NCBI GenBank assembly: GCA_963854735.1
Contig: OY978101.1
Location: 1,302,001 to 1,366,000, forward strand
Length of the DNA stretch: 64,000 nt
Source of the DNA: Marvania coccoides
Taxonomy: Eukaryota > Chlorophyta > Trebouxiophyceae > Chlorellales > Chlorellaceae
Direction: 5' to 3'
In this document: one piece after another, positions 1-64,000 of the stretch
Numbering within the stretch: the first letter of the stretch is position 1
How the letters are laid out: each line of letters starts with the position of its first letter
Program-made: the position numbers and the translations under genes
Notes under the pieces: model-generated
Told to the model about the DNA's origin: nothing
Seen by the model: the letters and a program-made list of their open reading frames with translations, nothing else
The model's database searches: none

Positions 1-178
1 CAGGGTGTGAAAAGCAGGAGGCAACGTTACAAGGCACGAGTAATGATTAGCGCCTACTAAGTGGGAGAACATAACCCCGAAACGAACGCATGAAATGAAA
101 AAGAAGATGAAAAAAAAATGGACATGAGAAAATAAATCAGCTGTACTGGATCCCAAACTAATAATATATAGGAACAAT

Positions 179-223
179 CCCCCCCCCCCCCCCCCCCCCC
201 CACCACCACCACCACCACCATAA
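179..223. repeat. poly-C tract followed by (ACC)n microsatellite
   Basis: About 22 consecutive C residues run directly into seven copies of ACC. It lies just beyond the stop codon of the secreted-protein gene on the minus strand, so it would fall in or past that gene's 3' UTR. The rest of the first 253 bases is AT-rich and shows no coding signal. Confidence 0.85.
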
Positions 224-253
224 ATAAAAAATCCATCGTTCATAGCACCTTGC

Positions 254-2119
254 TTAAACTTTCCAATTTTTGGGCCACACTTTGACGTCGACAAGCTGCC
301 GCTCATACGGCGACTTCACAGGCTTGGTATATGGCTCAAACTCGATCGTGTCATTTATCCAGCGATGCTTGTACGTGAAAGGGTCCTCATAGCGGGGGTA
401 GCTCACCAGCAGCGCGTATTTCTTGGCTGGATTCAGCCCCCTGGCACGCCCACAAACGGTGACTCCCCTGCCCAGTGTTCCCTTGAGCGCCAGCTTCGTG
501 GGTGGTACACAGTTTTTGCGCTTGGGACAGTAGTTTCCAAAAAGCTGGTCGTCAGTAATGTAATCAGTGGAAACGTTTTTCAGAACTGCATAATTCCATC
601 CAGGAACAACCACCCGCCCCTTCCTTTCGAACAAGAACACCGTCAGCGGCGTCTTCTTACCACCGGTGGCCTTAACTGAAATCTTCCAGTCCAGCCCCGT
701 GACGTGGGAGACGGCATACACGCGGTACGACACCGAGAAGAAAGAGAAATCGTACGAAAACTGGTTGGAGACGGCTCTGTTTGTGGGGCCAAAGAAGAGA
801 GAGTCGGACGACCTGGAGGAAAAACACGATGCACACTGAGTAAACAAATTGTATCAAAAACAGTTCAGCTGAAAATAAAGCTTTGTAATGAAATGGGAAC
901 AATCGTACATGATGGGCGTCGGCTTTGCGCTGCACTTGATCCATTCGTGCTTGAACTTCATTTTCCAGGGGACATGGTCGCCGTTGACCCCGATGTTCCC
1001 CCACTCCTCGTTCCAATATCTGTTGTTGGCAAACCATTCCCCTGCCTGGAAGTTCTGTTTGAATCGCTTGTCTGCTGCGTACCCTTGGGGCACAACGAGG
1101 GCCATGGAGCAGGATTCTGGCGCCCCCAGCCCTACGGTGCACCCAGAAGTGCTCAGACCGCGGTAGGGCAGCACAAAACCAGCCACTCCGTAGATGTCGG
1201 ATTTCCAATAATCTTGAAATTCCTGCTCAATGTTTTCCCCAAATTCGTGGCTGGAGGCGTAGAAGGGTCCCGTCAAATCATTTTTCGAGTTGGCAACTGG
1301 CCCTCCTGCATCAAGAAATGCATTGCATCTTCAGCTCAAGTTTTTGTTTTGCGTTTCTGGGCATACATTAGGGGAAAAAACGAGTTCTTTTGCATGCTGT
1401 CCCCAAGTGCGATGTAAATTTTGCTTTCTCTAGCGTACCATACAAAGAGAGGTAAGACCCGACTGCTTTCTTGGTGTTGGCATCTGAGGGCAGCGTGGCG
1501 GTGACGCGAAGGGAACAGAATGATTTGGGGTAGTCGAGATTGCGATATCCTTGGTTGTATGGATTTTCATATTTAGAAGTCATGTTTGAGTCTTGCTTTA
1601 GCTTGCTGCCCGCCATATGGCTCCAGACGCACGACTGGCCGAACATTAAACGGTGGCCCCGGCTGTATATAATGGGACCCAGACCGAATTCGCTCAGGCA
1701 GGCTTTCTAGAGAAAAGAAAAAGCGCAAAATTAATGTCTGGTGGGGAGGCATAACAATAAAGGTATAATGCAAAATCCCCCAGCCTGACCTTTGTGGTCA
1801 TGTTGCGGCACACAGGGTGGAAATCCCACCCTTCTGGCTCAATCCCTTGCTCCCTGCGAGAATAAATGGTATGGGACCGTAGCTGCTCTTTACACCATAC
1901 AATATAAGCACGTGGGTATGCAATGAACTATATCAAAAGTGTTCCCTCGGGGTGCGACAGCAGGAATTAAACAATATCATGCTTTTTGCCTGGTACCACA
2001 TGTCGGAGATGCATGTATACAAAACGTGGTGATTGTATAACGCACTTGCAATAGGGCTTGGACGCAGATGCGGCCGAAAAAAAGCAGGCCACGAGCAGAA
2101 TGATCAAGATGTATTTCAT
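254..2119 (-). CDS. Secreted protein of unknown family, 5 exons, 453 aa
   Basis: Exons on the minus strand are 2046-2119, 1790-1853, 1439-1706, 909-1305 and 254-812; all junctions are GT-AG and the phases close to an open 453-codon frame. The start was chosen because it gives a classic signal peptide (MKYILIILLVACFFSAASA) followed by a Cys-containing mature chain. Mature-region cysteines are spread across the chain (for example HPVCRNM, GQSCVWSH, TSGCTVG, PESCSM, NYCPKRKNC), and several N-x-T/S sites are present, which fits a disulphide-bonded, possibly glycosylated extracellular or vacuolar protein. No catalytic motif or known domain is recognised. A TATA-like element lies about 70 bases upstream of the ATG. 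The gene structure is well supported; the function is unknown. Confidence 0.75.
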
Positions 2120-2185
2120 TTTATTTTCGGTTCGGTGTGAGCTTCGGATGATGTTTGAACGAGAGTGAAATATACGAATAACATA

Positions 2186-2195
2186 CGTTTATAGC
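2186..2195 (-). promoter_or_regulatory. Possible TATA box of the secreted-protein gene
   Basis: GCTATAAACG on the minus strand lies about 70 bases upstream of the ATG at 2119, an ordinary position for a TATA element with a short 5' UTR. The call rests on sequence resemblance and position only. Confidence 0.35.
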
Positions 2196-2244
2196 AAAAC
2201 CGTTTTTCGAATGGACAGCGGTGCGGGGGGACGCGGTTCTTCAA

Positions 2245-2560
2245 ATCCGACATGATGGATTGCATGACGTGGCTTCGACAATTGTTGGAATTTCAGCTTG
2301 GCGTCCAATCAAGCAGTAATGCAATGCGTGTGAGAGCCACTGCGGCCTCTTTTATGCCGCTCCTATTGCTCCTGGGGATCTTTTCAGACCACGCAAGCGC
2401 TGTCCACAGCGCCGACTCTGTGGCAGTTGCCGGCCGGTTAACAGGTGCAAAAGTTGATTTAAGACCACCACCGGCATGTTACGAAGCATTCAAACACACA
2501 CAATTCTTTTTGTAAGCAGATGTGGGCCAGCTAAAAATGTAATAAAGACAGATATTTTTC
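2245..2560 (+). repeat. Copy 1 of a ~315 bp duplicated cassette (partner 10199-10514)
   Basis: From ATCCGACATG to about the end of the AATAAA-containing tail this segment matches 10199-10514 at roughly 95% identity with no internal indel in the coding part. Identity stops abruptly on both sides, and flanking DNA is unrelated. Neither terminal inverted repeats nor target-site duplications could be seen. The cassette carries a CCAAT motif, a short ORF with a signal peptide and a poly(A)-like AATAAA, so it looks like a complete miniature gene unit that was copied. Confidence 0.85.
2324..2515 (+). CDS. Small secreted peptide, copy 1 (63 aa)
   Basis: A 63-codon ORF starting at the second in-frame cluster of ATGs encodes an N-terminal signal peptide (MRVRATAASFMPLLLLLGIF... 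with a likely cleavage after DHASA) and a short mature peptide with one Cys. An upstream in-frame ATG at 2252 would give 87 residues but would bury the signal peptide, so the internal start is preferred. AATAAA follows about 26 bases after the stop. The second copy at 10279-10470 keeps the frame open. Between copies I count three silent and five replacement changes in the coding part, so there is no clear sign of strong purifying selection. It could be a real secreted peptide or merely an open frame inside a repeat. Confidence 0.45.
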   Translation: MRVRATAASFMPLLLLLGIFSDHASAVHSADSVAVAGRLTGAKVDLRPPPACYEAFKHTQFFL

Positions 2561-2754
2561 GCGGTTTTCTCACTCCTGGCCCTTATGTTTCCAGCAGCCA
2601 CATCTCTTCTTAATAAATCCATATAATGTACATCACAACGCGGAGCTAAGAGAAGAAGAAGCCACTCAAACGTGTTGCTGAGACCACAGATATATATTTT
2701 ATTTTCAGATTATTTTTCATATTCCAGGATGGGTTCAGGCAAGAATCAAGTGCA

Positions 2755-3084
2755 TCAGAACCTATAGGAACCACTTTCAGACGAATAATATGCCTGCATG
2801 GGCATCATACGTTCCCTCGTTATTGCAGAGCACTGGAGCACAGAAAAAGCGCAGCAGGCGCAATCCTGCCTGCCATTTGAAATGAGCACGCCTAAGCTCT
2901 TAATGCCGTATGTAAATTCGTTTTTGGTAATCTGCGTCTTCATTGGTATTTTAAAGAGCTCAAATTTCTCGTGATTCGGCCCGAAAGAACTTGCCTCGAC
3001 GTCCGCCGAGCAGAATGAGCTGTGCGGCGAAATCAGCTGCTTTGACGAGACTGATTGACCGCATGGGGCACATGAAGCAAAAAT
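2755..3084 (-). CDS. Candidate 3'-terminal exon of an unresolved Cys-rich gene
   Basis: The minus strand has a frame open from about 3110 to a TGA at 2755 without an ATG, so it would need an upstream exon; plausible acceptors are CAATCAG, AAAGCAG or GCACAG between 3030 and 3065. It reads as protein-like sequence: a CAPCGQ Cys pair, then SFGPNHEKFELFKIP, an ITKNEFTYGIKSLGVL stretch and a CACC cluster. A possible upstream exon (RALLIPGAQIPFSNF) lies near 3150-3215 but could not be joined with confidence. No family recognised. It may instead be a gene remnant. Confidence 0.35.
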   Translation of the reverse strand: MFASCAPCGQSVSSKQLISPHSSFCSADVEASSFGPNHEKFELFKIPMKTQITKNEFTYGIKSLGVLISNGRQDCACCAFSVLQCSAITRERMMPMQAYYSSESGSYRF

Positions 3085-3545
3085 GCATAAATTGTGACAG
3101 TTTATAAATGATTACGACACATTTTCACTACTAAACATGCCGAGGCGGCAACAAAAAATTGCTGAATGGGATTTGAGCTCCAGGTATCAGAAGGGCTCGC
3201 TTCTTTCGTCCATCGTTTCTCATCACAGCTGCACTATATAAAGAATGCAGACAGCACCACTAAACGGTGAAACAAACTCGCATGCACTCTCTCTCTCCTT
3301 CTGACAATGCAAAAATTTCCCCTCGCCGTAGTCCACTTTTGAGGCATGCATGCATTGCCAACGTATTTTGTAAATGATGGGAAGGGCAGGTAAAAATAAT
3401 AGGCGTAAAAAACCCAGTCATGTTTTATCTTGGATGAGCAGACAGCTAAACAGAAGTCAGCAGAGGTGGACTTTTTTCTCGCGTTATTGTTGCTGCAGCC
3501 GCATTTAAGCTCTTATAATTTTATATTAATATTAATCAAGCTTGA
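3085..3545. other. AT-rich spacer upstream of the CCCH gene
   Basis: No convincing complete ORF. It holds a CT-rich stretch near 3285-3305 and a good TATA box (TATATAAAG, 3235-3243, plus strand) about 300 bases before the CCCH start codon, so most of it is probably promoter and 5' UTR of that gene. Confidence 0.5.
3235..3243 (+). promoter_or_regulatory. TATA box, probably of the CCCH zinc-finger gene
   Basis: CTATATAAAG is a consensus TATA element. The next plus-strand gene starts at 3546, implying a 5' UTR of up to about 270 bases. The assignment is by position. Confidence 0.4.
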
Positions 3546-5128
3546 ATGGCTCTGTTTGCCTCTATTTTCATGGACAGCACAGCTCCAGACGCTCCCAACT
3601 TTCGCCTCCCTCCCGGGGTTGAGAGTTTTTCCGATCTGGAGCTGCTGAATGCTGCTCCTTCGTCTTCCCCTGCTCAGATCTTCGGATCTGCCGGCCCCCT
3701 GCTGGCCAATTTCAGCGAGCCGGCCTACTCAGCTGAAAACAACATTAGCTCCCCCACTCTGGCACCTCCCCTCGCGGCCGACCTGCGCGAGCGCCTCTTC
3801 ATTTATGCCCTCCAACAGGCGCAGCAAATGAGCGCGGGGCAGCTCCCTGGCAACGGCCAGGGCCTGCCAGATGGCGCTCAGTTTCAGATCTCACTGCCTC
3901 AGCTGGACACCAGCGAGCTCCTGGGCCTGCAGTCGGGCGTTAGCACGCCTCAAAGCACCCCTAGGTCCAACGGCCACGGCAGGGTTGGGCCAGGAAACAA
4001 CCCTCTGTACAAGGCAAGTTTTTCAGGTCTCTCTTGCTGCATTTGCACTCGTGGTTTGAGCTGTTTTTCACCCTCATTTCTTCTATTTGTCGCGCAGACT
4101 GAGCTGTGCCGCTCTTGGGAGGAGTTTGGCAGCTGCCGCTACGGCGTCAAGTGCCAGTTTGCCCACGGCCGCGAGGAGCTGCGCCCGCTCCAACGCCACC
4201 CCAAATACAAGACCGAGGCAGGTTTGAATGCGCCATTTCACATTTTTTTCTTTTAATCGGCACTCCCTTCATTTCCAGCTAAACGATCAGCTGATTTTCG
4301 CTCGTTTCGCATATTTCGACGCCAATGATAATCCACCTTTCCCCCCCAATATAACCCTCTTTCTCGTTTTTCTATCATCTCGTTCTCTTCCCACAGGTCT
4401 GCCGCACCTTCGCCACCACCGGCACCTGCCCCTACGGCACCCGCTGCCGCTTTGTGCACCAATCCCCTGCTCTGGCGCAGCTCCGCATCGCCACCACCGG
4501 CGGCAGCTCCACGCCCAGCCCCAAGCACGCCGCCGCCTCAGGTGCCACCAGTCCCTTCTCCAGAGCCCCTCCGTCCGCCACAGCCGCTGCTGCCGCCTCC
4601 CCGGCGGTGCAGCCGGACGAGCTGGCGCCGGCGCTTGCCGCCCTCCTGTCCCCCCGCCCCCAGTCCCGCTCCTACGGCAACCTCGCCGGGCTGGGCGGCA
4701 GCGGCGCTCTGTTTGACCCCTCCACCGCACGTACGGCTTCCCCTGCTGTGGCGCAGCCCTCGCATGGCGCCGTCTCCGCCGCCGCCGCCTTCCTCGGCAC
4801 CCAAGGACTGACCCCCTCCGCTGCCGCGGAGGTGCTGTACCACAGCCACAGCACGGGGAAGCTGCAAGCGCACCTCCAAGGCCAGCGCGAGCCGTTCCAG
4901 GGGCAGGCCTTTCTGCCGCCGCCGCCGCCTCTGCTACTGATAGGCACCAACCACTTCAGAGACGAGCCCGCTACGCCGCAACCCAGCCACATCGCGGCGC
5001 TGCAGGTGCGGCGCTCCGGTTCCGACGAGGCGCTGACCACTCCCACGGGGCAGGCGCAGTCGCCCCCCCCTAGCAGCACCCACCGCCTGCAGATCTTTGC
5101 CAACCTGGCTGACCCCGAAAACCCATGA
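3546..5128 (+). CDS. Tandem CCCH zinc-finger protein, tristetraprolin (ZFP36/TIS11) type
   Basis: Exons 3546-4013, 4098-4217 and 4397-5128 give 439 aa. The family binds AU-rich UAUUUAU elements in mRNA 3' UTRs and promotes decay. Two fingers of exact C-x8-C-x5-C-x3-H spacing ([20 protein letters not shown] and [20 protein letters not shown]) are separated by the canonical 18-residue linker, and each is preceded by the family lead-in (YKTEL, KYKTEV). These lie at about residues 160-225. The N-terminal 155 residues and the C-terminal 215 (Ala/Pro/Ser-rich) are low complexity. Both introns have GC donors (AAG|GCAAGT and GAG|GCAGGT); using nearby GT sites would break the frame. The introns cut at nearly equivalent places just before each finger. 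The family call is secure; targets in this organism are unknown. Confidence 0.93.
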
Positions 5129-6227
5129 TTTAATGGGAACTTTTGAGGTCATTTTGTCTACGGTAGCTCCCCCTCTTTGGGTTGCGCCTTTTGGCTTCTT
5201 TAGACTTGTTTACTTTAGACTTGTTTAGACTTGCATTTTGTAGCCTCGCACTCAGTGTACTAGGCTAGTAGACGTTGTTGAAGTAGAGTCGCCAGTGAAT
5301 TATTATTTTTTTGCATCGGTAGAAAGTCGTTGCATTTCCTTTAAGTAGTTTGATTTCCTCGCATTTTATTTTGTTTTTCTGGCTTGCATGCTTGTTGTTT
5401 TGCACCTTTTTCTGATGATCCCAAAAGATGTTTTCCCCTTCGATTTTTTCCTATCTTAAAAGTGATTGTGAGCGATGAAGCCTTAACCTTTTATATCTAA
5501 TATTATGTGTTGAGCGCTGCATGCAGCGGAACTTAATAAATATGTTTTTCCAATGCCTCACTTCGATTAGGGATTGTTTTGGCGGCAAATTTTTCTGCCG
5601 CAGGCTATTTTTGAGCTCAAGCCTTTTTATTTTATGCTGCTGCGGCATCCTTTTCCTGCTGCTTTTAGAAAGCAGCGGCCCTTTCTTGCATGCAGCACAT
5701 GCCCCGTGTGTTTTCCTTTCATTTATCTTGCCCAGTCGAAGAGAGAGCGTTTTGTCGGGAGAGCGAAAACGCCGTCATTAGTCTATGTTTTTATCATTGA
5801 TGCATTCCCACCCAGGCGGCCATATACTAGTATGCCGTGGGTTGTTTTTTTTTTTTTTTTTTTTCTGTCTATATACGATTAATTTCCTCTTTCTGAGGGC
5901 CTGCCAGTGTCTTGTTTGTCTTCTTGGCGTCTTTCAAGAATGTTTCGTGCATGCTTTTATTCTCCCCTATAGATCAGGGCGATCCTTGTGTAGTGCCGGT
6001 GGTTAAAAATCGAAAGTTAGAACTACTAGGAAGCCCCCTCCACAATGCAGTGGTGGGGTTGCAGTGCAATAATGAAATGAAATGACCGTGTGCGGTAAAA
6101 ATGCAGCTTAAATTTTATCCTGCAGGCGCACTCTCTAACATTTCTCGTAATCTTCTCTCAGAAAAAAGAGCGCCCGCTCGAAATCTCGTCATTATTATGC
6201 CATGGGGTAATACTGGATTGTGCATAA
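5129..6227. other. Spacer: 3' UTR of the CCCH gene and unassigned DNA
   Basis: T-rich and AT-rich sequence with repeated TTTAGACTTG motifs around 5200-5230, AATAAA near 5535 and a 17-base poly-T tract at about 5847-5865. Open frames here (for example 5521-5781) are rich in Phe/Leu/Cys from T-runs and have no coding-like codon use. I see no gene. Confidence 0.5.
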
Positions 6228-6886
6228 TTAGCGAGTAGCACTGAGGTCGACCAGGCCGGTGGCAATTGCGACCCCGAGAATCAGAAAAGGAAAGAAAATG
6301 GCGAGGACGCCAATGATAGCCAGAGGGTCCTGCAAAAAAAGAAAGGAAAAAACAACACGGCCGTTAAATTTCAACATGCTAGTAATGAATTTCGCTGATT
6401 TCCCCCTCTTGAATTTTGGGTTGGAGAGCCGTTTTATGTACCCTGAACTCACCGAGAATACGCTCTTGCCTTGACGCTCGCGTTCGCTGGTCCAGTACCT
6501 GCGCAAGGAAATATAATGGAGAGCAAATTAGAGGCGGGGCGTTGGGTGCAGGAGCGGCAGAAATTGTCGTCATTCGAGCCATGCCAACTCACTCTTCGGG
6601 CTCTTCCTCCCGCCTGAGAACTTTCTTGTCGTCAGGCCCTGCAGGATGGTGGAAAAAGGGGGTCTCGAAACTGAGCTTGCGATTCAGCCGAGATGCCAAG
6701 GTCGATTAGAGTGCAATTACCTCCCAAAGCCGCGACAACGGCGAGCTGACCGCGCTTCACATGCCCAATGCTAAAGTTCTGCGGCCGAAAAACGGGGAGA
6801 GAGCCAGCGGAGCGCTGGGACGGAGTCCTGGCCTTTTGAACAGTTCGGCCACAGACGGGCGAAGACAGGGCGAGAGTGGCGGCCAT
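6228..6886 (-). CDS. Small plastid-targeted, single-span thylakoid-type membrane protein (119 aa)
   Basis: Four exons (6721-6886, 6593-6638, 6453-6498, 6228-6329) close in phase to 119 aa. Residues 1-55 are Ala/Ser/Arg/Val-rich with almost no acids and start MAATLALSS, a typical green-lineage chloroplast transit peptide. The mature part begins with an acidic/basic segment (PDDKKVLRREEEPEEYW), then SERERQGKSVFSDP, then one strong transmembrane helix (LAIIGVLAIFFPFLILGVA) and a short tail. The EEYWTSERERQGKS-plus-helix pattern resembles small conserved thylakoid proteins of cyanobacteria and chloroplasts, but I cannot name the member. The two middle exons are each just 46 nt. It is divergent from the uL30m gene, 282 bases away. 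Confidence 0.8.
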
Positions 6887-7168
6887 TGTCTTCCTTTTTG
6901 TCCTAATAAAAAAATATGTGGTGCGATTGATCGCTGCGGGCACGTAGCTTTTACTTTCGGAAATTCGATTTATTGTGCCCAGCCGATGTTGGCATCCATT
7001 TTTTTTGCTTTTCGTTTAAAATTGATTTTATATTAACTGTCAAAAACGGTTTATCTTAACACGGAAAGGGCATTGTTTGTCTCCCACTCTAGATTTTCAA
7101 TCTTATTAATTAAATTCAGCTGCTGCGCTTCATCTTTAGGGAGTTCACAACAGATAAAACGTAGAAAA
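6887..7168. promoter_or_regulatory. Bidirectional promoter region: thylakoid protein / uL30m
   Basis: 282 bases separate two divergent start codons. The sequence is AT-rich with TTAATTAA-like stretches near 7105 and no ORF of note, so it must hold both promoters and 5' UTRs. Confidence 0.5.
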
Positions 7169-7539
7169 ATGGAGCCTTCCATCCACACACTATTTGTCAC
7201 CCTGAAGCGCAGCTTTGCCGGTACCAGGGAGTCTCATGTGAGAATTCTCAAAGCGCTGGGCCTCTCGCGACGAGAACAGACTGTGGAGCGGCTGAACAAT
7301 GAGAGCATCAGAGGAGCGATCGAGAAGGTGAGACATGCTTTGGTTTCTCTTTTTAAATTAATTTCCCCTCCTGCCGAAGCAGCCCACCGCTCACGATTTT
7401 ATTTTGATCGCAGGTGAAGCACCTGGTGACTGTGGAGACTGACGCGGCATATCAAGCAAGAAAAGCGGCGGAAGCAGCAGCAAAAGCACCACGGCCGCCC
7501 ATTCGCGTGCAGCATGGCCAACATACAACACCTCTCTGA
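7169..7539 (+). CDS. MRPL30: Mitochondrial large-subunit ribosomal protein uL30m
   Basis: Exons 7169-7327 and 7414-7539 give 94 aa. The bacterial-type L30 fold is visible end to end: LFVTLKRSFAGTRESHVRIL (beta strand and helix), ALGLSRREQTVERLNN and ESIRGAIEKVKHLVTVET, matching the L30 pattern in which a short ferredoxin-like protein binds 23S rRNA. The C-terminus adds about 28 residues (Ala/Lys/Pro-rich, ending HGQHTTPL) beyond the bacterial protein. There is no long presequence, which is common for L30m. The chloroplast ribosome lacks L30 in plants, so mitochondrial placement is inferred. The single GT-AG intron falls after AIEK. Confidence 0.88.
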
Positions 7540-7711
7540 AAATGACTTTCCCGCCCCCTGCTTTTTCCTTTTATTTAAAGTTTATTTTTCTGTTATAGTG
7601 TGTGCATATACGTGTAAGCAAGTCATATAAATTACTTTGCGAGGTAGTCAGTCGTCAGTCAGTAGTACAGTCAGGAGAAATAATTCATCGTGAGTCAGTT
7701 CTTCATTTATT

Positions 7712-8287
7712 TTATTCGAACTCTCGGTATGTTTGCACCTCTGTCAACACCTTATCCAGCTGCTCGTCGTTGTACCTCTGCAGCAGGAGGAAAAAATACA
7801 CTATTAATTGCATGCATGGATGGGAGCAGCACAAAAATACCACGGGTATGAAAAACAGCTTACATCGAGCGAAGGCACCAGCTTCTTCGCTTCCTCCGCT
7901 GTCTGTATTTGCAAGTTACACACCATCGCCAGCTCCTGCTCCGACACCCCCAGCTCAGCGAGGCACCTAAGAGCATAAAAAAGGAGGGGTTTATAAATAT
8001 AAACTTTTGACGGAAGCGGCGAAGATGAATCCAGCAAAAAGCGGCATGCGGCGCCCCGCGACGCTGACTCACATTCGCATTCGCTTCAATGTCTCTTTAT
8101 TTCTGTTTGTGGCGAACCGCTGGGTGTACTCCAGCGTCTTGGCCAGCAATTGATTGGGCTGATAATCAAGGTCCTTGGCCTTTTGCTTCAAGACGTGCTC
8201 ATCCAGCAGGACGGCCACCTCAGACACCATCAACGCCTTTTTATCGTGGAAAAATGCATCTCCGTCTTGCGGAGTTTCAGCTGCCAT
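7712..8287 (-). CDS. RPB4: RNA polymerase II subunit RPB4
   Basis: Exons 8073-8287, 7864-7966 and 7712-7777 give 127 aa. RPB4 forms the stalk with RPB7 and acts in initiation, mRNA export and decay. The diagnostic C-terminal half is present: LAKTLEYTQRFATNRNKETL, then the helix before MVCNLQIQTAEEAKKLVPSL, then RYNDEQLDKVLTEVQTYREF, matching the HRDC-like fold of the family with its TAEEAKxLxPSL signature. The length is close to that of animal and plant RPB4 (about 138-142 aa). It converges with uL30m, leaving 172 bases between stop codons. Confidence 0.92.
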
Positions 8288-8591
8288 GGTTGAAAAAAAT
8301 ATAAAAAGATTAAACAAATGTTGATTGCGTGCTGGTTTCGTATGATTTGTTTGATTGAAACGCGCACTTTATTTATTATTAATATAATCTGCACTGAGAT
8401 AAAATTTGAAGACGAAAAAAAAAAATCCTCCTCGCCGAAGTCTCTTCAGTCCATTATTAATCAATATTTTAAAAGTACGACACGATCGACTGCCTCTGCG
8501 ACGTTGAAAGCCCTTTATGCTAGCAGCTGCTCGCTCTTCACTCTTTCGAGGATACATCACTTCTCGTCCTTCCCTCCTCCCTTCCCTTGCA
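8288..8591. promoter_or_regulatory. Bidirectional promoter region: RPB4 / AP endonuclease
   Basis: 304 bases between divergent starts. AT-rich near RPB4, becoming pyrimidine-rich toward the endonuclease start. Short ORFs across it on both strands look like chance. Confidence 0.5.
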
Positions 8592-10147
8592 ATGTAAGTC
8601 CCACCCCATCGAGCATCAAATTCACGCATACACCCCATCACTGCGCTAATCACCGCGCTGCAGGGCCCCCAAACGCAAGGCAGCGACCTCTCCCGTTGGC
8701 GAAGAAGCCGAGGTCCCTGCCGCTGCGCCTGCTGAGCAGGAGCCCCAGGTCAAGAAACGCGCCGCCGCGAAGAGGGCCCCCAAGGCTCCCCCTCCTCCTC
8801 CTGGCCCGGTTTACGATCCTGCCACGATGCGCCGCCCCCGCCTGAACAGAATCGAAGAAAACACCTTCACGGTGCTCAGCTGGAATGTGGCGGGGCTGAG
8901 AGCCCTTCTAAAGAAGGTAGTTAGGGCAATCCGCCATTAAAATTTTTCTTTATCCCTCACACTGCCCTTGCAATTGTCGAAATTTTCATTTTTGGTGGAA
9001 ATTTTGTGGGCACGCAGGAGAGGTTTATTTTTTTATTTTTTTTATTTTTTTCTCGCGCGCAGGACCCCGAGGCCCTCAAGCGGCTGGTGGAGGCGGAGTC
9101 CCCCGACGTGGTGTGCCTGCAGGAGCACAAACTGCAGGACAACCACTGCTCCGATATTGCGTCCACTCTCACCGCCCTCCTGCCGGGGTGGCACCTCTCC
9201 TGGAACTGCTCCCAGGACAAAAAAGGGTACTCCGGCACCGCGCTGTTGTGCCGCGACCCCCCGCTGTCGGTGGAGAGCGGCATTGGGCTCAGTGATCACG
9301 ATGGGGAGGGTCGGGTGATAACTGCTGAGATGAAAGGAGTGTTTGTGTGCAATGTGTACGTGCCCAACAGTGGGGAGGGGCTGAAGCGGCTGGACTACCG
9401 GGTGGGGGAGTGGGACGCAAAGTTCTCGGAGTACGTGAAAGGGCTGGAGGCCAGGGGGAAGCCGGTGATTTTAACAGGCAGGTGGAGAAATTATAAATTT
9501 GGGTCATTCGATTAGCTGTGATTTTTATAAGTATCTCGGTTGGAGGGGGAAATACCATCCTCTTTTGTTTGAAGCCCTTCAGTAGCAATCCCCCCCCCCC
9601 CCCGTTGGCTAATTCAAATTTATTTTAGCTGAAAAGAAATTTATCATGCTTCCTACTTGCAGGCGACATGAACTGCGCCGCCGAGGAGATTGACATCCAC
9701 TCCCCCAAGACCAACCTGCGCTCAGCGGGGTTCACCCAGGAGGAGCGGGACAGCTTCGCAGAGCGCTACCTGCGCAACGGGCTCGTGGACTGCTTCAGGG
9801 CGCAGCACCCAGGGGTCGTAGGGGTGAGTGCAAACTTTATACTCATAAATACTCTAAAAATATTACTATAACCCCAGTTATGAAATATATCCCCGGTTAT
9901 TACTGCTGTTCATTTATTTCATGGCTGTTCTCTGGAAATAATTTCTTGACTGAACTTCCCATTCCCCCCTAATTTTCAGTACACCTACTGGGGCTACAGA
10001 TTCAACCTGAGGGCGAAGAACAAGGGGTGGCGGCTGGATTACTTTTTAGCCTCAGAGGCGCTGGCCCCCAAACTGTACGACTGCTTCCACCTGCCGGAGT
10101 TCATGGGCTCCGACCACTGCCCCCTGGGTCTGGTGGTGAAACTGTGA
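8592..10147 (+). CDS. AP endonuclease, ExoIII/APE1 family
   Basis: Exons 8592-8593 (AT of the start codon), 8664-8916, 9063-9477, 9663-9823 and 9980-10147 give 332 aa. The enzyme cleaves the backbone 5' of abasic sites in base excision repair. The N-terminal 55 residues are a basic, Ala/Pro-rich tail with nuclear-signal-like KRK and KKR clusters. The EEP fold follows: [18 protein letters not shown] (metal-binding Glu), [18 protein letters not shown] (catalytic Asp and Asn), RLDYFL, and the terminal [11 protein letters not shown] (Asp-His pair). All catalytic residues are kept. The start codon is split by intron 1 (AT|GTAAGT...CAG|G). Intron 3 has a GC donor (CAG|GCAGGT) that is forced by frame. 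The duplicated peptide cassette starts 52 bases after the stop. Confidence 0.94.
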
Positions 10148-10198
10148 GAGATGATAGAAGAGGGACATCGCAGTTTTGGAAAAAGAGGCGGTGCAGAT

Positions 10199-10514
10199 GA
10201 TCCGACATGATGGATTGCATGACGTGGCTTCGACAATTGTTGGAATTTCAGCTTGGCGTCCAATCAAGCAGTAATGCAATGCGCGTGAGAGCCACTGCGG
10301 CCTCTTTTATGCCGCTCCTGTTGCTCCTGGGGATCATTTCAGACCACGCAAGCGCTGTCGACAGCGCCGACTCTGTGGCAGTTGCCGGCCGGTTAACAGG
10401 TGCAAAGGTTGATTTAAGACCACCACTGGCATTTCACGAAGCATTCAAACACACACAATTCTTTTTGTAAGCAGATGTGGGCCAGTCGAAAAATGTAATG
10501 AAGAAAGATATTTT
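10199..10514 (+). repeat. Copy 2 of the ~315 bp duplicated cassette (partner 2245-2560)
   Basis: Same orientation as copy 1 and about 95% identical. It begins 52 bases past the AP endonuclease stop codon and ends about 65 bases before the next gene's ATG, so it is wedged between two genes on the same strand. The AATAAA of copy 1 is AATGAA here. Confidence 0.85.
10279..10470 (+). CDS. Small secreted peptide, copy 2 (63 aa)
   Basis: Open counterpart of the ORF at 2324-2515, with the same signal peptide and length but Phe to Ile, His to Asp, Pro to Leu, Cys to Phe and Tyr to His changes. The only mature Cys of copy 1 is lost. With a weakened poly(A) signal and its position in the 3' flank of the AP endonuclease, it may be a decaying copy or be carried in that gene's transcript. 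Confidence 0.35.
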   Translation: MRVRATAASFMPLLLLLGIISDHASAVDSADSVAVAGRLTGAKVDLRPPLAFHEAFKHTQFFL

Positions 10515-10579
10515 TGCATGGGCATTTTTCTGTAGTTCTTGGCCCTTTGAGCCATTTCTATTATATTAAATCCACAAAA

Positions 10580-12076
10580 ATGGGCGTCACGACGCGCAGC
10601 CAAGAGATGGCGGACGTGGAGCCCCGAAAGGAAGGAGGTAGTCTTGGCAGATTAATATTTTTTTTCTTCGAATTTCGTGCATTATTATATGCCAACCGAG
10701 TTTGATTGTGTTCACAATGCCCCTTTCAGACGATGGAGACGGCTCCAAGGCCAAGAAACTCCAAAAGCAGGCGAAGGGCGGCACCAAGGGGGGGAATCCT
10801 TCAGCTGCTAAAACTCGCAGGGAGGAAGAGGAGTGGGAGGGCGAAGCGGAGAAGGGTACCAAAACCGCAGCAGCGACGCAGTCCAAGAAGCCCAAGACTG
10901 AAAAAAAAGGCGGCAGCGAGGAGGAGGAAAGCAAGGAGAAGCGCCAGCAGAAGAAAAAAGAGGAAGCCAAACCTGAGGGCGCGGCGAAAGGTGCTGGGGC
11001 TATAAAGGCGCCTGATGAGATCGTGGAACAGGGCCAGATCATCTTTTTTTACCGTCCCAAGGTAAGCATTTTTCATTTTGTTAGTATATGAAACACATTT
11101 CAAAGTATGAAACACGGTTAAAATTTGTCTCATGTACAGGTGGGCGTGGAGGAAGCCGGTATGATGTTCCAGGTGCAGCGTTTTTACTTCGTCATGGCGC
11201 CGGACGGCCAAGGCAAGCGCCCCCGTCTGGCTGTGATCGGCAAAAAGAAGCTGCCGGAAATCGGCTCTCACCAGCGCTTCTTCGGGTTCATCGACGCTGT
11301 GGCCGCCTCCGTCGAAGAGCTCATCAAGGAGGCGCTGGGCGAACGCTCCTACGAAACGAAAACTCGCGGGGTGCGCCACGTGGCCGCTGCCAGGGCTGCT
11401 GGAGAGGGGCGCTACTCCATCATCAACCGCGGGGGCAGCGGCGCAGGCCGGGGCCGCACCAACCTCGTCTTCACCCTGCAGGCAAGCGTAATTTTATTTC
11501 CTTCTCTCGACGATTTATTCTCCAAATGTGATAACGTTTTATTGGGTGCATGGTTTGATTTAACTTGCAGGTCCCTGAAGAGCCTGGGCAGGTGCAGCAG
11601 GACTTTGGCATCCCCAAAGCTGGCTCCTACGGGTTCAGCGTGAAAAACCCTGCTAACGAGCCGCCAAAGGGCGCTCCCATTGGCCTGGAAGAGAAGGCCG
11701 ACTACACGGAAGAAAAGAAGAAAGAGTTTGGTAGCTACGCCTGGATTGGCTGCACCGACCCCTCGGTAAGCTCAGCACTGCTCTGTTTTGAAGAAAAAAA
11801 TAATCCCAGCATTTACTTTCTCCCCATTTCCCCTTCATTCTCCTGCAGCTGCTGGAGTTTGAGCGCTGCGAGTTTCTGATGGTGGGGGTGGCTGCCGACG
11901 AGGGCGTGGTTGGGGAGCTGGGCGTCTCTGCAGAGGAGCTTTCTGGTGGGGAGGAGGAAGCTTTGGCCTGCCCCGATGCAGACGAGGCATGCCTTCTGGA
12001 GGAGCTGAAGAAAGTAACCCAGATGGAGACCACCGGGGTCAGTATGGCCCCGGTGGAGACGGGGGAGTGGGAGTGA
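10580..12076 (+). CDS. Conserved protein of unknown function (384 aa) with Lys-rich N-terminus
   Basis: Exons 10580-10637, 10730-11061, 11140-11481, 11571-11765 and 11849-12076. Residues 1-110 are a highly charged Lys/Glu/Ala tail. The folded part starts at GQIIFFYRPKV and continues through EEAGMMFQVQRFYFVMAP, RLAVIGKKKLPEI, a HVAAARAAGEGRYSI segment, and a C-terminal domain containing YAWIGCTDPS and LEFERCEFLMVGV. The RPKV...VQRFYxVM and IGKKKLP patterns recall an uncharacterised family shared by bacteria and plants; I know no function for it. Intron 3 is best read as GC-AG (CAG|GCAAGC); an in-frame GT donor six bases later would add Ala-Ser. A poly(A) signal (AATAAA, 12134-12139) follows the stop. 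Confidence 0.75.
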
Positions 12077-12218
12077 AAAAAATGGGATGGTGGAAATTTA
12101 ACGGTGCGGCTGCGCATGGGGTGTTAAAATACGAATAAAGAACGCTGTGTGCATGGTGCCTTACAAGGCTTACAAGTGGATGCATTTTTTTCATTAAGGC
12201 AATAAATTGACATTCAAC

Positions 12219-12662
<444 letters not shown>

Positions 12663-13118
12663 GTGGGGAAAAAGAAGAAAAAACGCGACCGAGAGTCGAT
12701 AATGCAATGGCAAGGGAGCAAGAGAGACAAACAGCCAGACAGAGATAAAGAAAAGATGAAATGCAAACAAAGGAAAAGGAGGCCGAGATGCGCAGCTAGT
12801 TGACAGTAATTTAATTTTTAGACATGGGCAGAGATTTTGCTGACGAAAATATTTTTGAAATAACTTGAAATGAGGCATTCGATCTGCCCTTGGGGGAGTA
12901 CCCTTGGGATGCCGTGCGGCAGCGGGATGGGTTTGGGAATTTCCAAATGATTGACTAGAGAATTTAGTGGAAAAAAATTGGAGAACAATGAGCCGGAAAA
13001 GAAGTTGTTAGTGTTGTAGATATATTTAAAATTAGGGGGGAGAATGGATCTTGGAGAGGTCACAAAATGCAAGGCCTTGCTTTTCTGCCTGCTAGAGTAT
13101 ACTTTTCATTGAAGTTTT
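12663..13118. other. Convergent spacer between the DUF protein and amino acid permease genes
   Basis: No gene seen. Purine-rich next to the repeat, then AT-rich; probably the 3' UTR of the permease gene on the minus strand. Confidence 0.5.
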
Positions 13119-15286
13119 TTAGTTACCGAAAAGTTTCATCGTGGAGGCGGTGCTGGCAATGAGTTGGATGCTTCCTACGATGGAAGCCACGGTGATGATG
13201 AAGCAGAAGACGTCCAGGACCCTTCAGGGCAGCACAAAAGAAAAGGGAGAGCAACGTTAGCATGAGCATGATCTCAAGGCATTATAGTATTATTTTTAAA
13301 TAATACTATTACAGAATAAAATTATAAAATTATTCAACGAAAATAGGTGAGGATACCATACACTAAATACTGCAGCAAAACGATGCTGAAAATGTACACC
13401 TGCTTCGATTCAGACTCGCAAGCGAGTGCACTACCTTTCTTCTCTCTCACCTCATAAAGTACTTGAGCTTCTTCTTGGGCTTAAACACCTTGATCCAGCA
13501 CTCAATGGGGAAGAATACAGTGGCAGGCCAGAAGCCCACGGCCCCAACAAAGCCGAGAATGACACCGAAGAAGGGCAGGAGGACTGCTCAAGGAGAGGAA
13601 GAACTAACGTAAGTTTAGATGCTGCCAGAATAGTGAACAGGGCAGAGCATACCGTGCACGAGCACTCACTTGCGAAGAAGGTGATGATGCAGACGTACAG
13701 CGAGCGGTAGCCCAGCCTCATTACTTTCGGAGTGAGAGTTTTGGACAGCAAAGGGGAGCGCTCCACGGTGATCTCCAGCCACTCAAAGTGGGGCTGAGAC
13801 CACAGTTGGTAGGCAGGAATCATGTGGATCAGAACCTAGCAGGCAGGCAGAAATAGAAACACCGAGTTTAAACCCACCGAAACGAAGTTTAACAGCAAAT
13901 CCATACAGACAAATGGCAGGGTTCAACGTCGACAAGAATGGGCAAGTAAGACCGAAGATTTTAGCCAAGAAAGGGAGTTCTCACCGCAGCGTTGGCCATG
14001 TCGATCACCCACGCCGGGGCGTTCTTGTAAGAGTCGAGGATGTAGGACGATACTTCGTTTCCTTGGGACAAGTACCCAAAGACTGAGATTGTCATGTAGA
14101 ACGCGGTCATGATGCCCACGCACAGGTTCACGGAGATCTTCATTTGCTTTATGGGTCCGTGCTTTGCACCTGGCTTGGTGTGGATGGTGTCTTGGATCTC
14201 TAGCAGAATGAAGGAGAATGAGTAGGCGAAGAGAATGGCGCCGATGGCGTTCAGAACGTTGAACGCCGTGTCTGAGGGGCTGCCGGCATCTATTCCGCTG
14301 ATGGTGCCCTTTGTGTCAAAGTACACCAGGGAGAGCACCAGCGCAATGATGGCGTAGAAGAAACTCATCGCCGCCCCAATTATTGAAGCCCACCAAAAGT
14401 GCTCCAGGTTGGGGAGCTGGGAGAACAGCAGTTGCAGTGCGCCGAAAATGACCGACAGCTTCCACAGGGAGTTGAAACAGTCGCCGGCGGCCACCTTCTC
14501 AGCGCCGCACGCCGAGTTGGCCAGCAGCTGCATGGACTGCGCTGCGGTGATGGTGTAGGCCAGCGCGGTGAGCACAAGGTTGAACTGCTGCACCACACCG
14601 ATGGCGATTTTACCCGGGCGGCCGTACACTGTCTCCACCATGTCAGTGTAGGTCCGCTGACGTTTGCCGTCGATGATATAAAGGTCAGCCAGCAGCTGGG
14701 CGGTGTACAGGGTGATGCCGGCGAAGAGAAGGAAGCAGATGGGGCCGCCGATCCAACCCAGGGAGGCCATGCTATAAGGCAGGGACAGAACTCCGGCGCC
14801 GATGACAGCGGTGATGATGTGGGCGCAGGCGGTGAACGAACTGCCTGTGAAGGGTGGCAGTGGAGGGAGGGGCAAGAATGAATCCACTTAAATATTTGGT
14901 GTTACGTTCAAAAATAGGGAGATATATTTGGTAAGGGTAACAGGAGGGGAGGAAAGAATGAATCGACTTTAATATTCTGTTTTCGCGTTCAATAAGGAGG
15001 GTTTTTCTTTCAAAAAGGAGAAAATGCATTTGGAAAGCGTACCTGAGCGCCTCACGCCATCTTCGTCCACGTAGGGGCCACTGGCGACGCCGCTGAGGGC
15101 GACGCTGGGAATCGAGTTAAGGGAATCCATTCCCTCCATGTCCTTGGGGATGGCATCCTTGTTCAGAGGCTCTCTCTGGACCGGCACATTCATCAACTCG
15201 CTGGAGATTGCATGGAGGAGGCTAAAGTCCTCCTCTGCATCGGCCCCAACCGACTCCGTCGCATCATTCTCCTTCTCAAGCCCCAT
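13119..15286 (-). CDS. Amino acid transporter, AAAP family (plant AAP-like)
   Basis: Exons 15043-15286, 13985-14844, 13670-13835, 13451-13583 and 13119-13221 give 501 aa. A proton-coupled amino acid importer with about ten membrane spans. Residues 1-80 are a soluble acidic N-terminus. The first span carries the AAP signature (TACAHIITAVIGAGVLSLPY then MASLGWIGG), followed by TYTDMV, the VVQQFNLVLTALAYTITAAQ helix, WWASIIGAAMSFFYAIIALV, the AFNVLNAIGAILFAYSFSFI helix with a following LEIQDTI, and C-terminal spans including PFFGVILGFVGAVGFWPATVFFPIECW. These match plant amino acid permeases better than animal SLC36/38. The acceptor of exon 4 (GAGCAG) could shift by three bases. Membrane location and substrate are inferred from the family. 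Confidence 0.9.
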
Positions 15287-16595
15287 TTTAAGGTAAATTC
15301 CTAACTGAGTCTCTTATGGCCCTCTTCGAGATGGTTTGGTAGGCGGTGCATGTCTGGAGACAGATTTGGAGACAAATGTTAAAAGTTGCTCTGGCGACTG
15401 CCGAGCACATTGTACCGAGGAAGCTGCATGCATGTGCAGAAGGGTGTGGCGCTATATATTAAAAAAAACTCACGTTTACAATCTTAATTCCAAAAGAGCA
15501 CGACACCTTAATATCGGAGAACCCTCTGCAGTCGAATACATATTCAAAAGTAAATTAATGCACGGTTCTTGGCGTGTTCGTTAGCTTGTAGAGACAAAGG
15601 GTGAACAACTAGGGCATGATAAGTTTAATCGGTTTACCTGCCTGGTGTCAAACCGTGCGCGCTCCTCTGTTCACCCGAGCGAAAATGCCAGAGCAGCAAA
15701 GAAATACAAATCTACTCGTGCTTGGTATGCGCAAAACGAACGAAAATCTCGGGGGTCAGTATTAGCTTTCTACGAAAATCATTCGTACAAAAAAAAAAAA
15801 CTCATTCGAACCGCGCGACCGCTTGCCACACGCGTTTTGCCGGAATCCCGTCTGCTTGAATGTTCCTTTTTTCCCTCACTGCCAGGCAGTCGCTTCCCCG
15901 CCCCGCCAGTCATTTCCAGCATCGGCCACATCGAGCCTTCCCCCCCCTTAAAAACTCTCTCGGTTACAAGAAAGCTTGGAAAATATTATTATTAATAGGG
16001 TTCTGTGTCATCATCATCTTCCCCTCTTTCTTCCTTACCAATTCGTCCATGCTAATGTAATAGATCGCGCAGGAGACGTCTGCCTCGCAATTCGAATAGG
16101 GACTTTGGTTGTACCAACGGGCTTGCAATTCCTGAGGGATGAAAAAGGAAATGCAGGCGGCAGATATTCTCGGAGCAATTTTAGCCTCGCTGGAGATGTG
16201 GAAAACATATCATTAGCTTGTCCGTAAAGGCGGGAGAGACTCCATGCGCATGGAGTTAGGGGAGGCACAAGGTGGGGGGAAAAGGTCAGGGTGCTGTACG
16301 ACGTCGAATTGCAGACATTTATTAAGGAAATAATATCGAGCCCATGGGATTCAACGGTCAGAGTATGGTCATGGTGAAAGTTGCAACTGCGGCGACGGCA
16401 TGGCGGAGTCTTCATTACCAATGGCACTGTTATCAACAGGGAGTGCTCTCCTTGTCGTTGCTACGATGGGGACTTGTTATGTGAGCGCATGGAAGCTTCA
16501 TTTAAGCTTTCAAATGATGGCGGTGGATTTCGGAAGTCTTCCCCAAATCCCATCATATTTTTATTAAAATTAATTTATTATAAAAATTAATAAAA
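15287..16595. other. Spacer with unresolved exon candidates
   Basis: Mostly AT-rich with scattered GC-rich patches. The best coding signal is a minus-strand exon at 16039-16131 (described separately), with a possible 8-codon terminal exon at 15948-15974. On the plus strand 16381-16520 contains a von Willebrand C-like string (described in findings). I cannot assemble a complete gene. From 15287 to about 15940 I see nothing coding. Confidence 0.4.
16039..16131 (-). CDS. Candidate internal exon of an unresolved secreted-type gene
   Basis: An exon of exactly 31 codons bounded by CCCTCAG and GTAAGG encodes ELQARWYNQSPYSNCEAD followed by VSCAIYYISMDEL; it starts and ends in phase 0. It can join downstream to a short terminal exon (15948-15974, LSCNRESF then stop) and upstream to the frame CNFHHDHTLTVESHGLDII near 16310-16385, again in phase. 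No start codon was found. Family unknown. Confidence 0.35.
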
Positions 16596-18849
16596 ATGCA
16601 TTTTCCCAAGGCCATTTTGGCATTGCTGTTGGCCGCTGTCTGCATCTCAGCAGCTTCAGCCAACCTGCAGCAAGTTTTGGTAATTAATTGCGATCACATC
16701 TTCGAAAACGAAAACGTTTCTCCCTTAAAACAATGCCCCCCTCTGATCACATGCATCGTCTCTTTGTGCGGGCGCAGGATCACCTCGTTAAAAATGAAGC
16801 CCGATACGTGCAAGACCTCACTCAACTGGTGGCCATCCCCTCGGTCTCAGCCACTCCAGAGCGCCTCCCAGACCTTCTGAAAGCTGGGCAGTGGGTGGCC
16901 ACGTACCTCCGAGCAGCAGGTCTCAAGAATGTGCAGGTATTGCAGAACCCAAAGGGACCGAGACCAGCTGTGTACGCAGAGTTCATGGCCGACGCTAAAC
17001 TGCCAACGGTGCTCATCTATGGTCACTATGACGTGCAGCCGGCAGGTAAATAGCCCGATTCAAGACGCATAGCACCATACCAAACCCACTCAACCCCCCC
17101 CCTTGCTTTTATATACCCTGAATTATTAGTTTTCCCATTATCCATAAATTCTCAACGACACCACTTTTGTTCTTCTTTCAGACCCGGAAGAGGCGTGGAC
17201 GGTCACCCCGCCCTTCACCCCCCTAATAAAAGACGGCGCCCTGTTCGGGCGGGGCGCCAGCGACAACAAGGGCGGCATCGCTGGGGCCATTCAAGCGGTA
17301 GAGGCGCTCCTGGCTGTGGACGGCACGCCGCCTGTTAACATCAAAATCATCGTGGAAGGGGAGGAAGAGATCGGCAGTCCCTACCTGGAGCCATTTCTGG
17401 AGGAGCACGCCGCCACGCTGGCCTGCGATGCTGTGCTCTCTGCTGATGGCAACCAGGCGAGGAGTGTATAAATTAATATTTATTATTATTAGCATACCAT
17501 TGATTAATTATTATGTTCTTTTCGTCTTAACCCAACAAACGGGGTTTTATTCAATCCACTTATTGATGAAATCGTTGCATGTATCCTTGCAGATTAGCGA
17601 AACGCAGCCTGGCATCGTGCTTGGCCTGCGGGGCGCAGCAGCACTAGAAATCGAAGTTTCCGCCCTGAAGAGCGATGTTCACTCGGGGATGGTTGGGGGC
17701 AGCGTGCAAAATCCCTCGCGCGCGCTCATCCAGCTGATAAACACCATGTTTGACCCCAAAACCAATGCAGTGGCGGTGAAGGGGTTTTATGACCGCGTGA
17801 GGGCTGTCACGGCGGCAGACCGGGACGACATTATGGCGATGAACTACGACGAGACGAAGGAGCTGGTGGAGGAGCTGGGGGCGGTGCAGCCTTTTGGAGA
17901 GGCGGGATTCTCGACCCTAGAGCGGATCTGGTGAGAAGCGGTTGAAAATCGGTTTTGAATTGAGAGGAGCTGCTTTTGAGCGCATTTTTTTGCCATTTTA
18001 GTTCGCTAAACAACAAAACGTACTCATAACATCAACGATTTCGTCGAAATACGCAGGCTGCGCCCCACGCTGGAGGTGGTGGGCATCGCTGGCGGCTTTG
18101 CAGGAGCTGGCATAAAGACGGTCATCCCTGCCACCGCCATAGCCAAGCTGGCAGCAAGGCTGGTGCCGGACCAGGTAAACCAAAGAACCTGTTTTAAACT
18201 ACAGTTAGTAACTATCCAATAATATCGTCGTACAACTGTTTTTTTCTTCTCTTTAACCACGTTACGTTTCTCAAAAACTTGCCTCGCCCTCCTAGCGCTG
18301 CAGAACCCGCAAGAGATCTTAGCCCTTGTTGAGGCACACATCAAGGAGCACCACCCGCCTGCCTGCAACGTCACCGTCAGGGAGCTGGGATTCAAATCCT
18401 CTCCTTTCTTCACGCGGCGGGAAGGCCCTGTTGTGGCCGCAGCAGCCCGGGTGCTGGAGCGCGTGATGGGCGCGCCGCCGCAGTACGTGCGTGGCGGCGC
18501 TACCATCCCCGCGCTGGCTGCGTTTCAGAAGCATCTGAAGGCGGAGGCGACGCCCTTTGGATTTGCGCTGCCCTCGGACTCAGTGCACGCCCCTGACGAG
18601 CACTACCAGCTGCGCCAGTACAGCAGGCAAGCCTATATGGCGATTATTAAATAATTATCAATGCCGATAGCGTGAGAATTAGCAAAACAAAGAAAATGCT
18701 GATAATTAACGGTGCGCCATTTCAACCCCCCTTGTGATGGCTGCAGGACTCGAGAGGCCTTCGCCAGGGTGCTGTACGAGCTGGGAAATGAAGCGAAGGA
18801 AGGGAGATTCAAGCCGCGGGGCGCTGTCGGCGACCACTCCGAGCTTTAA
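16596..18849 (+). CDS. Secreted M20-family metallodipeptidase (carnosinase/CNDP-like)
   Basis: Exons 16596-16679, 16778-17045, 17182-17456, 17593-17930, 18057-18174, 18304-18626 and 18747-18849 give 502 aa. It should hydrolyse dipeptides with a two-zinc centre. A signal peptide ([22 protein letters not shown]) directs it to the secretory route or vacuole. M20 landmarks are all present: [12 protein letters not shown] (His ligand, Asp), [12 protein letters not shown] (bridging Asp), EGEEEIGS (catalytic and metal Glu), the lid-domain start [27 protein letters not shown], and a late His in [10 protein letters not shown]. The last intron has a GC donor (CAG|GCAAGC), with no usable GT nearby. Intron 3 is best read with a GC donor (CAG|GCGAGG), although a GT nine bases on would add Ala-Arg-Ser. 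Divergent promoter partner: none close by. Confidence 0.92.
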
Positions 18850-19007
18850 ACCTAAAAAGAAGTACTGTACTCGTACTTGTATTAGTCCTGGCTTGTAATT
18901 TTATCTCTTTTATTCGCAAAAGCAAAAATAAACAAATAGAAGGGCGTTATTAAATGTGCGTACGCCTGCTGCTATTCCTACCACTTAATTACTCTATCTC
19001 TACTAGT

Positions 19008-19667
19008 TTAATATTTCATGAGCACTCGGGGATCCTCCCCCACCGCATCCAACACCTTTTGAATGAATTCCGGCGCCCGCACCAGCGTCGGAACGCACAC
19101 GCTCACGTACTTTCCGCCTTTCCGCTCCTTTGCCGTACACCTCTCTGCGTCGATGTCCACTTGGCACACCGCTGCCACCGTCTGGCGCAGCTCTTCAGCC
19201 AATTCAGTAGGCGAGGCGCCCTCGGATTTCACGACGAACTGGAAATCGTAGACGGACGGCCACTGAACCAGCGAGTCCATCAGCACCCCGCTGGACCGCT
19301 CCGTGTTTTCGATGCCCTTGGGAGGGTCAAAGTCGCCGCGCAGAGCGCGAACGGCAACGTCGAATCTTGTCGCGCCGTACTCGTTGATAACCTCGCCGCT
19401 CTTTTCGTCCACCAGGAGGCCGTCCTCGGTGATGCGTAGGTCTGCAAGGCAGCGACGAAAGAAGCGAAGAAATCGTCGTGAAAATTATGGATTTTGGGGG
19501 AGGTGGGAGAGGCGGCAGCGGGAGTTGTGAGGCGCTATCGCACCCCTCAGCTCAGGTGGGAGCTCGTTGTCGCAGCCTGATCGCGCAACACTCATTCTTC
19601 GGGCTTGCTGCAATGCGGCTCTGCGTTGCCTGGGGATGAGCTGCGATAGACGCAGCACTGCGGCCAT
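19008..19667 (-). CDS. Plastid DUF493/YbeD-like protein
   Basis: Exons 19544-19667 and 19008-19441 give 185 aa. The first 40 residues (MAAVLRLSQLIPRQRRAALQ...) are basic, Ala/Arg-rich and acid-poor, like an organelle transit peptide. The second exon carries the DUF493 domain: an N-terminal stretch with LRITEDGLLVDEKSG, then the ferredoxin-like core WPSVYDFQFVVKSEGASPTE, a TVAAVCQVDIDAERC strand and GGKYVSVCVPTLVRAPEFIQ. Bacterial YbeD is about 90 residues and is proposed to bind regulatory ligands; function in plastids is not established. The start is the only ATG upstream in frame. Confidence 0.82.
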
Positions 19668-20374
19668 GTTTAATTGCACAAACTCGAAAATATTGAACGA
19701 GTGGAAGAGAATGGCTAACTGTGGCTATGTTGTTAAATATTAGCCGCGATTCAAAGAATAAAGACAATGCCTCGAAATTAAAGGAGAAGCAAACATTTTG
19801 TTAAACCCTGTACCCCGGAGCACCAATGGGGCCATTCTTATTCTTCGGACGAACGCGCACTTGGTCACCATGGTGCACACCCACCATGCTGAAACATGGA
19901 ATGGGCACGTGATACTGCTTGATCCGATCTCTAAAGAGCAAATATGCCTGATAGAGAAGAGTGCCGCCGGAAGAGCGTCCCGAAGCAGCGAAGTGCACCT
20001 TAGATTAGTTGAATGACAAGCTATGGGCAGTGTGCGCCATCCACTCCGAGTCTTGCATGCACTGTAAATTTCAAAAATGCCTTTGTTCGAGGACCCAGGA
20101 TCAATAAATCTGTCTCGTTGATAAAATAATAAATAACGCGACGCGTTATTCAGACCCAAAAGGAGTTTGCATCGATTTCTTCAAATTTACATATTAATTT
20201 GATTTTTAAACTTATGGGTAGCCATCCGGTAAGCATGTAGCGTGCTAGGTCCTTCCAGGCCTCCAATCACCTCACAATCGTAGATCACTTACGTATTCCC
20301 ATAAATTAATATTTACGCAGGCATTCTCCAACACCATCCCTCCACCACCTTTCCGAGCGAACGCCGGACCAAGA
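19668..20374. other. Spacer with an orphan minus-strand frame at 19801-19998
   Basis: The minus-strand frame ending at 19801 reads GGTLLYQAYLLFRDRIKQYH, then VPIPCFSMVGVHHGDQVRVR and PKNKNGPIGAPGYRV. It looks protein-like but lacks an ATG, and the same frame upstream (MQDSEWMAHTAHSLSFN) is cut off by one TAA three codons before it. It could be a small broken gene or an exon whose partner I cannot place. The rest of the spacer is AT-rich and presumably includes the promoter of the intronless gene at 20375. Confidence 0.3.
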
Positions 20375-21646
20375 ATGAACGATGGCGCTGGGCCCAGCAA
20401 GCCTCGGGGTGAAAAAGGTGTTCGCGATGATGCCGATCGCATCGCCGAGCCTCCTGGAAATATCGCCGAGATCGCTAAGTACGTCTCCAAGTTCCGCAAT
20501 GAGTGCGAGCGCACCAACGGGGCTGGCCTGCTGCTTTACAAGAGAACCCCCCACTTCGAGACCACCATCGCCGACTTAAAAGTGTGCTTGGCCATAGCAA
20601 AGCAGCAGGGACAGGAGCGCGAGCAGCTGCTGGGCGACCTGAACGACAAACAAGAACAGCTGAAGACCCAAAAACAGGCGCTGGACGATGCCAAAGCCTG
20701 CTTCAACAAGCAGAGGCTTGTGTTGGGAAACGACCTCCCCAATCCAGGCCTGCAGCATTACGTTGACACCCTCACCACCAAGCAAAGGAGCTTGGAGGAC
20801 GAGGTTACTGCCATCCGCGCAAAGCTGGAGAACTTTGACGTCCCGCAGGTCCGCAGAGCCGGCCTGGGGGTTGTTGAAGACACCGAGGCTTTTGAGGACG
20901 CTGAAGATCACCTGGGGGAGGGCGGTGCGAGCAGCGATGAGGGAGGCGGCGATGAGGAGAGGCAGGATGCATCCGCCTTCCCCAAGCGGCTGCGCGACCC
21001 TCGGCCCATCGATTACAACGACGACAAGCCGCTCCCCAGCACGGATGATGATGATGTGGTGCTGAACAAGCAATCTTGCAAGCGCAAGGAAGCTTCGACG
21101 CCCATCTCCGGTTCCCTTGTCGCAAAAAGTTCCTCCAGCGACAATATTGCCGCGGCCGCTGAATTGTACAACGCCGCGCTGCAGCGTGGGTTTGCGGATG
21201 ACATCGATTACGACTTCAAAGGGACGAAGGCTTCCTACCCGTGCATCAAGCGCGACGCTGCCTACCTGGCGTTCACCGACAAGGGCCCGACTCTGATCGG
21301 CAACCAGACCATGATCATGAAACTCAACCCGACCCGGGTGCAGCTGAAAGTGTTCGAAGACGGCAGCGTCATGCCGATTGATGCCACCATCGCCGACGAA
21401 ATCCACGTGTTCAGCGATAAAAGCCCGAACATCCTCATTTTCGTGCCGCACAACCATTTCACGGGGCCCGGCATGTTCTCCGCAAAGCTGCCTGAAGTCA
21501 CGCATCGCTTCACCCTGCCACTGAACGCGCGCCATACAGGCTGGGGACAATTTTACGTGGAGTATACGCGCCTGAACAGCCTGGATTTTTCGTGGAAAGA
21601 CAAGTTTCCCAAGAGCAAGAAGCAGAGGGTTGAAACGGCTGCCTGA
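20375..21646 (+). CDS. Intronless protein of unknown function with coiled coil (423 aa)
   Basis: One continuous 423-codon frame, in contrast to its multi-exon neighbours. Residues 1-50 are polar; about 65-155 form a Gln/Lys/Leu-rich coiled coil (IAKQQGQEREQLLGDLNDKQ onward); 165-250 are acidic and disordered with an EGGASSDEGGGDEE patch and a KRK-type basic cluster. The C-terminal 150 residues look folded: KASYPCIKRDAAYLAFTDKG, HVFSDKSPNILIFVPHNHF, TGPGMFSAKLPEVTHRF, GWGQFYVEYTRL. The nuclear-signal-like KSKKQRVE ends the protein. No family is recognised. Possible origins include a retrocopy or capture from a mobile element or virus. The codon usage is like the GC-rich exons nearby, so recent transfer is not indicated. 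Confidence 0.8.
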   Translation: MNDGAGPSKPRGEKGVRDDADRIAEPPGNIAEIAKYVSKFRNECERTNGAGLLLYKRTPHFETTIADLKVCLAIAKQQGQEREQLLGDLNDKQEQLKTQKQALDDAKACFNKQRLVLGNDLPNPGLQHYVDTLTTKQRSLEDEVTAIRAKLENFDVPQVRRAGLGVVEDTEAFEDAEDHLGEGGASSDEGGGDEERQDASAFPKRLRDPRPIDYNDDKPLPSTDDDDVVLNKQSCKRKEASTPISGSLVAKSSSSDNIAAAAELYNAALQRGFADDIDYDFKGTKASYPCIKRDAAYLAFTDKGPTLIGNQTMIMKLNPTRVQLKVFEDGSVMPIDATIADEIHVFSDKSPNILIFVPHNHFTGPGMFSAKLPEVTHRFTLPLNARHTGWGQFYVEYTRLNSLDFSWKDKFPKSKKQRVETAA

Positions 21647-22148
21647 GGGATGCAGCAGAATGCCTGGTTTGGGGTGTGTTTAAAAAAATGAACAACATAG
21701 ATCCTTCGTTTTCGTCTATATATAATAATAAAATTGGCGCTTTTCTCTTTTGTTTTCATAGTATATCCTTGTCGAGAGTTTCAGCAATGCAGCGTTTTGT
21801 GATTTGTCATTCCGCCTTTTTTATTTCACTGACACTTTGTTATTTATTCATTTATTTATTTGACCCCATGTAAACCTTGTATAGAACCAAATCGCCAATC
21901 AAATCAAATCAAACCAAGTCGTTTTCCGTCCAGCTCCCAGCAGATCCTCTGTGCCGCTCCTCGCTCGCTAAACCATGTTTTTAGTATGAAGTACTGGGCT
22001 TCCAAACCGTTATGCAGGCATCATTTACAAACTGAAACTGAAATGCTATATATTTATTTCAAAACCGTTTATGCACGCAATCGTTCATTCATCAAGCAAG
22101 GCAGGGTTCTCCGTGCATACGTGAGTGGAACTCTTTTCTCCCTTCTTG
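21647..22148. other. Convergent spacer
   Basis: AT-rich 3' flanks of the intronless gene and the Ser-rich secreted-protein gene; a TTTATT-rich stretch lies near 21840-21862. No gene seen. Confidence 0.5.
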
Positions 22149-23987
22149 CTACACGTTACGGCGGCGGCGGCGGGCCTCTCCATCGCCCCCGCGGCAGCAG
22201 CTGCCGCACACGTTGAACGCCACAGTTAGGCAGGGGTCGCCGCCGCCGGCCTCGTTCCGCCCCGGCTCCTCGCGCGCACACTGCTCGCAGGCCACCCGGT
22301 TGCACGTGGACGCATTCAGGTTGTAGTAGTTTGGGGCTTGGGGGTTCATGAAAGGGTACGCGCGCCCCACAAAGTCGGTGCACGCTTCTTCTACGGGGGT
22401 GTCGGTGGAATCCTCGTCCCAACAGGTCTCCCCCGGCTGGCTGCCTGCCTCGCTGCAGTCGGTGTGATGCGTGGCCCCCACTGTGACTGCTGTGGTAAGG
22501 CCCACCCCGGGGCCGGAGTCCATAGTGGATTGAACGTCAGCCAGGCTGTCCTCATCGGCGAGCTCTTTGAAGTCATCAACGGCGGCGTTCATGGTCAGGG
22601 TGGCCTCCATGTACCTACCTGTGGTCACCCCACCAGCCGACGCAGCTCATCCACGCTCTGACCCCCACGAACGGCGTCATCAATGGCGGCAGCGCTTTTG
22701 TATCTGTTTTAGAAAAAGGGAAGGGATGGGGGGAACGGTAGTATTCAGACGTCAACAACAGAAACTTATCCAAAATGAGCTTCCATGCGGTCGCTCTATT
22801 GCTTAGAGACGTTGAAGGTTAGAAATAAAATACAACAAAAACACCCAGAACAACACTCACCTGCGTGCAAGCGTGATGGCGCCATACAGCAGGTCCAGAA
22901 ACGCCTTATCGGCGGTGGCTTCAGCCTGGGTGATGGCCGCCTGCAGGTACTGCAGGTTGGCGCAGATGGCGCGCTGCTTCTCGATGAACTCCAGGCACTC
23001 CGGGTCCAGCGACGATTCGTACCCCCCACAGTACACGTTGGCGGGGTCCCACTGCCGGACGCAATCTTCCAGGCGGGAGGTGAGGGGCGCCAGGACCATG
23101 ATGTCCAGCAGCGCCCGGCTGCCCGCCTCCCCCGCCTCCACCGCCAGCCCCGTGCCAATCTCGGGCCCGAACGCCAGCGTTGCACCCGGGGTGATGACTG
23201 CAGCGGAGAGGATGCCAAAGGCAGAGGAAAGCCCTGCGGAGAGCGCCGCGGAGTCGGCTTCCAGGAACGGCTTGAGGTCATCGTAGGAGATGTCGCCGGC
23301 CTCCACGGAGCGAATGAGCTCCAGCGCGGCGCGAGCGCCCTCCCGCTGCACAGTCAAGGGCTCGGATCCCACCTCTTGCGCTGCCTCGTCCACGGTGGTT
23401 TGCGCCGTGGAAGGCAGGGCATACTCCTTAGAGGGCAATGAGGGGCGCGAGGCAGCATTGGAAGAAGAAGAAGATGGGGACGAGGCCTCGGAGGAAACGA
23501 AGGAGGAGGTACCGGTGCTGGAGGCCGAGGTAGCAGCATAGGCGGCAGCGGAAGCAGAAGAAGGGGAGGAGGAAGAGCCGGCTTCGGCATCGGTGGAGGG
23601 CAGCACGACCAGCGGGTTGGTGCATTGACGGCGCAGGCACTCGGCCAGCAGGAGAAACGCGGCGCGCCACTCTTCCACGGCGGCGGCGGGGTCGATGGCG
23701 ATGTGGTCCTTCCCGCCCAGGATGCGGAAGAAATTTAGAATCTCTCCCGGGGCGCCCACGGTGCCGGCGGCGGACACCGAGGAGATGAGAATGAGGTAGT
23801 CGTTGAAATTGGTGGAAGGAGTCCAGCTGGGATGCTGCTGCACGCAGGCGGCGCAGCCGTCGTCGTCGAAGCCGGTACCGTTTTTCAGCAGGGAAGATAG
23901 AATGGAGCGGGGGAAGGGAGGCTGCTGCGCGTGCAGGCCAGGCAGGAGACTGATCAAGGTGATGCAAAGCACCAGGGCGGGCGACAT
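22149..23987 (-). CDS. Secreted Ser-rich protein with Cys-rich C-terminus, unknown family
   Basis: Exon 1 is 22861-23987 and exon 2 starts at 22703; exon 3 is about 22149-22618. The short intron between exons 2 and 3 is not certain: donors giving exon 2 ends at 22669 or 22663 both restore frame. The start gives a signal peptide (MSPALVLCITLISLLPGLHA), and an upstream in-frame codon is not ATG. The mature chain has a globular part with a CAAC pair, a mucin-like Ser/Ala/Thr linker of about 60 residues, a helical region (GARAALELIRSVEAGDISYD), a small Cys motif (RLEDCVRQWDPANVYCGGYE), and a terminal Cys-rich block (CNRVACEQCAREEPG, NVCGSCC). Likely extracellular or cell-wall associated; function unknown. 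Total about 543-545 aa. Confidence 0.65.
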
Positions 23988-24197
23988 GCTGTTTTTTAAT
24001 ACTAATGTTGTGAAGTTCAAAAAATTATTGAGGGCTTTGGACACCTCTTTAAAGAGCTTGTTTGGTTAATTATCAGCGCCACTAGTCAGGGTTTTGTTGA
24101 CTGGTGTAAACAAGAATATTCATTAATGCATTTGAATTAATAACGAAATCAGGTTCCCCATTTGTTTGCAGCCAACTACCGAGGGCCACTTTTGTCC

Positions 24198-24945
24198 TTC
24201 TACATACATACATACATTACAGGTTTAAAGTCCGCACAAAGAAGCAACTAAGGCAACATAGCAGACTGGCACCGAAGTGCAAGCAGAAATAATAATAATA
24301 AATTGATGAATGAAAATGAGAATAAAGAAAGACCAAAGAAAAACCAACCGCTAAATGAAACAGAGAAAAGAATAACAAAGGAAAAGAGAAGAGAAGCTTA
24401 TATCCAACCACGCAGCTTCTCGTACTCGCCAGCGTCATGGCTGGCTTTAATGAAAGAAGCAACCTGCTTCGGAGCTTGCTGCAGAAACTGAAAAAGATTC
24501 GGGGGAGAAGAAGGGGAAGAGGAAGAAGAAGATGGCGCGTCAGGGAATAAAGATGGGTAGGATGCACGCATTGCTACCAAAGAAGGGCATGTGCAATGAA
24601 AAACCATGTGCTCTTCGTCCTCGCAAGAACCAGAAGCACACAAGCGGCATGTCCGCTGCGAATGCGGCCGCCCAACGTAGCGCCCCGTCTCCACCCCAAG
24701 ATGATGCGAGCTGCAGCGGAATCTTGCCAAAGAGACCCGCCGCAGAACCGAAAGGACAGAAGAAAGGTACGGCTGCAAAATATAAGAACAAATTGTGGTA
24801 TCACCGCCTCGAATTGTTGCCTTGTAAAAGTCAGTTTTCGTCCCCGATTGTTGACGGTAAAAATCCATGTAGCGTCGGCGCATGGCCGCCTCTGCCAGCC
24901 TGGCCCCCTCTCCCAAATTTCGGAGCTTTTAAACCGTTACGTAGG
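24198..24945 (-). mobile_element. 5'-truncated LINE (non-LTR retrotransposon) remnant
   Basis: The minus strand holds only the far 3' end of a LINE. The coding frame (24398-24937) is cut by a stop where homology should continue upstream, so reverse transcriptase and endonuclease are missing. The 3' end carries a TTATTATTATT stretch and finishes in TGTAATGTATGTATGTATGT, the short tandem tail typical of several LINE clades. No target-site duplication could be identified. It is dead on arrival in form and is inserted between two minus-strand genes. Confidence 0.75.
24398..24937 (-). pseudogene. C-terminal zinc-binding (zf-RVT) end of a LINE ORF2
   Basis: About 180 codons remain. They contain the conserved post-RT region LARFRCSSHHLGVETGRYVG and a CRLCASGSCEDEEHMVFHC zinc motif (C-x2-C-x9-H-x4-C), as found at the C-terminus of plant and algal LINE polyproteins. 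There is no start codon in the element and the upstream polyprotein is absent, so this cannot make a functional element protein. Confidence 0.8.
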
Positions 24946-25355
24946 TATATACAATGAAAATTAAATGAAAGATTGAAACTGTTTCTGTAAGCGTTCATTG
25001 GAGCCGGAGCCGGGCGGGGTTGAACAGCCACAACATTTGTCGTACATACGCAGAATTAACAAGATTCGTCATTCATTTCTGCATCTTCACACTGCACTGC
25101 GCACTATGGCACAAAAACGGGTACTAAACACAAGTAAAAACATCGACGCTGAGCATCACGCTGAATTAAAATCGACGCTACGGAATGAAATTAGGAACAA
25201 TTTGAGCAATGGCAGTATGCATGCTTCAAAATCAACTCAAGCCAATAAGCTCGCTACACGGGTTTCTCTACAACAGCCAGCTCCTTCCAAAGCAGCTCGG
25301 GACTCCCGCTTGAAGCGGGCATTTTCCTCTCCAAAGAGAGGTAAATTCCTTTGTT
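24946..25355. other. Spacer between LINE remnant and LanC-like gene
   Basis: Probably the 3' UTR of the LanC-like gene plus the insertion flank. A plus-strand frame is open across it and into the antisense of the LanC gene, but it is a shadow with no homology signal. Confidence 0.5.
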
Positions 25356-27199
25356 TCATGCAGCGGACGATTCCAGCTCAAAAAGCGGAAATGCAGCGCC
25401 GCTGGGGCGCAGCAGGTCCGCGTACAGGCACGCCGCTGCCGCCTGGCCCTCGAACAAGGAGCGAGGGTGGTCTGGCGTGCGTGCCCCGCGCTGGAACTCC
25501 TCGCTCTGCATGAACTCGGCAAACTGCAGCGCCCGGTGCAGCCATTTGTCGTCTTTGGTGGTTTTGTAGAGCCTGAGCAGCGCGTAGGCGTTGCCAGAGA
25601 TGCCGTGGCACGCACCAGGCCCCTTGCGCAGAAGCCCCCGCGCCCAAACCACCTCTCCCGCCCTCTCCGCTGCCTCCAGAAAGCGCTGCTCGCCCAGCAC
25701 AGTGTAGGCTTGCGAAAAGAGAAACACAGCCCCAGGGGCGCCATGGCACCTACAAAAAAAAGTAACATCGAGTAGTGTCAATTCTTAACTAAAAAACTAA
25801 AAAATATGCGGCAAAATTTGGTTCCTCACCAGTGGCACAGCGGCTCCTTGTCGCGGAACGGCCCCATGCGGGTGGGCCAGAAGCCGCAAGCTGCTGGGTG
25901 TCCTTGGCTGTCAACTTCCAGTGAGAGGACGTAGTCAAGGGCCCCCTTGATGCGGATCATAGAGTGGGGGATTGCGTCCAGAATGGGCGCAGGCACATGC
26001 AGCAGCGTGTACAGAATGCCTGCAATTAAATTAATTCCCAGCTGAAAAACAACAACAAGATTCGCCGTGTTTTTTAATTACTTATAGAACGCACCCATGG
26101 AGCCGTGAGCAGCGCCCAGGTAGTCTGCGCCGTGCCACTGCCACCACAGCGGCGAATCACATCCGCCCTCTGCCTCCCTCTTCTCTTTAGCTTGTCGGTG
26201 GCCCGATTGGAGTATTGCTGCCGCCACTCTCTCCACCTGCGGCAATTTCGATTCATTCCACAAACAATAGATGAAATGCAGGCATTTGGGAAGCATATTA
26301 AGCTGACAGAGCACGAGGTACAGGAGAAGATAGTCCAAGACGAAAGAGAAGCGTCTCACCGTGCCGTTGTGAATCATGCGCCCGCCTTCCCCGCTCTCCC
26401 CGAAGCCCTGGTCCAGCTGCAGCGCACCCATGAGGAACCCCGCGCGGCCGTACAAGAACTCGTCCTCATGGCAGGCGGCGCTGGCTGCGACAGCTGCGTG
26501 TTTTTCAAACTGCCGCAGCTGGCGCTCTGCCTCAGCATGCATGTCGGCCTGGTCGCCGGAGCCCAGGTTGGCGGCGGTTTTGGCGCACAGCGCTGCCACT
26601 GCGTGGGCCCCTGCCTCTCCAAAAATTAGCGACCATGGGACGCCGCTGGGCTGAGCATAGTGCTGGTGGAGGGCGGAAAAAGCGAGCTCAGCGCCTGTGC
26701 GGGCGAGGTCAGGGGCGTTGGGGAGCTGTGAAACAACCTCAGGGACGCGGAGGACATGATGCAGGGTATACGCGATGCCGGACCTGCCTGAAAATTGAAA
26801 TTGAGAGTGGGGTGGAAAATTAGTTGTATTAAATAATTGAAGGCGTTCGTTTAGAAAATAGAAAAGGGAAGAAGGAAAATAGCTGTAAAAAGTAGGCCAA
26901 CTTTGAAATCAACATTTGGTGGACTACAGCGCGACTTTGGAGTCGGACACCGAGAGGTTTTCTCTCAAATCAACAAAATTCTTTCGAAACCAAAATTCGT
27001 TACCTGTGTACGCCGATGGTCTGCGAAATTCACGGCTGTCGGGGCTCGAGATTACGAACTCCAAGCTCTTTCGCAGGTGCGAGAGCATCCTCGGGGCCTC
27101 GATGAGAGGGATTGCCCCAGGAAAATGCTCTGGAAGCTTATTTCTAAAGTGGCGCGAGGCCACCATCTCGTGTCCTGTGAGCGTCTGCATACAGAACAT
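25356..27199 (-). CDS. LanC-like protein (LANCL/GCL family)
   Basis: Exons 27004-27199, 26360-26787, 26095-26236, 25830-26019 and 25356-25749 give 449 aa. Eukaryotic LanC-like proteins are zinc-dependent alpha/alpha toroids that add glutathione to dehydroamino acids; plant members were described as GCR2-like proteins. Toroid repeats with GxxG turns are plain: GIAYTLHHVL, CHEDEFLYGRAG, AAHGSMGILYTLLHVP, and the zinc site HWCHGAPGAVFLFSQAY (first Cys) with ACHGISGNAYALLRLYKTT (second Cys and His). The family ending RTPDHPRSLFEGQAA...FPLFELE is also present. Length fits LANCL1 (about 400 aa). The start at 27199 gives an N-terminus containing RHFRNKLPEHFP, like the RxFPNP of LANCL; a second ATG 33 bases in is possible. 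Confidence 0.92.
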
Positions 27200-27656
27200 T
27201 TAAAGTTTCCAACCTCAACTAGAGCAGGAAAAAAAAAATAGAGTCTATCGATTATTGCTGACGTGGAGCGCGCCATTTTCCCCCGGAGGAAAGTCAGGTG
27301 TGGGCAGTTCAAGACAACGAACAGCGCCATGCTGGCTTCCAAAACACGGTTCCCTTCAAAATGACTGAGTCCTGCGAGCGATCTTCGGCATCGGAGGCGT
27401 TGCAATGCCTCCACCTTCATTATTATTATTATTCTTATTATATTGCATATTGGGCATATGAAAAAATTGTAATTATTATATTCAACACAAGAAGCCTATG
27501 GAAAGATGAACCACTGAAATGATGTTTTAATTCCCCGTTTACCGAGATTAAATTAATGAATAAAAAAAACTAGCGACCCTTCTATTTCCGTCGATTACAA
27601 ATGTGGACGGGCATGCAAAGCGCTTCTCAAGATGAGAATTTAATGAAAAAAAATAA
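27200..27656. other. Spacer upstream of the LanC-like gene
   Basis: Holds the promoter and 5' UTR of the LanC-like gene and the 3' end of the tRNA-binding protein gene, both minus strand. ATTATT microsatellite at about 27419-27440. ORFs across it are unconvincing. Confidence 0.5.
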
Positions 27657-28448
27657 TCAGCTAATCGTCGACCCATCAGGCATGCCTGGCGCCATCACCG
27701 TGGCGCTCTCACTCGCCAACGGCTTCCCGTCAAAGCATGCCGCCCCTCCCTTCACCGCCAGCCCCGCCACAATCTTCCGCCAATGATCGCCCTTCAGCGC
27801 CTTGGGAAACGCCGCCACGTCGGGCGCAGCCCCACCCTCGATCCGCAGCAGCTCCCCAGGCGCCGCCGCTGCATCTGGGACCAGCGGCTTCACCGCAACT
27901 CCAGCTGCCTGCGCCCCTTCAGGTACGGATGCAGCCAAAATCATGCCGGAAGACAGCTCCCCCGCCAGTTTCGCGGGCTTGAGGTTGAGCACCGCCGCCA
28001 CGGTGGCGCCCTGCAGCTCCTCGGCGGTTACGTACTTACGCAGCCCTGCCACAATTTGTCGGGTTTCACCGCCGCCGATGTCCAGCTGCGTGATGAACAG
28101 CTTTTCACTGTTGGGGTGCTCAGCGACGGACAGCACGCGGGCCACCACGATGTGCGCCTTGGCAAAGAGGTCAGGACTCTCTACACCTGCACCGCCAGCC
28201 GCCGCTTTTGGGGCTTTAGCGGGCTTTGCTGGCTTGGGAGCAGCGGCAGAGTCAGGCTGGGCGTTGTCAGGCTTTGGTGCTCTGGTCTTGGGGGCACGGG
28301 CGGGTTTAGTTGGCGCAGGCGCAGCGGCAATAGGAACGGCTGTGGGCGCTGCGACGGCGGCGCTCGCGAATGCACCACTCTGCAGCTGGCGGATGAGGTT
28401 GTCGATACCTGCGATCGCATTTATGAGCGACAACGATGTCGTCTCCAT
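27657..28448 (-). CDS. tRNA-binding protein, EMAPII/ARC1 (AIMP1-like)
   Basis: Single exon, 263 aa. The C-terminal 165 residues are an OB-fold tRNA-binding domain with EMAPII-type extension: HIVVARVLSVAEHPNSEKLF, IVAGLRKYVTAEELQGATVA and the family hallmark LNLKPAKLAGELSSGMILAAS (compare NLKPAKMRGVxSxxMxxCAS). Such proteins bind the elbow of tRNA and act as cofactors of aminoacyl-tRNA synthetases. The N-terminal 25 residues are helical and a Lys/Pro/Ala-rich linker (residues 45-95) joins the two parts, as in ARC1. No synthetase catalytic part is present. It shares a 394-base divergent spacer with the TMCO4 gene. Confidence 0.9.
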   Translation of the reverse strand: METTSLSLINAIAGIDNLIRQLQSGAFASAAVAAPTAVPIAAAPAPTKPARAPKTRAPKPDNAQPDSAAAPKPAKPAKAPKAAAGGAGVESPDLFAKAHIVVARVLSVAEHPNSEKLFITQLDIGGGETRQIVAGLRKYVTAEELQGATVAAVLNLKPAKLAGELSSGMILAASVPEGAQAAGVAVKPLVPDAAAAPGELLRIEGGAAPDVAAFPKALKGDHWRKIVAGLAVKGGAACFDGKPLASESATVMAPGMPDGSTIS

Positions 28449-28842
28449 TTCTCTTCGATGATTTGAAATGTATAGAAGGTGAGAAAATTGTTGGATTTGA
28501 AATAAAAACAACAATGGATGGATGGGCGTGGCTTAATAACAGGTACAATGTGGCTTCTGAAACTATGTTATATTATAATGAATATAAATCGGTTTCCTTT
28601 TGATTTGCAGAATTTTTTCCAACCCTTGGTTTTTTTTTAAACTTCAGCAGCGCACGACCGGGAATACGAGGTTAGGCGTTTGCCGACTCATTGTAAAACA
28701 CAAAAAAACACGTGTTCATCGTCTCAATCGTCTAAACGTCCGCCTCTCAGTCTGCTGTTAGATCGATCGAATTTCTCTGACATACAAAAAGTTCCGAGAA
28801 TTTGGCCTCCAATGACACGCCCTTGAGCCCAAACACGCCAAT
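28449..28842. promoter_or_regulatory. Bidirectional promoter region: tRNA-binding protein / TMCO4-like
   Basis: 394 bases between divergent start codons, AT-rich on both sides with no ORF of interest. Confidence 0.5.
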
Positions 28843-31800
28843 ATGAACGAGCTTGAGGAGGCGGAGCGCTACTCGATCGGCGGTCTGTTCACTCTCGCCT
28901 TGCATTCTGCCGCTGCCCAAGCTGACGCTCACGGCGCCGCAGCCTGCGCCAGCAGCAACTGCTGGGGGTGAGACTTCTGCACTGACGATGAAGCTAAAAT
29001 TCTTAAATTTCAACCTTTTTGGAGCTGTTATACATGATCCCCCTCAGAAAACCACAATTTTGTTTCGCTCACTGACATTTTTTCATTTTTTCTCTTTTCA
29101 ATGCTCCCAAAACGTTCTTCTTTCTCCCTGCAGAGAACCGGATGAGGACGCAACACTGGTTGTACGAGAGCCCCCGCAGCCAGGCGCCACAGACGGCGAA
29201 CCTGACCCGTTTTGGGGGCGAGACTTGGTGGCCAGCGGGGGATTACTGGATGCAGTGTTTTATCAACTTGGCCTGCCTACTTTCAAATGGGCGGGGCTCA
29301 AAGCGCTGCCCAGCGTGGCTCCCACCAGCGACAGCGCCGCGTTCCGCTCCGCGGTGCGCTCCCTCATCGCCGTGTTGGACGAAGAGCTCGCGGAATCGAT
29401 GCCGGCAATCAACCGTAGCGGCGGCGGCAGCGCGAGTCCTAAAGCGCGGCAAGTAGAAACGCACGATGAGCTGTGGGAGGGGCTGCTGGACAGCTCTGAT
29501 GAGGACGAGGAGTTTCAGCGGGACGTGCAATGGGAACGGACGCTGGAAGAGCGGCAAATGGCGGCAGCGGCAGCGGCCGAGCGGGAAGGCGGCGCCACGG
29601 CGAGTCCTGAGGCGCAGCAGGCGCTGCTGGAGATATCTAGCCCGCGCATGAGGCTGCACGACAGCCGCCGCAGCGCGGACTACGCGGCGTTCGCTGCCCA
29701 GCTGGAGGAGCTGACGCTGGAGGTCACGCTGGAGGTCACAGCGGAGGAGGAGCTGAAAAAGGCTGCCGCCGCCGCCGCTGCTGGTACTTCTGGAGGCACC
29801 GCTGCGAAGCGGCCATCACCAGCAGAAGCAGGAGGCGTTTCTGAATACGATAAGGACGAGTCGCCGTGCTCCCCACTCCCGCAGAAATCCAGCAGCGGCA
29901 ATTCTCTGCGGGCGGAACGGCACGAGTCCCCCATCGCTCTCGCAGCGCTGTGGGAGCTGCTGCAGTGCTGCATCGGGGCGGTGTCCGCCGTGGAGGAGGC
30001 CGCCAAGGCTGCAGCGAAGGAGGAGGGCCAAAACGCAGACCTCTCCAGCCACTGGCTGCTAAAACGCCAAGGCCCGCCGCCGTTGATTCGATTCTACGAC
30101 GCCCGCGCCCGCGTGGCGCTGGGGATGGTCTCCCTGTGGCTGCAGATCCCCCCGCACAAGCTCACCACGCTTGAAGTTCTGTTGGGCTCCGATAAAGCGC
30201 CGGCAGCGATGCGGCTCAGCCGCGGCGGCGCCGGCGACGCCAACAAGCCTGGCACGGACCGCTACCGGTACCTGAAGGTGGGGCTGGCTGCGGTGGGCGG
30301 CGGCGCGTTGTTTGCGGTGACTGGCGGGCTGGCAGCGCCTGCCATTGCGGCGGGAGTTGGCAGTCTGTTGGGCGTGGTTCCCGGCGCCGGGGCAGCAGCT
30401 GGGGTGGTGGCGGGCTTCATGTCGACGCAGGTGGGCGTTGCGGCGGTGACCACCACCATGGCTACCGCTGGCGCCGCCACCACTGGGTCAAAAATGGCCT
30501 ACCGCACCGCTGAAGTAAAAGACTTCGGTTTCGTGGAGTTGAAGGTGGGACCGGCCAAAGAGATGGCGGGCTTGCCGGCGGTGGCGGAGCCACAGGTGCT
30601 GCGCGACTCCCCTGAGACGGGGTCACCCGACCGTGGGCATCTGCTCAGCATGCCTAGCAGCAGGAGAACCCCACCGCCGCCGCCAGCGCTTGGCGGAAAT
30701 AACGGTGGGATGGGGAGGCGGACGCCTAGCGGGGTGAGCATGGCCAAGTCCAGTCGCAGCGGCAGCGAGGCCTCGTTGGCTGGGGAGGGGCCAGAGAGCA
30801 GCGGTTGGAAATCGTGGTGGGGGAAGAAAGAAATCGAGGAAGACAACGCTTTGCTGCAGGCCCCGTTGCGGCCGGTGCGCGCGGGCGAGGGCATAAAGCT
30901 GTCCACGCTGATCGGGGTGAGTAAATCCTTTTTGATGATTATTTTTTAAAATTTAAATAATAACTATTGGTTTCTGATGTTGTTCTTACTCTGCATTTCT
31001 ATCCCTTCTTCTCCTGCAGATCAGCGGGTGGATCTCTGCGCCAGAGGACTACACCCTGCCGTGGTGCCGCTTGGATGCCCCCGCCTCTGACAAATTTGCG
31101 CTGGTGGTGAGTACTTGCTTATTATTATTGTTTCTACCGTCAGAAATAGTACACCTGCCAAACTTACCCCCTCGATTATCACTCACGTCCTGCAGTGGTG
31201 CGTGTCGGAGCTGCAAGCGCTGAATTCAGCGCTGGGCGGGCTGCTGGCCAAGGGCGCGGCAGGCCAGGCCGCCCGGCTGAGCATCACCCACCTGGCAGGG
31301 GGCGCGCTGGTCACCGCGCTAGGGCCCACCGTCATTCTGGGCGCGGCTGCGGGGCTCCTGATCGAAAACGCGTGGACGGTGGCGCTGGACAGGGCAGACA
31401 AGGCGGGCAAGCTGCTGGCCCACGTGCTGATGTCTGGAGGCGCAGGCGGCCGCCCAGTGGTGAGCGTTTCAGCTTTTTTCCATTCATATATATATTCATA
31501 TAAGATCGTGGTTTCCTCACTGCTGAGTTTTCATTATTTTATTTTGCAGACGCTGGTGTCTCACTCCATGGGCGCTCGCCTGGCGTTCTCGTGCCTGCTG
31601 GAGCTGTACCGGTGCGGCGCGCGCGGGCTGGTGCAGGACGTGGTCCTTCTGGGCGCCACCGTGGCGGCGCAGGCGCCGGAACGGTGGCGGATGGCCCGTC
31701 GGGCGGTGGCAGGGCGCATGGTGAACTGCTACTCCCGCAACGACTGGCTGCTGAGCGTGATGTTCTGGCAGGCGGCGGGGCTGGCGCCGGTGGAGGTGGA

Positions 31801-31903
31801 GGGGGTTGAGAACGTCAGCCTTTCTAGCTTAGTCAACGGTCACTTTGAGTACGTGCAACGCATCGATGAGATCATGGAGTGCCTGCAAGTGGCGCTGCAC
31901 TAG
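28843..31903 (+). CDS. TMCO4: TMCO4/DUF726-family alpha/beta hydrolase with membrane segment
   Basis: Exons 28843-28967, 29134-30916, 31020-31106, 31196-31459 and 31550-31903 give 870 aa. The N-terminus starts RYSIGGLFTLALHSAAAQ, the family opening. Residues 200-330 include long acidic and Ala-rich disordered segments. A Gly/Ala-rich hydrophobic double segment (AVGGGALFAVTGGLAAPAIA onward, about residues 475-545) is the membrane domain. The hydrolase core follows across the later exons: ISGWISAPEDYTLPW, then LLMSGG-type helices, TLVSHSMGARLAFSCLLEL (nucleophile elbow Ser), LGATVAA and NCYSRNDWLLSVMF (acid region). Yeast and human homologues are poorly characterised; lipase activity has been suggested. 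The insertions make it longer than human TMCO4 (about 630 aa). Confidence 0.9.
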
Positions 31904-33276
31904 GCGCCTGCGCTTTGTTGAATTTGTTTTTTATAGTTGTTGTAGTAAGCCTGCATCCTGGGTGGTCGAATGAAAAACTCACAATTTGATTTGAAAATAC
32001 AGTCATGCTGCATCGTCTTTCGTGTACGCGTGTATTAAAAATGGGACCTCAGAATAAAAAAAATTAATCCTCCCTGTAAACTATATATATATAGATGTTT
32101 TCATAAGGAGCTAGCTGCACGAAGCTTTTGTTTTTTTTTTCTGCTCCCCTGGTGGGTTAACAACGCTGGGACAGGTGAATGCCCTGGCCCTTTTAAAGGG
32201 ATAAACCACCCCGTTGCAATAATGGGCTTATTCAGAGGCAGCACCTACAGCTTTGCCACGCACGTCTAAAAAATGTGTGTACTGCAGATGGTGGCCACGG
32301 CCGCTAGGCACACGCCCTCGTGGCGTATCAAACCCTGTAGAGCAGGAGTGCGTTCCTTTCCCTCCCCGAGGGCAGGTACCTGGCCGAGAATGCCGGCTTT
32401 TGGCGAGCAAATTCGGTTTTTTGTTATTTTCATTGATTTCACGATTTGCCAGCTCACCTCAGAAGAAACCAAGATATGGTGCGGCGGACAGAATCCCGCC
32501 TCCCGTCCCGCCCTCACATTAAAATTCCCAAAAATTGTGCGTATTTTACATTTCATTCACAACACTTGACCTTAGAGACCGCGCGCTGTGCTGCCTTTTG
32601 GGACCACACAGTGCTGGCAAAACAATTTTGACATTTTGAGCGGCAGAACAAAAATATTGCTCTCTTGAGCGGTGGCTGGGTAAATAGCCACACGAGTGAG
32701 CGAGCGAGCGAGGGAGAGGAGACTCGACGGTGCAGAGTGTTTTTGAGGTGAGCCATTTTTGATACAAAATATCTCGCCGCGTCAAACAAACGAACGTTTC
32801 TTTGGCGCATTACTCTTCTAAAGGCCTTATTTCCCTTTGATTAGTCTATTCTTTCGTTCTCGACGGGGCATTCTCGGTCAATAATTTTTCGGAGGGCCTT
32901 CACTTTTGTTCTCTTCGTAGACCAGTTGATTTTTTCACGCACGTTCTGGCGGCTGGGCGCTCCACCCTATTGTTCTTATTCCGATCGATATCGATTTTAT
33001 TTTCGGGCGGCATCAGGGGCCCGTGAGATGGAAGCGGCTCATTGAATGACCCTGAAACAGATCATCTTGTCCTGTCTCTCCCCCCCTAAACATCCTCTCG
33101 CTCCCTCCATCCCACTGTATTCGTCATTTCCACTGGTCAGCCCCCCTTTCCGAGGCGTTTGCGTCTCTCATTGTATCACTTGAGACCTCTCAGTCCCCCT
33201 CCAGCTCACCTCTCTCACCCCTCCCTTCCCCGCCCTGCAGATACCCCCTATTACGCGTGATCCACACCATACTACC
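31904..33276. other. 1.4 kb spacer: 3' flank of TMCO4-like and promoter/5' UTR of DUF506
   Basis: AT-rich first half; 32230-32570 has overlapping frames on both strands that look like a decayed sequence but match nothing I recognise. A GAGC-repeat lies at 32697-32712. The last 100 bases are pyrimidine-rich and end CCCTGCAG at 33240, so DUF506 probably has a 5' UTR intron. Confidence 0.45.
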
Positions 33277-34425
33277 ATGGTTCGGCCCGTCATCCGCGTG
33301 CCTTACCCTGAGGACGCCCCCTCGCAGCGGCGAGCGCCGCTGAGCCCGTTTGCCGAGCAGCCGCGCTTCATCACGGGCAACAGCGCCAAGGACCCGCGGC
33401 TCATGAGCAAGGTGCCCTCGCTGCTGTTCGAAATGGAGGACGCCGAGGAGGCGACAGACGTGGGAGACCCCCTGGACAGTCCCGCTGAGCCAGAAGCTAT
33501 GAAGAAGCTGCACGCCCTGCTGCAGCCACGCACAGACCAAGAGTACATGCTGGCGCTGCACGTGCGCATCGCCGCGGACGAAGCCGCCAAGCGCGGCGCC
33601 GCGCATCTAACTGTCTACGAGCTGGCCGACGTGCTCCGTCGCCTGGGCTACTCTGTGAAGCTGCGCACCGCGCTGGGCGGCGGGTGGGGCGGCGCTTGCC
33701 TTCGCAACCTCCGCCACAGCTTCCTGGCGGTCACGCTGTCGCAGGACGGCAGCGGAGAGGACAGCGCCGCTGTGGTGGTGGACCCTCGCTTCCAGGAGCA
33801 GTTTGAGATAGCACACTCCACGTCGCGGTACGCACGCGTGCTGTCCGAGGTCCCCGCTGAGCTGGTGGCGGCCCCCGAGCGCCTGGCGGCGCTGGTCGAC
33901 CTGCTGTGCACTGAAATGGCAGTGGCGTTTTCTCACACCGGGACGCCCGTCCCGCCCTGGCGTCAGGCAGCCGCCATGCTGTCCAAGTGGCAGCCGCGGC
34001 GGTCGGAAGAGGTGGATGTGAGCCGGGAGGGCGTGGCTGGCGGCCTGGATGTGGCCGCAGCCATCAACGCGGCGGCAGCACGCGGCGGTGGCGGCGCCCC
34101 TGGCAAGCAGTTCACTGGGAACAACACCGTGGCGCAGCGGCTGGCGATGCTGGGGGTGGAGGCCGCGCCCGCAAGCCCCATCAGCGAGGGCATGGAGGAC
34201 CTGGAGACCTGGAGCACTGGCACAGATGATGCGCTGGTGCCTTCGCCCAACGACGCCGTCTGCCTGTCGATCAGCCCGCATGAGGGCGAGCGCTGCCTCC
34301 GCGTGGCGCCTGGGGAGCCTCGACAGGTCTCCGACCGCGTGCCGCTGCACTTCCAAGGCCTGAAAGCCATCGCTGAGGCTCCCGGCGGCGTTCACCAGCC
34401 CTTCCGCCGCAACTCCTGGGCATGA
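33277..34425 (+). CDS. DUF506 / PDDEXK-like family protein, plant type
   Basis: One coding exon, 382 aa. The family core is unmistakable: LTVYELADVLRRLGYSVKLR, LRNLRHSFLAV, VVVDPRFQEQFEIAHSTSRY, VLSEVPAELVAAPERLAALV, LLCTEMAVAFSHTGTPVPPW and MLSKW. These match plant DUF506 (PDDEXK_6) proteins, which are restricted mainly to the green lineage and are of unsettled biochemical role, some linked to root-hair control in Arabidopsis. The conserved domain spans about residues 85-250; the rest is Ala/Gly/Ser-rich. A 5' UTR intron ending at 33240 is suggested by a polypyrimidine tract and CAG. Confidence 0.92.
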   Translation: MVRPVIRVPYPEDAPSQRRAPLSPFAEQPRFITGNSAKDPRLMSKVPSLLFEMEDAEEATDVGDPLDSPAEPEAMKKLHALLQPRTDQEYMLALHVRIAADEAAKRGAAHLTVYELADVLRRLGYSVKLRTALGGGWGGACLRNLRHSFLAVTLSQDGSGEDSAAVVVDPRFQEQFEIAHSTSRYARVLSEVPAELVAAPERLAALVDLLCTEMAVAFSHTGTPVPPWRQAAAMLSKWQPRRSEEVDVSREGVAGGLDVAAAINAAAARGGGGAPGKQFTGNNTVAQRLAMLGVEAAPASPISEGMEDLETWSTGTDDALVPSPNDAVCLSISPHEGERCLRVAPGEPRQVSDRVPLHFQGLKAIAEAPGGVHQPFRRNSWA

Positions 34426-36127
34426 CCCGCCTTTGCCTACCCCTTCCTACCCCCCTTCCCCTTCTACCCCCTTCTGCATTTCTCTTTCTACTTAACGAAA
34501 AAAGAGCGCAAAAAAACGAGTATTTCGGTTTTGGCGTGTCACCTTGAGCCCCCTTTTTTATTTTTCCAAGTTTTCCAAAGAGCTGCGGCCCTGGTGACGC
34601 CCTGCCAACGAGCATCCCACCCCCCTGAACCCTACCCCAAATTTTATCTTTTCATCTATCCCCGATTCTTCTATCCCCGATTGACGCCACCTTTCCAAGG
34701 AATGAGATACACAATGCACGTACGCCGACAATGCTTACGATCGCCAATGCCCCCTTTCTTCTCACACCACACCACCACCACCCGTTCCCCACAAAAAGAA
34801 CAGCGCTGTCTTTTCTTCTCAGGCAGGTTCTTCCTTCAGCCCCGCCGCCATTTCAACTCTCCCCCGCACCAAATACGGTGTGACTGGGCAGAGGGCGGGG
34901 CGCCAATTTTGCACACCCTTTTGCACCGTTTTTTCTATCTCTCTTGCCCCCATTTCTCGCGGTTTTCTATTTTTGTGGGCGAGACCCCCCCTCTTTCATG
35001 CTTCAGAATTTTCAGAACCGTTGCATTTTCCAAGACCCTGCCGGCCGAGCTGCTTTTTTCGGCTGGGCCGGCACGATCTCTGCTTTTCCCCCCCTTTCTC
35101 CTTTTCTGTTTCCTGCTCTTCCTGCTTTTTCCCCTCGATTTCTCCATTTTGAATCTTCACTAGAAGCTTTTGAGAAACGAACGACGACGATTAATTCTTT
35201 AACTAATTAAGGCAGGCTTGCTTTTTGTCTTCTTTTTGTTCATTGAGCTTGCCTTAATGCCTGTGTGATGTTCAGTTCAGTCGGTAGAGCCTTTTTCCTA
35301 TTTTTGTGGTCAATGACACCCTCCCATTTCTGATGAAGAGCTTTTGCTTTTATCTCTGCTTGGGTTGCAGTCGACCTGGCGAATTTATTCTCTCCCGTCT
35401 GAAATTTTCTCCCTGTCCATCGCGTTTTCAAGTCTATCTTGTGGATAATTCTTTTTAAAAAATGATGCTTCGTTGCCTTTTTCTAAACAATGCCGCTCCT
35501 TTTGTTTCTGGTGTAAGATCTTATTTTTAAATTGCACTGCTGCTCCAGCAGACAGGCGAGGCGGTATACCGGTAGTGCTCACAATCGTCAATAGGATCAG
35601 GCAAAGCACTTGCACAAACGAAAGAGGAAACGGCGAGACAAAGCAGGGAGAAGAAAAACACAGGAAATATTGAGACGGCAAGCTCTCGTTCTCACCCCAA
35701 AAAGCAGCAAAACAGCAAAAGAAAGAATGAAGAACAGGCTCAGCGGTGAATAATTGCGGTGGGTGATGGTACAGTGTGGAAAGAAAAAGGGGAAAAAGTG
35801 AAAGACAACGGTCGCCAGCTAAAAGGGAAAGAGAATCAGTGTACAGGGCGCTGGAGGCCGACGGGTGAAATATAAAAAAAACGAAAGGTAAGAAATAAAA
35901 GTGGATTGAAGAGGGAGAAGGAGAAGGGCACGTGCGTTCAAGTGAGTGAGGGGAAAGTCGGCCATCGAATAGAGAAATAAAACGCCCTCAGGGCGCTACA
36001 AAAGTCAAGAGGGGGCGTATTTTCAACTGGTTAATTCTAAAATATTTAGAGGCGTCTCTCCTCTTTCGGGAGGTTGATTTTCTTTTTCTCAGGCCCTACA
36101 GATGGCTCCTCAACAACTCCACCGTTC
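34426..36127. other. 1.7 kb convergent spacer
   Basis: Lies between the 3' ends of DUF506 (+) and the SLP phosphatase (-). 34430-35160 is strongly pyrimidine-rich on the plus strand, which produces a 210-codon Phe/Pro/Leu/Ser-rich frame that I do not accept as a gene. 35640-36000 is purine-rich. Long 3' UTRs are the simplest explanation. Confidence 0.5.
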
Positions 36128-37758
36128 TCAAGCGCTTCCCAGCTGCGCTCCTAGCTGCCCCAGCGGGTTATTACTGTTACTGTTGCCGTTGGCTGCTCCC
36201 CTGCTGCGCCGCTGTCCGTACACAAACATGCTCTCCTCCACGCTGCCGTTGGCCAGCCCCCGCAGCATCCGCGCAAACAACTTCCCTTCCGCGTCTTTGA
36301 AGAACTCCAGCACCTGGGGCTCGGCGTTCAGCACACCTGAAGACATGCCAGCGTCCACCCTCCACACCCGCCCGTCGCACTCCGTGTTGACGCCAGCCAT
36401 CTGCGGGGTGTGGCCCACCACCATGGCCACCGCATCCAGGTCCTTGAGCACGGCGTCCAGCTGCATGGTCATGTGGATGCGGTCGTCTGCGATGGGGGAA
36501 AAATTTGTTTAAAGGGGGTTATAGTTATAGCCAGCTAAGGTATTGGTGGTGGTGCGAAATACGAAGAAAGAAGGAGAAAAGAGGGAAGGGGCAGGCGGGA
36601 AACGCGAAACGAATCAAGGAGAGGAGGAAGTGTCTAAAAAGTAAAAAAATCCACGTTGAGTTTCTTTTTTGATTTCTTAGTGAATAATAGCATCAAAAAC
36701 ACTCTCCAATGCAACACTACAACTGAAACACGTAGCGCTGGATGCACCTGGATTATTGATATAAACTCACATGGCGAGGCACGCTCCTTTCCGAACGTTC
36801 GGTTCCACATCACCGAGTTGGAGTCTCCCATCGCAGGGAACGGCGGGGTGGGGGCGCTGCCGTCGGACGAGTGCTGCCCCATCATCCACGCGTGCACCTC
36901 GTCGTTGATCCGCTGTAGTCCGTACTTGCTGTGGTGCGGCAACAGCCCGCCATGTGCAAACACGATATCGTTCACCACCAACACTGTGGGGTTCTTCGCG
37001 AGCTCCCGCGCCATCTGGCCGCCGGGGCGGTACAGCGCCCACCGCGCCTTCAGCACGCCTTGCCTGTCGGTGGCGATCTCTTGCTCCGACATGCCCGCTG
37101 CCACCGCCGACTCCCAGAACGCGCCAGGCGTGACGTACCGGAAGTCCCCGGCCACGTTAAGAGACTCGTGGTTGCCGTTGAGCATCCACACCGCGCCGCC
37201 GTGCTTGCGCGCCTGCCTGTCGAGCTCCCGCAGCAGCAGCACAGTCGAAATTTCAGAGTCGCCCCGATCTAGCACGTCACCCAGTTGCACCACCGTGGCA
37301 TCACCGCCCACCCACCGCACCTGGCCGTCATCCTCCGCCAGCACCCCCGAGAGCTCCAGGCACGCCAGAGTCTTCTGCAGGTCACCGTGAAGGTCGCCAA
37401 TGGCTACGATGCGGCCGGTAGCTTTCACAAAGGCGGGAGGACCACAGGATACGGGCTGGGAGGGCAGCTCCTGGGCCATCTCTTGCGTGACGCTCACCCG
37501 GAGGGTCTCGAATGCCACGGCCTCGGCGGCAGCGGCGCGCAGATCGCCCCTGCCGTGGGCAGCGGACGAGCAGATGAGCAGCGTTGTGGTGGAGCATAGG
37601 AGGTTTCGCCGGGAGGGGTGGGCGGGCAGCCCGCGGCTGCGTTGGGTTGCTAAATTCGTTGGGCGGGGACACAAGGAGCCGGGTTGGGCCTGGCGCGTTG
37701 TGAACGAGGACGATAAGGTGGACATCGAGGGCAGGCTCGTGGGGAGCGAGACTGGCAT
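36128..37758 (-). CDS. SLP1: Shewanella-like protein phosphatase (SLP), plastid-targeted
   Basis: Exons 36771-37758 and 36128-36486 give 448 aa. A PPP-superfamily metallophosphoesterase of the bacterial-like SLP class found in plants and algae. Motifs in order: GRIVAIGDLHGDLQKTL, VVQLGDVLDRGD, MLNGNHESLNV, IVFAHGGLLPHH, MWNRTF, AMVVGHTPQ and RVDAGMSSGV. All metal ligands (Asp, His, Asp, Asn, His, His) are kept. The N-terminal 48 residues are Ser/Thr/Pro-rich and acid-poor, like a transit peptide, and are followed by SRRNLLCSTTTLLICSSAAHG, which resembles a twin-arginine lumenal signal (see findings). The C-terminal 40 residues are Asn/Ser/Gly-rich. An alternative start at 37725 (MSTLSS) is possible. 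Divergent from the C2orf69-family gene. Confidence 0.92.
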
Positions 37759-38087
37759 GGGCTTTCAGTTTGCGTGGACCTATCGACGTAAAAAAATAAT
37801 TATTATTTCTGGGGTGATTGAGAGCCTGAGCACAGGACAGAAACACAGGGATGTTTGTGATTGGAAATTATCACCACAAATTATGGAATGAAATAGAGCG
37901 ATGCGCAAGCTGTAATTTATTCCAGAACAATAATATTACCCAGAGAGGACCATTGCGGTTGCAGATGGTGGTTAAATTTGTGGTTTCAATTTTTTGGAGA
38001 CAAAGAAAGAAAATATCAACGCCATTTTCACCGCCTGTGATTGCTGGAGGAGTTCAGCAACTCCTTTAAAAATACGCATCTCCCACA
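37759..38087. promoter_or_regulatory. Bidirectional promoter region: SLP / C2orf69-family
   Basis: 329 AT-rich bases between divergent start codons; no ORF of interest. Confidence 0.5.
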
Positions 38088-39113
38088 ATGTCAAAGACGG
38101 TCATTGCCAAGGGCGTGCATGGGGTCAATAAGCTGCAAGTTCTTAAACTTGATCAGTGCACTGGAAACAGCAGAATAGTGGCCTTTTTCCTGGGCGATCG
38201 CATCGAGCAGTACGGCGTGGACCCCGAGATCATGCAGCTCCAAGACCCCGCCGAGGTGTCGCGCATCCTGGCTGAGAAATTTCCCGCAGCGGCGGCAGTC
38301 TGCGTAATATCTGCTTCCCACGTAGAAGCCGGCTGCGCCTGCTACCACCACTTTTTCGACAAGCTGACGCTCACGGGGGAGCCTCTGGGGTACAACGGGC
38401 GCAGTTACAAAGCCTCGGAGCAGCTTCAATCGCTGCTGACTGCTGCAGGCTTGTGGCCCATTGCTTCATCCCCCTCAGATTTGAATTCATTGCCAGCTGT
38501 GGAGGTCATCGGCTTCAGCAAAGGCGGCATTATTATTAACCAGGCAAGCTTTGCAAAAGGAGTAAAGGAAGATAGTCTTATTTGGAATGTGTGGCAACTG
38601 ACAAACGCTGGTTGGCCAATTTTCCCGCAGTTGATAGCCGAGCTCGCTGAGCTGGCTTCAGCCCCAGCTGGGACGCCGCCCCCACCCTCAGCTCCGTTAC
38701 TCCACTCGTTGAGGCGATTGCATTACTTGGACGCTGGGCTGAACTGTAGGGGCGCTTATATGACAGACCCAAGGAGCATTGAGAGCTTGGGTGCGTGGTG
38801 CGTCGCCCACCCTGGCACCCTTTCTATCGCTTTGCACGGCACCCCGCGCCAGTGGAGTACGTAGTTGGGCTTGTTCTCCCTTGTTCTCAATTTTTTTCAT
38901 TCTAGATCCCAGCCTACTCGTCTCCCCCCTGCAGGTGACCCCCGCCGGCCTTTTCTTGCTGCCGAGCGAGACCTCATGCTGCAGCTATGTGCCCATGCGA
39001 TGCTTCCCACGCAAGTCAAGGAATATTTTCAGGGCGAAACACCGCTGACGTTGCGAATGCATTTTGAGATAATAAAGGCGATGGACCCCGCCTTCCTTGC
39101 TTCTCCGCAATAG
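38088..39113 (+). CDS. C2orf69 (UPF0565)-family protein
   Basis: Exons 38088-38543, 38631-38856 and 38935-39113 give 286 aa. Family features: IVAFFLGDRIEQYG (FFPGD-type opening), a YxHFFDKLTLTGEPLGYNG segment, EVIGFSKGGIIINQ (nucleophile-elbow-like GFSKG) joined directly to LIAELAEL, HYLDAGLNCRGAYMTD, IALHGTPRQW and a tail with PLTLRMHFEII. Human C2orf69 is a mitochondrial protein needed for normal glycogen and mitochondrial function; the fold is alpha/beta-hydrolase-like. Intron 1 most likely uses a GC donor (CAG|GCAAGC), because homologues continue GFSKG...NQL without insertion; an in-frame GT donor 18 bases on would add ASFAKG. No organelle presequence is obvious. Confidence 0.85.
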
Positions 39114-39629
39114 CCCTTCCTCTCTTTAAATTGCAAAATACATAGCATAAAATTTTGTGGGATTGAGGAGAGATATAGGGGGCAGAGAGAGACTGTGCTG
39201 TCCTGAGTGTCGCTGAGCTGGCACAAAACAAACGAGGCAAGCAACAACACGTGATGGGTGCTGCTGTTTAAAGCATATATCGATGTAACTTAATGGCCGA
39301 TGGTATTTATCCCATGGGGACGCGGTGAAAAGCGAGATTTTGTTGCATTATGGGTGCTATAACCCCTCGGTTTTCAAAGCTGTGATGCGACAGCCTCTGG
39401 TCTCCTGCAACGCGGCGTCCTATACATGTAAAATGCGATTGAATGCCCCTATCTGATTGCGACTTGGTCAAAAGTGTCGGCGAGTCATCGCCCAGATCCG
39501 CAAAATTTTTGTGCCCTGAAGCTGACAGGCTGGGGGTTGGAAGCCCTGGAATGAGTGTCATTTGCCCCTAACCCCGCCCCAATATTTTAAATTTCTAAAC
39601 CTATAATAAAGCAGCAGCCTTTGGTGCTA
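39114..39629. other. Spacer between two plus-strand genes
   Basis: AT-rich with AGAGAGA and GGGG patches; presumably the 3' UTR of the C2orf69-family gene and the promoter of the next gene. No ORF supported. Confidence 0.5.
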
Positions 39630-40772
39630 ATGGCGCCCCAGGCTGCCGCACCTGGCACTCTTCCCTGTGATCGATCAAACACTCAAGCTGACTCCGTAGC
39701 TTCGAAGCCACCTCCGGCCGCCCGTAGCTCAGCTAGTTCATATTACAAACATCACGGCTGCTACCACTGTGAGTCCTGCTCTGTTCTGTCTGAATTTGTA
39801 GCCTGGAAATATGTCGAGTTGTGGAAAAGAGCGATTTTTTTGCCCCTTCTGATCATATTTGATGCCATTCGATATGCAGGTATCGCATGCTGTGAGTTGC
39901 TCCGAAAGCTCCAAATTTGGAATGTGCCTGATAATGCTGGCTGCCGGGGTTGCCGCCGCTATGTGCCAGCCCCTCATAAACGCCCCCCTTTTTTCTCCTG
40001 ACCGTTTTTTCCTGGTGATATATAAATTGCAGGCAGCGGAGGTCTTTCCTACACACAAATCTCAAGTTTAAGGTCAGCAGGCAAAAATATCATCGGCGAT
40101 ATACAATTTTTTTAATTTTTTTTGCCTCGTCAATTCTTCTCCAGCGCGCATTTTCAGCACCCAACAGGCTGTAACAAGCCTGGGGGGGGGGGGGGGCTAA
40201 ACTCACTAGAAATACAGCAACCGTATATCTGGATTTTTTGCTAATCTAAAGTGCCTACGTATTTCTTTCTTTATCCGCAGATCACTTCACGGCGCAGACA
40301 AAGGTGACTGGGGCCCATGTGGACGCCAGGATGCCATGCAGTACTACGATTACTACCGAAGAATGCCGATGGACCGGGAGGGCAAATGGAGGTGGGTTCA
40401 TTCTAGCCAAAATGACCCCTCAATTTAATAGCAGCTGCTGAATCACCAAACTTATTTTCCGTACTTTTTTCTTTTCGCAGGAAATCATGGCACGGTGAAG
40501 TGTGCCCCCCTTCGGATCTCACCCACCGCCGCGGCTCCCAGCACCTCGCCCTCCACGTCCCTGCAGCCTGCACCAACGTTCAAGAGGACGCCAGCGTGTT
40601 CTTCTTGGGGCCGGTGAGGATGAGCATGTCGACAAAAGCTGATACCCTGCGGACCTCCTCCTCCGTGTCTTCAGTCTCCTCCACCCACTCCTCTTCCTGC
40701 TACCTCTCCGCCTCTCAGCTGCCGGGGTCGGGGAACATCCTGTCGACAATGCGCGAAGAAATCAGAACATGA
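39630..40772 (+). CDS. Protein of unknown function assembled from 5 small exons (197 aa)
   Basis: Exons 39630-39768, 39880-39891 (a 12-nt microexon), 40033-40072, 40281-40391 and 40481-40772 close in phase. Every junction has good GT-AG signals (CACT|GTGAGT, GATATGCAG|, GCT|GTGAGT, AATTGCAG|, TTTAAG|GTCAGC, ATCCGCAG|, GGAG|GTGGGT, TTTCGCAG|). Skipping the microexon also keeps frame, losing four residues. The protein has an N-terminal Ala/Pro/Ser region, a Cys/His patch (YKHHGCYHCIAC), a polar core (DKGDWGPCGRQDAMQYYDYY and GKWRKSWHGEVCP), then a Ser-rich tail. No family recognised. The ORF-only view misses this gene, so experimental support would be useful. Confidence 0.5.
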
Positions 40773-41459
40773 GCTGAAACTCATCCCAACCCGCACATAC
40801 ACACCACGTAACCTCCATGAAACATTAAGAAAATTTTGTCGTGAAACACCCCGAGCGTGGGATACCGGTATTGCTGCGTTTTTTATATTAATTTGTACTT
40901 CCTTCTTATCGAATCAAATCACTCCAGTTTTCCTAAAATACTCCCCATTATTGTTTTTTTTTCTTTTGAGTCTCTCTCAACGAGTATCTAAATATCTTTC
41001 TCTCTCTCTGTAATATTTCTTTCTTTCTGACAAAAAATTTCGAGCTGTGGAGGGCTTGATGCTGCCAAGGTGGAAGTGTGCAAGAGTGCCTGGTGGCAGC
41101 GGTCGCATGTGAGGTACAGCTGCTTTAAGCATCTTCTTTCTTTTAAGCATGCTCTGCCTGCTGACCCATCATTTTTTTTTCTGGAGATTACGCCTCCTGA
41201 TTACGCTGTAGCATCTTTTTGTCACTATAAAAAACAACTGTTTGAAAAGACCAAAGGGCAGCCATGGCGGCGCTGGTGAGATATTTTCTCGAATGACTAT
41301 AAAATTGTTTGAACTTTGATAAAGGTCAGCCACACACACCGAGCTGTACTGTATCAATTGTAGTTTCGATGTCATGTTCTCTCAATATATTTTGATTGAG
41401 CACTCGCGCACAAGCCTCGACACTGTTTAATTTTGGTGATCATGCAGATTAAATATTAA
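40773..41459. other. Spacer upstream of the ubiquitin protease gene
   Basis: AT-rich, with CT-rich microsatellite-like runs at about 40995-41035. Presumably the 3' UTR of the preceding gene and the USP promoter. No ORF supported. Confidence 0.5.
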
Positions 41460-44400
41460 ATGAAAGGCGTCGTGATCCTAGAGCCGACGCCGCAGCAGAA
41501 GGCGCAGGCGGTGATTGACACAGAGAGCCGGGAGCACTCCAGTCTCCGCCAGGCCGGCGACACCGTCTACCTGGTGAGCTCTAAATGGTTTGCCGCTTGG
41601 TGCGCGCATACCGGCTTCTCCTACGACCCCCAGCAGCGCAAACTGCTGGAAACCGCAGCGGGCGAAGTGGAGCCCGGGCCCCCTCCTGGCCCCATCTACA
41701 GCTCCGAGCTTATCGATCCAGAGCCATCTCCAGGCGACCTCAGCCCCAATGAGTTGGTGGAGACAGCCCCCTTGCGAGCTGGCTTGAAGGAGAAGGAGGA
41801 CTTCTGGGTGTTGTACGAAGCCACGTGGAAACTGCTGAAGGAGTGGTGAGTGCTTGCCTTCGAATGGATTTTTTAGCGTCAGGCCTGAAAACCGAGCGTC
41901 GCCGTTCGGCTTTTTGGAATTAGAAGGGAAAAGGAAGCAGTTGCTTGTTTTTAGATATAATCCCTTACATCACTTAAATTTAGAAACTCGTCTCCTATTC
42001 CCAGACATCCTTCCGTGTCGACATTTCCCTTTTATGAATGCCCAATAACTTTGCAAACTGCATGTGTTTTTTGTTTCTTCTAATGACAGGTACGGCGTCG
42101 CTGGGCCCGAGATCACCCGCCAGTACGTCGCGGTGGGCCAGGGGCGGCGCCTTGAGGTAGATCACGAGCAGTGGCACGTAAAAGCTGTCGATGAGCACAG
42201 CGGGTGCAGCGTCGTCGTGGCGACGCTGCGCATGGGCACTGTGCTGGGGCTGAAAGAGGCGTGCTGCAGGGCGCTGGACCTGGACTTTAACGAGCACGTG
42301 ATCGTGTCGTTCCCAGGAACGGACAAAGAGAACATGCAGCCGGTGAGAGCGGAAGAAAAAAATAAATTAGTAGTGTAATTTTAAGTATTTTAGACCCATT
42401 TCTCTATTTCTACATCTTTTTCTGTACATATACGTGTACAATGAGAGAAGATGCACCGTCTTTTTTGTTTCAGGGCTTTTTTTGCTCTATAACGTCGTCT
42501 AATTTGATATCCCCACTGGTGTCTCTTCTCCTCTCTAATTCTGCAGCTGGAGGACAAGCTCACCAAGACTCTGGCCGGCGTGCACCTCCATGACCGACAG
42601 GCGGTGCTGCTGCGAAGAAAGGACCACCCAGAGGTCGCAGCAGCAGCAGCAGCGCAGCGCTCCGCAGCAGCAGCGGCGCTCCCAATTCAGCAGCTCGCCA
42701 CCGGGGGCCTCCCTGCGTCTTCCTCACCCGTCATGGCCACCCCAGACGGCCCAGGCCTCGCCTCCCTCGCTGCCCCCCTCGCTCTCCCTGCTCCTGTGGT
42801 CACAATGGCCTTCAGCCCCACCGCCGGTGGCTCGTCTCTGTCACCTCGTGGCGGCCATCGTCTCAACGCCTCCCCCACGTACCTCTCCACCTCCCCGCTC
42901 AGCCGGAGCTACAGCAAGGTCCCGCTTTGGGCGGAGGATGCCTCCATCCCCTCCTCCGGGCGGCGCGCGGGCCTGGCGGGGCTGGGCAACCTCGGCAACA
43001 CCTGCTTCATGAACTCAAGCATTCAGTGCCTCATGCACACGGTTCCGCTGATGAAAACCTTCCTCACGGGGGCGTACCGGTCGGACCTCAACCGCGACAA
43101 CCCGTTGGGGCTGGGAGGGAAGCTGGCGGTGGCGTTTGGGGGGCTCATGGGCAAACTGTGGAAGGGAGACGTCGCTCACGTCTCTCCCAAGCACTTTAAA
43201 TGGCAGCTGGGCAAATTTGCGCCGCAGTTTGGGGGGTACGCGCAGCAGGACTCGCAGGAGCTGCTGGCGTTCCTGCTGGACGGTTTGCATGAGGATCTGA
43301 ATCGCATAACGGTGAAACCGTACCGAGAGGAGAAAGACGCGGAGGGGCGGCCGGACGAGGAGGTGGCGGCCGAGGCGTGGGACAATTACCGCGCCAGGAA
43401 TGACTCCGTGGTAGTGGACCACTTCCAGGGACTGTGAGTGTACCTTGTAGGAGATAATTTTTCACATTAACACGGTATTTTTTTCTTAGTACAGCATATG
43501 CATCACATCAATGTTTAATTAATTAATAACCTCTTCTTTTCCCTCTTCCTTTTCGCTCTTTCTTCCCTTCTTTGGCAGGTACAAGTCCACGCTGCGCTGC
43601 CCCGACTGCGACAACCAGTCAGTCAAGTTCGACCCCTTCATGTACCTCTCCCTGCCCCTGCCCTCCGCAAAAAACCGCGTCCTGCGCGTCACAGTCATCA
43701 ACACCGCAGGCACCACCGCCCCCCTGGAAGTCGCAATAGAAGTCCCGAAGTCCGGCACAGTGGCCGACGCTCTGGCCGCGCTGTCCGCTCTGGCTGGGGA
43801 CGCCCTCGCCGGAAAGTCTGCGCCTCTGGAGTCGCGCTGGCTCCTAGCGCAGTGGGCGCCCAAAGACTACAATAAATTCGAGCCCTACTTCGACCTCTCA
43901 ACGCCGCTGGCGAACCTGAAAGAGCACAAGCCTCCCCGCGCTAACTTCTTCCCCGCTTTTTCTAGCGCGCCTTCCCAGACATTGGTGGCGTATCGCTACC
44001 CGGAGGGTGGCACGGTGGCGGGGCCGGGCGGCGGCCGCCAGCCGGTGGTTATATTTCACCGAGCAGGCATGTCGTCAACCCTCATCGCGCCCAGCGTGGT
44101 GTTTCTCCAGCAGCCTGGCGACGAGGAGCACCCGCCTCCGCTGCTCTCGCTGTCCCCCGCGGCGAGCGGCCCCTTCAACACCAGCAAATGCTGGGCGGTG
44201 CGCGCAGCCGGCGACGCTCTGGAGGCCCCTTTGCGCGCGTTTGTGGCGCCCTTTTTGAAGCAGGGGGTTGCTGTCGAGGCGCTGCTGTCGCCCCGCGCCC
44301 CTGATGCTGCTGTTGAACCTGCTGTCGAGGCTGTGGGCGAGGATGCGCCGGAGGCAATGCTGGAAAGTGCGCCCTGCCCGCTGCACCTTCGCTCTGTCAG

Positions 44401-45949
44401 CTTTGACGGCAACATGGACGTGGACGCACTCAGAACGGAGGAGGAAAGGGGTGGCGAAGGAGGGCCAATTGCGGCAGTTGCAACGGCGGCAGCAGCAGAA
44501 GAGGGTGGCTCTGATTTTTCGAGGCCAGGAACGCCCGCTAAATCACTCAACGGCGCGCCCAGCACCAGCTCCGACGGCGCTGCGGGGTCGGCGCCGGACT
44601 CCATGCCGGAGCTGGACATGGACCCGCATTTCTCAATTGGTGGTGACGCAGCCGCAGCAGGCACAGCGGGCGGGTCTGAAAACGTGGCAGCTGGCGTTAG
44701 CTACATGGGATTGAATTTGGCGTTGATGGAGAGCTCGGAACCGGTAGTAGCAGGCGCAGAGGATCCGGGGGAAGCCATGGCTGTGGAGAACAACGCTACC
44801 CCTGACCACCAGCTAGAAGAGCCATTGCTGCCGCTGGCGGCTCCTGCCGCCGCTGCTGCGGGGCCCGCCAGCGGCGTGCAGCTGCTGCTGGGGGACCGCA
44901 ACGGCACCGCTCGCAGTGCGTTCCCCGCTTTTGGCATCACCTCTTTCGCCGTCAAGCCTCCCGCGCTGCCCCAGGGAGAGAGCGAACCTGTGTTCATCGT
45001 GGCGGAGTGGCCAGACGCAGCCAAGCACGCGCTGGACCTCTCCAGCTGGACGCACCCCGCGCAGCACGACAGCGTGTCTCTAGCCACTGCCTCACCTCGC
45101 CCGGTGTCCCTGGGCGACTGTGTGGACGCCTTTTTGAAGCCGGAGCGGCTGGACGAGAGCGACAGCTGGTACTGCTCCGGCTGCAAGGCCCACGTGCGCG
45201 CCGAGAAAAAGCTGGACCTGTGGCGGCTGCCGGAGGTGCTGGTGGTGCACCTGAAGCGGTTTTCGTACAGCCGGTACTCTCGCGATAAAATAGACACCGC
45301 TGTGGAGTTCCCGCTGCGGGGGCTGGATCTGAGGGAGGTCGTACCCGAGTCGCAAGGCGGCACGCGCCCTGCTGCTGGCGGTACGGCCGCCGCCGCTTCT
45401 TCTCCGCCGCCGCTCCCGCCTCCGGTGTATGATTTGTTCGCTGTGAGCAACCACTACGGCGGTCTGGGTGGCGGGCACTACACCGCGTATGCACGCATGC
45501 CTGACGACGGCAAGTGGTACCAGTTCGACGATTCCGCGGTCACAGAAATGGAGGAAGAGGCGGTGAGGTCGCCAGCAGCGTATGTGCTGTTTTACAGGCG
45601 AAGAGGGGCGGAGGAAGGAGAGGACGTGGCGGGAGTGATCACGGTGGCGGCGGCGGAGGAGGAAGCGGACGCGGAGAGCCCTACAGCGGCAGCTATGGAC
45701 GTTGGGTGCGGCGGCTTCGGTTCGGCGCTGCTGCAGCTCAGGAGAACGTCGGTGGGGACGCCGTTGGAGCAGGTGACTGAGGATATGGAGGACGGGGATG
45801 GGAGCGGCAAGGGGAAAGAGGATGACGTGGAGGAGATAGAGGAGGAAGAGGGACAGCATCGGGCAGGAAAGCCTTCATCATTGGCTGCACACGCCCTGGC
45901 ATTTACCAGCGAAGACGGCATAGATGATGACGAGATGGAGGACATTTAG
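41460..45949 (+). CDS. Ubiquitin-specific protease with DUSP domain (UBP/USP, C19)
   Basis: Exons 41460-41845, 42090-42342, 42547-43433 and 43579-45949 give 1298 aa. It should remove ubiquitin from substrates in the nucleus or cytosol. Residues about 35-170 form a DUSP domain ([18 protein letters not shown]). The catalytic core starts near residue 355 with the Cys box [18 protein letters not shown] and [20 protein letters not shown]. It is interrupted after [14 protein letters not shown]...FMYLSLPLP by about 480 variable residues rich in Ala/Glu/Ser, resuming with the [20 protein letters not shown] zinc ribbon half and [11 protein letters not shown]. The His box [16 protein letters not shown] and [12 protein letters not shown] follow. 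The architecture matches plant UBP5/8-11 and animal USP4/11/15. The C-terminus is acidic and disordered. Confidence 0.95.
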
Positions 45950-46316
45950 CGCTGCTGTTGGATTAGTGCGGCTAGGAAATAAAAAATAAGGAATAAAAGT
46001 GAGGCTGCTGTTGGGCAGACTGGCACCGCCACTTGATGTTTTTCTTGTTAGAAAGCCCAATTTTCGTTGTAGATAACTGCTCCTGTGTCTGATACCTATT
46101 TTGTTTCTTAAGAAGAAGTCATTGAAAACATAATTGGAAAATCTGAAAGAAGGGTGCCAGGACAAAATTTAGGAGGTCAAGGTAATTGGCTTCAAAAACA
46201 TTAGAGAGAGAGTACATTTGGGATGCTGTTTTATTCATTTTCATATTAAAAAGCCATAGCATTCATTGCTCATTATAAATCCACAAAATAGACTGCCCTG
46301 CTGCTATTCCTGCTAC
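45950..46316. other. Convergent spacer between USP and ZUP1
   Basis: 367 AT-rich bases holding both 3' UTRs; AATAAA-like signals at about 45977 and 45993 on the plus strand. No gene seen. Confidence 0.5.
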
Positions 46317-48213
46317 CTAACGGTGCCGCTCGGCGGCGGCTATCGTCTTCAGTGCTGCATACTGCGGGGCATCCGGCGCCCACACCTCTCCTTCCGCCGG
46401 GCAGTAGCACAGCTGGTACTGCTCGTGCCACAGCGTGTGCGCCCCGCGGCGCAGCAGTTTCTGCCACCCCCGGCCTGTTTCTAAGACAGTACGCAGCGAT
46501 GCAGACCCTGCTCCGGGGTCAAACAGCAGCAGAGACAGCTCCGCGGGGGAGCCGTCCAGCGGCTCCCGCCGCTCCACGCCCACAATCGTCCGCGAGTGGC
46601 CCTCGTGTTGGAAATACAGCGGGGGGCGCCCGGTAAAACAAACGTGTACTGCATTTCTGGAAGAAAGCGCGCTTTGGCATGTACTGTCGCCTGGGATGGC
46701 ATTGAAATAGCGCCACACCCAGCGCAGCAGCGCCCGGCCGGCGGGAGATAACTCTCTGCGGCCGCCCCCGCAGCCGCCGCTGCCTCGGCTGCCGCGACCA
46801 CCGCCGCTCCCCCCTCCAGCTCTGCTACTGGTGCTTCCGCCTGTCCCCACTTGGTACATTGGGCCTATCGCCGCTGCAGCGGGGGAGGCAGCACAGTGCC
46901 CGCACAGCTCTCTGGCTGGCAGCACCATGGAACGAAAGCGAGGGCCTTCGGCCGGAAACACTCCACACGCACTGCACTTGAAACCCTCGCCGCCGCCGCC
47001 ACCTTTTTCTCCATCTTCCGGTTTTTCGCCTCCGCTGCCGCAGCCGTTTTCCCCTTCAAACCGCCCATCACCAAAGTCAACGATCCTGGATTGCACTCCA
47101 AAGTAGCGCAGCACCGTCGCTGCCTCGGTGGTACCTAAGCTTGTCAAAAAGTAAGTGAGTACCTCACTGAGGAAATAATACAAAAATGAATAAAAGTTCA
47201 AGCTCTCTCCACTGGATGACTTCATAAAACTCGTATTTTTTTATCTCACCAATCCACTTTTTGCTGCCTTGCACGCTCCAACCCAGCTGCTCTGCCCCTG
47301 GCGGGTCAAACCCTCCCCTCCAGGCGACCTCGATCCACGCTTGCAGCGACTGCAGATCCGGCACAGCCTCGGTGCCCCCAAACAGCACCTTCCTGGCGTC
47401 AGCGCGCGTCGCCAGCAGGTGCGAGGCCTGCATTTGGAGGTTCCGGTACCCGCAGCTCCAACCCAAGTCCCTCGCTTGCCGGCCAAAATAGCCAAGGGGC
47501 CCGCTCAGCAGCGCGGTGTGGCGCAACACCGCCCCCGCAGGGCGCTCCCGCTGCAGCAGCCCTCCCAGCAGGCGCAGCAGGTCCTTTCCGGGGCGGGAGA
47601 GCTCTCCTTCGTACGCTCGATGCTGCGGGTCTGCGCGCTGCGCTGCCACCACAGCAGCGTGGGTGGGGTCGCGCACGATGCGCTGCTGCGCCTTTACGTT
47701 GGCTGCGGCGCGAGGGCAGTCTCTGGCCCAGTGGCCAGCTTCCCCGCAGCTTCGGCAGTTGCCATAGCGGTGGGCCGGCTGCGCAAAGCCGTACCTCTCC
47801 TGCAGCGCCTTGAAATGCATGGATTCGGCCGCGGCTGCGGCGTCTGCGGCGGCGTCGGAGCAGGCCAGCCGGTGGTTGTGGTTGTCATTGTCAACTATGC
47901 CCTGAAGAAGTTCAATTTCGTGAATAGCTTCATGGCTGGCCAGGTCGCTCATTGGAACCAGCTGGCCGCACAGAGGGCACTCCACGTCGTCCATGGTGGC
48001 GTCCTCGAAGGTGGAGAACGCAGAGGCATCGTGGGAAGAGGAGGAGGGGCCTGCAGCAGCGGCAGAAGCGCGGTGGTCTTCGCCAGCAAAGTGGGCATCG
48101 CAGTGGGCGTGGAGCTCGCTCGCGGGCACTCGAAGGAAGCACAGAGGGCATTCCTCCTCGCGCTCGCTGGGCTGGGCGGGACTGAGCGTTAAATCGACAA
48201 CTTCAGGTTCCAT
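46317..48213 (-). CDS. ZUP1: ZUP1/ZUFSP-type peptidase (C78 family) with extra zinc fingers
   Basis: Exons 47250-48213 and 46317-47134 give 593 aa. ZUP1 is a deubiquitinase specific for long K63 chains, acting in genome maintenance. Residues 22-41 and about 78-98 are two UBZ/C2H2-like fingers (CPLCFLRVPASELHAHCDAH; ECPLCGQLVPMSDLASHEAI). A CCHC knuckle follows (CRSCGEAGHWARDC). The C78 core contains DLGWSCGYRNLQMQASHLL (catalytic Cys), GSKKWIGTTEAATVLRYFGV, YFQHEGHSRTIVGVE (catalytic His) and LLLFDPG (Asp). Between the IVDFGDG strand and the next core helix sits an insertion of about 125 residues that includes a C-x2-C-x20-C-x2-C finger (see findings). It is divergent from WRAP73. Confidence 0.92.
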
Positions 48214-48504
48214 TCTGCAAGTATAATTTTTTCCAGCAAAAACATCTCAGCTCGTTTCTCTAGGTGGAGAACTGTTTCGCATTGTTTTTTTTTAATTGTG
48301 TGAACGAGTGGGTTTGAGTGGGTTTCAATTGATTTTTCCTCCTGCTGTCGTTTCCAACTGTTCTGACTCTTCCTCATCCGTGCAATGGCGCTCTCGCACA
48401 GTTCGACCACTTAATTTCTATAACTATCCACAATGTCACTGAGGGGCGTGACAGCCGCCGCTCGCATTTATTGACTTATAACTGACGATGATGACGGTCT
48501 GAAA
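48214..48504. promoter_or_regulatory. Bidirectional promoter region: ZUP1 / WRAP73
   Basis: 291 bases between divergent start codons; AT-rich near ZUP1, no ORF of interest. Confidence 0.5.
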
Positions 48505-50534
48505 ATGACGCTTGGAAGCATCGCCATTGATTTCAGCGAAAAGGCGGTTTTCACGGGCCCGTTGCCATGCTTTTCTCCCGATGGTCGGGTGATCGCGCTG
48601 GCCCAAGAGTACCGGGTGGTGGTTCGCGATGTTGAAACGCTTGCAGTTGAGGGCGTGTTCAGCTGCCTGGACAGGGTTGACGCCATCGCCTGGTCGTCCT
48701 GCGGCGACCTCATTTTATGTGGCATGTATTCCCGGGGCACCGCGCAGGTGTTCCGGCTGTCCGACCCGGAGTGGAGCTGTAGCATCACCGAGGCGCTGGC
48801 AGGCATTGCCTGCGTGCGGTGGTGCCCCTCCCGCACCCACGTCCTCCTCACCTCCGACTTTCAGGTCCGGATGTCGCTGTGGTCGCTCGTGGACCAGAGC
48901 TGCATCCACCTGGATCCTCCCAAACACCCAGAAGCGGGGTTGGCGTTCTCCCCTGACGGCTCCACGTTAGCGGTCTTAGAGGTACGGTTTCCGCCTCAAA
49001 ACTACTGCATCATATATATAAAGAAAAAATCTACCTCACAACGCTTCTCAAATCGTCTTTAACCACCCTGCAGAGGAGTGACTGCAAAGATTGGCTGGCG
49101 CTGTACAATGCTGCCACCTGGGCCTTGCAAACCCGCGTGGCTTTGCCCACTGCGGACGCCGCCGACCTCTCGTGGTCCCCGGACAGCGCCTGCGTCGCCT
49201 GCTGGGAGTCCCTGGCGCAGGGGCCCTTGGTTGCGGTGCTGTCAGCCTCTGGTGAGTGCCTGGCGGTCCACCGAGGCGACTCCCATGGCCTGGGGTTCAA
49301 ATCCGCAGCCTGGTCGCCGTCAGGGCAGCTTCTGGCGCTGGGGAGCGCGGAACAGGACGTCAGCGTGCTGAATTACGTCACGTGGAGCCCGCTGGCGACC
49401 TACAGCCACGGCGGGGCGGTTGACGGCCCGGCGGCAGCGGTAGCCTACAAAGAAGAGCTGGAGGTCAGCTGTATTCACTTGAATCGAGTGTATTTTAGAG
49501 GAATCTACAATATTGATTCATTTTATTCTGGCAAAACCTAACTAGATTTAATATTTTTATGGTTGTCTATTCAATTTATTGTTTTGCAGGAACCGCTGAA
49601 GGCATCTGAGAACGGGTACGGCGGCGGCGCAGGGAGCCCCGTGCGGCAACGATCGCCTGACTCCAAGCCTCGCAGCTCCCCTCCGAAGAACGCGATGCCG
49701 GGCAGGAGCTTGCCTGCGCCGCCCCGCCGCAGCCTGCCGCAGCCGCTTGATGCTCCGCTTGCGCGCACCACCTCGCTGTCTTCTGCCGGCTCCTCCAGCC
49801 GCAGCGTCAGCCCTGTGAAGCTGCCTCTGACGTCTAGAGCTGGATCTGGGCCGCTCCCCTCAAAAGTTCCAACCTCAAGTTCTTTTTTGAGAGGGCGAGG
49901 AGGCCCTGCCACCGCCGCCGCTGAAGGAAGAAATAGCCGCAGCAACAGCTTGGCACGAGCCGGCAGCGCGGACAGCGCAGGCGGCGGAGGAAGCAGAACA
50001 AGAAAGCCGCCACTTTCTACCACAATGACTGGTGGCCGCCAGGGCGGCGCAACACTAGCCAAGCAGATGAGCGACGTCACCACGGTGCTAGACGACACCG
50101 ACGACGCTGCGGTGTCGAGCTACGAGGCGCTGGAGCTGCCGCTGCGGTTGCCGGCGGTGCCTCGGCCGCTGCCCGGCAGACCGAACTCCAAAGCGGGGGT
50201 GGGGCTGGCGGCGTGGAGCGCAGACGGGAGCTACTTGGCCACGCGCTGCGACGACCGGCCCAACGTGCTGTGGATTTGGGATTCTACGAAGCTTTCTCTG
50301 GCTGCGGTTGTGATTCAAGCGGGGGCTGTCAGGGCGGCCGAATGGGACCCCTCCGGCCGCCCCAGGTTGGCCATTGTGTGCGGCTCGCGGCGGGTGTACT
50401 TCTGGACGCCTGAAGGCGCGTCTTGCGCGCGAATTCCGGTGCCAGGGCTGCGAGCCACGACGGTGAGGTGGCGGCGAGACGGCAGCACGCTGCTGCTGGC
50501 GTCGCGTGACGCAATGGCGTGCGCTTATCTGTAG
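48505..50534 (+). CDS. WRAP73: WD-repeat protein WRAP73 (WDR8)
   Basis: Exons 48505-48981, 49074-49463 and 49590-50534 give 603 aa. WRAP73 works with SSX2IP/Msd1 at microtubule organising centres. Alignable segments run the whole length: PCFSPDGRVIALAQEYRVVV, CLDRVDAIAWSSCGDLILCG, MYSRGTAQVFRL, PEWSCSITEALAGIACVRW, RSDCKDWLALYNAATWAL, GLGFKSAAWSPSGQLLALGS, VLNYVTWSPLATYSH and, after a long linker, AWSADGSYLATRCDDRPNVL with WIWD. A Ser/Pro/Arg/Gly-rich insert of about 150 residues (exon 3, 49600-50080) sits before the last blades, longer than in animals (human about 460 aa). Function by homology only. Confidence 0.93.
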
Positions 50535-50983
50535 TAGCGCCCAAGTCTTTTTTTTCTGTTTGTCGACAAGAAATAGAGTACCCCCCCCCCCTTTAACTTT
50601 TCTTCTTTAACTTTTCTTCTAAATATATACTAGTTATGCTGCTTTGCTTGACTGACTTTATCGACTCTCCTCCTCCCCATGATAACAGACCCAATAAAAA
50701 TTGCTGCATCCTCACTCTTACAAAACTGGCGCACCAATTGACACACTCACCCATTTGACCCATCACCCCCACCTATCTCTGTTATTTTATCTCTTTCTCC
50801 CATTCGTCATTACCATGTTTCCCTTACCAAAGAGTTTCATTTGACCCGTTGATACAACGTTCTACATTGTCTGTTTTCGTTCTTTCTGGGTAATAAAAAA
50901 TTGCTTCAACCACGAGTCACATTACATGCGGTGTCACAAAAACTGCTGGATCCGTTATTATCTCACAACTTGCGTCGTTCTTT
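50535..50983. other. Convergent spacer between WRAP73 and SLU7
   Basis: Contains a poly-C run at about 50581-50591, a direct repeat of CTTTAACTTTTCTT, and AATAAA near 50694. No gene seen. Confidence 0.5.
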
Positions 50984-53030
50984 TTAAACGAAATCATAGC
51001 CTCCTGCTGCTTTTCCGCCAGCCGCCTTGAGTGCCGCTTTGGCCGCCTCAATGGCCGCCAGAGGGTCGTCCCCGCGCGACTTTTTGATGCGGTACGCCTC
51101 CATGTCCTCAGCAGTGACATCCCCACCGTCATCTTTCAACGAATTATACCGCCGCTTGCGGTCGTCTCCCTCCTCTGGCTCCCTCTCATTCCGCTCCGCG
51201 CGCTTCAGCGCCGCCTTCAGCTTCTCCTCGTCCAGTTGCAGGTCCTCTTTGTCCGCCTCGCTCCCCCAAATGCCCACCTTATCGGGCCGCACGCCCTCCA
51301 ACCGACTCTCCTTTCCTTTCGCCTTCTCCTGCCGCTCCCACTCCGCCTCCTCCTCCTCTTCCCGCTCCTCCCGCGCCGCCATGTTGCGCGCCACCATCGC
51401 GCCAGCGTCGGCTGCGGCCTCCAGCCCCGCAGCGCCGGTGCAGTACGCGTTTTTTGCCAGCTGGTGGCAGCATGCATAGCCCCAGTGCCCCTCCGGCGAC
51501 CACCACGACCCCCACACCGAGGTGTGGTTTCCTGGGTGCACGTCTTCCTCGTAGCGGCTGCGAGCCTTCACTTCTAGCCCTCGCACCACCCGCCCCGCTG
51601 CATCGTATTCAACGTAAGCCTCGCTGGCACGCAGCGCCTTGGCCTCCTCCGTGGGCGCCTCCGCAGCCGAGCCGTACTTGTCCAGCACGGAGGACTTGGC
51701 CTGGCCCTGCAGCGCCGCCTTTTTGGCACGAAACGCCTGGAAGGCGACCTCCGCTTGTGAGGGCGTGGCCTGCGGGTGCACGTCCTGCCCGCGCTCGTAT
51801 GCGGTCACGCTGAACAGGTTGAGCGCCTTGAACCCGTCGCTGGCACCGCTCTGCCGCACAAAGTTGTCCCCCGCGAAATTCTTCTCCGAGGGGTCCTTCT
51901 CAGGGTTGGGATCTTCGCGCATCGACCGGGATTTAGGGTCATAGTGCGCAGACTCCAGGTCCAGGTTCAGCAGGTACTTGGCGGTGTCTTCACGAATGCG
52001 CAGGTTGCGCACGGTGCCGGTGGCGCCACCGCCGGCCGACCGAACCCGCTTCTCCACTTTCGCAAAACCCCCCTCCTCCGCCTCCTCCACCTTGTCCTCC
52101 TCCGCAGCCAGCCGCCCCTCCACGTCGTCGCCCTCGTGGAAGTCGTTGTCCTCCAGCGGTGCTGCTGCCGCCGCTGCCTCGCCGGCTTCGAGGAATTTTT
52201 CCTCCAGCAGCTCCCGCCGCCGCACCTCCGCCCGCAGCTCGGCCACTTTGTCGAACTTCTCCGCCTGCTTGGTCCACTCGTCGGCGCTGTAGCCGTTCCA
52301 GCGGTCGCGCTTGGCGTCGAACGAGGCCAGCTGGACGTCTTGAACTTTTTCATCAGCGGCGATGTTTTTGTTGGTCCAGCGGGCGCCTTTGCTGCGGGGG
52401 CGCTCCATGCAGTCCTTGGTCTTGTGAGACATCGACCCGCAGCTGCAAATTTGAAAACGAATGAAGGGAACACGGTTGAAAGGAGTGTTTTGAAAGGGGG
52501 GGCGGACAATGAGACGGTTGAAAAACAAAACAAAAAAACTCACTTTTCGCAGGCGCCTTTTCGGAATTTGTTGGCCTGGAACACTTTGACGCCGCGGTCG
52601 TACCACACGTTGTCGTCTGTGGCCCCCCCTTTCCAGTTCCGCTGATGCTTCAGCGAGGGGTGGTCATTGTTGAGGTACCAAGGCGCGCTGGCCATGAACT
52701 GCGGGATGTGAGGGTTGATGGCATTTCCCTCTTCATCAACCTGCATTGTTGAACATATTTGAGTTAATAAACAGCGAGTAAAAAATGGTTTTTGGACGGC
52801 ACAGCGGAAAATTTGGAGGACAAAGGTTAAGGAAGGGCTAGAAAACTGAAAATGAAGATTTGAAGAATGTGCATGCGTGAAATACAAATGATAGAGGTTA
52901 AAAGGGGTGACAGCGGTAGGAGAAAAGGACGTACCTCTGGGGCGGCCAAGCCAGCCTTTCGAGCCTCCTCCAGCTCCTTCTGCCGCCTACGCTCCTCCGC
53001 GGACAGCATTTTTCCGCCAGCGGACGCCAT
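50984..53030 (-). CDS. SLU7: Pre-mRNA splicing factor SLU7
   Basis: Exons 52935-53030, 52544-52740 and 50984-52442 give 583 aa. SLU7 helps choose the 3' splice site in the second step. The signature N-terminal region is complete: FMASAPWYLNNDHPSLKHQR, VFQANKFRKGACENCG, and the zinc knuckle C-x2-C-x4-H-x4-C (CENCGSMSHKTKDC) followed by MERPRSKGARWTNKNIA. Further landmarks are KRDRWNGYSADEW, KYLLNLDLESAHYDPKSRSM and HTSVWGSWWSPEGHWGYACC. The middle intron cuts the zinc knuckle after CEN. Acidic and coiled segments fill residues 150-230 and 430-540. The terminus ends GGYDFV. Confidence 0.96.
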
Positions 53031-53400
53031 CGGGTGGCAGTTTTTAGCGGCGTTTGCCCGGTTGCAAGAATTCTTGGAGAAGATGCGCGGGAATTCGATC
53101 CGAAAACTGAGTCCAAAGCTCGTTCAGCGCCTCTGCTTTGTTTCTCACTGTGTTTCTAGCCTTGAAAAAAAAATGTCGCATAAACAAAATTACAAAATAA
53201 AAATAAATGTGTGCGAACAAGCTTCTGCACATTGTGACAGCTCTGGCTCGCCCAGTTCCGCCCATGCGGATTCCGAAACTTCACTTCGCCGCCATCTTTC
53301 GATTCTACATACTCTATGGGGTTAATAGAGCACATTGCAGGCCCCTCAAGCCAACTTTCTCGTCTCTTGACATGACCGTTCTGCCTTACAAAACATGTCG
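53031..53400. other. Spacer between SLU7 start and DPH5 end
   Basis: Promoter and 5' UTR of SLU7 and 3' flank of DPH5, both minus strand. No ORF supported. Confidence 0.5.
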
Positions 53401-54744
53401 TTAATCTTTCACTCTGTAAAGCTCCAGTATCTCATCCTCAATGGAGTGCGTCTGCCCTGCGATGATCAACGAGTGCAGCGGCGCCCCAAATTCAACGTCT
53501 AGCAAACTTTTCATCGCCCCCGCCACAATTTGTTGAGAATCAGCCCCCACTCGAGCTAAGCCCACGCAAATCGTGTTCTCGTCGTACGCCCCCTCTTTAC
53601 GCTTCTCCTCGATCTCTAGCAGCTGCTCCACCGCCGTGCCCACTGTCATAAAGCGAGGAGGCTCATAAACTTTTCGCCCTCTGGCCAAGCTCTCCAGGCT
53701 GGGCTCCTTGACCTGAATATGTTTTAGAAAGAAAGAAAAATACGTTTATTAAGGTATAACGTAACAATTATCAATGGATTGTCAAAGGTATGAAGGAAAC
53801 ACGAATTGAATTTCGTCTTTTCCAGCAGCTTCTCATGTGACTCACCTTGATGTCTAGGAGGCACAGAGTGTGCAGCCCCATGCGGCGGTTGGACAGGATC
53901 TTGTCGTAGAAGCTGTCTGGGCGCCAGGTCTCCGTGAAGAACACAATCGACACTGCCTCACCGTAGCGATACAGCTGCAGCCCTGCAGCGCCCACGGCGT
54001 TCATGATGGAGGCATTGTGCACCACGTGCACGGGGATATTGCGCTGGCGAGCGCGAAGCTCGAGATCGGTGTGTGTCGTGGCTCTGAAGGGACAGAAAAC
54101 AAAGATTATTTTATAAAACGGAACGAGCTGAAAATGATTGTGAACTATATTTACTTGCCCGAATGGGTCTCCCACGACAAGAAATGCCACGTCAATGGTG
54201 TCTGCGCCGTCTAAAATGGCGTCCGCTTCCTGCATGGGAGATAAATATTAAATAAAGGCACAGGCCGAAAAATGGCAATACAACTTCTGTATATAAAGGC
54301 AACCCACCATTTCAACCATTTCACGGTCCGCCACAATTACTGGCTTTCCATAGAACTCTTCCTGCAACAAAACAATCGAGAGAGGCGGGGGGGGGAACGA
54401 CGGTGTTGGGTGCTGGCAAGAATGGGAAAATATAGAAAAATGCCATAAAAACGCATATGTAATACCATCAAGCAAAGGCTCACCAAAGTTTCCTTGGGCA
54501 CCAGCAGCAGCGAGGTGTAGGCCTCCAAGTAGACTCGCTCCGACGCCCTCACAGCCTCCAGGCCCCTGTACAGCGACGGTAACAGCCAAGGTCATGTTGC
54601 AGTTCAATTAAAGAAATATAACTGATTTCTAAACCATGCTAGCAGACAAGAAATCCAAATAAAACTAGCAAATCGAAAAAAAACGCACTTGACAGTGATG
54701 TCTTTTTCGTCGGCTAGGCCGAGCCCGATGATGTGCAGCACCAT
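53401..54744 (-). CDS. DPH5: Diphthine methyl ester synthase DPH5
   Basis: Exons 54689-54744, 54484-54565, 54308-54361, 54159-54229, 53846-54083 and 53401-53712 give 270 aa. DPH5 methylates the modified histidine of elongation factor 2 in diphthamide synthesis, using S-adenosylmethionine. The tetrapyrrole-methylase fold is clear: [121 protein letters not shown] and the C-terminal [11 protein letters not shown]. The length is normal for the family (about 285). The fourth intron has a GC donor (TTCGG|GCAAGT); the nearby GT would shift frame. It shares a 159-base promoter with the carbamoyl-phosphate synthase gene. Confidence 0.96.
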
Positions 54745-54903
54745 TTTATAAAATATTTTCGAGTTCTATATGTGCATGCATGTCGATAAAATGAGCGAAA
54801 GGGCTTTAAAAATTTGGCGCAATTTCTGTGACATTGCCCTATAATTCGAGGTTTAAGCGCTGCTGAAGCCTGCATCAATATATTTTTATTTGAAAATTCG
54901 ATA
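54745..54903. promoter_or_regulatory. Very short bidirectional promoter: DPH5 / carbamoyl-phosphate synthase
   Basis: Only 159 bases separate the two start codons, so both promoters and 5' UTRs must be packed here. AT-rich, with TTTTATAAAAT-type sequences next to the DPH5 start. Confidence 0.6.
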
Positions 54904-57900
54904 ATGGGATCGGTGGGAACCCTCCTGTTGGGCTCCGGCCGAGTCCAGCTCGCTTCATCTCGGAAAACATTTTCGGCATGCCGTCTCACCAAGCGCGCCT
55001 CTCCCTATGTGGGCAGTCGCCAGCGCGTCTCTGCCATCCGGGTGAACGCAATTGCTGCGCCTGAGAAGCCGTTCCGTGCGTGGGACTCGGCAGTTCAGCG
55101 AGTTGCGAAGAGAGATGACTTGAAGACGATTATGATCCTGGGAGCGGGCCCGATTGTCATTGGCCAAGTAAGTGGTTGGTTTGCCATCGCCGCCAGCGCC
55201 ATCTGAATGCGCCAGCTCGCAGGCGATGCCCTAGCCGACCAGAACCCTAAGTCTTCAACCCGAACGCTCCTCACCTCATTTTTCCTCTTTCCAGGCATGC
55301 GAGTTCGACTACTCCGGAACCCAGGCGTGCAAGGCGCTCAAGTGAGTCCCCCTCCCAACCTTTTTTGCAAATTTCTCAAAAATCAACATCTCAAAATCTC
55401 TTCAAAAGTATACCTCTGTTCCCCCATTTCTCATTCCCAACCCGTGCATCACCCATCCATGCACCTGGTTTCACCCTCAAACTCGCATATCTCTCTTCAA
55501 AATCTCACCCAATTCTCACCACCGCCCTGCCAACCACCTCTTTTTTCTTCTTGCAGGGCCGAGGGTTACCGCGTGGTGCTCCTCAACAGCAACCCCGCCA
55601 CCATTATGACCGACCCTGGCACCGCCGACCGCACCTACATCGGCCCCATGACCCCCGAGCTGGTGGAGCAGATCCTCATCAAGGAGAAGCCCGACGCCAT
55701 TCTGCCCACCATGGGCGGCCAGACCGCGCTCAACCTCGCCAAGGCGCTGTCTGAGAGCGGCATTCTGAAGAAGCACGGCGTGGAGCTGATCGGCGCCAAG
55801 CTGGAGTCCATCAACAAAGCAGAGGATCGGGATCTCTTCGCCCAGGCCATGGAGAAGCTGGGGCTTGCGATGGCGGAGGCCGCCATCGCCACCAACATGG
55901 AGGAGTGCATGCTGGCGCATGAAAAGATCGGGCGGTTCCCGCTCATCATCCGCCCCGCTTTCACACTCGGCGGCACCGGCGGCGGCATCGCCTACAACAT
56001 GGACGAGTTCAAGGAGATTTGCAACGCAGGGCTGACGGCATCGATGACCTCGCAGGTGCAGATTGAACAGAGCCTGCTGGGGTGGAAGGAGTTCGAGCTG
56101 GAGGTGATGCGTGACCTGGCAGATAACGTTGTCATCATTTGCTCCATCGAGAACGTGGACCCCATGGGCGTGCACACCGGCGACTCCATCACCGTCGCCC
56201 CCTCCCAGACACTGACCGACAAGGAGTACCAGCGCCTGCGCGACGCCTCAGTAGCCATCATTCGGGAGATGGGCGTTGAGTGCGGAGGTTCCAACGTGCA
56301 GATGGCCATCAACCCCAAGGACGGCGCCATGGTGATCATCGAGATGAATCCCCGCGTGTCGCGCTCCTCCGCGCTGGCCTCCAAGGCCACAGGATTCCCC
56401 ATCGCAAAGATGGCCGCCAAGCTGGCCTGCGGCAACACCCTGGACATGATCCCCAACGACATCACCCTCAAAACCCCCGCCTCCTTCGAGCCCTCCATCG
56501 ACTACGTCGTCACCAAGATCCCTCGCTTTGCTTTCGAGAAGTTCCCGGGCGCTGCCGCAGTGCTGACCACGCAGATGAAGAGTGTGGGCGAGGCCATGGC
56601 CATCGGGCGCACCTTCCAGGAGTCGTTCCAGAAGGCGATGCGGTCGCTGGAGACGGGATGCGACGGGTGGGCGCTGCCGCGGTCGTGGAAGCGCATGACG
56701 CCGGAGAAGCTGATCTACAACATGCGCGTGCCGGGACCCGAGCGCATGCTGGTGATCAAGCAGGCAAGTGCAGACGGGATTTTTCATTCATCGCATCTTT
56801 AGCTGGGTTTTTTTGCTTCGTCTTCTGCTACGAAACCCTCCTTATTAGAGGTTATTGTTCCTTCTTTTCAATGAATTGTTACTATTATCTAATGATCGTG
56901 TTTCTTACTTTCTTCCCTCCCTTACTTTTCAGGCGTATGAGGACGGCGTGACCGAGGATGAGATCCACGAGTACACCAACATCGACCCCTGGTTCCTCTC
57001 CCAGCTCACCGAGCTGCACGAGGTGGACCTGTGGATGAAGTCCAAGAAGCTGGAAGAGCTCACCGAGGTCGACTTCGTGGAGATCAAGCGCCGCGGCTTC
57101 TCCGACGCGCAGATCGCAAAGGCGGTGGGCGCTGTAGACCAGTTCGCGGTGCGCGCCGCGCGCATCGCCAAGGGCGTCATCCCCTCCATGAAGCGCGTGG
57201 ACACCTGCGCCGCTGAGTTCGAGGCTGCCACGCCTTACATGTACTCGTGCTACGACGGCGACTGCGAGTGCGAATCCACCACTGATAAAAAGGTGCTCAT
57301 CCTGGGCGGTGGCCCCAACCGCATCGGCCAAGGCATTGAGTTCGACTACTGCTGCTGCCACGCATCGTTCTCGCTGCGGGACGCTGGCTTCGAGACCATC
57401 ATGATGAACTCCAACCCCGAGACCGTGTCCACCGACTACGACACATCCTCCCGCCTCTACTTTGAGCCCCTCACGGCGAGTCTGGACACTTAAGCTTTCT
57501 TTAACCTCCATTGAGGTGCAATTGTTTTAATCAAATTTGGGTCGGAAAATGTGGAACTGCCAAGCTCGTCTTTACCTCAAATTTCCCTTCATTTCACTAT
57601 TAAAACAGGTTGAGGACGTGCTCAACGTGATCGAGAAGGAGCGCCCCGACGGCATCATCGTGCAGTTCGGCGGGCAGACCCCCCTGAAGCTGGCAACTCC
57701 GCTGGCAAAGTGGCTGGAGGCCAACCCCCTTCCGGCCGCCTCTGGCCTCGGCAACGTCGCCATCTGGGGCACCCAGCCCGACTCCATCGACGAGGCGGAG
57801 GACCGCGACCGCTGGATGGCGCTGCTCACCAAGCTGAACATCAGGCAGCCCCCTGGTGGCGTGGCCATTGACGAGGCGGGCGCTTTGGCGCAGGCCCAGA

Positions 57901-59244
57901 TTCTGGGCTACCCCGTGATGATCCGTCCCTCGTTTGTACTGGGTGGCCGCGCCATGGAGATCGTCTACTCTGACGAGGGCGTGAAGCGGTACATCAACAC
58001 TGCCGTGGAGGTAAGAAGAGTGAATTATGTATGAAATATGAAATATGATATCGTGCATTGTTCCAGATATGTCTGCAGCATTCACATGGACGCTATGTTT
58101 ATATCGTTTAAACGCATCTGGAAGCTTTTAAACGGGTATTTATGTTTGCATTTATAAAATAGGTGCACTTCGAGCCCCTCTAACATTTCGAGCTTTCTGG
58201 CCAATTTTCTCACCGCCGTTGTTCCCTCATTTTCTTTCGCTTCAGGTCGATCCCGACCGCCCAGTGCTGGTCGACAAGTACCTGGACCGCGCTGACGAGC
58301 TTGACGTCGACGCTCTGGCCGACCAAGAGGGCAACGTCGTCATTTGTGGCATCATGCAGCACATCGAGCAAGCCGGCGTCCACTCCGGCGACTCCGCCTG
58401 CTCCATCCCCCCTCAGACCATCTCGCAGTCCGCGCTGGAAACCATCCGCGACTGGACCCCCAAGATCGCGCGCGCGCTCAACGTGGTTGGCCTCATCAAC
58501 ATCCAGTACGCTGTCCAGGACAACGAAGTTTACATCATCGAGGCTAATCCCCGGGCTTCCCGTACTGTGCCCTTCGTGGCCAAGGCCATCGGTCACCCGC
58601 TGGCCAAGTACGCCTCCCTCATCATGTCTGGCGTCACCCTGAAAGAGCTGAATTTTACGGCTGAGCCGGTGCTGAACCACGTGGCGGTGAAGGAGGCGGT
58701 GCTGCCGTTTGAGAAGTTCCCGGGCGCGGACACGCTGCTGGGGCCGGAGATGCGGTCGACGGGCGAGGTGATGGGCCTGGACAAGACGTTCGCCAAGGCC
58801 TACGCCAAGGCTGCCATCGCGGCGGGGCAGCAGCTGCCGGACAGCGGCAACGTCTTCATTTCCATGATGGACAAGTACAAGGATGCTGCTGTGCCCATCG
58901 CCAAGGAGCTTGCGGACATGGGCTACGGCATCCTGGCCACCTACCACACAGCTGCCGTGCTGCGCAAGGAGGGAGTGCCCAACGTTCAAAGCGTGCTGAA
59001 GATCCAGGAAGGGCGGCCCAACGCGGGGGATATGCTGAAGAACGGGGAGATTCAGATGATGTTTGTGACCACCGCGGGCGACGAGGGAGACGTGCGCGAC
59101 GGCAGGGATCTGCGGCGGTTGGCGCTGGCGGCGAAAGTGCCGCTGATCACGACGCTGGCGGGGGCCAACGCCACCGTGCAGGCGCTGCGGGGGATGAAGG
59201 AGGACGGCGGCCTGGAGCAGGTGCCGCTGCAGGACTACTTTTAA
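54904..59244 (+). CDS. carB: Carbamoyl-phosphate synthase large chain, plastid-targeted
   Basis: Exons 54904-55167, 55295-55341, 55557-56763, 56933-57475, 57609-58010 and 58246-59244 give 1153 aa. The large subunit makes carbamoyl phosphate from bicarbonate, ammonia and two ATP for arginine and pyrimidine synthesis. Residues 1-55 form a Ser/Arg/Val-rich transit peptide. The two homologous halves start at [22 protein letters not shown] and [20 protein letters not shown] (about residues 75 and 625). Each half has an ATP-grasp domain ([40 protein letters not shown]). The MGS-like regulatory domain covers about 1020-1153 ([20 protein letters not shown]). The length equals bacterial CarB plus the transit peptide; a separate small chain is expected elsewhere. 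Introns 3 and 4 have GC donors (CAG|GCAAGT, ACG|GCGAGT), both forced by frame. Confidence 0.97.
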
Positions 59245-60056
59245 ATAGAGTCAACCCTGAAAAATTACCATCCATACCGTGCACCCTCTGCTCTTTTTTT
59301 TGCTCTTCTTTTTCATAGTATAATTAACAAAAAACAAGCAACAGCAACAGGGGCAGTTTAATTTGTTTATTTTCCTTTGAGCTTTTTGTGTGGGCAGGCC
59401 GTGCGTGATGTATTCTTTCTTGCGAGTCCTCCTGTGTGATGATTGTTTCCTCGCTTTTCTTTGCCTCCTCTCCCTTTTCTCTTGAAAGTTTCTCTTCACC
59501 TCCTGGAGGGCGCTTCCCTGGGGGAGCTGGCGGGGCAATGCTCGACGTGGTTGGAAGTAAGCAGTGATGATTTGATGATAAAATGAATTTTCTTCCGTTT
59601 TCCTCCATCTGTTTCGTGATATTTTTGTGGTCAGACCTCCCCCCATACATTTAACAACAAACATTACGCGCTATCAAGCAACGCCACCACTGCAGCTACT
59701 AAAGTGCTTAATTGTTACAAGAGGGGAGGGATAAGAGAAGAAGGGAAACGGCCGTCATAAAATGCAGGGGGTCAAGGAAGGTCAGCTGGGAGGAGGAGGA
59801 AAGAAAGAAGAGAAAAACACAGGTCAAAGGGAGCAGCAGCAGCAGCTCATGTTATTGGGAAACATAGACTGTATACACACCAAATAATGCGCTGCCAAAG
59901 TCATTCTTTTTTCATTTTTCTGCGGTACTATCGCACGGTGCTTTTCAGGTCATTCATGGTCTATCAAACGCACAATCAAACACCGACAATTGTGGAGAAC
60001 ACTCCTCTCCACAGTGCGTGCAAATACTGCACTGGTTCTTTCTTTTCTTACTTTCT
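59245..60056. other. Convergent spacer between carbamoyl-phosphate synthase and the H4 variant
   Basis: 812 bases with T-rich and purine-rich blocks and a (CAG)n stretch near 59837. A minus-strand Lys-rich frame at 59324-59650 lacks codon bias and is not accepted. Likely 3' UTRs. Confidence 0.5.
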
Positions 60057-60987
60057 CTATGCCACAAACCACACCAGGCGCTGGCGGGTGGCATCATCGC
60101 TGGTCACCATCACCGCGTCCTGCTCCTCCAGAGCCTCCAGCACCACGTCCAGCTCGGCGCCGGAGCAGGCGGCCTTGTTGCGGCCCAGCATGTGGCCGTT
60201 GATCCACTCCAGCACGGTGGGGAAGGGGGCATCGGAGCGGGACTTGCGGGCGACCTCGGTGTCCCGATAAGCAGCCAGAGCCACCTGAATGTCCTGCGCG
60301 CGCTCGGGGATGACCTCCACAGGGGTGGAGGTCTCCTCTGGGGCGGTCTGGCGGGTGCGGCGCACGGTGGTGAGCTGAATTTGGGCAGCCGGAGCGGCGG
60401 AGGCGGGAGGAGAGTTAAAGGTGCCGTTGCGTGTGGCCACGCGCTGGGCCGCCGCAGCCAGAGAGTGGCGAGGCAGCGGGCGAGACAGCCTGCGGCGCTT
60501 CTCGGTCATGGTGAAGCCGTAGAGGGTGCTGCACGATTCGAAAATGTGTGGAAACAATGTGGGGCATTGGAGGGTGAGTTTCGGGGTATCTAGAGACCTC
60601 GGGAGCAGAGTTTTTATTGCATATTATAGATAGGCACTCGTAAACTCACACTCCGTTGCGCTTGAGCGCCATGAGGATGTCATTGATAGTGATTGTCATC
60701 CGCCGGGCGTGCTCCGCGAAGGCTGCGGCGTCGCGGATCATTTTGGCGAGCCAGAAGCGCATAGCGGTGGGGGCCTCGTCGTAAACGCCCGCGTTAATGC
60801 GCTTCACGCCTGCACGCCTGGCCAGGCGACGCAGAGAAGGCTTGCTGAGCGCGGAACTGCCGTCATAGATCTTGTGCTGGAGCCGTTTGAGCCCCTTCCG
60901 GCCGCTGCCCAGCCCCCCGGAGAGCGATTTGCCACCGCCCATTCCGATTTTACCAACGCCTTTGCCGCCGGAGCCGCGCTGGGCCAT
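60057..60987 (-). CDS. Divergent histone H4 variant with ~150-residue C-terminal extension
   Basis: Exons 60650-60987 and 60057-60528 give 269 aa with phases closing exactly. Residues 1-117 are H4-like: a Gly/Lys tail (GKGVGKIGMGGGKS), KPSLRRLARRAGVKRI (canonical KPAIRRLARRGGVKRI), an FWLAKMIRDAAAFAEHARRM helix, ITINDILMALKRNGV and TLYGF (canonical ALKRQGRTLYGF). Unlike canonical H4, which ends two residues later, the frame runs on for 152 residues: a basic start (TEKRRRLSRPLPRH), an Ala/Thr/Pro linker, then a helical module ending FPTVLEWINGHMLG, SGAELDVVLEALEEQDAVMV and RLVWFVA. The intron, divergence and extension mark it as a variant rather than a replication-dependent core gene. The basic 16-20 patch (KRHRK) is not conserved as such. 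TAF6 also ends its fold in LYGF, but RRLARRAGVKRI favours H4. Confidence 0.88.
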
Positions 60988-61274
60988 GGTTGCGGTGATT
61001 AATTGTTTGACTTTATACAAAGAAGTATTGTGTGCGTCCTAACACCAAATTAATAATATGAATTGCGAAAAACGAGCGCTGTCGCTGTTTGAAAATTTTG
61101 CGATTTGAATTTTTGTGACGGGAAAGCGAGAAAAACAGCCATTATTTCGACTGGGCTTCCTGACAATATTACGCTAAAATCAACGCTTACCGATTCCGCC
61201 CATCATACTAATGAGTCCTAGCCGCATCACATAAAATATTAACGAAAGTTTGAAAGAATTGAACATTTTCGCAG
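60988..61274. promoter_or_regulatory. Bidirectional promoter region: H4 variant / ePHD-SET protein
   Basis: Roughly 290-480 bases between the H4-variant start and the first secure exon of the SET gene. AT-rich; short 5' exons of the SET gene may lie inside it. No classical histone promoter elements were recognised. Confidence 0.45.
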
Positions 61275-64000
61275 AAGGAGACTGACGAGGACGCCTTGGG
61301 AAATGTTATAGGCGGCAATGCCGACACGTACGTTCTTATATTTTGCAGACTCCATCCCCACATGCCGCCTACAGACCACATCGGTTGCGACCATATCTCA
61401 TATTTAATTTCAATCGTCACCATCTCCCTCACCCGTGCCCCCGCTTCCCTCCTTCCCCCCGCAGAAAAACGGGTGGCTAGGGCTCTGAACAGCCAGCATG
61501 CTGCGGGCGACTCGTGCTGCTTCTGCCAACGGTCTGCGGGGGTCACCGCCCCTGCCTCGCTGTCCTCCCTGCTCGTCTGCACAGCCGCCATAACGCCCTT
61601 CTCGTACCACGAGGCCTGCGCCGCCTTCAGTGCCGCCATTTCTCCGGCGCTGACCGGCACCCCCCCGGCCGCCATCACCCCATGGCGGCTCCTCGGAGAG
61701 ATGCAGCGCAGCGGGAACGTGCAGTGCTGCATCTGCCGCCGCAGGGGGGGTAACCTGCTGTGCGCCGCCCCCGGGTGCACCCAGTGCTACCACCTGCCGT
61801 GCGCGCGGGAAGCAGCGATGGGCCCCCTGGCCGTGCCCACAGCGATCAAACCAATGTTTGATGCTGGGGGCCCTAGGGTCGCCTGTGGCGCGCACGCCGC
61901 CCTGATCATGTCCCCGCTGAAGGAGCCCGCGGGGATGTGGTTCGAGAGCTGCGACGGGTGGGCCAAAAACTGCCCAGCGGTGCAGCGGCAGAGGGAAGCG
62001 GAGACGGCGGCGGCGCCAGCTGACAGCAGGGTGAATGCGGATGCAGGCCGTTTTGTCGCGCCTGGGCGCACGGCCTCGGCAGGGCTGCCGCCGCGCCAGA
62101 GCTCGGGGGCAGCAGAGCAGCGCTCGTGGCACATTCCTGGTCATGACTGGGAGTGCGCTGCTTGTTTAGAGGGAAATTTGCCGCCGCTGCGGCCGGGGGA
62201 GCGGCGGGTGCTGTGCGTGACGCTGTCCCGCAAAGTCGCCGACGCCTTCGACGTGGTGCAGACCGCGTTTCTGGCCGCTGCCAAGCGGGAAAGGGAAAGT
62301 GGGAAAAGGCTGCGGCAGGTGCTGCCGCTGTGCCCCTGCGACGATGACATTCCAGACGATGGGATGGCCAGCATCACCAGCCACATTACGCAGGTCATTC
62401 GGAGGGAGGCAGGGTTGCGGAGAAGCAACATCCACACCATAGGGGATGTTGCTCAGCTGCCTGAGTCAGCCCCGTTTCACCCGTCCTTAGAAGTGTTCAG
62501 CATCTCACCTGACGACCCTCGCCGGGGGCTAGCGGCTGAGCAGGGAGCCAAGGGGGTGCGGGTGCGGCTGGGCAGGCCAGCCATCGAGCCGTTCAAGCTG
62601 CTTGGGTTTTACGGCGGGCTGCAGCTGTTTCGAGAGGACTTCCGCGCCATGCACGACGATGAGGAGCTGGCCAAGGCGCTCAACTTCAAAGTGGTCAACC
62701 AGCTGGCCACCAAGCTGGAGTGCTATGGCGCGGACGAAGGTGAGGCAGGGAAAAAACGGACGGGGGTTTGAGAGAGCGACCATGGGAGGGAGTCTACTTC
62801 GTCGAGTTTTGAGCGGAGACTTGAAGCAGAGGGTTCCTTTCGGGAACACAATGAGGGGCTCTGGGGCTAAAGCTACAAGAGGTGGTTTGTTGTTATCTTG
62901 TTTGTTTTCTTCTTTGCATCCACCGCAGATCAAATGCACAATGTGGCGGGACACGACGCCTTCCCTGAGGCGCGCTTCTGCTGGCAAACCGTAGGGGATC
63001 GTTGCAAGACCTCAGGGTGGCTGGGCACCACTGCCTTTCTCTACGGTACGATAATTCAATTATAGCACAGAATAGCCATTTTTTGTCTAGTTTTTTTTTT
63101 TGTTTTGTATATGAATATTTTACCGATTCCTTGCAATTACGGCTTTACGCCTGCGTTTTCCCTTTCTCTATAGAAAACTCACTATGGCTATTTTTTCTGA
63201 CACAATTTCCCCCCCGCCCCGCTCTCTTTCTTCTTTATGCACCAGGCAACGTGACCTGCCTCATCAACGACCCCTCCATCGAGCCGTTCGCCCCCGTGGT
63301 CCTGAGCGTGCCCCCACCCGTCCTCTCCCAGCCCAACTGCCGTATGGTCACGGTGCTAGTCAGGGGGTGGCCCTTCACGGCGCTCGTTTCCACCCGCAGA
63401 ATAGAGCCGGAGGAGGAGCTGCTGTACCTGTACAACGGGCACCATGATGAGCCCGGTGTGATTGGGTACTGGTCCAATTTCAAGGAGTTGGTAGATAAAG
63501 AGAAACAGGCGCTGCTGGTGCTCACTCTCAAGGAGCAAATGGCGAAATTAAAGGCAGAACTGGACAGAGCAAAGGCTGAAGGTGGCAGCAGCGCGGCGGT
63601 GGCGGCAGCTGCGGCGGCGGTGGGAGGCACTGAGGACAGTGGGCACCAAAACAAACCTGAGACGCCGCCGGATGAGAACGAGCGGCTGACGGCTGCAGGG
63701 GGCAGAGGCGGTGAGGTGGCGCCAGCGGAAGAGAGCGTCGCTGTGGGAGCGGGGCCAGCTGCCGCCGCAGGCGGCACAGCAGCAGCAGCAGAAGCAGCTG
63801 GTGACGGCAGGAAGATGCTGCCAGCTGAGACGGCGGCGTCTTCGCCACTGCAGCTGCCACGGCGGCGCAGCAGGGGCTCTGCTGCTGCTGGTGGGAGCGG
63901 GGAGCGGGGCGACTGGCAGCGCAAGTGGGACCGTGCTGACTATTCTGAGCACAGCTACCACACGTCTCGACACCAGAGCACCTACCACTCTCGCAGCCGC
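61275..64000 (+). CDS. ePHD-SET domain protein, 5' end unresolved, 3' end beyond window
   Basis: Secure exons are 61465-62739, 62929-63045 and 63246-64000 (continues). An upstream exon near 61275-61327 (ETDEDALGNVIGGNADT) is likely, but its donor is unclear: a GT donor breaks phase and only a GC donor restores it. The extended PHD module is clear: SCCFCQRSAG, then CCICRRRGGNLLCAAPGC, CYHLPCAREAAMG and VACGAHAAL, the C4HC2H pattern. A C-terminal SET-like domain follows: LGFYGGLQLFREDF, FCWQTVGDRCKTSGWLGTTA, GNVTCLINDPSIEP, PNCRMVTVLVRGWPFTALVS and TRRIEPEEELLYLYNG. The NHxCxPN box reads INDP...PNC, so catalysis is uncertain. A coiled coil and an Arg/Ser-rich tail come after. Probably a chromatin reader or lysine methyltransferase. 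Confidence 0.82.

Follow-up and report, generated by a model that had tools for sequence, protein, structure and literature searches.

A histone H4 variant with a C-terminal winged helix, probably of MCM3 type, in trebouxiophyte green algae

Histone H4 is regarded as the most conserved core histone, its tail lysines have functional roles, and its C-terminal end lies at the H2A docking face of the nucleosome. Among the core histones, macroH2A is an H2A variant with a linker and a C-terminal macro domain, and a winged-helix fold class also includes the globular domain of linker histones. In the portions of the literature cited here, H4 variants carry small tail changes or substitutions, and the nearest described among them is ascomycete H4E. 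The winged helix of the replicative helicase subunit MCM3 touches Cdc6 and ORC2 during MCM2-7 recruitment in yeast and human, according to the relevant parts of two reports (PMC5538431, PMC11711466). In the openly licensed literature searched for such a fusion and for algal H4 variants, no H4 with a winged helix was described.

Structure of the gene and its relatives in other algae

The locus considered here lies in a 64,000-nt stretch of the Marvania coccoides genome, which is called the window and provides the positions used below. A sequence-only reading had proposed that two open exons join in phase to encode an H4 fold followed by an extension of 152 residues. The in-phase joining was borne out, and the ORF translation gives a product of 269 aa; the long extension past the H4 end at F118 also stood, but its length is 151 and not 152 residues. 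The features of the locus are as follows.

60650..60987, minus strand: exon 1, with the start codon, the N-terminal tail and the H4 fold as far as base 2 of codon V113 (ALKRNGV)
60529..60649, minus strand: intron of 121 bases, GTGAGT...GTGCAG, phase 2, from the sequence; P0001 reads through it, and P0002, P0003, P0010 and P0011 begin around the site
60057..60528, minus strand: exon 2, with the final H4 residues TLYGF, the linker, the winged helix and the stop codon
60850..60987, minus strand: altered N-terminal tail, residues 1-46, from comparison by eye with the canonical H4 of the same genome
60306..60512, minus strand: flexible basic linker, residues 119-187, from the predicted model and charge
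60060..60305, minus strand: winged helix, probably MCM3-type, residues 188-269, acidic, pI 4.7, from Pfam WH_MCM3_C, the AlphaFold2 model, the structural match and charge
59715..59719, minus strand: TGTAA, possible poly(A) signal, 338 bases past the stop, the sole match in 600 bases; a 5-base match is weak evidence, and we take TGTAA to be the green algal signal

Three protein searches scored approximately 8000 candidates with the most shared words, and the distribution obtained is therefore a lower bound. At least 14 proteins were found by the single-sequence search (E up to 1) and at least 24, including the same 14, by the full-length profile search, while the extension-only profile search gave at least 10, all among those known from the other searches. 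P0014, P0023 and P0024, which are without the extension, were excluded from the family. The H4 proteins with a C-terminal extension that were sought in related algae were indeed found, in at least 11 relatives (P0001, P0009, P0013 and P0015-P0022), and at least 10 further relatives consist of exon-2 pieces only (P0002-P0008 and P0010-P0012). H4 and extension are uninterrupted in one protein in P0009, P0013 and P0015-P0022, and P0001 has 45 extra residues read through at the same junction (ALKRNGV^TLYGY). The exon-2 pieces start upstream of TLYG (P0002, P0003, P0011), at LYG (P0010) or at the next methionine past TLYG (P0004-P0008, P0012). These pieces and the read-through of P0001 would be explained by gene callers that ended their models at the intron. 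Relatives thus read through, break at or span the same H4/extension junction, and the assignment of both exons to one gene, encoding H4, linker and C-terminal winged helix, is confirmed at the level of sequence comparison.

Identity between the window protein and P0001 was 76% in the H4 core (72 residues), 73% in the winged helix and 35% in the linker; the corresponding values were 67%, 47% and 32% for P0009, and 57%, 29% and 17% for P0013. For the pair P0009 and P0013, identity in the winged helix (31%) did not exceed that in the linker (33%). These values bear on the reading of the locus as an artefact, in which two adjacent genes or a pseudogene are taken as one. The gene model was derived from genomic sequence, a point in favour of such a reading, but the frame is kept across both exons, uninterrupted fusions occur in other algae, and the linker is more variable than both domains between the window and P0001, so that we consider an artefact barely credible.

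The named relatives are all trebouxiophyte green algae and include Parachlorella kessleri (P0013), Picochlorum sp. BPE23 (P0018) and Micractinium tetrahymenae (P0022); P0017, a eukprot record labelled Picre1, is read as Picochlorum renovo. No relative was found in the viral contigs and prokaryote genome contigs scanned. The extension of P0021 is shorter and different-looking, with an end that is winged-helix-like by eye (VLIAQLENDGTFTLDKSSADPIVYYSF); in the tree described below, its H4 core nevertheless falls among the extended H4s. Among the excluded proteins, P0023 and P0024 are single 441-residue proteins that appear to contain an H4-H3 pair and more histone folds, as in giant viruses, with a match to an H2A C-terminus in P0023; P0014, named histone H4, has about 270 extra residues ahead of the H4 fold and may be a wrong gene join.

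As to the neighbourhood, window positions 58132-59241 (plus strand) hold a 3′ exon of the carbamoyl-phosphate synthase large chain with CPSase_L_D2 and MGS domains, in a gene that is convergent with the H4 variant and ends near 59244. Divergent from the variant, 61263-62771 (plus strand) and beyond is occupied by an ORF in which a PHD-like zinc finger was matched (zf-HC5HC2H, 30.1 bits), and the next ORF, 62969-64000, looks by eye like the end of a SET domain and had no Pfam match in that frame.

The H4 core and the type of histone gene

Residues 23-118 matched H4 chains of the PDB in a sequence search, the best with 89.8 bits and E 1.8e-24, a similarity that chance would by no means produce. 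For the fold, we used the predicted model of the relative P0009, for which the Foldseek matches at ranks 1-33 all came from nucleosome or H3-H4 entries, with identities of 39-51%, a best E of 0.023 and probabilities of 0.98-1.00; we take the matched chains to be H4, and rank 1 was the Trypanosoma H3.V-H4.V nucleosome. Together with the tree below, these matches uphold the identification of the protein as an H4 variant.

The tree of H4 cores was built from 14 rows (13 of them different) and 72 columns, comparing eight extended proteins with three canonical H4s, P0014 and two viral-type rows. Extended proteins in which an H4 part is present number 12 with the window included; eight of these were used, and P0015, P0016, P0017 and P0019, near-copies of P0018, were omitted. 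A branch with 98/98 support separated all eight extended H4s from the other six rows, and P0022, P0009 and P0013 were flagged as long branches. A single origin of the H4 cores of the extended proteins is thus well supported by these sequences.

The core has 51% identity to canonical H4. Four proteins were compared position by position (window, P0001, P0009 and P0013). All four share eight differences from canonical H4, lack R55, K79 and R95 and have a changed Y88, whereas the basic residues R36, R39, R40, K44, R45, R77, R78 and K91 are retained in all four, and R35 and R92 in three. We assume the roles of these kept and changed core residues from H4 in general, including DNA-side roles of the basic positions. 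By eye, the N-terminal tail retains a GGKG..GK stretch, but its lysines are not spaced as in the canonical tail.

The changed residues are one reason to consider that the protein is an H4-derived histone-fold subunit acting outside nucleosomes in another complex, in the manner of TAF6 or CENP-T, and Pfam gives another, since the TAF profile scored 24.1 bits (cut-off 21, hence 3.1 bits over) and the CENP-T profile 28.1 bits, at its cut-off. However, the better match to a TAF6 or CENP-type fold that had been raised as an alternative was not seen, the H4 match being 89.8 bits, on a different scoring from the two profiles; the CENP-T profile also matched all seven canonical H4 genes of the same genome, with 31.8-32.3 bits; and at least nine basic positions are retained. 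The tree has no TAF or CENP-T rows and does not directly address this question. We therefore regard a role as a subunit of this kind as quite unlikely, and the protein is treated below as an H4 variant.

The genome searched comprises 22.46 Mb in 15 contigs, and its 21 matches to chlorophyll-binding proteins indicate a photosynthetic alga. Canonical H4 genes were present elsewhere in it, as the sequence-only reading had advised checking: seven genes of 103 aa each, six on contig C11 and one on C4. The extension is single copy, and the variant locus is on C5, apart from the C11 and C4 histone clusters. The 3′ histone stem-loop (RF00032) was matched past all seven canonical H4 genes, 63-78 bases after the stop, with 19.4-24.8 bits (E 0.008-0.9); these scores are under the family's gathering score of 34, but place and strand are right each time. 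At E up to 10, RF00032 had no match at the variant locus (L009) or at a divergent H3 locus (L010). A canonical replication-dependent H4 gene was thus ruled out by the intron, the location and the missing stem-loop match. Single copy, intron, off-cluster place and absence of a stem-loop match are those of the replication-independent, polyadenylated type, and from its gene anatomy the variant looks like a histone gene of this type. In the histone loci as a whole (L001-L007, L024, L031), 16 matches to the stem-loop family were found, all below the gathering score, and the algal histone stem-loop may deserve a model of its own.

The C-terminal domain and its resemblance to MCM3

The linker has a net charge of +7 and was modelled with helices in its first part followed by a low-confidence chain. 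A winged helix had been expected within about the last 55 residues of the protein. Such a fold was predicted at the C-terminus, but in the AlphaFold2 model the folded part is larger, approximately 82 residues (188-269), with the order helix-strand-helix-helix-strand-strand.

The proposed likeness to the winged helix of MCM3 was supported by three lines of evidence: Pfam matches below the cut-off, the top structural match, which is taken as MCM3, and similarity to the MCM3 of the same genome. The Pfam family WH_MCM3_C (PF23191) has a curated cut-off of 27 bits; it scored 21.4 bits on the window extension and 25.5 bits on the best family member. At E up to 0.1, 19 of the 22 members matched it (best E 1.6e-5), none above the cut-off, the exceptions being P0009, P0013 and P0021, and P0012 carries PF23191.2 in the precomputed annotation of the database. 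As the curated cut-off was not reached, membership of PF23191 is graded as probable.

Two predicted models had the same top structural match, 9lxd_B residues 736-808, over 73 of 73 residues at 1.5 and 1.6 Å, and the structural alignment of the window domain to it has 20% identity. This segment is taken as the MCM3 C-terminus because the range fits human MCM3 741-808 and the entry 9lxd is in the MCM3 entry lists.

For the window model, ESCRT-II, cullin and MCM4 winged helices tied with the top match. Winged helices occur in many complexes, and the tie speaks for another reading, a nucleosomal H4 variant whose winged helix has a partner unrelated to licensing, for example at a centromere with a divergent CENP-A-like H3. 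Such an H3 is encoded in the genome (C6:674804-675091), at a locus likewise without a stem-loop match. On the other hand, WH_MCM3_C is the sole Pfam family matched by the window extension at E up to 10, and nothing connects the variant with the divergent H3; we judge a partner of this kind rather unlikely. The divergent H3 itself (L032/L010, G000:C6:674804-675091) scored 136 bits with the Histone profile and was traced without its first exon, and it contains FRWTAE and VHLLEDCNLCAIHAKR, which are presumably plant CENP-A features.

The MCM3-type reading was also compared with the MCM proteins of the same genome. Four own MCM C-termini were included (L016, L013, L015, L018); L012, L014, L017 and a split gene at L019-L021 were outside the comparison. 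The family profile scored 14.8 bits on the own MCM3 and at most 0.7 bits on the three others. In tests with 1000 shuffles the own MCM3 stood out: against it, scores as high were obtained 3 times for the window, 4 for P0012, 2 for P0009, 20 for P0001 and 196 for P0013, and the lowest such count against the three other MCM C-termini was 254. With 2000 shuffles, the counts against the own MCM3 were 6 (window), 9 (P0012), 5 (P0009), 386 (P0013), 107 (P0018) and 1 (P0022), and those against human MCM3 were 46, 144, 0, 64, 111 and 429 in the same order. By hhalign the family resembled MCM3 weakly, with a probability of 46 at best. BLASTP gave no alignment of the window domain with the own MCM3 domain, and the extension, run against PDB sequences singly or in profile form, did not retrieve MCM3; the C-terminus of the own MCM3, searched alone, likewise missed human and yeast MCM3. 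Searching the genome with PF23191 found the variant locus only, and the own MCM3, which was located through its MCM domain, had no match at E up to 0.1, indicating that PF23191 is a poor detector of the MCM3 domain of this lineage. On balance, the MCM3 winged helix is the probable source of this domain.

No AAA+ MCM domain was among the families that the variant matched at E up to 10, and the variant as an MCM helicase subunit was ruled out on this ground.

Of the 21 members with a charge anchor, all but P0009 (6.8) had a winged-helix pI of 4.5-5.6 (window, 4.7). The recognition helix had a net charge between -2 and -6 in every one of them except P0022 (window, -6), and the value of +1 for P0022 probably reflects a pattern that caught another stretch. 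The winged-helix domain of the own MCM3 is acidic like that of the variant (pI 4.7). An acidic domain with an acidic recognition helix, like that of the own MCM3, makes a protein partner likelier than DNA. The charge also bears on the view that the domain is a DNA binder comparable to the globular domain of linker histone H1, giving a nucleosome with its own linker histone. The two share a general fold class, but the pI of 4.7 and the recognition helix of -6 in the window, and the absence of any linker-histone family among the 15 families matched, make this highly improbable. Taken together, we are strongly confident in describing the protein as an H4 core with a single origin that is followed by a flexible linker and ends in an MCM3-type winged helix.

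Possible role and comparison with known systems

A role at special chromatin or replication sites would be plausible, and the variant may couple packaged DNA to the replication initiation machinery. The H4 core would pair with H3 and form part of some nucleosomes or H3-H4 complexes, a step that we consider probable. The linker begins at the normal H4 end and would let the winged helix reach outward, and the acidic winged helix would bind protein, most likely the surfaces of ORC2 and Cdc6 used by the MCM3 winged helix during MCM2-7 loading; the same genome encodes ORC2 and a Cdc6-family C-terminal domain. A nucleosome containing the variant would then mark or recruit the licensing machinery. 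Taken as a whole chain, in which a replication-independent H4 variant of trebouxiophyte algae presents an MCM3-type handle to ORC/Cdc6, the proposal is tentative. Its extension to a heritable nucleosome mark for replication origins, with licensing written into chromatin by histone deposition, is doubtful.

The same anatomy and the same predicted domain would also suit a licensing decoy, in which the winged helix fills the MCM3 site on ORC/Cdc6, blocks more MCM loading on variant-containing chromatin and limits re-replication. That the domain is present without the helicase which the MCM3 winged helix normally recruits fits such a role; against it, dose and timing are conjectural, and recruiting and blocking are indistinguishable from sequence. 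We consider a decoy unlikely. A conserved H4 joined to a folded domain of replication type, in green algae that can be cultured, would be a natural nucleosome-licensing fusion. In the field it is an open question how chromatin contributes to origin specification when the DNA sequence itself does not define origins, and the variant would make this question directly testable.

Compared with the MCM3 winged helix, as covered in the parts of the sources used here (PF23191; PMC5538431, PMC11711466), the variant domain has a similar predicted fold, shares the acidity and a chain end right after the last strand, and has the motif LE.QD..M in common with the own MCM3 of the genome; it differs in being carried on H4 and not on an AAA+ helicase, in scoring under the Pfam cut-off and in the low identity of the structural alignment. 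Ascomycete H4E is likewise an H4 variant encoded apart from ordinary H4, with a distinct intron layout and altered tails and tail lysines, but its C-terminus in Aspergillus nidulans is just 7 residues longer, and the portion of the report concerned mentions no folded domain and found no function (PMC10878826). Trypanosoma H4.V, which forms nucleosomes, is likewise a divergent H4; no long C-terminal domain of H4.V is mentioned in the same portion (PMC10878826). By analogy of design, the nearest system is macroH2A, which also joins a core histone variant, a linker and a folded non-histone C-terminal domain, with H2A in the place of H4 and a macro domain in the place of the MCM3-type winged helix.
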